Below, piece after piece: positions 1 to 41,914 of a DNA stretch of 41,914 nt (position 1 is its first letter; each line of letters begins with the position of its first letter). The notes under the pieces were generated by a model, which saw only the letters and a program-made list of their open reading frames with translations, was not told where the DNA came from and made no database searches. Source of the DNA: Nocardioidaceae bacterium. Lineage in GTDB: Bacteria; Actinomycetota; Actinomycetes; Propionibacteriales; Nocardioidaceae. The translations under genes were made by a program, and so were the position numbers. The stretch covers positions 1 through 41,914 of the forward strand of contig JACCWP010000085.1 of the NCBI GenBank assembly GCA_013697585.1. Reading direction: 5' to 3'.

Positions 1-1067
1 GCCAGGGCCAGACCGTCGACGCGGCCGGTGCCGGCGCCCCACGAACCGGCCACGTGCAGGCCGACTCGGACGCCGACCCCCGCGTGCTCGTCGAGCCACG
101 GCCCGACCTCGCCACCCTTCAGCTCGGCACCGTCGAGCTCGAAGCCCTCGTCGGGTGTCGGCTCGTCGGCCGACAGGGTCTCGAACAACCGGTCGCGGAG
201 CACCCGGAACTCCAACCCGTCGAACACCTGGTGCACCGCGTCGCGGTCCCACGGCCGAGCCGCCAGGTCGTCGACCTGCAGCGGCAGGTCGAGGTCGCAT
301 ACGAGCTGGTTGACCCGCCGGTTGCGGATCACGTCCGGCAGGTGGGTGCGCAGCGCCTCCCCGGCCTTGCCGCCGATGTCGCCGACGCTGGCGACCACGC
401 CGTCGAGGTCGCCAAAGGTCTTGATCCACTTCGCGGCCGTCTTGGGGCCGACACCCGGGACACCCGGCAGGTTGTCGCTCGACTCCCCCACCAGTGCGGC
501 GAGGTCGGGGTAGTGGCCTGGGTCGACGCCGTACCTGCCGGCGACCGCCTCGGGAGTCATGCGGGTCAGCTCGCTGACACCCCGGACCGGGTAGAGCACG
601 GTCGTGGTGTCGGCGACCAGCTGGAAGACGTCGCGGTCCCCGCTCACTATCAGCACCTGGTGGCCCTGCTCCTGCGCCTGGCTCGCAAGCGTCGCTATGA
701 CGTCGTCCGCCTCGAAGCCGTCCTTCTCGACGGTGGGGATGCGCAGCGCGGCCAGCACCTCCTTGACCAGCGAGACCTGGCCGGCGAACTCGCTCGGGGA
801 GGTGCTGCGGTTGGCCTTGTACGCGGCGTACTCCTGGCGACGGAAGGTGTCGCGGGAGACGTCGAAGGCGACACCGACGTGGGTGGGCGCCTCGTCGCGG
901 AGCACGTTGATGAGCATCGACGTGAAGCCGTAGACCGCGTTGGTGTGCTGCCCCGTCGTCGTCGAGAAGTTCTCGACCGGCAGGGCGAAGAACGCGCGGT
1001 ACGCCAGCGAGTGTCCGTCGAGCAGCAGCAGCCGCCCCGCGGGGGCAGCCGTCGACGAGTCAGCCAC
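1..1067 (-). CDS. polA: DNA polymerase I, N-terminal part (cut by window edge)
   Basis: DNA polymerase I acts in Okazaki-fragment maturation and repair synthesis. The visible 355 codons hold the 5'-3' exonuclease (FEN-like) domain: LLLLDGHSLAYRAFFALP near the start, then VGVAFDVSRDTFRRQ, EADDVIATLA, LIVSGDRDVFQL and the helix-hairpin-helix segment GESSDNLPGVPGVGPKTA. The last ~80 visible residues (WDRDAVHQVFDGLEFRVLRDRLFE...) begin the central domain; the polymerase domain lies outside. A stand-alone 5'-3' exonuclease would normally stop near residue 300, so full polA is preferred. The GTG start at 1067 is chosen because a TAGAGT hexamer sits exactly 6 nt upstream, typical of a leaderless actinobacterial transcript, and no Shine-Dalgarno is seen. 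It is divergent from the DUF554 remnant. Confidence 0.93.
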   Translation of the reverse strand, partial: MADSSTAAPAGRLLLLDGHSLAYRAFFALPVENFSTTTGQHTNAVYGFTSMLINVLRDEAPTHVGVAFDVSRDTFRRQEYAAYKANRSTSPSEFAGQVSLVKEVLAALRIPTVEKDGFEADDVIATLASQAQEQGHQVLIVSGDRDVFQLVADTTTVLYPVRGVSELTRMTPEAVAGRYGVDPGHYPDLAALVGESSDNLPGVPGVGPKTAAKWIKTFGDLDGVVASVGDIGGKAGEALRTHLPDVIRNRRVNQLVCDLDLPLQVDDLAARPWDRDAVHQVFDGLEFRVLRDRLFETLSADEPTPDEGFELDGAELKGGEVGPWLDEHAGVGVRVGLHVAGSWGAGTGRVDGLAL

Positions 1068-1073
1068 GCCGCG

Positions 1074-1079
1074 ACTCTA
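1074..1079 (-). promoter_or_regulatory. -10 element of leaderless polA promoter
   Basis: TAGAGT on the minus strand, 6 nt before the GTG of polA. This TANNNT-to-start spacing places transcription initiation at the start codon. No convincing -35 box is seen, which is common in actinobacteria. Confidence 0.6.
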
Positions 1080-1139
1080 GTGCGGCTCACCGAGAGGACC
1101 TGCGCTCACGCCGGCCCGCGCGGCTGACAGGGTGCAACC

Positions 1140-1620
1140 GTGTTCATCGGCTTCGGCACGGTCGTCAACGTGCTGGCCGTGCTGGCCGAGTCTGCGATCG
1201 GAGTCCTGGTCGGGCACTGGCTGCCGGAACGCACCCGCTCCGTGGTCACCGACGGGCTCGGTCTGGTCACGCTGCTGATCGGGGGCCTGTCGGCGGTGGC
1301 CGTCACGGACCCCGCCCTGGCCGCTCCAGGCCGCGCTGGACTGGTTCGCGTCGGTGGCGTTCGCGGCGTCGCTGGGCTGGGGCGTCGCCGCGTCTGCCCT
1401 CGCGGTCCTGGTCGTCCAGGGGTCCCTCACCGCGCTTGGTGCGCTGTTGGGAAGCTTCGTCTGCGAGCCGCACCTGCTGGCTGTCACGGCCACCGGAGGC
1501 GTGCTGCTGGCGGGAGTCGCGCTGCGGTCGCTGCGGGTCAAGGCCGTGCCCGTCGGAGACCTGTTGCCGGGCCTGCTGGTGGCCCCGCTGCTGGTCGAGC
1601 TCTGGACGCTGCTGGGCTGA
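1140..1620 (+). pseudogene. DUF554 family membrane protein, internally deleted and frameshifted
   Basis: The N-terminal half (MFIGFGTVVNVLAVL, then LPERTRSVVTDGLGLVTLL, to about 1320) and the C-terminal half (ALDWFASVAFAASLGWGVA to LLVELWTLLG, about 1330-1620) both match the DUF554 (YdfK/YqgA) integral membrane family but lie in different frames. DUF554 proteins run to about 230 residues. Here the two parts total about 160 and the middle third (the ...FVEGFVTASLVFCVGPL... part in relatives) is absent. The join is around 1318-1333. A deletion of roughly 200 nt plus frame change explains both facts. The hexamer before the GTG start is CAGGGT, one base away from a leaderless -10 (TAGGGT), which may also be decaying. 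An assembly collapse cannot be excluded. The function of DUF554 is unknown. Confidence 0.8.
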
Positions 1621-1632
1621 CGCACCGGACGA

Positions 1633-1638
1633 TAGGGT
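1633..1638 (+). promoter_or_regulatory. Probable -10 element of the amino-acid importer operon
   Basis: TAGGGT lies 37 nt before the ATG of the solute-binding protein gene, giving a predicted leader of about 30 nt that contains the AAGGAG ribosome-binding site at 1662-1667. Confidence 0.45.
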
Positions 1639-1675
1639 CCGAGCGAGCAGGTCTCGAGATGAAGGAGTACCCCGA

Positions 1676-2476
1676 ATGCGCGCGAGCACCCTGGGAGCCG
1701 TCGTGGCCGCCGTCACCCTCACCGTCGCCAGCTGCGGCTCCGACGACGACGGGGGCGACGACGGGAGCAGCGGCACCGACCTCAACCTGGTAAGCGATGG
1801 CACGCTGACGGTGTGCTCCGACATCCCGTACCCACCGTTCGAGGTGCCGGACGACACCGCGCCCTCGGGCTACACCGGGTTCGACATCGAGCTGATGCAA
1901 GCCATCGCGGACGGGCTCGGGCTCGAGCTGGCCGTCCAGGACACCGGCTTCGAGGCACTGCAAAGTGGCCTGACCCTGGCGTCGGGGCAGTGCGACATCG
2001 CGGCCAGCGCGATGACGATCACCAAGGAGCGCGAGGCGAACCTCGACTTCACTGACCCCTACTACGACTCCGAGCAGTCGTTGCTGGTGCCCACCGACTC
2101 CGACATCGCCTCCATCGACGACCTCGCGGGCGCCTCGGTCGGCGTGCAGCAGGGCACGACCGGCAAGAGCTACACCGAGGACAACGCTCCCGAGGATGCC
2201 GACATCGTCGCCTTTCCCAGCGACGCAGAGATGTACTCCGCGCTCGAGGCCGGGCAGGTCGATGCGTTGCTCCAGGACCTTCCGGTCAACGTCGAGCACG
2301 CCAAGACCGGCGACTACACGATCGTCGAGAAGTACCAGACCGACGAGTCGTACGGCTTCGCGGTCGCCGAGGACGACTACGACGCCCTGCGCGAGGCGAC
2401 CAACGAGCAGCTGCAGACGCTGCGCGATGACGGCACCTACGACAAGATCTACGAGTCCTACTTCGGCACCAAGTGA
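1676..2476 (+). CDS. Amino-acid ABC transporter solute-binding lipoprotein (SBP family 3)
   Basis: Extracytoplasmic receptor that delivers a polar amino acid (glutamine, glutamate or similar) to the permease encoded next. The 266-residue product starts with a lipoprotein signal peptide ending in TVASC, with the lipidated Cys at position 20, then an acidic D/G-rich linker and a full SBP_bac_3 domain (CSDIPYPPFEV, GYTGFDIELMQAIA, GQCDIAASAMTITKERE, DFTDPYYDS, VGVQQGTTG, ALEAGQVDALLQD, YGFAVAEDD). The reading frame is open far upstream, but the ATG at 1676 is right: it has AAGGAG 8 nt before it and gives an intact signal peptide. The permease follows after 14 nt. Substrate is not readable from sequence; the family includes GlnH, GluB and cystine-binding proteins. 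Lgt and LspA in this window could process it. Confidence 0.92.
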   Translation: MRASTLGAVVAAVTLTVASCGSDDDGGDDGSSGTDLNLVSDGTLTVCSDIPYPPFEVPDDTAPSGYTGFDIELMQAIADGLGLELAVQDTGFEALQSGLTLASGQCDIAASAMTITKEREANLDFTDPYYDSEQSLLVPTDSDIASIDDLAGASVGVQQGTTGKSYTEDNAPEDADIVAFPSDAEMYSALEAGQVDALLQDLPVNVEHAKTGDYTIVEKYQTDESYGFAVAEDDYDALREATNEQLQTLRDDGTYDKIYESYFGTK

Positions 2477-2490
2477 GCTGAGCCGGTGCC

Positions 2491-3279
2491 GTGAAGCGCA
2501 GCACCCGCAGACGGCTCGGGGAGGGCGCGCTCTACGGGCTCCTGGGCGCCGTCGTCGTCGCGCTCGCCGTGGCAGCCGACTGGCCTGAGATCCAGGAGAA
2601 CTTCCTCAACGGCGACGTCCTGCGCTCGCTGTGGCCGGAGATCGTCACGGTGGCCGCCAAGAACACCGTCGTCTACACGGTGATCGCGTTTGCCGGTGGG
2701 CTCGCCCTGGCCCTCGTGCTCGCACTCATGAAGCTGTCGCCCGTCGCGCCGTACCGATGGCTGGCAACGGTCTATATCGAGTTCTTCCGGGGCCTGCCCG
2801 CGCTGGTGGTCATCTTGGCCATGGGCTTCGCCATCCCCATCGCCTTCCAGTGGCGGCCACCCGGCGGCAGCATCGGCGCGGGCGTGCTCGCCCTCATCAT
2901 CGTGTCTGCCGCCTACATCGCCGAGACGCTGAGGGCCGGCATCCAGGCGGTGCCCGTTGGCCAGGTCGAGGCTGCCCGCTCACTGGGCATGAGCGGGGCG
3001 TGGACCACGGTGTCAGTCGTCTTGCCCCAGGCTCTCCGGATCGTCATCCCTCCGCTGACCAACGAGTTCGTGCTGCTGATCAAGGACACGTCTTTGTTGT
3101 TCGTGCTTGGCATGGCCATCGACGAACAGGAGCTCACGACGTTCTCCCGCGATGCCCTGACGACGAATGCGAACTCGTCACCGCTGCTGGCTGTGGCAGT
3201 GCTCTATCTGATCATCACGCTGCCGCTTACGCGGCTCGTGGCGTACCTCGAGAGGCGCAGCATGGTGCGGGTCCGATGA
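2491..3279 (+). CDS. Polar amino-acid ABC transporter permease (HisM/GlnP family)
   Basis: Integral membrane component of the importer formed with its two neighbours. The 262-residue protein has an N-terminal membrane segment ([20 protein letters not shown]), then a core with several hydrophobic helices. The cytoplasmic EAA loop that docks on the ATPase is clear at about residues 170-190 ([22 protein letters not shown]), followed by [20 protein letters not shown], diagnostic of this family. Only one permease gene is present, so the pore is probably a homodimer. It starts with GTG 14 nt after the receptor gene and its stop overlaps the ATPase start (ATGA), so the three genes form one operon. 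Confidence 0.92.
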
Positions 3280-4025
3280 GTGCGCAGGCCCCGGCGTCGC
3301 GGGCGATCGACGTACGCGACCTGCACAAGTCCTTCGGTGACCACGAGGTCCTCAAGGGCATCGACTTCCACGTCGACACCGCAGAGGTCGTCTGCGTCAT
3401 CGGACCGTCGGGGTCGGGCAAGTCCACGTTGCTGCGGTGCGCGAACATGCTCGAACGCCCCACGTCGGGCACAGTGCTGGTCGAGGGCATCGACATGACC
3501 GACCCGGAGACCGACCTCGACGAGGTGCGTAGCCGCATCGGGATGGTCTTCCAGCAGTTCAACCTGTTCCCGCACCTGACCGTGCTGCGCAACCTCACCC
3601 TCGCCCAGCAGCGAGCCAAGGGGCGCGGCCGGGCGGAGGCCGAGCAGTGCGCGCGGGACAACCTCGACAAGGTCGGCCTCGCCGATCGGGAGGGCGCCTA
3701 TCCCGCCCAGCTGTCCGGCGGCCAGCAGCAGCGGGTGGCGATCGCGCGAGCGTTGTCGATGGAGCCGGACATGATGATGTTCGACGAGCCGACCAGTGCG
3801 CTCGACCCCGAGCTGGTCGGTGACGTGCTGGCCGTGATGCGCCAGCTCGCGAACGAGGGGATGACCATGATGGTGGTCACGCACGAGATGGGCTTCGCCC
3901 GCGAGGTCGGCGACAAGCTCGTCTTCATGGACGACGGCGTCATCGTCGAGGAGGGCGATCCTCGCGCGGTGCTGAGCAACCCCCAGCACGAGCGCACCCA
4001 GGCGTTCCTCTCCAAGGTGCTGTGA
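3276..4025 (+). CDS. Polar amino-acid ABC transporter ATP-binding protein (GlnQ family)
   Basis: Cytoplasmic ATPase that powers the importer. The 249-residue product carries Walker [10 protein letters not shown], the Q-loop context [22 protein letters not shown], signature LSGGQQQR, Walker [16 protein letters not shown]-loop and switch histidine [14 protein letters not shown]. All catalytic residues are intact. The ATG at 3276 overlaps the permease stop by 4 nt; the open frame further upstream (from 2631) is antisense-like sequence within the permease gene and is not coding. It is the last gene of the operon and converges on livF across a hairpin at 4036-4089. Confidence 0.94.
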
Positions 4026-4035
4026 CCCGACTTCG

Positions 4036-4089
4036 GCGAGCTGGCACCATCAGGCAGCGCTGCAGCCCTGGCTGACGGTGGCAACTCGC
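4036..4089. terminator. Convergent imperfect hairpin between glnQ-type gene and livF
   Basis: Two 22-nt arms (4036-4057 and 4068-4089) match as inverted repeats at 18 of 22 positions around a 10-nt loop. It lies between two converging operons, 10 nt from each stop codon. There is no U-run, so termination would be of the GC-hairpin type; it could serve both strands. Confidence 0.6.
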
Positions 4090-4099
4090 GGATGATCGC

Positions 4100-4819
4100 T
4101 CAGATGTCGCCGCCGAGATAGGCGGCCTTGACCGCGTCGTCGCCCGCAAGCTCCGCACCCGTGCCGCTGCGGACGATCTCGCCGGTCTCCATGATGTGGG
4201 CATGGTCGGCGCGCTTGAGTGCCTGCGCGGCATTCTGCTCGACCAGCAGCACGGTCGTGCCTTGCTGGTTGATCTCGGTCACGATCGAGAAGATCTGCTG
4301 GATCAGCTTCGGCGCGAGCCCCATCGATGGCTCGTCGAGCAGCAACAGCCGCGGTCGCGCCATCAGACCCCGCCCGATCGCGAGCATCTGTTGTTCCCCA
4401 CCGGACAGGGTCCCGGCGGACTGCCCGATCCGTTCCTGCAGTCGTGGGAACAGCGTCAGCACCCGCTCGGTGTCCTCACGATAGGCGGCCGTCTTGCGGT
4501 CCTTGCGCACGTACGCACCCATCTCGAGGTTCTCGCGCACGGTCATGCCGGGGAAGATGCCGCGCCCCTCCGGCGCCTGGCTCACTCCCCGCTCGACCCG
4601 CCGATGTGCGGGCAGGTGGGTGATGTCCTCACCCGCGAAGACGACCTTGCCGGCCCGGACGCCGCGCAGCCCCGACACCGTCTTGAGCGTCGTCGTCTTG
4701 CCGGCGCCGTTGGCGCCGACGAGCGTGACGACCGACCCCTCCGGCACCTCGAAGCTGATGTCGCGCAGGGCCTCGATCCGGCCGTAGTTGACGCACAATC
4801 CCTCAACCGTCAGCAGCAT
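4100..4819 (-). CDS. livF: Branched-chain amino-acid ABC transporter ATP-binding protein LivF
   Basis: One of two cytoplasmic ATPases of the Leu/Ile/Val (or related amide) importer. The 239-residue product begins MLLTVEGLCVNYGRIEALRDISFEV and has Walker A GANGAGKTT, the LivF-type stretch SQAPEGRGIFPGMTVRENLEMGA, signature LSGGEQQMLAIGR, Walker B LLLLDEPSMGLAP and switch His region in VLLVEQNAAQALKRADHAHIME (Q in place of the usual His, as is normal for LivF). It overlaps the end of livG by 17 nt and is the last gene of livKHMGF, so translation is probably coupled. Length is normal for the family. Confidence 0.93.
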   Translation of the reverse strand: MLLTVEGLCVNYGRIEALRDISFEVPEGSVVTLVGANGAGKTTTLKTVSGLRGVRAGKVVFAGEDITHLPAHRRVERGVSQAPEGRGIFPGMTVRENLEMGAYVRKDRKTAAYREDTERVLTLFPRLQERIGQSAGTLSGGEQQMLAIGRGLMARPRLLLLDEPSMGLAPKLIQQIFSIVTEINQQGTTVLLVEQNAAQALKRADHAHIMETGEIVRSGTGAELAGDDAVKAAYLGGDI

Positions 4820-5577
4820 CCTCGTCGACTCCCAGGTAGGCGGCGATGACGGCAGGGTCGTCCTGCACGTCTGCGGGCGTTCCCTCGGCGATCTTGCGGC
4901 CGAACTCCAGCACCACGATCCGGTCGGTCACGCCCATCACCAGCCGCATGTCGTGCTCGATCAGCAGCACCGTGTAGCCGCTGTCGCGGATCTGCCGGAT
5001 CAGGTCCATCAGCTTGTGCTTCTCGACCGGGTTGAAGCCGGCCGCCGGCTCGTCGAGGCACAGCAGCCGAGGCTCCGTGGCAAGTGCGCGGGCGATCTCG
5101 AGTCGCCGCTGGTCACCGTACGACAGGTTGACGGCCAGCTCGTCTGCCCGCCCCTCGATGCCCACCAGCGTGAGCAGCTCCAGCGCCCGCCGGTGTCCCT
5201 GCTCCTCCTCGCGCCGGTGCCGGGGCAGCTTAAACAGCGCGCTGAACACGCCCGTCGAGTGCCGGGCGTCGACGCCCACCATGACGTTCTCCAGAGCCGT
5301 CATCGCGTTGAACAGCCGGATGTTCTGGAACGTGCGTGCGATCCCGAGCTTGGTGATCTTGAACCGCTTCTTGTCGGTGAGCGACTCCCCCTGGAAGCGC
5401 ACCGCGCCCGATGTCGGCTGGTAGACCCCGGTCGTGACGTTGAAGCAGGTCGTCTTGCCCGCGCCGTTGGGCCCGATCAGGCCCAGGATCTCGCCCTCGT
5501 CGATGTGGAACGAGACCTGGTCGAGCGCGACCACGCCGCCAAAGCGCAGCGTGACGTCGTCGACCTCGAGCAGGCGC

Positions 5578-5585
<8 letters not shown>
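4803..5585 (-). CDS. livG: Branched-chain amino-acid ABC transporter ATP-binding protein LivG
   Basis: Second ATPase of the importer. From the GTG at 5585 the product is 260 residues: VPERLLEVDDVTLRFGGVVALD, Walker A GPNGAGKTT, ARTFQNIRLFNAMTALENVMVG (LivG-specific), signature LSYGDQRRLEIARALA, Walker B LLCLDEPAAGFNP, and switch region VLLIEHDMRLVMGV. A longer frame is open to 5639, but that would give a basic, unrelated N-terminus. The GTG at 5585 has a GGAGGGCGGGGA purine-rich stretch upstream and overlaps the livM stop by 8 nt, matching the tight packing of this operon. The LSYGD signature is a usual LivG variant. Confidence 0.92.
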
Positions 5586-6728
<1,143 letters not shown>

Positions 6729-6732
<4 letters not shown>

Positions 6733-7718
6733 GTGCGCGCCTTCGCCAGGGACTCACCGAGCAGGCCGGTGGGTCGGAACAGCAGGATCACGACGAGCAG
6801 CGTGAACGCCACCACGTCGCGCCACTCGGTGCCGATCAGCGCCGAGCCGTAGTTCTCGGCCAGGCCGAGAACGAACCCACCGAGCAGCGCACCGCGCAGG
6901 TTGCCGATGCCGCCGAGCACGGCGGCGGTGAACGCCTTGACGCCGAGCAGGAAGCCGGTGTCGAAGCGGATGGAGCCGATCTTGACGACGTAGAGCACCG
7001 CGGCCGCCCCTGCCATCAGTCCGCCCAGCAAGAAGGTGAGCTGCACCGTGCGGTCGGAGTTGACACCCATCAGTGATGCTGACTCGGGGTCCTGCGCGAC
7101 CGCACGGATGCCGCGACCGAAACGGGTGCGGGCGACGAACAGGTCGAGCGCGAGCATCATCACCAGCGCAGAGGTGATGACCAGCAGGTCGATGTTGGTG
7201 ACGTCGTAGTCACCGAGGGTGAACAGCGGCGTGGTGTCGATGATCTCGGGAAAGCCCGAGGAGTTGCGTGCCCCCCGCACGTACGGGCGCAGCGTCTCGC
7301 CAAGACCCAAGAAGTCGGCCACCTTGTCCCGCAGGCCCATCAGCTCGGCGAGCGCGAACGACGCGCCGATCGCCGAGATCAGTGCGATCAACCGGGGCGC
7401 GTTCTGCTTGCGTAGACGGCGGTAGGCCACCCGCTCGAGCAGCAGCGCGATCAGTCCCGAGAAGGCCATCGCCGCGACGAGCGCGGCCAGCAGGTAGCCG
7501 ATCACCGCGCCAGTGGACGCACCCGCGCGACCACCCATGGCGTACACGGTCCAGGTCGCGGCGAACGCGCCGTACATGAAGACCTCGGAGTGCGCGAAGT
7601 TGATCAGCTGCAGCACGCCGTAGACCAGGGTGTAGCCGAGCGCGACCAGCGCGTAGATGGCACCGAGCGACAGTCCGGTGACCGTCAGGGCGACGAAGTT
7701 GTCGAGCAGGAAGTCCAC
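6729..7718 (-). CDS. livH: Branched-chain amino-acid ABC transporter permease LivH
   Basis: Inner-membrane permease subunit of 329 residues with about eight membrane segments. Recognised from LSLGAIYALVALGYTLVYGVLQLINFAHSEVFM near the N-terminus, RLRKQNAPRLIALISAIGASFAL, the coupling loop RTRFGRGIRAVAQDPESASLMGVN and AFTAAVLGGIGNLRGALLGG. The GTG at 7718 is preceded by AGAGG at a short distance. It lies 126 nt downstream of livK, and that gap contains a strong hairpin that probably sets the ratio of receptor to membrane components. Confidence 0.93.
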
Positions 7719-7805
7719 GCAGAGCCTCTGTCAGCCGGGGGTGCCGTGCCGCGTCACCGTATCCGGGGTGACACTGCCCGCGTCACGGAACGGGACAGAC
7801 AACAC

Positions 7806-7830
7806 GGCCGGAAGGATGACCCTCCCGGCC
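7806..7830 (-). terminator. Intercistronic hairpin between livK and livH
   Basis: A 10-bp stem (GGCCGGGAGG with CCTTCCGGCC, one G-U pair) around a 5-nt loop, 15 nt after the livK stop. There is no clear U-run after it. It is most likely a partial terminator or a 3'-end stabiliser that leaves more livK mRNA than livHMGF mRNA. Confidence 0.65.
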
Positions 7831-7844
7831 GCGCCGCCACCAGA

Positions 7845-8990
7845 TCAGCTGGTCGGGATCTCCGCGTCGGCGACGATCTCGCCCTTCTCGACCTTGTAGG
7901 CCCAGACCACGACGTTGGTAGGTTCGCCCTTGTCGTCGAAGGCGATCTCCTTGGTCACGCCCGGACCCTCGAAGTTGGCCACGAACTCGAGCATCGCCTC
8001 GCGAGTCAACGCACCGTCGTCGATGCCCGCGAGGAACACGTTGGTCGCGTCGTAGCCCTCGGCGGTGTAGGTGCCGGGCACATCGCCAGTCGCCTGCTTG
8101 TAGGCGTCGAAGAATTCGGGCGTATCCTCGGGCGGGACGCAGGGACAGGTGATGATCGTGCCCTCGGTCGCCGACCCGCCTGCCTCGATGTATGCCGGGT
8201 CCTTGACCCCGTCGGCGGTGACGAACGTGCCGTCGAAACCGCCTGAGCGCAGCTGCTTGATCAGCCGCCCCGCTTCCGGGTAGTAGCCGCCGTAGAACAG
8301 CGTGTCGGCCCCGGAGGCGGTGACCTTGGTGACCGACGAGGAGAAGTCGTCTGCCTTAAGCTGGATCGTGTCGGTGCCGACGACGTCGTCGCCAAGGGTC
8401 TCCTCGACGATGCCGGCCAGGCCGGCGCCGTACTCCGACGCATCGTCCATGACGAACACGCTGGTGCTGCCGATGGTGTCGGAGATGTAGGCCGCCGCCG
8501 CGGGTCCCTGGGTGTCGTCGTTGCCGAGCATCCGGAAGAACGTCTCCCAGCCGTTCTCGGCCAGCGTCGGGGCCGTCGCCGACGGTGTGATCGTCGGGAG
8601 GCCGGCCTGGGCGAAGATCGGGCCGGCGGCGGCGCTCTCACCGGAGAACGCCGGTCCGACGATGCCGATCACGGCGTCATCGTCGATCGCGCTCTTGGCG
8701 AGGTCCGGCGCCGCGGTCTCGCTGCCCTGAGAGTCGTACTCCTCGAGGGTGACGTCGCAGTCGCCTTCGTACTGGTCGATCGCGAGCTGGACGCCGTTCT
8801 TGATGTTCTGGCCCAGCGCGGCGTAGTCGCCCGTCAGTGCCCCGAAGAAGCCGAGCGAGACAGCACAGCCGCCGCCGGCGGCGTCGGACGCCTCCTCCTC
8901 GTCGCTGGTGGTCCCCCCACAAGCGGTGAGCAGGAGGCCGGCAGCCATCGTGGTGGCCGCCACGCGCCAGGTCATGGTGGTGCGGAGCAT
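7845..8990 (-). CDS. livK: Branched-chain amino-acid ABC transporter substrate-binding lipoprotein
   Basis: Extracytoplasmic receptor (Peripla_BP_6 / Leu-Ile-Val-binding fold) for the LivHMGF importer. The 381-residue product starts MLRTTMTWRVAATTMAAG and has the lipobox LLTAC with Cys at position 24, then an acidic linker. The mature domain shows LGFFGALTGDYAALGQNIKNG, DVTLEEYDSQG, VIGIVGPAFSGESAA, FFRMLGNDDTQGPAAA and TYTAEGYDATNVFL. The ATG at 8990 is preferred over the open frame to 9044 because it directly follows GGAGGATCC and gives a proper lipoprotein signal. Ligand could be Leu/Ile/Val or amide/urea-type; sequence alone does not settle this. Confidence 0.92.
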   Translation of the reverse strand: MLRTTMTWRVAATTMAAGLLLTACGGTTSDEEEASDAAGGGCAVSLGFFGALTGDYAALGQNIKNGVQLAIDQYEGDCDVTLEEYDSQGSETAAPDLAKSAIDDDAVIGIVGPAFSGESAAAGPIFAQAGLPTITPSATAPTLAENGWETFFRMLGNDDTQGPAAAAYISDTIGSTSVFVMDDASEYGAGLAGIVEETLGDDVVGTDTIQLKADDFSSSVTKVTASGADTLFYGGYYPEAGRLIKQLRSGGFDGTFVTADGVKDPAYIEAGGSATEGTIITCPCVPPEDTPEFFDAYKQATGDVPGTYTAEGYDATNVFLAGIDDGALTREAMLEFVANFEGPGVTKEIAFDDKGEPTNVVVWAYKVEKGEIVADAEIPTS

Positions 8991-9050
8991 GGATCCTCCG
9001 GGGTCGTTTCGGGGTCGGCCCGCGCGGGCAGACGGCTGGTCCAAGCGCGC

Positions 9051-9056
9051 AGCCTA
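9051..9056 (-). promoter_or_regulatory. Probable -10 element of livKHMGF
   Basis: TAGGCT on the minus strand about 60 nt before the livK ATG, giving a leader of about 50 nt that ends with the GGAGG ribosome-binding site. The hexamer also touches the decayed ANTAR gene's stop region. Confidence 0.4.
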
Positions 9057-9372
9057 GCCCGCTCGTGTTGGCTGCTGGTCACTTCGTCGGCGTGGTGGGG
9101 GGTCGTTGTCGAATCGTGACCAGAGTTCTGCTCCCCGCGTCCTTCGGCGCGACGAGCCCTCGGCCATGGACAGATCGTGATCGATGACGCCCTGGGCAAC
9201 TTGTCGCATGGTCCACCGGAGGTCCAGCGCGGTCTTCTGGATCCACCGGAACGCCGCCGGCTCATCGACGTGCAGCGACTGCTGCAGCAGGTGTTGGCTC
9301 GCTCGACGAGCTTGCAGGTCTCCAGCCGGTCGGTAAGGACGCGACGCAACGCGGGGGTGCCAGCGACATCGC
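9054..9372 (-). pseudogene. Remnant of an ANTAR-domain response regulator (PdtaR-like)
   Basis: Two reading frames together spell an ANTAR RNA-binding domain. The first (about 9372-9288) gives LTDRLETCKLVERAN; the second (about 9293-9054) gives LLQQSLHVDEPAAFRWIQKT, then ALDLRWTMRQVAQGVIDHDL. This matches the ANTAR pattern of an A-x-x-x-R-K-L-I-E-R-A-K-G start, an E-A-F-R-L-L-x-x-x-A-M-D middle and an M-R-Q-V-A end. A one-frame shift near 9290 breaks it, and the ~120-residue receiver domain that should precede it is absent; its place is taken by repeats and a tRNA. In Streptomyces an ANTAR response regulator sits between the liv cluster and pyk, as I recall, so this is probably the decayed resident gene. 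PdtaR proteins act as antiterminators. Confidence 0.72.
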
Positions 9373-9398
9373 TCACGTGGCAAGGTTGTCGGGCCCAG

Positions 9399-9437
9399 TG
9401 AGGTGATCTGTTGAGGTGATCTGTTGAGGTGATCTGT
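9399..9437. repeat. Three tandem 13-bp repeats upstream of tRNA-Leu
   Basis: TGAGGTGATCTGT occurs three times back to back without a mismatch, ending 18 nt before the tRNA. Each junction forms a TTGAGG hexamer, which resembles a -35 box, so the repeats may influence the tRNA promoter or may mark slippage at an old junction. Confidence 0.9.
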
Positions 9438-9455
9438 GTAAAGGCGATTGGTCCA

Positions 9456-9538
9456 GCCGGGTTGATGGAACTGGTATACATAGCGCTCTCAAAAGGCGCC
9501 GTCCTAAGGACATGGGGGTTCGAATCCCCCACCCGGCA
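9456..9538 (+). tRNA. tRNA-Leu (anticodon CAA)
   Basis: An 83-nt class II tRNA. Acceptor stem GCCGGGT pairs perfectly with ACCCGGC, discriminator A. The D-stem is ATG/CAT around GAACTGGTATA. The anticodon arm is GCGCT-CTCAAAA-GGCGC (last pair T-G), anticodon CAA for UUG codons. The long variable arm has stem GTCC/GGAC with loop TAA. The T-arm is GGGGG-TTCGAAT-CCCCC. The terminal CCA is not fully encoded (CCC follows), so it must be added enzymatically. It lies on the plus strand between two decayed reading frames, opposite to the genes around it. TTG/UUG is a rare codon in this GC-rich genome. Confidence 0.93.
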
Positions 9539-9572
9539 CCCAACTGTCCGTGGCTGAATCGACGATGGATTC

Positions 9573-9752
9573 GTGCCACACATCCGGTCCGATGCCACGG
9601 TGGCGTCGGCTCGGCACTTGTCGGACAGGGCAGTGCGCGGCTCTGTCAACGCGGCCCATGCCCTGCTCCTCGGCTGGTACCTCGGCGACGGCTACCTGGT
9701 TCGCGCCGGCGGTGACGTGTGGGTGCTGAGCGTCTTCGACGATGCCCGCTGA
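9573..9752 (+). pseudogene. Remnant resembling an actinobacterial LAGLIDADG/HTH protein
   Basis: A 59-codon open frame whose C-terminal half reads NAAHALLLGWYLGDGYLVRA, then GGDVWVLSVFDDAR and stop. This resembles the YAYLLGLYLGDG...VWRLRIFQDARYP core that I associate with actinobacterial helix-turn-helix/LAGLIDADG-type proteins, which are often found near tRNA genes. The first 25 codons show no relation to the family's usual N-terminus, and the frame stops where the family continues for another 100 or more residues. It starts 35 nt downstream of the tRNA and ends 16 nt before the pyk stop. I regard it as a non-functional fragment. Confidence 0.55.
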
Positions 9753-9768
9753 ACTGCAGTCAGTACCG

Positions 9769-11226
9769 CTAGGCGGGGGGCGGGAGGCCGCGGTACGCGG
9801 GCGCGACCCCGTGCAACGCGTCGCCCATGCGGTGGATGCGCAGGGCGTTGGTGGAGCCGGCGATACCTGGCGGGCTGCCGGCGACGATGACGACCAGCTC
9901 ACCCTCACGGCAGCGGCCGATCTCGAGCAGGCTGCGGTCCACCTGCATGACCATCTCGTCTGTGTGCTCGACCATCGGTGTGTGGAAGGTCTCGACCCCC
10001 CAGGTCAGCGCCAGCTGTGAGCGCACCGCCTGCATCGGCGTGAAGGCCAGCACCGGGACCCGCGAGCGGTAGCGAGCCAGTCGCTTCGCCGAGTCACCCG
10101 ACGTGGTGAACGCGACCAGGAACTTGGCGTGGATCGCCTCGGCCACCTCGCCCGCGGCCTTGCACACGATTCCGCTGCGGCTCTGCGGACGCCACTCGAT
10201 GGCGGCCATCTGGTGCAGGCCGTGGTCCTCGGTCGACTCCACGATGCGAGCCATCGTGCGTACGGTCTGGATGGGGTAGTTGCCCACGCTGGTCTCGCCG
10301 GACAGCATCACCGCGTCGGCGCCGTCGAGCACCGCGTTGGCGACGTCGGAAGCCTCGGCGCGGGTCGGCCGGGCGGCCGAGATCATGGACTCGAGCATTT
10401 GCGTGGCAACGATCACGGGCTTGGCGTTGCGCCGGGCCTTGTCGATGATCTGCTTCTGCACCAGGGGGACCTCCTCGAGGGGCAGCTCCACCCCGAGGTC
10501 GCCGCGAGCCACCATGAACGCGTCGAACGCGTCGACGATCTCGTCGAGGTTCTCGATCGCCTGTGGCTTCTCGATCTTGGCGATCACTGGCACCCACACG
10601 CCGACCTCGTTCATGACCTTGCGCACGTCGTCGACGTCGGAAGCCCGGCGCACGAACGACAGGGCGATCAGGTCGACCGGCAACGCCAATGCCCAGCGCA
10701 GGTCCTCGACATCCTTGGCCGACATCGCCGGCGCGCTCACGTCGACACCAGGCAGGTTGATGCCCTTGTTGTCGCTGAGGGTGCCGCCGATCTCGACGAC
10801 GGTCCGGACATCACCGCCGTCGACCTCGCGGACGCGCAACCGCACGCGGCCGTCGTCGAGCAGCACCTCGTCGCCCGGACGGACGTCACCGGCCAGACCC
10901 CGGTACGTCGTCGAGCAGATGTCCTGGCCGCCCTCGACGTCTCGGGTGGTGATCGTGAACTTGTCGCCCTCGCCCACCGTGACGGGACCGTGGGCAAACC
11001 GGCCGAGCCGGATCTTGGGCCCCTGCAGGTCGGCCACGATGCCGATCGCCCGACCGCTGGAGTCGGAGGCCTCGCGCACCAGGTCGTAGGCAGCCTCGTG
11101 GTCGGCGTGGTCGCCGTGGCTCAGGTTGAGCCGGGCGACGTCCATGCCCGCGTCGGCGAGCTGGCGGACGCGCTCAGCAGATGCGGTCGCGGGTCCGAGC
11201 GTGCAGACGATCTTGGCTCTACGCAC
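9769..11226 (-). CDS. pyk: Pyruvate kinase
   Basis: Converts phosphoenolpyruvate and ADP to pyruvate and ATP at the end of glycolysis. The 485-residue product starts RRAKIVCTLGPATAS and has the substrate-binding barrel with NLSHGDH, LQGPKIRLG, the pyruvate kinase signature VIAKIEKPQAIENLDEI, MVARGDLGVELP, IVATQMLESMI, PTRAEASDVANAVLDGADA and MLSGETSVGNYP, then the C-terminal domain with FTTSGDSAKRLARYR. The GTG at 11226 is chosen: TAGGGT lies 8 nt upstream (leaderless) and the homology begins at once. A longer frame is open to 11280 but adds unrelated residues. It is monocistronic by layout. Confidence 0.95.
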   Translation of the reverse strand: MRRAKIVCTLGPATASAERVRQLADAGMDVARLNLSHGDHADHEAAYDLVREASDSSGRAIGIVADLQGPKIRLGRFAHGPVTVGEGDKFTITTRDVEGGQDICSTTYRGLAGDVRPGDEVLLDDGRVRLRVREVDGGDVRTVVEIGGTLSDNKGINLPGVDVSAPAMSAKDVEDLRWALALPVDLIALSFVRRASDVDDVRKVMNEVGVWVPVIAKIEKPQAIENLDEIVDAFDAFMVARGDLGVELPLEEVPLVQKQIIDKARRNAKPVIVATQMLESMISAARPTRAEASDVANAVLDGADAVMLSGETSVGNYPIQTVRTMARIVESTEDHGLHQMAAIEWRPQSRSGIVCKAAGEVAEAIHAKFLVAFTTSGDSAKRLARYRSRVPVLAFTPMQAVRSQLALTWGVETFHTPMVEHTDEMVMQVDRSLLEIGRCREGELVVIVAGSPPGIAGSTNALRIHRMGDALHGVAPAYRGLPPPA

Positions 11227-11234
11227 AGTCAGCC

Positions 11235-11240
11235 ACCCTA
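11235..11240 (-). promoter_or_regulatory. -10 element of leaderless pyk promoter
   Basis: TAGGGT on the minus strand, 8 nt before the pyk GTG. No Shine-Dalgarno is present between them. Confidence 0.5.
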
Positions 11241-11324
11241 TGCGCTGTCCCCGCTCCCAATCCCTGCCACACGACGTCATCCGGCTCGTGGCCCGTCGGC
11301 GACGATCCGCATGACGTCCGGGGG

Positions 11325-12794
11325 TCAGGCGGTGAGCGGGCGGGCGGTGGGTGTGATCGGCGCGGGAAGTGTGGTCGACCCGGTGAGCCAGGCATCGACG
11401 GCGGCGGCGCAGGCGCGACCCTCGGCGAGCGCCCAGACGATCAGCGACTGCCCGCGCCCGGCGTCGCCGGCGACGAACACACCCGACTCGCTCGACTGGT
11501 AGCCCTCGTCGCGGCGAATGGCACCCCGGTCGTCGATCGCGAGCCCGAGCTGCTCCACCACTGCGTCCTGCTCGGGGCCGGTGAAGCCCAGGGCGAGCAG
11601 TGCGAGCTGTGCCGGGATCTCACGTACGGTGCCCTCGATCTCGTGCGGGCGGCCGGACGACATGTCCACCGCTACCAACCGCAACCCGGTGAGCCTCCCG
11701 GCATCGTCGCCGAGGAACTCCTGCGTGGACGTGGCATAGACGCGGTCGCCGGCCTCCTCGTGGGCGGCCGAGACGCGGAACAGCATCGGATACGTCGGCC
11801 ACGGCTGGTGACCCGGTCGGTCGTCGCCCGGTCGGGCCAGGATCTCCAGCTGGGTGATCGACCGCGCGCCCTGCCGGATCGCCGTGCCAAGGCAGTCGGC
11901 GCCGGTGTCGCCGCCACCGATGATCACCACGTCCTTGCCGTCGGCGGTGGTCTGGCCGGGCACCTGTTCGCCGAGCGAGGCCCGGTTGGACTGCGGCAGA
12001 TAGTCCATCGCCTGGCACACGCCGTCGAGGTCGCGACCCGGCACGGGCAGGTCGCGGCTGACCGTGGCACCGATGGCCAGCACCACGGCGTCGTACCGGT
12101 CGCGCAGTGCACGGCCGGTCAGGTCGCCTGCTCCGACGTCGATCGCGGGCCGAAACACCGTGCCCTCACGGCGCATCTGCTCGACCCTGCGGTCGAGATG
12201 CACCTTCTCCATCTTGAACTCGGGGATGCCGTAGCGCAGCAGCCCACCGATCCGGTCGGCGCGTTCGTAGACGGCGACGGTGTGCCCCGAGCGGGTGAGC
12301 TGTTGCGCGGCGGCGAGCCCCGCAGGTCCGGAGCCCACGACGGCGATCGTTCGGCCGGTCAGCCACTCGGGGGGTTGCGGGCGCACGTTGCCGTCCGCCC
12401 AGGCCTTGTCGATGATCGCGACCTCGACGTTCTTGATCGTCACGGCATCGGCGTTTATGGCGACGACGCAGGCCGGTTCGCACGGCGCCGGACACAGCCG
12501 GCCGGTGAACTCCGGGAAGTTGTTGGTCGCGTGCAGCCGGTCGATGGCTGCCTCCCAGTCGCCGCGCCACACCAGCTCGTTCCACTCCGGTATCAGGTTG
12601 CCTAGCGGGCAGCCGGAGTGGCAGAACGGGATCCCGCAGTCCATGCAGCGCCCGGCCTGCTCGCCGATGATCGGCAGCAGGGCCCTGCCGATGCCGCCGG
12701 GGTAGACCTCGTTCCAGTCGTGCACGCGCTCCTCGACCGGGCGTCGCTCGGGCGTTTGGCGCGGCGTCTCGAGAAAGCCCCTCGGGTCAGCCAA
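11325..12794 (-). CDS. gltD: Glutamate synthase small subunit
   Basis: Beta subunit of NADPH-dependent GOGAT: it takes electrons from NADPH through FAD and iron-sulfur clusters to the large subunit. The 489-residue product has the N-terminal cluster cysteines in [18 protein letters not shown] and [14 protein letters not shown], the FAD-binding [13 protein letters not shown] with [19 protein letters not shown], the NADPH-binding [18 protein letters not shown] and a C-terminal [22 protein letters not shown]. The start is TTG at 12794, overlapping the gltB stop by 8 nt; residues [12 protein letters not shown] right after it match the family start, so an unusual start codon is the best choice. 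Co-translated with gltB. Confidence 0.94.
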
Positions 12795-15700
12795 CGCTCC
12801 CGGCCTCCATCATCTGCTGCTCGGTCGCTTGCTCGTCGAGCCCCCGCCGCTCGGCCTCCCGTTTGGCCTCGAGCACCCTGCGGTACGTGCTGGGCAGCAC
12901 CCGGGTGAAGCGCCCCGCCGCCGTGGCCGGTTCGGCCAGCAGCATCGCGGCGACGGCGGAACCGGTCTCCTCGCCGTGACGGCGGATCAGCTCGAGCAGC
13001 TCAGCGGCCATCTCGTCGGGCACCGGACCCAGCTCGACCAGCTCGGGGTTGACCCGTCGCTGGTCGAGGTCGAGCACGTAGGCCACACCACCTGACATGC
13101 CGGCGGCGAAGTTGCGACCGGTCTCGCCCAGCACCACCACACGCCCGCCCGTCATGTACTCGCAGCCGTGGTCTCCCGTGCCTTCGACGACCGCGGTGAC
13201 GCCGGAGTTGCGTACGCAGAACCGCTCGCCGACCTTGCCACGGACGAAGATCTCGCCCGACGTGGCGCCATAAGCGATGACGTTGCCGGCGACGATCTGC
13301 TCCTCCGCCACAAACCCCGCCGACCGGTCGGGACGCAGCACGATGCGCCCCCCGGACAGGCCCTTGCCGAGGTAGTCGTTGGCGTCACCCTCGAGGCGCA
13401 ACGTCACGCCACGTGGTACGAACGCGCCGAACGACTGACCGGCAGAGCCGGTGAGCGTGATGTCGATCGTGCCGTCGGGCAGGCCCTGTGCACCGTAGCG
13501 CTTGGTGATCTCGTGCCCGAGGATCGTGCCGACGGTGCGGTTGACGTTGCGGATGGGCAGCTGTGCCCGCACCGGTTCGCTTCGTTCGAGCGCGTCGGCC
13601 GCCAACCGTACGAGCTCGTTGTCGAGCGCCTTGTCGAGGCCGTGGTCCTGCTTGTTGGTGCAGCGCCGCGCCGCGCCGGCAGGCAGGTCCGGTACGTGCA
13701 GCAGCGGAGTCAGGTCGAGCCCGTGCGCCTTCCAGTGCTCGACGGCCGGCTGCACGTCGAGGGACTCGGCGTGACCGATCGCCTCCTCGAGGCTGCGAAA
13801 CCCCAGCCCGGCCAGGTGTTCGCGCACCTCCTCAGCGACGTACTCGAAGAAGCGCACCACGAAGTCTGCCTGCCCCGTGTAGCGCTTGCGCAGCTCGCGG
13901 TTCTGCGTGGCGACGCCGACGGGGCAGGTGTCGAGATGGCAGACGCGCATCATCACGCATCCCGCGACGACCAGCGGGGCGGTGGCGAAGCCGTACTCCT
14001 CCGCACCCAGCAGCGCCGCGACGACCACGTCGCGCCCGGTCTTGAGCTGGCCGTCGGTCTGCACGACGATCCGGTCTCGCAGACCGTTGAGCAGCAACGT
14101 CTGCTGGGTCTCCGCAAGCCCCAGCTCCCACGGCCCACCAGCGTGCTTGAGCGACGTCAGTGGCGCCGCGCCGGTGCCACCGTCGTGGCCAGAGATGAGC
14201 ACCACGTCGGCGTGCGCCTTGGACACCCCGGCCGCCACGGTGCCCACACCGACCTCCGCGACGAGCTTGACGTGGACGCGCGCGGCTGGGTTGGCGTTCT
14301 TGAGGTCGTGGATGAGCTGCTTGAGGTCCTCGATCGAGTAGATGTCGTGGTGCGGCGGCGGCGAGATGAGGCCGACCCCCGGTGTCGAGAACCGGGTGCT
14401 CGCGATCCACGGATAGACCTTGGGCCCGGGCAGCTGGCCGCCCTCGCCCGGTTTGGCGCCCTGCGCCATCTTGATCTGGATGTCGTCGGCGTTGGTCAGG
14501 TAGTCGGCCGTCACGCCGAACCGTCCTGAGGCCACCTGCTTGACCGCGCTGCGCCGCTCGGGGTCGTACAACCGGTCGACGTCCTCACCCCCCTCACCCG
14601 TGTTGGACTTGCCGCCCAGCCGGTTCATCGCGATGGCGAGCGTCTCGTGGGCCTCCGCACTGATCGAGCCGTACGACATCGCTCCGGTCGAGAATCGCTT
14701 GACGATCTCGCTGACCGGCTCGACCTCGTCGATCGGCACCGGCTGACGTTGGCCCTCGCGGAACCCGAACAGCCCGCGCAGCGTCATCAGCCGCTGCGAC
14801 TGCTGGTCGACGCGGCTGGTGTAGGCCTTGTACACGTCGTACTGGCCGGTGCGGGTCGAGTGCTGCAGCCGGAACACCGTCTCGGGGTCGAACAGGTGCT
14901 CGGCTCCCCCGCGACGCCACTGGTACTCGCCGCCCGACTCCAACCGCCGGTGCGACTGCGGCACGCCGTCGGTCGGGTACGCGCGCGCGTGACGACTGCG
15001 CACCTCCTCGGCCACGATGTCGAGGCCAATGCCAGCGAGCTTGCTGGTCGTACCGGTGAAGTAGCGGTCGACGACCTCCGGCGACAGACCGACGGCTTCG
15101 AAGATCTGCGCCCCGGTGTAAGACGCGACGGTCGAGACGCCCATCTTGCTCATCACCTTGAGCACGCCCTTGCCGAGCGCCTTGACCAGGTTGGCGACGG
15201 CCACCTCGGGGGCGACGTCGGACAGGAACACCCCGGCGCGAGCAAGGTCCTCAGCCGACTCCATGGCCAGATAGGGGTTCACGGCCGCAGCGCCGTAGCC
15301 GATGAGCAGCGCGACATGGTGCACCTCGCGCACGTCGCCGGCCTCGACTACGAGACCGACCCGGGTACGGCCCTTCTCGCGCACCAGGTGGTGGTGCACG
15401 GCACCGCACAGCAGCAACGACGGGATCGGCGCGAGGTCGGGTGTGGCGTGCCGGTCGGACAGCACGATGGTGCGCGCCCCTGTCGCGATCGCCTCCGAGA
15501 CCTCCGCGCAGATCTGGTCGAGCCGCTCGCGCAGGGCGGGTGCGCCACCGTCGACGGGGAACAGTCCCTTGACCACGTGCGCGTCGAGACCGGGCTGGTC
15601 GCCGTCACGGTTGATGTGGATGAGCTTGGCCAGGTCGTCGTTGTCGATGACCGGGAACGGCAGCACGACCTGGCGACACGACGCCGGTCCAGGCTCGAGC

Positions 15701-17325
15701 AGGTTGCCCTCCGGGCCGATCGAGCCAGCCAACGACGTGACCAGCTCCTCACGGATCGCGTCCAGGGGTGGGTTGGTCACCTGAGCGAACAGCTGGCTGA
15801 AGTAGTCGAACAGCAGCCGGGGCCGCTGGGAGAGGACGGCAATCGGGGTGTCCGTGCCCATCGACCCGATCGGCTCGGCCGCGGTACGCGCCATGGGGGC
15901 CACCAGGATCCGCAGCTCTTCCTCGGTGTAGCCGAACACCTGTTGTCGCCGCGTCACGGAGGCGTGGGTGTGCACGACGTGCTCGCGGTCGGGCAGCAGG
16001 TCGAGCCGCATCAGGCCGGCGTGCAGCCACTCGTCGTAGGGTTCCGCGGCAGCGAGCGTCTGCTTGAGCTCGTCGTCCTCGATGATGCGCTGCTCGCCGG
16101 TGTCGACGAGGAACATCCGGCCCGGTTGCAGCCGGCCCTTGCGGACCACCGACCTCGGGTCGAGGTCGAGCACACCGACCTCGGAGGCCAGCACCACGAG
16201 GCCCTCGTCGGTCACCCAGAAGCGACCCGGGCGCAGACCGTTGCGGTCGAGGACCGCGCCGACCTGGTTCCCGTCGGTGAACACGACGCAGGCAGGACCG
16301 TCCCACGGCTCCATCACGGTGGAGTGGAACTCATAGAACGCCCGCCTGGCGGCGCCCATCTCGGCGTGGTTCTCCCAGGCCTCCGGGATCATCATCAGCA
16401 CCGCGTGCGGCAACGAGCGGCCGCCGAGGTGCAGCAGCTCGAGCACCTCGTCGAACGATGCCGAGTCGGACCCGGTGTTGTCGCAGATCGGGAACAACCG
16501 GTCGAGGTCGCCAGGCAACAGGTCACTCTCGAGCAACGCCTCCCTGGCGCGCATCCAGTTGCGGTTGCCTTGCACAGTGTTGATCTCGCCGTTGTGTGCG
16601 ATGAAGCGGAAGGGGTGCGCGAGTGGCCAGCTCGGGAAGGTGTTGGTCGAGAACCGACTGTGCACGACGGCCAGGGCACTGGCCAGCCGCTCGTCGCGCA
16701 GCTCGGGATAGAAGTCGTCCAGCTGCTGGGGGGTCAGCATCCCCTTGTAACCGAGGGTTCGCGAGGACAGCGTGGGAAAGTAGACCCCCGCCTCGTGTTC
16801 GGCCCGCTTGCGCAGGCAGAAGGCCAACCGGTCGAGTGCTACGCCGCGCACCGGCGAGCCCGCCGGCACCACGAACAGCTGGGCGAAGGCGGGCATGCAG
16901 CCGCGCGAGATCGTGCCGAGCGAGGTCGGGTCGACCGGCACGTCTCGCCAGCCGATGACCCGCAATCCCTCCTCTGCAGCCAACCTCTCGACGGCAGCCC
17001 GCGCCTTGCCGCCCTCCTCCTTCTCGGACGGCAGGAACGCGGTACCCACCGCGTACCCGCCCGGCGGCGGCAGGTCGATGTCGCACACCGCTCGCAGGAA
17101 CGCGTCGGGTACCTGGAGGAGGATGCCTGCCCCGTCGCCCGACTCGACCTCAGCGCCGGAGGCACCGCGGTGGTCGAGGTTGCGCAGTGCGGTCAGTGCC
17201 TGGTCGATGATGTCGCGCCTGGCGACGCCTGTGAGAGTGGCCACGAATGCCACGCCGCACGCGTCGTGCTCGTGCCGCCCGTCGTACAGGCCCTGCGGTG
17301 CGGGGGTGGTGCGGGTCGCAGGCAC
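12787..17325 (-). CDS. gltB: Glutamate synthase large subunit
   Basis: Catalyses glutamine + 2-oxoglutarate to two glutamates. The 1512-residue product has normal length. A 22-residue propeptide precedes Cys23 ([14 protein letters not shown]), the expected N-terminal nucleophile of the class II glutaminase, with [16 protein letters not shown] and [11 protein letters not shown] following. The central domain, then the FMN-binding synthase domain ([50 protein letters not shown]) with 3Fe-4S cysteines in [18 protein letters not shown], and a C-terminal GXGXG domain ([36 protein letters not shown]) complete it. GTG at 17325 follows AGAGGTGG. A 2.8-kb open frame on the opposite strand is a codon-bias shadow. 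Confidence 0.96.
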
Positions 17326-17403
17326 GGACCACCTCTTCTGAGTTCATGCTGCCGGTGTGGCCGGCGGAGGCGGGACGACGTCGGCCCAGGCGGTGCTGCG
17401 GTC

Positions 17404-17409
17404 AGCGTA
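17404..17409 (-). promoter_or_regulatory. Possible -10 element of gltBD
   Basis: TACGCT on the minus strand, giving a leader of about 70 nt before gltB. It lies just downstream of the inverted repeat at 17434-17475. Confidence 0.35.
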
Positions 17410-17433
17410 CACAAGCCCAACCCCCGGCCGAGT

Positions 17434-17475
17434 GATCCGACCTCACGCCTGCCCTGACTGACGACAGGTCGGATC
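17434..17475 (-). terminator. Perfect 10-bp inverted repeat between lgt and gltB
   Basis: GATCCGACCT and AGGTCGGATC form a perfect 10-bp stem around a 22-nt loop, 30 nt after the lgt stop. It may end the trp-lgt transcript or be an operator for gltBD; there is no U-run. Confidence 0.5.
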
Positions 17476-17505
17476 GTCGACCGGGCCCGTGCCGCGAGCT
17501 CCGCC

Positions 17506-18513
17506 TCAGCGCTCGGGCGGCGGCGGTGACCCCGCGGCCGTCTCATCAGTCTCGCGCCGCGTGAGGCTTTCACGCGAGCCGCCAGCCCGGCCGGTGGGGA
17601 CGTCACGCGGCTGGCCGGGCTCATCCGAGTCCGAGTCCGAGTCCGAGTCCGGGTCCGAGTCCGTCGGCTCCTCCGGCGCGGGCTCGCGGCCGGGCAGCCA
17701 GACCGACTCCTCCCGGCCGGGCCGCAGCCGGGCGCTGACCGCCAGGTAGCCGACCGCCAGCACCAGGACGGCCAGCGAGGTCCACACGTTGAGCCGGAAC
17801 GGCCCGACCTGCAGCGCCTCGTCGATCCGCAGGTCCTCGATCCAGACCCGACCGAGGGTGTAGAGCGCCACGTACAGCGCGAACGCGCGGCCGTGGCCGA
17901 GCCGGCGTCTGCGGTCGATCCAGATCACCGCGACCGCCACACCGACGTTCCACAGCGACTCGTAGAGGAACGTCGGATGGAAGGTGGCGAACTCCGCGAA
18001 CTCCACCGGACGGTTCTCGAGGTCGATCTCCAGCCCCCACGCCAGGTCGGTGGGGCGACCGAACAGCTCCTGGTTGAACCAGTTGCCCCACCGGCCGATC
18101 GCCTGGGCGAGCACGATGCCGGGAGCGACGGCGTCGGCAAAGACGGGAAGCCGGACGCCTGCCCGGCGGCACCCGATCCAGGCACCGAGCGCGCCGAGCG
18201 CGACCGCGCCCCAGATGCCGAGCCCGCCCTGCCAGACGTACAGCGCGCTGACCAGGGACCCGTCGTCGCCGAAGTAGAGGTCGGGGGTGGTGACCACGTG
18301 GTAGAGCCGGGCACCCACCAGGCCGAACGGGATCGCCCACACGGCGACGTCGTAGACCACTCCCGGCTGCCCACCCCGGCCCGCCCAGCGGCGCTCCCCC
18401 AGCCACAAGGCGACAACGACGCCGGCCACAATGCACAGCGCGTACGCCCGCAGCGGCACGGGGCCGAGGTACCAGATGCCCTGCTCGGGGCTGGGGATCG
18501 AGGCGAGCAGCAC
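17506..18513 (-). CDS. lgt: Phosphatidylglycerol:prolipoprotein diacylglyceryl transferase
   Basis: Membrane enzyme that attaches diacylglycerol to the lipobox Cys of prolipoproteins. The 335-residue product starts LLASIPSPEQGIWYLGPVPLRAY and has the Lgt marks GARLYHVVT, WQGGLGIWGAVALGALG, the signature GRWGNWFNQELFGRPTDLAW and HPTFLYESLWN, with about seven membrane segments. The enzyme core ends near residue 270. A long disordered tail follows, with a run of Asp-Ser pairs coded by hexanucleotide repeats and a Pro-rich end. The start is GTG at 18513, 7 nt after the SCO1 gene stop, with GGAGGGATGA upstream. It is the last gene of the his-trp run. Confidence 0.94.
   Translation of the reverse strand: MLLASIPSPEQGIWYLGPVPLRAYALCIVAGVVVALWLGERRWAGRGGQPGVVYDVAVWAIPFGLVGARLYHVVTTPDLYFGDDGSLVSALYVWQGGLGIWGAVALGALGAWIGCRRAGVRLPVFADAVAPGIVLAQAIGRWGNWFNQELFGRPTDLAWGLEIDLENRPVEFAEFATFHPTFLYESLWNVGVAVAVIWIDRRRRLGHGRAFALYVALYTLGRVWIEDLRIDEALQVGPFRLNVWTSLAVLVLAVGYLAVSARLRPGREESVWLPGREPAPEEPTDSDPDSDSDSDSDEPGQPRDVPTGRAGGSRESLTRRETDETAAGSPPPPER
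17627..17662. repeat. Hexanucleotide repeat in the lgt C-terminal tail
   Basis: Six in-frame GAGTCC-type units (the fifth is GGGTCC), read on the minus strand as Asp-Ser pairs with one Asp-Pro. Copy-number change would alter tail length by two residues per unit without shifting the frame. Confidence 0.9.
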
Positions 18514-18520
18514 GGTCGAG

Positions 18521-19195
18521 TCATCCCTCCTGGTCGGCGAGCACGACGAGGTCGGCGGCCAGGTCCTCGGCGGAGACGCCCTCGGTCCAGACCACCATCC
18601 CGGCATCGCCCGCGTAGCCGACCAGCTGGGCGCCGTGACCCACCTCGAAGCCGCCGCTGGGCAGGCGTCGGCCCTGCTCGACCGGCACCCCCATCGTCTC
18701 GGCCATCGTCATGATCGTGTCGAGGTCGCCGGTCAGGCCGCTGAAGCCCGGATCGAAGCGGTCCAGGTAGGCGCGCAACGTCTGCGGGTCGTCGCGGGCC
18801 GGGTCGCTTGTCACCAGCACCACCTCGACCTGCGCGGCGACGTCGGCGGGTAGCCGGGCGACCGCCAGGGCGAGGTCGGCCATGATCAACGGGCACACGT
18901 CGGGACAGTGCGTGTAGCCGAAGAAGAACACCCGCACGGCACCGTCGAGGTCGGTCGGGACGCGTGTCGTCGCACCGGCCTGGTCGGTCAGCGTGACCTC
19001 GGGCATGGGAAACGGTGGGTCGATCTCGACCCCTGCGTAGGGTCCGCTGTGACTCGATCGGGACTCGATCACCACCGGGGACCCGTCACCGTCGGCCGCC
19101 GCACCCCCCGCACCGCAACCAGCCAGCGCCAGCGCGAGCACGGTTCCCGCCACCAGCCGTCGCCACCACCACGGGTGAGTGCCAGGGCTCCTCAC
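18521..19195 (-). CDS. SCO1/SenC-family copper-binding lipoprotein
   Basis: Thioredoxin-fold protein of the SCO1/SenC/PrrC family, which delivers copper to or maintains cysteines of cytochrome c oxidase. The 224-residue product has a lipoprotein signal with lipobox LALAGC (Cys27). The copper/redox motif CPDVC (Cys97, Cys101) sits in FFFGYTHCPDVCPLIMADLA, and the third ligand His187 is in GHGAQLVGY, so all three metal ligands are present. Between them are VLVTSDPARDDPQTLRAYL and FSGLTGD, typical of the family. It should face the outside of the membrane. Its GTG overlaps the trpA stop by 4 nt, and lgt, the enzyme that would lipidate it, is next. A copper chaperone inside a tryptophan run is unusual. 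Confidence 0.9.
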   Translation of the reverse strand: MRSPGTHPWWWRRLVAGTVLALALAGCGAGGAAADGDGSPVVIESRSSHSGPYAGVEIDPPFPMPEVTLTDQAGATTRVPTDLDGAVRVFFFGYTHCPDVCPLIMADLALAVARLPADVAAQVEVVLVTSDPARDDPQTLRAYLDRFDPGFSGLTGDLDTIMTMAETMGVPVEQGRRLPSGGFEVGHGAQLVGYAGDAGMVVWTEGVSAEDLAADLVVLADQEG

Positions 19196-20013
19196 GTCGC
19201 CGCCCGCACGCCGGCGGCGCTGCGTACGCCGGCGGCGAGGTCGACGGTCAGCGTTCGCACTGCCTCGATCCCGGCCGCGTGGTCGGCACCCGCGTCGAGG
19301 AGCTGGGCCACGAATGCGGAGCCCACGATGACCGCGTCGGCGAACCCCGCCACCTCGGCTGCCTGCTGGCCGTCACGCACCCCCAGGCCGACGCCTACCG
19401 GTAGGTCGGTGAGCGCGCGTACGCGGGCCACCAGCTCGGGGGCCAGCGTGCTGGTGACGTCGCGGGTACCGGTGACGCCCATGACCGAGGTCGCATAGAC
19501 GAAACCTCGGCAGGACGCAGCCGTGCTGGCAATCCGTTCGGGGGTCGATGACGGAGCCACGAGGAACACCTTGTCGAGAGCGTGCGCATCGGCCGCCGCG
19601 ACCCACTCCCCGGCCTCCTCCGGGACCAGGTCGGGGGTGATCAGGCCCGCACCGCCGGCAGCCGTGAGGTCGGCTGCGAAGCGCTCGACGCCGTATCGCT
19701 CGACCGGGTTCCAGTACGTCATCACAAGCACAGGGACACCGGTCGCCGCGACCGCCTCGACGACCCGCAGGGTGTCGCTGGTCCGTGCGCCGCCGGCCAG
19801 CGCCCGCTCGGCCGCTCGCTGGATCGTGGGCCCGTCCATGACCGGGTCGCTATACGGGAGCCCAACCTCGATGGCGTCGCAGCCTCCCTCGACCATCGCC
19901 TGGATCGCGGCAATCGATCCGTCCACGCTGGGGTAGGCAGCCGGCAGGTATCCGACGAGCGCGGCGCGGCCGTCGTTCCGGGCGCTGGCCAGGGCGGTCG
20001 CGACCGGGGTCAT
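19192..20013 (-). CDS. trpA: Tryptophan synthase alpha chain
   Basis: Cleaves indole-3-glycerol phosphate to indole and glyceraldehyde 3-phosphate, passing indole to TrpB. The 273-residue TIM barrel starts [21 protein letters not shown] and keeps the catalytic Glu49 and Asp60 in [21 protein letters not shown]-type sequence (read in two parts: [23 protein letters not shown]), then [32 protein letters not shown] and [18 protein letters not shown] at 20013 overlaps the trpB stop by 4 nt; the open frame further upstream is not homologous. Confidence 0.95.
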
Positions 20014-21326
20014 CGGGTCGACCCGGCGCCGCCGTCCGCCCCAGGAGCACCCGTCTCCGCGGTGGCCGCGTAGGTCACCTCGCCGGACGCATCGACAAGG
20101 TCGAACCACTCGGCGGCGGTGTGCATGTCCTTGTCGCCGCGGCCCGACAGGTTGATCAGCACGGTGGCATCCGGTCCCAGCTCGCGAGCGACGTCGAGGG
20201 CGCCGGCGACGGCGTGGGCCGACTCGATTGCGCAGATGATCCCTTCCGTGCGGCACAGCAGCGCCATCGCGGTCATCGCCTCCGCATCGGTCACCGGGCG
20301 GTAGGTGGCGCGGCCGGACTCGGCGAGCCAGGCGTGCTCCGGCCCGACCCCGGGGTAGTCGAGCCCGGCAGAGATCGAGTGCGACTCGACGGTCTGGCCG
20401 TCGGCGTCTTGCAGCAGGTACGAGCGCGCGCCGTGCAGCACACCGACGTCACCACCGGTGATGGTCGCAGCGTGCCGGCCGGTCGCGACGCCCTCACCGC
20501 CCGCCTCGAACCCGTACAGCGCAACGTCTGCGTCGGCGACGAACGCGGTGAAGATGCCGATCGCGTTGGACCCGCCGCCCACGCAGGCGCACACCGCGTC
20601 GGGGAGCCGGCCGGTGAGGTCGAGCACCTGGGCGCGGGCCTCGTCCCCGATGGCGCGGGTGAAGTCGCGCACCATTGCCGGGAACGGGTGGGCCCCGGCG
20701 GCCGTGCCGAGCAGGTAGTGGGTGTCGTCGACGTTGCTGACCCAGTCGCGCAGAGCCTCGTTGATCGCGTCCTTGAGGGTGCGGCTGCCGGTGTTGACGG
20801 GCACCACCCGGGCGCCCAGCATCCGCATCCGCGCCACGTTGAGCGCCTGCCGCTCGATGTCGACCTCGCCCATGTAGACGACGCAGTCGAGGTCGAGGTA
20901 GGCGCACGCCGTCGCCGTGGCGACACCGTGCTGACCGGCGCCGGTCTCGGCGATCACCCGGGTCTTGCCCATCCGCTTGGTCAGCAGCGCCTGGCCCAGC
21001 ACGTTGCGCACCTTGTGCGCCCCGGTGTGGTTGAGGTCCTCGCGCTTGAGCAGCATCCGGGTGCCGCCGGCCGCGGTCGACAACCGCCCGGCGTCATAGA
21101 GCAGGCTCGGCACGCCGGCGTAGTCGCGCAGCATCCGGTCGAGCTCTGCGATGAATGTCTCGTCTGTCATCGCCTCGCGCCAGGCCAGCTCCAGCTCGTC
21201 GAGCGGTGCGATCAGCGCCTCGGGCATGAACCTGCCGCCGAATCGACCGAAATGTCCGCCCGAGTCAGGAAGCGCGGCACTTCCCTGCCCAATCCGCGGG
21301 GACACGGGGTCGGCCGTGGTGGTCAT
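20010..21326 (-). CDS. trpB: Tryptophan synthase beta chain
   Basis: PLP enzyme that joins indole and serine to make tryptophan. The 438-residue product has [20 protein letters not shown], the PLP-lysine region [16 protein letters not shown] (Lys105), the [13 protein letters not shown] loop with the catalytic Glu, [19 protein letters not shown]-like helix, phosphate-binding GGGSNAIG, and [17 protein letters not shown]. It is a TrpB1-type chain, of usual length with a ~25-residue N-terminal extension. ATG at 21326 lies 1 nt after the trpC stop (TGAGATG), so the two are coupled. Confidence 0.96.
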
Positions 21327-21327
21327 C

Positions 21328-22134
21328 TCAGCGCCGGGTCTTGAGGGCCGGGTGGGCACCGGCGGCGACAAGATCGGCGACGGTGGAGCGGGGGTTGGAG
21401 CCGCGCACCAGCGTCTCGCCGACGAGGACCACGTCGGCGCCGGCTCGCGCGTAGTCGATGACCTCGCGGGGCCCGCGCACGCCGGACTCGGCGATCCGTA
21501 CGACGTCGTCGGGAATGCGTGGCGCGAGCCGCTGGAAGGTCGTGCGGTCGACGTCGAGGGTGTGCAGGTCGCGGGCATTGACTCCGATGAGCCTGGCATC
21601 GGCATCGAGGGCTCGCTCCACCTCCGCCTCGTCGTGCACCTCGACGACGGGGGTGAGCCCGATCGAGGTTGCCCGCTCGACCAGCGAGACAAGTGCGGGC
21701 TGATCGAGGGCGGCGACGATGAGCAGCGCCATGTCGGCACCGGCAGCCCGCGCCTCCCAGAGCTGATAGCTGGACGTGATGAAGTCCTTGCGCAGCACGG
21801 GTACGCGCACCGCAGCCCGGACCGCGCGAAGGTCGTCGAGGCTCCCCCCGAACCTGCGCTGCTCGGTGACGACGCTCACGGCCGCGGCGCCGCCGGACTC
21901 GTAGTCGGCCGCGAGGGCGGCCGGGTCGGCGATGGCGGCGAGCGCGCCACGGCTGGGGCTGGCGCGCTTGACCTCCGCGATGATCGATACGCCTGCCGAA
22001 CGGAAGCCGGGCTTGGGGTCGAGCGCGCAGTCCTGGCGCTGGACCTGCTGCTTGACCTGGTCCAACGGGACCATCGCTTCGCGCGCCGCGAGATCGAGCC
22101 GGGCACCGGCAACGATCTCGTCGAGCACGGACAT
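21328..22134 (-). CDS. trpC: Indole-3-glycerol-phosphate synthase
   Basis: Converts CdRP to indole-3-glycerol phosphate. The 268-residue single-domain barrel starts [19 protein letters not shown] and shows [14 protein letters not shown] (catalytic Lys56), [68 protein letters not shown]. No TrpF domain is fused; HisA/PriA here probably supplies that step. GGGGAG precedes the ATG. It is 118 nt downstream of the HGxxPAAW gene, and that gap holds two overlapping inverted repeats and a possible promoter. Confidence 0.95.
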
Positions 22135-22160
22135 CTGGACTCCCCGTGGTGGCTGGCGGT

Positions 22161-22210
22161 CCCCGACAGCGTATCGACCTCACGCGCTCGGCTGTCGGGG
22201 GGCGGGTCGA
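22161..22210 (-). promoter_or_regulatory. Overlapping inverted repeats upstream of trpC (attenuator-like)
   Basis: Hairpin A: arms 22191-22200 and 22161-22170 pair perfectly (CCCCGACAGC with GCTGTCGGGG, 20-nt loop). Hairpin B: arms 22205-22210 and 22174-22179 pair perfectly (TCGACC with GGTCGA). The arms interleave, so A and B cannot both form as simple hairpins. A possible -10 (TACGCT, 22168-22173) overlaps hairpin A. No leader peptide with Trp codons is seen. Confidence 0.5.
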
Positions 22211-22252
22211 AACAGCACCGATCGGGCATTGCGTGCAACAGAGCAGCGGGGA

Positions 22253-22450
22253 TCAGCCGGTGTCGGACCCGATGCCGGCGGTCGCCATGATCCTGCCGAT
22301 CAGGGGGGACACCACGATCAGCGCCAGGCCCACCCAGAACGTCGGCCAGTTCGGCCCGATGACCAGCCCGACCCCTCCTACGGTGAATCCGACCAGGGCG
22401 AGCGCCACCGCAGTCCACGCCGCTGGGGTCGAGTCGTGGTGGTCGGCCAT
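22253..22450 (-). CDS. HGxxPAAW family small membrane protein
   Basis: A 65-residue protein reading MADHHDSTPAAWTAVALALV, then two hydrophobic helices (WTAVALALVGFTVGGVGLVIG and FWVGLALIVVSPLIGRIM-type segments). Its N-terminus keeps the PAAWTAV motif of the actinobacterial HGxxPAAW family, though here the H-x-x-x-x-x-PAAW spacing shows HHDSTPAAW. The ATG at 22450 has GGGAG upstream; the longer open frame to 22795 is not credible. The family is found next to trpC and the Trp-associated membrane protein in actinobacteria. No function is known. Confidence 0.82.
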   Translation of the reverse strand: MADHHDSTPAAWTAVALALVGFTVGGVGLVIGPNWPTFWVGLALIVVSPLIGRIMATAGIGSDTG

Positions 22451-22462
22451 GTGGCTGCTCCC

Positions 22463-22487
22463 TTCCGAGTGTCCTGTTCCGAGTGTC
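22463..22487. repeat. Two 11-bp direct repeats before the HGxxPAAW gene
   Basis: TTCCGAGTGTC occurs at 22463-22473 and 22477-22487 (14-bp period, just over one helical turn), 13 nt upstream of the gene's start. It could be an operator or a slippage duplication. Confidence 0.7.
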
Positions 22488-22524
22488 GGCAACGGCAGCC
22501 AGTCTGACAGCACCCCACCCTCCC

Positions 22525-22588
22525 GCCGCATTGCGGGGAAGTGGCTGTCCCCGCCGCCCGGGGAGCACCCGCTTGCCCGCAATGCGGC
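22525..22588. repeat. REP-like palindromic element
   Basis: Perfect 13-bp arms GCCGCATTGCGGG (22525-22537) and CCCGCAATGCGGC (22576-22588) enclose 38 nt that has its own small hairpin (TCCCC/GGGGA). It fills the gap between the Trp-associated membrane protein and the HGxxPAAW gene. Confidence 0.75.
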
Positions 22589-22614
22589 TCGGGTAGGCGA
22601 TTGGTTGGTCGGGG

Positions 22615-23208
22615 TCAGGTGGTGGGGTCGTCGCCTCGGTCGAGGGATCGCCAGAGGTCGGTCTCGTCGCGAGACGCGCCCGCAGTGGTGACCGGTGCCT
22701 CGTAGCGGCGGCCAATGGTCGGCCAGCGGCCTGCGTGCAGCACCGTGAGCACGCCGGCGCCGGCGGTGCCCGCACCGCCTGCGGCCGCTGCCCACCGCCA
22801 GGCGCCGGTGTCACCCTGCTCGATCGCCTCGTCGACCGCCCGCGGGTCGGCCGACGCAGAGGTGTCCGCGGCGTCCTCGCGTAGGTCGGCGTCGATGCCG
22901 GCGCCGGCCAGCAACGCCTGGGCGAGCACGCCCGCCCCTGCCACCGCGACGAGCACGCCCACGGCGCGGCGCCAGGGCCCCACCGTGGCGAGCACGGCAC
23001 CCAGCCCGGCCAGGGCGACGAGGGCCAGCGCGCCGGTCCCGGCCGCGGCCGCGGGCCCGTCGACGACGAACGTGCGTGGCGGCATGCCGGTGGACTCGAC
23101 GGTGGCCTCACCCCAGGGGCGCCCTCCGGTCGTCGCGGTTACGGCGAGACCCGCCGAGACGACGCCGAGCATCAGCACGGCGGCGTACTCCCGGGCGGGG
23201 GTGCTCAC
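22615..23208 (-). CDS. Trp biosynthesis-associated membrane protein (TIGR02234-like)
   Basis: A 197-residue membrane protein with the N-terminal sequence [20 protein letters not shown], a loop ([20 protein letters not shown]), then [37 protein letters not shown] and a last segment [25 protein letters not shown], about four helices in all, and a charged C-terminal tail ending [14 protein letters not shown]. The W...LD.G.DPT ending and the position between hisI and trpC are typical of the actinobacterial Trp-operon membrane protein, of unknown role. GTG at 23208 overlaps the hisI stop by 4 nt. Confidence 0.82.
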
Positions 23209-23564
23209 CCCTGCTCGCCCGTCGTGTCGAGCGGGGGCCCGTCGAAGCAGGAGTCGGCGCCGGTGTGGCAGGTCGGTCCCCGCGCGTCGGCCAGCACCAG
23301 GACGGTGTCACCGTCGCAGTCGAGCCGGACCTCTCGCACCAGGAGCCGGTTGCCAGACGTCTCCCCCTTGACCCAGACCGTCCGGCGGCTGCGGCTCCAG
23401 AACGTGACCAGTCCGGTCGTCAACGTGCGCTCCAGCGCCTCGTCGTCCATCCAGCCGACCATCCGAACGGCACGAGAGCTGGCGTCTTGCACCACGACCG
23501 TGACCAGGCCTGCCGCGTCGTGCTTCAGCCGGGCGGCCACCGCGGGATCGAGGCCGCCTGTCAC
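23205..23564 (-). CDS. hisI: Phosphoribosyl-AMP cyclohydrolase
   Basis: Third step of histidine synthesis: opens the adenine ring of PR-AMP. The 119-residue product keeps the family marks [34 protein letters not shown], and the zinc/metal residues in [13 protein letters not shown] and [12 protein letters not shown] (Cys83, Cys99, Cys106). There is no HisE domain, so PR-ATP pyrophosphohydrolase must be encoded elsewhere. GTG at 23564 overlaps the upstream ABC exporter stop by 4 nt, and its stop overlaps the next start by 4 nt. Confidence 0.94.
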
Positions 23565-25399
23565 ACCCGCACCCCCTCGGCCTCCTGGGTGCCCACTCGT
23601 TGCTGGGCCACCCAGGACGTGTGCAACCGGGCATAGACCCCGCCCGCGTCCACCAGCCGGGCATGCGGGCCACGCTCGACCAGCTCGCCGTCGTCGAAGA
23701 CGAGCACCTCGTCAGCCGCCTCCGCGGTGCTCAGCCGGTGGGCGACCGTGACCGAGGTGCGGCCGCGCAGCAGCCGTTCCAGCGCGGCAGCGAGCATGGT
23801 CTCGGTCTGCGGGTCGACGGCGCTGGTGGCCTCGTCGAGCACCAGCAGGTCAGGGTCGGCGAGTGCCGCACGGACAAGGGCGACCAGCTGACGTTCGCCG
23901 GCCGACAGCGACTCGCCGCGCTGCCCGACCTCGGACTCCAGCCCCGCGGCAAGGCTGGCGTACCAGCTGGTCAGCCCCAGCTCGTCGATGATCGCCATCA
24001 GCTCGTCGTCGGTCGCCCCCGGCTTGCCGTACCGGAGGTTGGCGGCGAGCGACTCGTCGAACAAGAAGCCCTCCTGCGGCACCATGACCACCCGGCGACG
24101 CAGGGAGTCGAACGGCACGTCCCGCAGGTCGACCCCGCCGAGGCGCACGGCCCCGCTGCTCGGGTCCATCAGCCGGGTGAGCAGCTTGGCGAACGTTGTC
24201 TTGCCTGAGCCCGTCTCACCCACCACCGCAACCCGCCGCCGGGTCGGGATCGCCACGTCCACGTCGTGCAGCACAGGCGGTCCGCCGGGATAGGCGAAGG
24301 CCACGTGCTCGAACGAGACGTCGAGCGGCCGGTCGGGCAGCGGCGTTCCCGCTGGGCCGGGATCGGCTACGTCGGCGGGGGTGTCGAGCAACCCGATGAC
24401 CCGACGCCAGGACGCAACCGCGTTCTGCGCCTCGGTGAGCACCTGGGTCGCCATCTGCACCGGCCCCACCAGCAGCGAGACCAGGAACGCGAAAGCCACC
24501 ACGGTGCCGATGCTCAGCTCGCCGGCGACGCCGAGCCACACCCCGACCACGACCACGCCCGCGCTGGCCAGTCCACCGGCCACGCCCGCGGCGGCGAACG
24601 TCACCGCGACCAGCCGCTGGGCCTCGACCTGACGGCGGTAGTTGGCGTCGATCGCCCCATCGACCCGCGCCTGGGTACGCGCCTCGATCGCGTGCGCCTT
24701 GACCACGGCCGCGCCCACGACCGGCTCAGCGACGACGGAAAGCATGTCGCCGACGCTGCGCCGCACCCGCCCGTACGCGGTCGTCATCCGCCCCACCACC
24801 AGCCGCAGAGTCACCAGCAAAGGTATGAAGCAGACCCAGACGACCACGGTCAGCTGCCAGGAGTAGAACAGCATCACGACCGTCGCGACGATCATCTGCC
24901 CGACGCTGACCACGAGCAGGATCCCGGCGAACTGGAGGAACAACGACACCTGGTCGACGTCGCTGGTGACTCGAGACACCAGGGCGCCGCGACGTTCGCT
25001 GCTCTGGGTCAGCACCGGCAGGTCGTGCACGTGCCGGAAGGCGCGGATCCGCAGGTCGGCCAGCCCGTTCTCGCTGGCGACGAAGAGCCGGACCTTCATC
25101 AGGTAGCCGGCACAGGAGGTCAGGGCCACCACCACGGCCGCCGCCACCGCCGCGAGCAGCACCGCGCGCTGGTCGACGTCTCCGACCAGGCCCCGGTCGA
25201 TGCCCTGCTGCACGACGACGGGCGTGACCGCGCCGCCGATGGTGGACACCAGCGCGAGCAGCATGGTGCCGCGCAGACCCTCGCGCAGCCGCGGCGACAA
25301 GGCCAAGCCGCGCCGGAACGTCTGGGACGCGCCGGCCTCCTCTCCGGAGCCCACGGCGGTAACCGAGTCGGCGCGCTCGGGTGCTGCCGGCGCGCTCAC
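23561..25399 (-). CDS. ABC exporter half-transporter, catalytically complete subunit
   Basis: A 612-residue TM-NBD protein: six membrane helices (about residues 45-320), then an ATPase. Walker A is GETGSGKT (394-401), Q-loop [11 protein letters not shown] (Gln442), Walker B ends D522-E523 ([12 protein letters not shown]) and the switch His554 is present (VAHRLS). The signature is LSAGE rather than LSGGQ (498-502). The N-terminus before the helices is hydrophilic. GTG at 25399 overlaps the partner's stop by 4 nt and its stop overlaps hisI. It is the partner of the subunit upstream; together they resemble heterodimeric multidrug/lipid exporters. Substrate is unknown. Confidence 0.92.
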
Positions 25400-27219
25400 G
25401 GCCGTCCCCCCGCCGTCACCACGACCGGCTCGCCGTCGGCCTCGTGCGCGGCGGGCTCGCGAGCCTGGTCGTACGCGTCGACGATGTCGCGGTAGGCGGC
25501 CGAGCGGAGGACCAGCTCCTCGTGCGGGCCGCGGTCGACGACCCGACCGCCGTCGAGGAACAGCACCTCGTCGGCCAGGGCGATCGTCGCCTTGCGGTAT
25601 GCGACGACGAGCGTGCTCGGTCCGCCGGTGACCGAGACCCGCCGGAGGCCGGCCAGCACCGCCTGCTCGACCTCCGCGTCGACCGCGCTGGTAGCGTCGT
25701 CGAGCAGCAGCAGCCTCGGACGTCGGACCAGGGCGCGCGCCAGCGCGAGCCGTTGCCGCTGGCCGCCGGACAACGTGGTCCCGCGCTCGCCGAGTGCGGA
25801 GTCGAGCGTACGAGGCAGCCGGGCGACGAACCGGTCGGCCTGCGCGGTGCGCAGGGCCGCCCACACCTCGTCCTCGTCGATGTCGTTGCCGAGCGTGACG
25901 TTGCCGCGCACCGTGTCGTCGAACAGGAACGTCTGCTGCGGCACCAGCGCGACGGTGTCCGCGAGGGCATCGTGGCTCAGCTGGCCGATGTCGGTGCCGT
26001 CGACCAGCACCCTCCCGCGCTCGGGGTCGACCAGGCGCACCAGCAGCTGGGTGAGCGTCGACTTGCCCGAACCGGTACGACCGACCAGGGCCACTGTTCG
26101 GCCGGGCTCGACGCTCAGGTCGACACCGCTGAGCACCGGCCGGCCGGGCTCGTACCCGAAGTGCAGGTTGCGCACCTCGAGGCGGACTGGTCCCTCGCCT
26201 GACACCCCGGTCGCGCCGTACGTCGTCGAACCCTGCGCGTCGAGGACGGCGCGGACCCGGTCCCAGCCCACGACGCTGCGGGGCAGCTCGCCGAGGACCC
26301 ACCCGATCGCGCGGACCGGGAAGGCAATGACGGTGAACAAGAAGGCGACCTGCACGACGTCGCCGGGCGCCGCGGCGCCGGACAGCACCCGATCGACACC
26401 GACCACGACGACCAGGAGAACGCCGATCGTGGGAAGCGCCTCCAGCAGAGGGTCGAAGACGCTGCGGACCCGCCCGACCGCGATGTTGGCCGCCCGCAGC
26501 CGGTTGGTGACGGTTGCGAAGCGCGCGGTCTCCTCGTCCTCCCGGCCCAGCGCCTTGACCACGGTCGCACCGTCGAACGACTCGTGTGCGACCTCGCTCA
26601 CCTCGGCCCGCAGCTGCTGGGCGAGGGTCGCCCGCGGCGACAAGATTCGCTGATACCCGATGTTGATGACGAACAACAGTGGGAACACCACCAGCCCGAC
26701 GACCGTCAGCACCACGTCGGCTGTGAGCATGGCGACGATCGCGACCAGCAACATGACAACGACACCGACCGCCATGGGGAGCGGCATCATCGCCATCCAC
26801 GTCGCCTCGACGTCGGCGTTGGCGTTGGACAGCAGCTGGCCGGTCGGGTGCCGCTGGTGCCAGCGCAGCGGGAGCCGGAGGTACTGGCGGGTCACCTGGC
26901 GCCGGTCGGCGGCCATCAGCCGGAAGTAGACGACGCCCCCGATCAGTCGGCGCCCGATGATGCCCAGCGCGCGACCCATGGCGACGCTGACGAACAACGC
27001 CGTGACCAGCCACAGGTCGCTCGCGTCGAGTGCGGCTGCGTCGAAGGCTGGCGAGATGACCGCGTCGGTCGCCCAGCCCAGCACCCACGCGTCGGCGACG
27101 GTCAGTGTTCCGTACAGCACGCTACCGATGGTCGCCAGGCCGAACAGCCGCCACTCCCGGCGCGCCCCGTGAGCCATGATGGCCAGGCCGCGACGGGTGG
27201 TTCCGGAGCGGCGGGGCAC
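25396..27219 (-). CDS. ABC exporter half-transporter, degenerate-site subunit
   Basis: A 607-residue TM-NBD protein. Membrane domain about residues 25-310, ATPase about 345-590. Walker A GRTGSGKS (380-387) and signature LSGGQ (483-487) are canonical, but Walker B ends D507-D508 (LLLLDDATSAVD), replacing the catalytic Glu by Asp, and the switch position is Tyr541 (VAYRKATI) in place of His. So its own ATP site should be weak while its signature completes the good site with the partner. GTG at 27219 is chosen because TACGCT lies 6 nt upstream (leaderless) and the family's N-terminus (RRGLAIMAHGARREWRLFG) is retained; ATG at 27177 is the alternative. It begins 16 nt after hisF. Confidence 0.9.
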   Translation of the reverse strand: MPRRSGTTRRGLAIMAHGARREWRLFGLATIGSVLYGTLTVADAWVLGWATDAVISPAFDAAALDASDLWLVTALFVSVAMGRALGIIGRRLIGGVVYFRLMAADRRQVTRQYLRLPLRWHQRHPTGQLLSNANADVEATWMAMMPLPMAVGVVVMLLVAIVAMLTADVVLTVVGLVVFPLLFVINIGYQRILSPRATLAQQLRAEVSEVAHESFDGATVVKALGREDEETARFATVTNRLRAANIAVGRVRSVFDPLLEALPTIGVLLVVVVGVDRVLSGAAAPGDVVQVAFLFTVIAFPVRAIGWVLGELPRSVVGWDRVRAVLDAQGSTTYGATGVSGEGPVRLEVRNLHFGYEPGRPVLSGVDLSVEPGRTVALVGRTGSGKSTLTQLLVRLVDPERGRVLVDGTDIGQLSHDALADTVALVPQQTFLFDDTVRGNVTLGNDIDEDEVWAALRTAQADRFVARLPRTLDSALGERGTTLSGGQRQRLALARALVRRPRLLLLDDATSAVDAEVEQAVLAGLRRVSVTGGPSTLVVAYRKATIALADEVLFLDGGRVVDRGPHEELVLRSAAYRDIVDAYDQAREPAAHEADGEPVVVTAGGRP

Positions 27220-27225
27220 CGGTCC

Positions 27226-27231
27226 AGCGTA
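27226..27231 (-). promoter_or_regulatory. -10 element of possible leaderless ABC-exporter promoter
   Basis: TACGCT on the minus strand, 6 nt before the GTG at 27219, in the short gap after hisF. Confidence 0.45.
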
Positions 27232-27235
27232 CGGG

Positions 27236-27997
27236 TCAGCGAACCGGGTGCCCCTCACCGGCCAACACCCGCTTGACGTCGCCGATCCGCAGCTCGCCAA
27301 AATGGAAGACGCTGGCTGCGAGCACCGCGTCAGCGCCCGCACCGACCGCCGGGCCGAAGTGCTCCGGGGCGCCGGCCCCGCCGCTCGCGATGAGCGGTAC
27401 CGGACACACGGCGCGGACGGCGGCCACCATCTCGACGTCGAACCCCGCTTTGGTGCCGTCGGCGTCCATCGAGTTGAGCAGGATCTCGCCTGCGCCGAGC
27501 GCGCAGCCCTGGGCGGCCCACGCGAGCAGGTCGAGGCCGGCCGACCGGCGGCCACCGTGGGTGGTCACCTCGAAGCCGCTCGGCTGGGTGTCGCTACGCC
27601 TGGCGTCGATGCTGAGCACCAGCACCTGGGAGCCGAAACGTTCGGCGACCTCGGCGATCACCCGCGGTCGCTCGACCGCGGCGGTGACCATGGCGACCTT
27701 GTCGGCGCCGGCGCGCAGCAGCCGCTCGACGTCACCTGTGCCGCGTACCCCACCGCCCACGGTGAGCGGGATGAACACCTGCTCGGCGGTGCGAGACACC
27801 ATGTCGTACGTTGTCTCCCGGTCGTCGGACGAAGCTGTGATGTCGAGGAAGCACAGTTCGTCAGCGCCCTCGGCGTCATAGACCGCCGCCATCTCGACCG
27901 GGTCGCCGGCATCGCGCAGGTCGACGAAGTTGACCCCCTTGACGACCCGGCCTGCACGCACGTCGAGGCAGGGGATGACCCGCACCGCGAGGCTCAC
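27236..27997 (-). CDS. hisF: Imidazole glycerol phosphate synthase, cyclase subunit
   Basis: With HisH, forms IGP and AICAR from PRFAR and ammonia. The 253-residue barrel starts [20 protein letters not shown] (catalytic Asp in PCLDV), and has [86 protein letters not shown] with the second catalytic Asp, and [15 protein letters not shown] at 27997 overlaps the hisA stop by 4 nt. Confidence 0.95.
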
Positions 27998-28725
27998 TGC
28001 CGCACCCGGACGGCGGCGAGCGCGGCGGGCAGCGTGAACGCGCCGGTGTAGAGAGCGGTGCCGACGATCGCGCCCTCGACGCCGAGGCCGGTGAGTACCG
28101 CCAGCGTCCGCAGGTCGTCGAGCGTCGAGATGCCACCCGACGCGACCACCGGGCGGGCGGTCTGTTCGCACACCGCGCGCAGCAGGTCGACGTTGGGGCC
28201 TTGCAGCATGCCGTCGCGGTTGACGTCGGTGACGACATAGCGGGCGCAGCCCTCGGCGTCGAGCCGGGCGAGGACCTTGTGCAGATCGCCGCCGTCCCGG
28301 GTCCAGCCGCGGGCCGCGAGCCTCGTGCCGCGTACGTCGAGCCCGACCGCGACCCGGTCGCCGTGCGCGGCGATCGCCTTCGCACACCACTGCGGGTCCT
28401 CGAGCGCGGCGGTGCCGATGTTGACCCGGGCGCAGCCGGTGCCGAGCGCCGCAGCGAGCGACTCGTCGTCGCGGATGCCGCCCGACAGCTCGACCCGCGC
28501 GTCGACCGCCCGGACGACGGCCGCGAGCAGGTCGCGGTTGTGGCCACGACCGAAGGCCGCGTCGAGATCGACCAGGTGGATCCAGCTCGCGCCCTCGCGC
28601 TGCCAGCGCTGCGCCGCCTCGATCGGCTCGCCGAAGACTCGCTCGCTGACCGCCGCGCCCTGGACCAGCTGGACGGCGCGGCCCGCCGAGACGTCGACCG
28701 CAGGCAGCAGCACCAGGTCGCTCAC
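27994..28725 (-). CDS. hisA: Phosphoribosyl isomerase HisA/PriA (probably bifunctional HisA-TrpF)
   Basis: Isomerises ProFAR to PRFAR in histidine synthesis; in many actinobacteria the same enzyme (PriA) also does the TrpF step of tryptophan synthesis. The 243-residue barrel starts [20 protein letters not shown] and has Asp11 and Asp167 (VVTDVNRDG), [35 protein letters not shown], and RGW (Trp141) plus TRDGGDL, matching the PriA rather than the plain HisA pattern as I recall Mycobacterium PriA. No trpF gene is in the window. GTG at 28725 has TACAGT 7 nt upstream, a leaderless promoter, so hisA and the genes after it may have their own start. Confidence 0.92.
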
Positions 28726-28732
28726 CGGCAGC

Positions 28733-28738
28733 ACTGTA
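28733..28738 (-). promoter_or_regulatory. -10 element of leaderless hisA promoter
   Basis: TACAGT on the minus strand, 7 nt before the hisA GTG. It comes after the REP-like block that separates hisH from hisA. Confidence 0.5.
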
Positions 28739-28807
28739 GGTGCCCGGCCCACCGATGAGCGGTTCGCGTCAACTGATGAGCCGATACCCGAGGCTCGGCC
28801 TCGATCT

Positions 28808-28886
28808 CCACTCCCCGGGCGAAACCTGCACTCCCCGGGGTCTGCAGCGCAGGGGGAGTGACACTTTCGCAGGGGACCTTGCGAAA
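28808..28886. repeat. REP-like block between hisH and hisA
   Basis: CACTCCCC appears twice in direct order (28808-28815, 28828-28835) and once inverted as GGGGAGTG (28852-28859); a second hairpin is TTTCGCA/TGCGAAA (28865-28871, 28880-28886, 8-nt loop). Both can fold on either strand. The block starts 14 nt past the hisH stop and may end or stabilise the hisDCBH transcript. Confidence 0.7.
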
Positions 28887-28899
28887 ACGCCGCCGCGGC

Positions 28900-29538
28900 T
28901 CACAGCGTCGCGAGCCAGTTGCGCAGCAGGGTGGCGCCGGCGTCACCCGACTTCTCCGGGTGGAACTGGGTCGCCCACAGCGGGCCGTTCTCGACCGCAC
29001 TCACGAATCGGCCGTCCCCGTACGACGTCCAGGTGACTGGTGGGGCGGCCAGCTGCTCGGACGGCGACAACCCCCAGTGCCGGCAGGCGTAGGAGTGCAC
29101 GAAGTAGAACCGTTCGGCGCCGACGCCGGCGAACATCCGCGAGCCGACGGCCGGGTCCACGGTGTTCCAGCCCATGTGCGGCACGATCGGCGCCTGCAGC
29201 CGCTCGACCCGCCCCGGCCACTGTCCCATGCCCGGTGTGACCACACCGTGCTCCGCGCCCTCGGCGAACAGCACCTGCATGCCGACGCAGATCCCGAGCA
29301 CCGGGCGGCCGCCAGCGAGCCGACGCTCGACCACCCGCGCGCCGTGCACCGCCCCCATTGCGGCCATCACCGAGGCGAACGCCCCCACGCCGGGGACGAC
29401 GAGACCGCCCGCCGCCTGCGCGCGGGCCGGGTCGGCGCTGAGCGAGACCTCGGCACCGGCCCGGGCCAGGGCGCGGACGGCCGATCGCACGTTGCCCGAG
29501 CCGTGGTCAAGGACGACCACCGAGGGCGCACGGCTCAC
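28900..29538 (-). CDS. hisH: Imidazole glycerol phosphate synthase, glutaminase subunit
   Basis: Class I glutamine amidotransferase that supplies ammonia to HisF. The 212-residue product has [24 protein letters not shown] at the start, the oxyanion strand [13 protein letters not shown], the nucleophile Cys84 in [11 protein letters not shown], and the His193/Glu195 pair in [11 protein letters not shown], so the triad is complete. GTG at 29538 overlaps the hisB stop by 4 nt. A longer frame runs to 29841 but the homology begins here. Confidence 0.94.
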
Positions 29539-30197
29539 AGCCGGCCCTTGGTGGAGGGCACGCCGCCCTCGCGGGGGTCGTGAGCGACGGCGTCGCGCAG
29601 CGCCCGGGCCAGCGCCTTGAACTGCGCCTCGACGACGTGGTGCGGGTCCCGCCCTGCGAGCACCCGCACGTGCAGCCCGAGGTGGGCGTTGGTAGCCAGC
29701 GTCTCGAACACATGGCGGGTCAGCGAACCGGTGTACGGGACGCCGCCGTCGGCCCCGCCGATCAGGACGTGCTGCATGCCCTCGGGCTCGCCGGTGTGCA
29801 CGCAGTAGGGCCGGCCCGAGACGTCGACTGCCACCTGGCACAACGCCTCGTCGAGCGGCACCAGCGCGTCGCCGAAGCGCCGAATGCCTCGCTTGTCGCC
29901 GAGAGCCTCGCGCAGGGCCTGCCCGAGCACGATCGCGGTGTCCTCGACGGTGTGGTGTGCGTCGACATCAAGGTCGCCTCGGGCCTGGACGGTGAGGTCG
30001 AGCAGCGCGTGGCGACCCAGCGCGTCGAGCAGGTGGTCATAGAACGCGACGCCCGTTGACACCTGCGTACGCCCGCTGCCGTCGAGGTCGAGCTCGACCA
30101 GCACCGTCGACTCCGTGGTCTCGCGCTCGACCCGGCTCGTCCGACGCGGTGACTCGGTCCCGGTACCAGTCCCGGTACCAGTCCCCGTACCAGTCAC
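29535..30197 (-). CDS. hisB: Imidazoleglycerol-phosphate dehydratase
   Basis: Dehydrates IGP to imidazole-acetol phosphate. The 220-residue product keeps [19 protein letters not shown], the metal-binding [15 protein letters not shown] (with the Asp-His-His before it), [14 protein letters not shown] and [15 protein letters not shown]. Single-domain, monofunctional. The family is usually about 200 residues; here a 20-residue N-terminal run of alternating Thr-Gly precedes the usual [10 protein letters not shown] start and is coded by three 12-bp repeats. GTG at 30197 overlaps the hisC stop by 4 nt and is the only start consistent with coupling; the longer frame to 30272 is unlikely. Confidence 0.93.
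30159..30194. repeat. Three 12-bp tandem repeats at the hisC/hisB junction
   Basis: Units CCCGGTACCAGT, CCCGGTACCAGT and CCCCGTACCAGT lie end to end and finish exactly at the hisC stop codon. On the minus strand each codes for Thr-Gly-Thr-Gly in the HisB N-terminus. They keep frame when gained or lost. Confidence 0.9.
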
Positions 30198-31306
30198 CGC
30201 GCCAGCACCTGCGTGAGCGCCTGCTGAAACGCCGCGACCTCGCCGGGGGTACCAACCGTTACCCTCAGCCATCCCTCGGGACCGGTCTCACGGATCAGCA
30301 CGCCGCGGTCGAGCAGCCCCTGCCAGATCGCATGCCGGTCGGCGAACCTGCCAAACAGGCAGAAGTTGGCGTCCGACTCGGCCACCGACAGCCCCCGCCG
30401 AACCAACCAGTCGCAGAGCGCGTCGCGACCGGTGCGCAGCTCGTCGACGCGGGCCAGCAGCCGCGGTGCGTGTCCGAGCAGGGCGAGCGCCGCGGCTTGG
30501 GTCAACGCCGACAGGTGGTACGGCAACCGCACGACCCGCAACGCGTCGACCACGGCCGGCGTGGCGGCGACATAGCCGAGCCGCACACCCGCTGCCGAGA
30601 ACGCCTTGCTCATCGTGCGAGTGACCAGCAGCCTCGGCGCGTCGGACAGCAGCTTCAGCGCGCTGGGGGTGCCGGCGCGGCGGAACTCCGCGTAGGCCTC
30701 GTCGACGACAACGACCCCGCCACCCGCGTCTGCGGTGGCGGCCACCAGAGCGCGGACCGTGTCGAGGGGCAGGGCGGTGCCGGTGGGGTTGTTGGGCGAC
30801 GCGACCAGCACAACCGAGGGGCGCTTCTCGTGCACCAGCGCCACCGCCCGGTCGACGTCGATCGTGAAGTCGTCCTGGCGCCACCCGAGCACCCAGCTGG
30901 TATGGGTGTCCCGGGCGTACTCGGCGTACATCGAGTAGGTCGGCGCAAAGCTCAGCGCGGTCCGGCCCGGCCCGCCGAACGCCTGCAGCACTTGCAGCAG
31001 CACCTCGTTGGACCCGTTGGCGGCCCACACCCGGTCGGCGGTCAGCCCGTGCCCGAGATAGCCGGCCAACGCCTCGCGCAGCTGCCACGCCTCGCGGTCG
31101 GGGTAGCGGTTGAGGCCGGCGGCCGCGGCGGCGACCGCGGCGGCGACGTCGGCGATCACTTCGGGGTCGGGTGCGTGCGGGTTCTCGTTGGTGTTGAGCC
31201 GCACGGGCACATCGATCTGGGGCGCGCCATAGGGCAGCTCGCCGACCAGCTCGGGACGCAACGGCAGACCACCCGTCGCTGCCACCGCGGTCACACCCCG
31301 GGTCAC
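30194..31306 (-). CDS. hisC: Histidinol-phosphate aminotransferase
   Basis: PLP-dependent transamination of imidazole-acetol phosphate. The 370-residue product shows [79 protein letters not shown] and the PLP lysine region [18 protein letters not shown] at 31306 overlaps the hisD stop, and its stop overlaps the hisB start, each by 4 nt. Confidence 0.94.
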
Positions 31307-32604
31307 TGGCCGGTCCGTGTACGCAGGGCTGCCCCGTGCGCCGGCAGGTCCTCGGCATCGGCCAGCGCGACCACGTGCGCGGCCGCCGCAGCCAGCGCGG
31401 CTCGGTCGTACGTCACGACCTGCACCGACCGCAGGAAGGTCCGCACCGACAGGCCGGCCGCATGCCGTGCCGACCCGCCGGTGGGCAGGACGTGGTTGGA
31501 CCCCGCGCAGTAGTCGCCGAGCGAGACCGGCGACCAGCCGCCGACGAAGATGGCACCGGCGTGGTGCAGGCGCAGGGACCGCTCGGCGGCGTCGCGGGTC
31601 TGCAGTGACACGTGCTCGGCGGCGTAGGCGTCGAGCAACGCCTGGCCGTGGTCGAGGTCGTCGACGAGCACGGTGCACGACTGCGCCCCGGTCAGAGCCC
31701 GCTCGATCCGCTCGGCGTGCTTGGCGGCTGGCACCTGCCTGGCGAGCTCGGCGTCGACCGCGTCAGCGAGCGTGACGCTGTCGGTCACGAGCACCGCGGC
31801 GGACTCGACGCCGTGCTCGGCCTGGCTGACCAGGTCGGCGGCGACGAACGACGCCTCCGCGGCGTCGTCTGCCAGGACCGCGATCTCGGTGGGCCCGGCC
31901 TCGGAATCGATGCCGACCCGACCACGCAGCAGCCGCTTCGCGGCCACCACGTAGACGTTGCCAGGCCCGGCCACCAGATCGACGGGGCGACAGTCACCAG
32001 CGCCGTACGCGAACATCGCGATCGCCTGCGCCCCACCCACTGCGTAGACCTCGTCGACCCCGAGCAGCGCGCACGCGGCGAGCACGGTCGGGTGCGGTCG
32101 GCCGCCGAACTCGCGCAGCGGCGGGCTGGCCAGCGCCACCGAGGCACAGCCGGCGACCTCGACCGGCACGGCGCCCATCAGCACGCTGCTCACCAAGGGG
32201 GCCCGACCACCTGGGACGTACAGACCGACCCGCCGGACCGGCACCAGCCGCTGTCGCACGCTGCCACCCGGCACGACCTCCGTCACCACGTCGGCGCCGC
32301 GCTGGGCCGCGCAGGTGCGGCGCAGCCGCCGGATGGCCTCCTCGAGCGCGACTCGGACGTCCGCGTCAAGAGCTCGCAGGGCCGCGGCGATCTGGTCTGC
32401 CGGCACCCGCAGCTCGCCCGGGTCGACTCCGTCGAAGCGCACGGACGCCTCGCGAACCGCGGCCGCCCCGCGCTCCCGCACGTCGTCGCAGATCGCCCGC
32501 ACGGCCTCGGCCGCGGCCGCCACGTCGTAGTCAGCGCGCGGCAGCTCCGAGACAGCGGGATCGGCGCCGCGCGTCGAGCCACGAAGGTCGAGACGCCTGA
32601 GCAT
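31303..32604 (-). CDS. hisD: Histidinol dehydrogenase
   Basis: Last two oxidation steps, histidinol to histidine, with NAD and zinc. The 433-residue product has [68 protein letters not shown], the zinc/catalytic segments SQAEHG and AEHVSLQT, and [19 protein letters not shown]. First gene of the his run. Its ATG is leaderless: TAGACT lies 6 nt upstream. It is divergent from the Lon-domain gene across 41 nt. Confidence 0.95.
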
Positions 32605-32610
32605 GCCCGC

Positions 32611-32616
32611 AGTCTA
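32611..32616 (-). promoter_or_regulatory. -10 element of leaderless hisD promoter
   Basis: TAGACT on the minus strand, 6 nt before the hisD ATG. With no leader, his expression here cannot use a classical leader-peptide attenuator at this start. Confidence 0.65.
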
Positions 32617-32633
32617 GGGAGACGACGGATGTG

Positions 32634-32639
32634 TAGGTT
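32634..32639 (+). promoter_or_regulatory. -10 element of leaderless Lon-domain gene promoter
   Basis: TAGGTT on the plus strand, 6 nt before the GTG at 32646. It faces the hisD promoter back to back, with the two hexamers only 17 nt apart. Confidence 0.55.
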
Positions 32640-32645
32640 GGGGAC

Positions 32646-33311
32646 GTGGGGGTGCAGCTGCCGATCTTCCCGCTCGGGGTGGTCTTGTTCCCCGGCATGA
32701 CGCTGCCTCTGCACATCTTCGAGGAGCGATACCGCGCGCTGGTCCAGGATCTGCTCGATGCGGGCGTCGACGAGCCCTGCTTCGGGGTGGTCGCGATTCG
32801 CGACGGCTACGAGGTGGGTGAGCTCGCGGTGCACTCGGCCCACCGCGTGGGGTGCGAGGCGGTGCTCAGCGAGGCAGAGCGCCGACCGGACGGGACGTTC
32901 GACATCGAGACCGTCGGTCGTCGCCGGCTCCACGTCGATGACATGGACGAGTCGCGGCCCTACCTGGTCGCCTCGGTGACATACCTCGAGGAGCCGCCCG
33001 GCGTGGGTGTCGAGCAGGCGCGCGCGCAGGCGCTCGCGGCGTTCGAGGCATACCGGCTGCGCATGGACGAGATGCGCGGAACCCGGATCGACATCAGCGC
33101 GATGCCGCGAGACCCGCGCACGCTGTCGTACGCACTGGCCGCGGGCGGGCTGTTCATGCTCTCGGACCGCCAGCAGCTGCTGGAGACGCCGGACACGGCG
33201 GACCGGTTGACCCGGCTGGCGCGGCTGCTGCGCAGCGAGACAGCCGCGATGACCGCGCTGCCCAGCCTGCCCGCCACCGATGTGGTGCGGACCGGCTGGT
33301 ACCCCAACTGA
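32646..33311 (+). CDS. Lon substrate-binding-domain protein
   Basis: A 221-residue protein made only of the N-terminal (LON substrate-binding, PF02190) domain: VQLPIFPLGVVLFPGMTLPL then HIFEERYRALVQDLLDA, FGVVAI, and AHRVGCEAVLSEAERRPDG, with ATIDIETVGRRRLHVDDM-like strand and a helical C-terminal half (QARAQALAAFEAYRLRMDEM...). There is no ATPase or protease domain. Such stand-alone proteins are common in bacteria; the role is unknown. GTG at 32646 is leaderless. It converges with the DUF3352 gene. Confidence 0.9.
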   Translation: MGVQLPIFPLGVVLFPGMTLPLHIFEERYRALVQDLLDAGVDEPCFGVVAIRDGYEVGELAVHSAHRVGCEAVLSEAERRPDGTFDIETVGRRRLHVDDMDESRPYLVASVTYLEEPPGVGVEQARAQALAAFEAYRLRMDEMRGTRIDISAMPRDPRTLSYALAAGGLFMLSDRQQLLETPDTADRLTRLARLLRSETAAMTALPSLPATDVVRTGWYPN

Positions 33312-33316
33312 CCACC

Positions 33317-33336
33317 CCGCCGGATGGAGACGGCGG
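33317..33336. terminator. Short GC hairpin between two convergent genes
   Basis: CCGCCG (33317-33322) and CGGCGG (33331-33336) pair around an 8-nt loop, filling the 26-nt gap between converging genes. It could terminate both transcripts; no U-run. Confidence 0.5.
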
Positions 33337-33337
33337 C

Positions 33338-35068
33338 TCAGTCGAAGACGAGGCGCATCGTGGTGCGGGTGTAGTCGTCGTCCACCACGGTCGAGGCGCC
33401 GAAGGCGCGCAACACGTCCAGGCCCTCGGACACCTCGGCTGGCACCTGCTGGCCGGCGTCCTCGGCGACCCGGTCGACGACCTCCGAAACCCGGTCGAAG
33501 TCGAGGAAGAGCACGCCGACGGCGTCGTCCCCATCGGCAACCGCAGCGGTGAACGCATCGGACCCACCCAGGTCCCCACCCTCGGCCAGCGCCCCCGCGT
33601 AGTCGTCGTTGGCGGCCACGACGAGACCGCCGTCGACCTCCTCCTGCACGAGCTCGAACGGGGCACCCTGGGTCGCCAGCGCCTCCTGGGCGCGGCTCAC
33701 CAGGTCGGATGCCGCGTCGACATCGGTGCGCAGCAGCATGCCGACGTTGATCGAGCCGAAGTCGGGCGCGCCCTCGTCGGTCACGAAGTCGAAGCCTTCG
33801 CCGTCGACGGCGAAGGTGAACTCCTCACCCAGCAGGGTGCTGAGGTCGTCGGGCAGCACGAAGCCAGTCTCGGCCTCGACCTGGTCGGCGAACAGGTCCA
33901 ACGACCCGGCAGGGAAGTCAGACCCAGCCGCACCGGTGTCCGCCAGCTCCTCCAGCTTGGTCCAGAGCGCGTCGATGGACTCGCCGCCACCGGTGAAGCC
34001 CATCGCGAACATGGTCGACTCGGGCAGCGTCAGCGTGTCGCCGACCGCGGTCGTCGACCCGCCCCCGGGCGTGAGGATGCTCAACGCGTCACTGTCCCCG
34101 GCATAGACGAGCTCGAGCGCGTCCGACTGCGCGCGGACCGCTGCCGACACCGACCCGAGGTCCTCGATGCCGAGTGCGCTCAGCACCTCCCCGACCTCGG
34201 GCTCGTCCTGCTCTGTCGCGGTCACGACCGCGTCGAGGTCGACCCAGAACGACATCAGCCCTTCGCCGCCGAGCGCGTCCATGTCAGCCGCGAACGCCTC
34301 GTCGTCGGACAGCGGCGACTCCTCCGCCTCGGAGGCATAGGTGTCGGCGTCGTCTTGCGTCTCGGCGATCAGTGCGTAGTCGCCCACGAAGCTCAGGCCT
34401 TCGGCGGTCGTCTCGTCGTCCGCGCTGCTGCCGCACTCGAGGAGCGCCTCGATGCCGGTCTGCGCGGCGTCCTCGTCGGTGACCTGCAGCACGAGCAGCG
34501 GCGTGGGCTCGCCGCCGTCCGCGACGGGCATCGCGGCGGCACCGGCTCGGTCGCCGATCCAGGGCTCGATGTCGTCGGCGTAGTCGATGTCGCTGCACTC
34601 GTCCTCGCCCTCGAGCGCAGACTCGAACAGGCGCCGGCGCAGGTCGTCGGTGTCGGAGGTGATCCCGGTCGCCTCTTCGAACTGCGGCACCTCGCGCAGG
34701 AGCCGCAGCGCGTTGATCTTCTGCTCCGCCGACGGGTCGAGGTCGATGCGCCCGTAGGCGATGGCAGAGCCCGGGATCGCCTCAGCCGGCTGCTGACCTC
34801 CACCGCTGAGGACCGTGTAAGCGGCGAAGGCGCCGCCGCCGATCAGCGCCACGGCTGCCACCGCAGCCACCGGCACGATCCACCGGCCCCGGCTGCCGCC
34901 GCCCTCGTCACTGCCCGCCGGCACCCCGGTTCCTGGGTCAGGGGGTGGCGGTTGGCCGGTCCCGATCCACTGCGTGGGTGCGGACTCCCCCGCGGCTCCC
35001 GGCTGGCCCGCCGGTGGGTTGTGGCCCGGGTGCTGCTGACCCGGGTAGTGGTCGTTCGACACTGTCAT
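33338..35068 (-). CDS. DUF3352 domain-containing membrane-anchored protein
   Basis: A 576-residue protein: a Pro/Gly-rich disordered N-terminus (about 60 residues), one membrane helix (WIVPVAAVAAVALIGGGAFAAYTV), then a large acidic extracytoplasmic domain with AIPGSAIAYGRIDLDPSAEQ, repeated SALEGEDE-type acidic stretches, AMPVADGGEPTPLLVLQVTD, and a C-terminal half (LSTLLGEEFTFAVDG...) as in DUF3352. Homologues are found in actinobacteria; function unknown. Start: ATG at 35068, with GTG at 35062 (3 codons in) as alternative. A TAGGCT hexamer at 35113-35118 fits a promoter that overlaps the stop of the upstream membrane-protein gene. No biochemical role can be assigned. Confidence 0.8.
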   Translation of the reverse strand: MTVSNDHYPGQQHPGHNPPAGQPGAAGESAPTQWIGTGQPPPPDPGTGVPAGSDEGGGSRGRWIVPVAAVAAVALIGGGAFAAYTVLSGGGQQPAEAIPGSAIAYGRIDLDPSAEQKINALRLLREVPQFEEATGITSDTDDLRRRLFESALEGEDECSDIDYADDIEPWIGDRAGAAAMPVADGGEPTPLLVLQVTDEDAAQTGIEALLECGSSADDETTAEGLSFVGDYALIAETQDDADTYASEAEESPLSDDEAFAADMDALGGEGLMSFWVDLDAVVTATEQDEPEVGEVLSALGIEDLGSVSAAVRAQSDALELVYAGDSDALSILTPGGGSTTAVGDTLTLPESTMFAMGFTGGGESIDALWTKLEELADTGAAGSDFPAGSLDLFADQVEAETGFVLPDDLSTLLGEEFTFAVDGEGFDFVTDEGAPDFGSINVGMLLRTDVDAASDLVSRAQEALATQGAPFELVQEEVDGGLVVAANDDYAGALAEGGDLGGSDAFTAAVADGDDAVGVLFLDFDRVSEVVDRVAEDAGQQVPAEVSEGLDVLRAFGASTVVDDDYTRTTMRLVFD

Positions 35069-35112
35069 CCTGTTCGCTCGTCTCCCCCGCCAGCTGGCGC
35101 GACCGAGGCGTC

Positions 35113-35118
35113 AGCCTA
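35113..35118 (-). promoter_or_regulatory. Possible -10 element of the DUF3352 gene
   Basis: TAGGCT on the minus strand about 45 nt before the ATG at 35068, overlapping the stop codon of the preceding membrane-protein gene. Confidence 0.4.
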
Positions 35119-35718
35119 CCGGGCAGAGGCGGGCGGCAGGTCCGGAAGCTCAGAGCCCGAGGACGCGATCTGGTCACGGTCGAGCAACCAGCTGACGAAC
35201 CAGCATCCCGCCAGCGCCGCGACCGGCCACGCCAGGAACAAGCCGTCGGCGGTGAGCACCAGCCCTCCCGACAACAGGTCGCTACGTTCGCTGCCGGCGG
35301 CAGGCGACGGCCCCCACCACACCCCCAGCCAGTAGGACACGGCAGCTGCCACGGCGCCTCCCGCGGCCATCCCCACCACCAGCACCCAGCCCGACCGACG
35401 CAGCGGGACCGTCAGCGCGCCGCCGGCAACCCCGCCGAGCAGCAGGGCGAGGGCCGCATAGCGCAGCTCGACCCCGAACAGGCTGCCGAGCTGCAGCTCG
35501 ACGTTCTCGGGGGTCACGTCGGCGGGAACGGGAGGATCTGCCCACCACGCCCACAGGGCTGCGGCGACGACGCCGGCCGCGGCCAGAGTCAGCACCGGGA
35601 CGACCACCGCGAGCAGCAGGGTGCGCGGCGTGGGTCGGCTGCTCGCAGGATCGCCACACGGCTCTCGGGGAGGCAGGCGGGTGGGCCGGTTGGCGGACGG
35701 GCTGAGGGGGTCGCTCAC
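35116..35718 (-). CDS. Small membrane protein of unknown function, coupled to dnaE
   Basis: A 200-residue protein: basic, Pro-rich N-terminus (VSDPLSPSANRPTRLPPREP), then four hydrophobic segments (TLLLAVVVPVLTLAAAGVVAAALWAWW; YAALALLLGGVAGGALTV; GWVLVVGMAAGGAVAAAVSYWLGVWW; LFLAWPVAALAGCWFVSWLL) and a charged tail ending LPDLPPASAR. An extracytoplasmic loop after the first helix has DVTPENVELQLGSLFGVE. This looks like the DUF2567-type actinobacterial membrane family, but I am not certain. GTG at 35718 overlaps the dnaE stop by 4 nt, so it is co-translated with dnaE. Confidence 0.75.
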   Translation of the reverse strand: MSDPLSPSANRPTRLPPREPCGDPASSRPTPRTLLLAVVVPVLTLAAAGVVAAALWAWWADPPVPADVTPENVELQLGSLFGVELRYAALALLLGGVAGGALTVPLRRSGWVLVVGMAAGGAVAAAVSYWLGVWWGPSPAAGSERSDLLSGGLVLTADGLFLAWPVAALAGCWFVSWLLDRDQIASSGSELPDLPPASAR

Positions 35719-38700
35719 GGGGTGAGGCACCGGGGGCCCAGCAACGCCTTGAGGTCGGCCATCAGCGCAGACGTCGGCGTGACCCGCAACCTCTGGTCGA
35801 GGCGCATCAGCGTCGTCGACGCCCGTCCCTGCAGCCGCAGCTGCACCTCGGTGCCCCCCGGATGGGTGGCAAGCACGTCCTTGAGCTGCTCGACGGTCGG
35901 CGCAGTGCACCGCACCGCAGGCAGGGTGATCACGATCGGCCCGTCGACCCGTCGGCTCAGATCGGGTGCCCGCACATCGACCGCGTGCAGCTCGGGGGCG
36001 TCGTCGCGCCGGCGTACCCGCGCCTTCACCACGACGACGGTGTCCTCGACCAGCAGCGGCGCACACTGCTGGTAGGTGCTTGGGAACACCATCACGCTGA
36101 CCGCGCCCTCGAGGTCCTCGACCGTCGCGACCGCCCAGCTGTCGCCCTTCTTGGTGACCTTGCGCTGCACCGCCGTGACCAGGCCGCCGACTGTGACCTG
36201 GCTGTTCTCGTCGAGCTCGTCGTCGGCGATCAGGTCGCCGATCGTGGTGTCGCTGAGGGCCCGCAGCGCCTCCTCGAGCCCGAACAGCGGGTGGTCCGAG
36301 ACATAGAGTCCGAGCATCTCCCGCTCGTAGCCGAGCAGGGTCTGCTTGTCCCACTCCTCGATGTCGGGCACCGAGATGCTGATCGTGCCGAAGGCGTCGT
36401 CCCCGGGGCCACCGAACAGCGAGTCCTGCCCGATCGCCTCGTTGCGCTTGATGTCGATGACCGCGTCGACGGCGTCCTCGTGGACAGCAATGAGCGCGCG
36501 CCGGCGGTAGCCCAGCGAGTCGTAGGCACCGGCCTTGGCCAGGGACTCGATCACCCGCTTGTTGCACACTGGCGCGGGGACCTTGTCGAGAAAGTCGGCG
36601 AAGTCGGTGAACCGCCCCTCGGCCTCCCGCGCCTCGACGATGCCAGCGACGACGCCGGCGCCGACGTTGCGGATCGCGGTGAGCCCGAACCGGATGTCGG
36701 TGCCGACCGGAGTGAAGGTGCCCGCGGACTCGTTGACGTCGGGCGGCAGCACCTGGAAACCCATCCGGCGGCACTCGCCGAGATAGACCGCCGACTTGTC
36801 CTTGTCGTCCCTGACGCTCGTGAGCAGCGCTGCCATGTACTCGGCCGGAAAGTTCGCCTTGAGGTAGGCCGTCCAGTAGGATACCAGACCATAGGCAGCG
36901 GAGTGCGCCTTGTTGAACGCGTAGTCGGAGAAAGGGACCAGCACGTTCCACAGCGTGGTCACGGCATGGTCGGAGAACCCATGGGCGCGCATCCCGGCCG
37001 AGAAGCGCGCCAGCTCGGCGTCGAGCACCTCACGCTTCTTCTTGCCCATCGCCTTGCGCAGCAGGTCAGCCTGGCCGACAGAGTAACCGGCCAGGTGCTG
37101 CGCGATCGCGATGACCTGCTCCTGGTAGACCAGCAGACCGTGGGTCTCGTCGAGGATCTCGGCAAGCGGCTCAGCGAGCTCGGGGTGGATCGCAGTGATC
37201 GGCTCGCGACCGTTCTTGCGGTTGGCGTACCTGTTGTGCGAGTCGGCACCCATCGGACCGGGGCGGTAGAGCGCACCCACGGCCGAGATGTCGGCGAAGC
37301 TGTCGGGGCGCATCGACCGCAGCAGCGCCCGCATCGGGGCACCGTCGAGCTGGAACACCCCGAGCGTCTCGCCGCGCGAGAGCAGCGCGAAGGTGGCCTC
37401 GTCGGTGAGCTCGAGGTCCTCGAGCACGACGGTCTCGCCCCGGTTGGCTGCGATGTTGGTCAGCGCGTCGTCGAGCACGGTGAGGTTGCGCAGCCCGAGG
37501 AAGTCCATCTTGACCAGGCCGAGCTGCTCGCAGGTCGGGTAGTCGAACTGGGTGATCACCGCGCCGTCCTGCTCGCGGCGCATGATCGGGATGACGTCGA
37601 GCAACGGCTCGCTGCTCATGATCACGCCCGCGGCATGGACACCCCACTGCCGCTTCAGCCCCTCGAGGCCCTTGGCTGTGTCGACGACCTTGGCGACGTC
37701 GGGGTCGGCCGCCACCAGGGCGCGGAACTCGCTCCCCTCGCCGTAGCGCGGGTGGGCCTGGTCCCAGATGCGTGACAGCGGGACGTCCTTGCCCATGACG
37801 GCCGCGGGCATCGCCTTGGTGATCCGCTCCCCCATCGCGAAGGGGTAGCCGAGCACCCGGCCGGCGTCCTTGACTGCCTGCTTGGCCTTGATCGTGCCGT
37901 AGGTGACGATCTGGGCGACGCGGTCGTCGCCGTACTTGTCCGTGACGTAGCGGATCACCTCGCCGCGTCGGCGCTCGTCGAAGTCGATGTCGAAGTCGGG
38001 CATCGACACCCGGTCGGGGTTGAGGAACCGCTCGAAGATGAGCCCGTGGCGCAGCGGGTCGAGGTCGGTGATGCGCATCGCGTACGCGGCCATCGACCCG
38101 GCTCCCGAGCCGCGACCCGGACCGACCCGGATGCCGTTGGCCTTGGCCCAGCCGATGAAGTCGGCGACCACCAGGAAGTAGCCGGCGAACCCCATCTGGG
38201 CGATGACGCCGACCTCGTAGTCGGCGCGCTGGCGCACGGCCTCGGTGACGCCGTCGGGGTAGCGGGCCGCCAGGCCGCGCTCGACCTCCTGGACGAACCA
38301 GGACTGCTCGGTCTCGCCGGCCGGCACACCGAAGCGCGGCATGTAGTTGGCCGACTCGCAGAACTCGACCTCACACCGCTCGGCCACGAGCAGCGTGTTG
38401 TCGCACGCCTCGCGCAGGTCGTACTTGTCCTCCCACAATGAGCGCATCTCGGCCGGAGACTTGAGGTAGAAGTCGCGGGCGTCGAACTTGAACCGGTTGG
38501 GGTCGGCCAGGGTCTTGCCCGACTGCACGCACAGCAGCGCCTCGTGGGCGTCGGCGTCGTGGGCATGGGTGTAGTGCGAGTCGTTGGTCGCGAGCATCGG
38601 CAGCCCGAGGTCACGTCCGAGCTTCAGCAGGTCGTCCTGGACGCGGCTCTCGATCGTGAGCCCGTGGTCCATCAGCTCGAGATAGAAGTTGCCGGCACCG

Positions 38701-39257
38701 AAGATGTCGCGGAAGTCGGCGGCCGCCTGCCGGGCAGCGACGTAGTCGCCGATCCGGAGCCTGGTCTGGATCTCCCCGGACGCGCACCCCGTCGTGGCGA
38801 TCAGCCCCTGGGCGTACTCGGCCAACAGCTCGCGGTCGGCCCGCGGCTTGTAGAAGAAGCCCTCGAGGCTCGAGCGCGAAGACAGCCGGAACAGGTTGTG
38901 CATGCCCTGGGTGCTCTCGGCCAGGAGCGTCATGTGTGTGAATGCGCCGCCGCCGGACACGTCGTCGCCGCCGGCTGCGTTCCAGCGCACCCGGCCCCGC
39001 TCGAAGCGGCAGGTGCCCGGCGTGAGGTAGGCCTCCATGCCAATGATGGGCTTGATCCCGGCGGCCCGGGCCTTGGCGTAGAAGTCGTAGGCGCCGAACA
39101 CGTTGCCGTGGTCGGTCATCGCCAGGGCGGGCATCTGCAGCTCGGCAGCGCGGGCGAAGAGCTCGGGCAACCGGGCGGCCCCGTCGAGCATGGAGTACTC
39201 GGTGTGGACGTGCAGGTGCACGAACCCAGAGCTCTTTCTTCCTGGGTTGCTCGACAT
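35715..39257 (-). CDS. dnaE: DNA polymerase III alpha subunit
   Basis: Main replicative polymerase. The 1180-residue product starts with the PHP domain (FVHLHVHTEYSMLDGAARLP, with His14 and His16, and AMTDHGNVFGAYDFY), followed by the polymerase palm with MPDFDIDFDERRRGEVIRYV, whose aspartates are the catalytic ones; GRGSGAGSMAAYAMRI, the finger/thumb region, a helix-hairpin-helix (GLTAIRNVGAGVVAGI), and a C-terminal OB domain (QVTVGGLVTAVQRKVTKKGDSWA). It is DnaE1-type in layout and of normal length. ATG at 39257 has GAGGAGG about 11 nt upstream. Leader of about 98 nt with a 9-bp stem-loop. Large opposite-strand frames are shadows. Confidence 0.96.
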   Translation of the reverse strand: MSSNPGRKSSGFVHLHVHTEYSMLDGAARLPELFARAAELQMPALAMTDHGNVFGAYDFYAKARAAGIKPIIGMEAYLTPGTCRFERGRVRWNAAGGDDVSGGGAFTHMTLLAESTQGMHNLFRLSSRSSLEGFFYKPRADRELLAEYAQGLIATTGCASGEIQTRLRIGDYVAARQAAADFRDIFGAGNFYLELMDHGLTIESRVQDDLLKLGRDLGLPMLATNDSHYTHAHDADAHEALLCVQSGKTLADPNRFKFDARDFYLKSPAEMRSLWEDKYDLREACDNTLLVAERCEVEFCESANYMPRFGVPAGETEQSWFVQEVERGLAARYPDGVTEAVRQRADYEVGVIAQMGFAGYFLVVADFIGWAKANGIRVGPGRGSGAGSMAAYAMRITDLDPLRHGLIFERFLNPDRVSMPDFDIDFDERRRGEVIRYVTDKYGDDRVAQIVTYGTIKAKQAVKDAGRVLGYPFAMGERITKAMPAAVMGKDVPLSRIWDQAHPRYGEGSEFRALVAADPDVAKVVDTAKGLEGLKRQWGVHAAGVIMSSEPLLDVIPIMRREQDGAVITQFDYPTCEQLGLVKMDFLGLRNLTVLDDALTNIAANRGETVVLEDLELTDEATFALLSRGETLGVFQLDGAPMRALLRSMRPDSFADISAVGALYRPGPMGADSHNRYANRKNGREPITAIHPELAEPLAEILDETHGLLVYQEQVIAIAQHLAGYSVGQADLLRKAMGKKKREVLDAELARFSAGMRAHGFSDHAVTTLWNVLVPFSDYAFNKAHSAAYGLVSYWTAYLKANFPAEYMAALLTSVRDDKDKSAVYLGECRRMGFQVLPPDVNESAGTFTPVGTDIRFGLTAIRNVGAGVVAGIVEAREAEGRFTDFADFLDKVPAPVCNKRVIESLAKAGAYDSLGYRRRALIAVHEDAVDAVIDIKRNEAIGQDSLFGGPGDDAFGTISISVPDIEEWDKQTLLGYEREMLGLYVSDHPLFGLEEALRALSDTTIGDLIADDELDENSQVTVGGLVTAVQRKVTKKGDSWAVATVEDLEGAVSVMVFPSTYQQCAPLLVEDTVVVVKARVRRRDDAPELHAVDVRAPDLSRRVDGPIVITLPAVRCTAPTVEQLKDVLATHPGGTEVQLRLQGRASTTLMRLDQRLRVTPTSALMADLKALLGPRCLTP

Positions 39258-39299
39258 GGGCTGGGCTGCCTCCTCAGATTCCTCTGGGTGCTCCCGGCG

Positions 39300-39334
39300 C
39301 CCGCCAGCTTGCGGGGGTACCGGTCGCTGGCGGG
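39300..39334 (-). promoter_or_regulatory. Stem-loop in the dnaE 5' leader
   Basis: Perfect 9-bp stem CCCGCCAGC/GCTGGCGGG around a 17-nt loop, between the predicted -10 (39362-39367) and the dnaE ribosome-binding site. Could be a regulatory or stabilising leader structure. Confidence 0.55.
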
Positions 39335-39361
39335 GGGAAGGCGTCCCGACCTGGGTGGCCG

Positions 39362-39367
39362 AGCCTA
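39362..39367 (-). promoter_or_regulatory. Probable -10 element of dnaE
   Basis: TAGGCT on the minus strand, predicting a leader of about 98 nt. Confidence 0.4.
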
Positions 39368-39404
39368 CGCGAGGCGAGACTCCATCCCGGGACCGACACT
39401 CAGC

Positions 39405-39430
39405 AGGTTGCGCCAGCAGGAGCGCAACCT
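39405..39430 (-). terminator. Hairpin after the GNAT gene
   Basis: Perfect 9-bp stem (AGGTTGCGC / GCGCAACCT) with an 8-nt loop, starting 2 nt past the GNAT stop. It separates the dksA-lspA-RluA-GNAT transcript from the dnaE promoter. No U-run. Confidence 0.65.
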
Positions 39431-39432
39431 CC

Positions 39433-39903
39433 TCAGACCGTCGTCATCCCTCGCCAGCGATAGCGCCGGTCGGGCTCCCGCTCGTCGTTGTCGGCGCCGT
39501 CAGTGCGATCCACCAGCTCGAACCCGTGGCGCTCGTACCAGGCGATCGCGGGACGGTTGACCTCGAACACCCACAAGCCGAAGCCGGCGGGGCGCAGCGC
39601 CTTGGCGAGCGTGAGGAGCGCGCTGCCGATGCCCCGGCGCTGGTACCCGGGCGCGACGTACAGCTGGTCGACGAAGGCGTCGTCGATCACCACCAGGCCG
39701 ACGAGGCTGCCGTCAGCCTCCGCGACCCACACCTCCCGGGTGGGGACGACCTCGGTGGCGAACCACCGCGGCCAGTCGCTCTCGGGGTGCACCGACGGCG
39801 GCATGGTCCCGCGCCGCACCGCTTCGGCTCGGGCGCCGCGGAGCACCACCAGCGCCGCATCAACCTCGCCGGCGCCGAGAGGGCGCAGCAGCAGGTCGTT
39901 CAC
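39433..39903 (-). CDS. GNAT-family N-acetyltransferase
   Basis: A 156-residue acetyltransferase with the GNAT fold: [46 protein letters not shown], the acetyl-CoA pyrophosphate-binding motif [17 protein letters not shown], and the C-terminal [20 protein letters not shown]. Substrate is unknown. GTG at 39903 overlaps the stop of the RluA-family gene by 4 nt; a longer frame to 40227 lies over that gene and is not coding. Confidence 0.9.
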
Positions 39904-40826
39904 GGCGCGCGGGTCCGCTCCAACGCGCTGTCGAGGTCGTCGGGGTAGGCAGACGTGTACGTCACCGGCTGGCCGCTCGCGGGGTGCGCGAAGCCCAGGG
40001 TGACGGCGTGCAGCCACTGCCGGGTCAGTCCGAGCCGGCGCGCGAGCACCGGGTCGGCGCCGTAGGTGAGGTCCCCGACGCAGGGATGGCGCAGCGCGCT
40101 CAGGTGCACCCGGATCTGGTGAGTCCGCCCCGTCTCGAGGGCAAGCTCCAGCAGGCTCACCCACCGGTGCGCCTCCAGCGTCGCGTAGTGGGTGATGCTG
40201 TCCTTGCCACCGGCGACCACCGCCCACCGGTGGTCGTGTCGCGGGTGGCGGGCGATCGGGGCATCGATCGTGCCGCGCAGCGGGTCGGGGTGACCCTGGA
40301 CGAGCGCGTGGTAGGTCTTCGCGACGGTGCGCTCCCTGAAAGCCCCCTTGAGCGTGGTGTACGCCCGCTCCGACTTCGCGACCACCAGGAGCCCGCTGGT
40401 GCCGACGTCGAGGCGATGCACGACCCCTTGGCGTTCGGCAGCACCCGAGGTGGCGACGGTGAAGCCAGCCGCAGCGAGGTGGCCGAGCACAGTCGGGCCA
40501 GACCAGCCGGGGCTCGGATGTACGGCCACCCCAACGGGCTTGTCCACGACCACGAGGTCGTCGTCGTCGTGGACGACCCGCAACCCCGCGACATGACCGG
40601 GGACGACGGTCGGTGCGGTCGGCACCTGCGGCAGGACGACCTCGAGCCAGGAACCTGCATGCACCCGCTCGGACCGCAGCGGGGCGGTGCCGTCAAGGGT
40701 GACGTGGCCGTCGTCGACGAGCGCCGCGGCCCGGGTGCGGGACAGACCGAGCAGCCGGGCCAGGGCGCTGTCGAGTCGGTCGCCGTCGAGACCTTCGGGG
40801 ACCGGCAGGGTGCGCAGGTCGCTCAC
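39900..40826 (-). CDS. RluA-family rRNA pseudouridine synthase
   Basis: Makes pseudouridine in 23S rRNA (RluD-type). The 308-residue product starts with an S4 RNA-binding domain ([32 protein letters not shown]), then [21 protein letters not shown], the catalytic Asp in [41 protein letters not shown], and [30 protein letters not shown]. All main RluA motifs are intact. GTG at 40826 overlaps the lspA stop by 4 nt. In actinobacteria this gene commonly follows lspA. Confidence 0.94.
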
Positions 40827-41362
40827 GCCACCGGATCCCCGTCGAGCCCAACGCCACGCAGCGAGAGCAGCGCAATGAGGCAAGCCGCCGCGACGATGCA
40901 CGAGTCAGCGAGGTTGAAGACGGGCCAGTGCGGCAGCTGCAGGAAGTCGACGACATGTCCACGCAGAGGCCCGGGTTGGCGCAGCAGCCGGTCGGTGAGG
41001 TTGCCGAGCGCACCGCCGAGCAGCAGTCCCAGTGCCCACGCCCACCCGGTGCTCCGAACCCGTGGGCTGATCCGCAAGACGACGGCGACGACGACGCCGG
41101 CGACCAGCGTCAGCAGCACGGTCAGCTCGGTACCGAGGCTGAAGGCAGCACCCGGGTTGCGGGTCAAGGTCAGGGACAGCACCCCGGGGACGACCTGCAC
41201 GGGTTCGCGCCCGGACAGCAGATCGACGGCGACCACCTTGCTGGCGGCATCGGCCGTCCAGGCCAGGCTGGCGATGACCAGCAGGAGCACCGTGCGGCGG
41301 GCGGCCGCGTTGTCGGCGGGGACGGCGATACGGCCCGTGTCGTCGGTGTGGTCGGGGGTCAG
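40823..41362 (-). CDS. lspA: Lipoprotein signal peptidase
   Basis: Cleaves the signal peptide in front of the lipidated Cys. The product has the LspA marks [21 protein letters not shown] (first catalytic Asp) and [19 protein letters not shown] (second catalytic Asp), with four membrane helices. The start is uncertain. A CTG at 41362 overlaps the upstream stop as CTGA, with AGGAG 5 nt before it, giving 179 residues. An ATG at 41386 (187 residues) has no Shine-Dalgarno and would overlap 28 nt. I prefer CTG because nearly every other coupled gene here starts with an NTGA overlap and because the ribosome-binding site is well placed. Its substrates may include the lipoproteins in this window. Confidence 0.88.
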
Positions 41363-41914
41363 CGGCGCTCCTGGCGTTGCTTGCATGTCACGCACAGTGT
41401 GGCACGTGGGAACGCCAGCAAGCGTCCCTTGCCGATGGGGTTGCCGCACGACTCGCACACCCCGTACGTGCCGTCGGCAAGCCGCGCCGAGGCTCGGTCG
41501 ACCTGGAACAGCATGTCGCGAGTGTTGTTGGCCAGCGACATCTCGGCGTCCCGCTCGAGAGCGCTGGACCCGATGTCTGCCTGGTCGTTGCCGGCTCCGT
41601 CTCCACCGTCACGCAACAACGCGGCGATGCCGTCCTCAGCCGTGCGGATCTCTGCCAGCAGCCGGGCGCGCTCGTCGTCGAGCTCGGCCCGCACGTGGGC
41701 GAGCTCAGCCCCCGTCCACGGCTTCTCGCCCGGCAGCACCGGCAGGTCGACGGTGCGACGAGAGGAGGTTGACCGGGCGGATGCCTGCCCGCCCGGCCGC
41801 GTGGCTGCGCCGGATCTCCTGGCGGTGCCGGTCTTCTTCGCGGTGCCGGGCTTCTTCGCGGTGCCGGGCTTCTTCGCGGTGCCGGGCTTCTTCGCGGTGC
41901 CGGGCTTCTTCGCG
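41359..41914 (-). CDS. DksA/TraR C4 zinc-finger protein with Lys-rich N-terminus (cut by window edge)
   Basis: The C-terminal 125 residues are a TraR/DksA-type protein: a coiled-coil-like region (AHVRAELDDERARLLAEIRTAE), ADIGSSALERDAEMSLANNT, RLADGTYGVCESCGNPIGKG and a closing [12 protein letters not shown], giving a C4 zinc finger. Such proteins can bind RNA polymerase; here the function is inferred. Upstream the frame stays open to the edge and codes for Ala-Lys-Lys-Pro-Gly-Thr repeats (18-bp units) and a Ser/Arg-rich linker, like histone H1-type tails. The true start is outside the window. An internal ATG-like start (CTG/GTG near 41739) is possible but would remove the tail. Confidence 0.88.
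   Translation of the reverse strand, partial: AKKPGTAKKPGTAKKPGTAKKPGTAKKTGTARRSGAATRPGGQASARSTSSRRTVDLPVLPGEKPWTGAELAHVRAELDDERARLLAEIRTAEDGIAALLRDGGDGAGNDQADIGSSALERDAEMSLANNTRDMLFQVDRASARLADGTYGVCESCGNPIGKGRLLAFPRATLCVTCKQRQERR
41829..41914. repeat. 18-bp tandem repeats coding the Lys-rich tail
   Basis: At least four near-identical 18-bp units, beginning around 41829 and running past the window end, each coding Ala-Lys-Lys-(Pro/Thr)-Gly-Thr on the minus strand. Confidence 0.92.

Follow-up and report, generated by a model that had tools for sequence, protein, structure and literature searches.

A pdtaR relic between tRNA-Leu(CAA) and livK and the probable repeated loss of the PdtaS-PdtaR pair in Nocardioidaceae

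In the general model of ANTAR regulators, the phosphorylated protein binds paired hairpins in mRNA leaders. The kinase PdtaS phosphorylates PdtaR, which binds hairpin RNAs via its ANTAR domain, and binding to the 5' RNA of PPE1 was measured to be about threefold tighter when PdtaR is phosphorylated (PMC8131098). In mycobacteria, the PdtaS-PdtaR pair has been linked with resistance to copper and nitric oxide as well as with the balance of iron and redox state (PMC8131098, PMC11537054), and it is reported to be conserved in all Mycobacterium species (PMC11537054). From Streptomyces, a PdtaS-p/PdtaR-p pair has been described by Li et al. (2020, as cited in PMC8164766); according to the same citing paper, deletion of the ANTAR protein SSDG_04087 in S. 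pristinaespiralis gave a bald phenotype and less pristinamycin.

We compared these systems with a locus of an uncultured Nocardioidaceae bacterium (G000) whose nearest named relatives, judged by pyruvate kinase, belong to Nocardioidaceae and whose genome comprises 2.94 Mb in 299 contigs and is 98.9% complete; the window, i.e., the whole stretch of DNA analysed, is its contig C225 (41,914 nucleotides), in which an Rfam scan over the full length gave zero matches. Mycobacterial PdtaR (Rv1626) and PdtaS (Rv3220c) belong to the same family by sequence type, with the AFRWIQKTAMDLR signature in the ANTAR domain, and, as in the intact relatives of G000, the regulator consists of a receiver plus ANTAR. 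The kinase gene of Mycobacterium tuberculosis lies apart from the regulator gene, which is likewise the case in the intact relatives, whose kinase gene adjoins whiB1. In G000, in contrast, only a relic of the regulator remains, and there is no kinase. Streptomyces resembles the locus studied here in having a PdtaR orthologue near pyk, but its pair is intact and functional, unlike the G000 relic.

The relic (positions 9150 to 9341, minus strand) retains the 3' part of pdtaR, covering the end of the linker, the ANTAR domain, and the C-terminal tail. A whole-genome search with the Pfam ANTAR profile (PF03861), a check proposed in the first-pass annotation of the window, scored 33.5 bits at 9183-9290 on the minus strand against a cut-off of 27.3, a repeat search gave 32.3 bits, and an HMM of PdtaR built from intact relatives matched with 55.1 bits over its columns 143-188; in a control with 2000 shuffles of the stretch the top score was 5.7 bits. 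The PF03861 match spans profile positions 19-54 of 54, the first 18 lying outside its frame. Translation against an alignment of intact PdtaR placed the first ANTAR helix in one frame (VLTDRLETCKLVERA, 9296-9340, minus strand), while Pfam and translation placed the remainder in a second one (HLLQQSLHVDEPAAFRWIQKTALDLRWTMRQVAQGVI, 9183-9293, minus strand). When the DNA of the intact pdtaR of a relative, G004, was aligned with the relic, the two proved collinear between 9341 and roughly 9150, apart from a single frame-changing length difference near 9293. The PdtaR subtype of ANTAR (RLETRKxVxRAKGxLQ...EPxAFRWIQKTAMD) is recognisable, with the signature AFRWIQKTALDLR, though split across the two frames, and no single open reading frame therefore encodes a PdtaR. 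Furthermore, the first helix has Cys in 'LETCK' where each of the eight aligned intact PdtaR proteins has Arg.

Nothing of the receiver could be recognised. In relatives this domain, which bears the phospho-acceptor Asp, takes up about 125 codons, whereas in G000 its place (9342-9455, minus strand) is reduced to ~114 bp without receiver similarity, and neither the PdtaR HMM nor the G004 alignment, which has a gap here, gave a receiver match between 9341 and the tRNA gene starting at 9456. Within this place lies a perfect tandem repeat of three 13-bp units (TGAGGTGATCTGT, 9399-9437), possibly the scar of a deletion. With its receiver deleted and its ANTAR domain frameshifted, the gene cannot give a normal PdtaR, and judged by its sequence we class 9150-9341 as a pdtaR pseudogene that yields no working PdtaR. 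The first-pass annotation had read the ANTAR domain across two frames and regarded the receiver as gone, both of which held; its extent for the feature, 9054-9372, was somewhat wide, as the homologous part of this real feature is 9150-9341. Taken alone, the relic is an ordinary pseudogene of a known family.

One could argue that the ORF at 9054-9383 (109 aa, TTG start) still yields a short ANTAR protein that has no receiver and acts as an unregulated RNA binder, as no stop codon interrupts the frame between 9383 and 9054 and its third-position GC over the in-frame ANTAR part, 9183-9293, is 0.892, compared with 0.909 in pyk. A young pseudogene can, however, simply retain such a value, and third-position GC drops outside the ANTAR stretch, to 0.52 on its upstream side and 0.63 on its downstream side. 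Moreover, this ORF would encode an ANTAR domain without its first third (18 of 54 positions), the TTG start falls in unrelated sequence, and no relative with such a form was seen. We consider the short protein highly improbable and treat the feature as a pseudogene hereafter.

The neighbourhood of the relic is conserved. In G000 the order is pyk, encoding pyruvate kinase (9769-11280, minus strand; an ORF with matches in 53 of the 58 genomes sampled), tRNA-Leu(CAA) (9456-9540, plus strand), the relic, and an ORF for a livK-like branched-chain amino-acid ABC binding protein (7845-8990, minus strand; 58% identical to its G004 counterpart). The order in G004 is identical, but an intact PdtaR is encoded between tRNA-Leu and livK, and the arrangement pyk - tRNA-Leu(CAA) - intact pdtaR recurs across Nocardioidaceae. 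Beyond the family, four Streptomyces loci (L169, L170, L171, and L179) have an intact PdtaR 0.3-1.1 kb from pyk, with tRNA-Leu(CAA) between the two in both of the Streptomyces loci scanned for tRNAs. Loci of Thermomonospora, Intrasporangiaceae, and Nakamurella likewise have PdtaR near pyk, and those scanned have tRNA-Leu(CAA) nearby; in the mycobacterial loci no PdtaR was seen within 7 kb of pyk. As a separate observation, the strand of the pyk-side tRNA-Leu(CAA) is reversed relative to the usual one in four Intrasporangiaceae-type loci (L164 and L166, 8505-8588; L165, 1573-1657; L167, 8487-8570). From the order shared by the relatives and Streptomyces it follows that the pyk - tRNA-Leu(CAA) - pdtaR site is ancestral, and the comparison with G004 shows that an intact ancestral gene once lay between tRNA-Leu(CAA) and livK in the G000 lineage. 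The comparison with close relatives proposed in the first-pass annotation supports its reading: an ANTAR regulator of the PdtaR type has decayed here at a conserved place, which is occupied in G004 by an intact pdtaR. The annotation also placed a Streptomyces ANTAR regulator between the liv cluster and pyk, which the four Streptomyces loci corroborate on the pyk side; the livK side was seen in G004.

That annotation had left open whether the regulator was lost or had moved elsewhere. A whole-genome search with the PdtaR alignment found no intact PdtaR elsewhere in G000: among its other response regulators the best match gave E=1.7e-18, while true PdtaR orthologues, present in 44 of the 58 genomes, gave E values of 1e-86 to 1e-115. 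As the genome is 99% complete, the gene was lost, not moved. The remaining ANTAR proteins of G000 are three intact GAF-ANTAR proteins, two encoded in tandem on contig C223 and one on C156. They have the ANTAR domain in common with PdtaR, but their sensor is a GAF domain and not a phosphorylated receiver, and they are not PdtaR orthologues; as relocated PdtaR they were rejected, having no receiver and not being full-length PdtaR. In the tandem pair (L104, 1339-3704 of C223), the first protein has a long N-terminal part (523-aa frame) and the second is standard. The survival of these three proteins would allow the function of PdtaR to have shifted to another ANTAR protein or another locus, but they score just 8-18 bits with the PdtaR HMM, a full-length PdtaR occurs nowhere else in the genome, and with PdtaS gone (see below) there is no kinase for a successor to answer to. 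We deem such a shift very unlikely and retain decay in place without relocation.

The absence of PdtaS was evident at several levels. The PdtaS-specific GAF domain (PF12282) had no match in G000, which consequently does not count as PdtaS-bearing, although it was found in 50 of the 58 genomes, including G001 of the same genus, and in 240 of 245 Nocardioidaceae genomes drawn family-wide at a completeness of at least 90% each, G000 being one of the five without it. Full-length G001 PdtaS gave nothing at E<=1 in a tblastn search of G000. In G001, pdtaS is flanked by whiB1 on one side and a GNAT acetyltransferase gene on the other; both flanks are assembled on G000 contig C30, where no pdtaS relic was detected (top HMM score, 2.3 bits). 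Since the two flanks are assembled without pdtaS, its absence from G000 is a loss and not a matter of missing data, an explanation that was also rejected more generally, as every one of the eight genomes lacking PdtaS has the whiB1 side of this site assembled. The former pdtaS site of G000 (L103, 2786-4758 of C30) holds a DUF3311 gene followed by one for a sodium:solute symporter (PF00474), an operon-like pair; it was rejected as a common replacement because among the PdtaS losers only G000 has it there. The change in a two-component pathway foreseen by the first-pass annotation is therefore better put as the loss of the whole pathway, and of its two options, loss or relocation, it was loss that applied.

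These data also bear on the question of an assembly or sequencing error behind which the gene would be intact in the organism. The assembly is a 299-contig draft and a length change of a single base could be a mistake, yet the entire receiver is absent between neighbours that are both intact and contiguous, an otherwise invariant residue is altered, another assembled locus independently lacks PdtaS, and the double loss is repeated in other genomes. Given the missing receiver together with the frameshift, sequencing error offers no explanation, and we hold an intact gene to be extremely improbable.

PdtaS was lacking in eight of the 58 genomes sampled (G000, G002, G003, G009, G012, G022, G025, and G033). 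None of these eight encodes an intact PdtaR, compared with 44 of the 50 PdtaS-bearing genomes (Fisher p=1.6e-6), and when only genomes at least 90% complete were counted, PdtaR was missing from 5/5 of those lacking PdtaS versus 2/45 of those bearing it (p=1e-5). At the pdtaS site of the eight genomes, assembled on the whiB1 side in each, no relic was found. The pdtaR site is assembled in seven of the eight and lies at a contig end in G003. In G009, G012, G022, G025, and G033, tRNA-Leu adjoins livK with no trace of pdtaR detected between them, whereas G002 has a second pdtaR relic between tRNA-Leu and livK (L136, 5144-5440), a broken receiver fragment (Pfam Response_reg, 39.8 bits) with the ANTAR gone; the relics of G002 and G000 thus keep opposite parts of the gene, receiver fragment versus ANTAR. 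Beside the emptied site of G033 (L138, 2371-3790), livK matches as two pieces with a break near 2815, possibly a frameshift or an assembly error.

The six PdtaS-positive genomes without PdtaR (G001, G015, G026, G031, G034, and G035) are drafts in which the pdtaR site seems to be unassembled, with contig ends or pyk missing; tRNA-Leu(CAA) had no match in them in a DNA search that is not fully sensitive for tRNA. In G001 the contig stops inside the C-terminus of pyk, and the assembly yielded no match to tRNA-Leu(CAA) or livK, so its pdtaR site is unassembled. Among the 58, no genome with PdtaS was found in which an assembled pdtaR site lacks PdtaR.

The distribution of the losses points to more than one event. 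G001, G027, and G031, each of the same genus as a loser (G000, G002, and G009, respectively), retain PdtaS at the ancestral whiB1 site, and G027 retains PdtaR as well. With same-genus keepers for three losers, several independent losses of the pair are indicated, which suggests that pdtaS and pdtaR are retained or dropped as a unit. The pyk tree requires four changes, at least three of them by well-supported branches, and unless lost genes returned to their old sites, the independent losses exceed the count from that tree. The genomes of the losers are 1.9-3.1 Mb in size, at the small end of the family, and small PdtaS-positive genomes exist too. We consider it likely that the PdtaS-PdtaR pair is near-universal in Nocardioidaceae and was lost as a whole on several independent occasions, leaving some small-genome lineages without a working half, two of them with relics still in the course of decay.

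Taken together, it is very probable that pdtaR decayed in place, that pdtaS was lost, and that this double loss recurred in Nocardioidaceae, from which we infer that the pathway can be dispensed with. PdtaS-PdtaR signalling may have become dispensable where its signals or targets ceased to matter, and the loss of one partner would have left the other without a role, so that both decayed. In the G000 lineage the kinase was probably the first to go, as relics were found of pdtaR only, in two cases (G000 and G002), and none of pdtaS. Following the general model of how ANTAR regulators act on mRNA leaders, the former RNA targets of PdtaR would now either escape its regulation or answer to the remaining GAF-ANTAR proteins.

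No paper joining PdtaS with gene loss in Actinobacteria was found in the literature searched, and the repeated paired loss, the modestly interesting part of this work, is as far as that search goes a new observation, one that supports the known pairing and overturns little. As a repeated outcome in nature it provides evolutionary evidence, of an independent kind, for the pairing of PdtaS and PdtaR, whose genes lie at a distance from each other and which were functionally paired in mycobacteria; it also suggests that no second client of the kinase is essential in Nocardioidaceae. The losing lineages amount to natural knock-outs, and comparison of ANTAR-target RNAs in congeneric pairs of keepers and losers (G027/G002, G001/G000, and G031/G009) could show which leader RNAs depended on PdtaR. 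If the paired loss is as described here, neither partner would be useful without the other in Nocardioidaceae, and the RNA regulon would be dispensable in some lifestyles.
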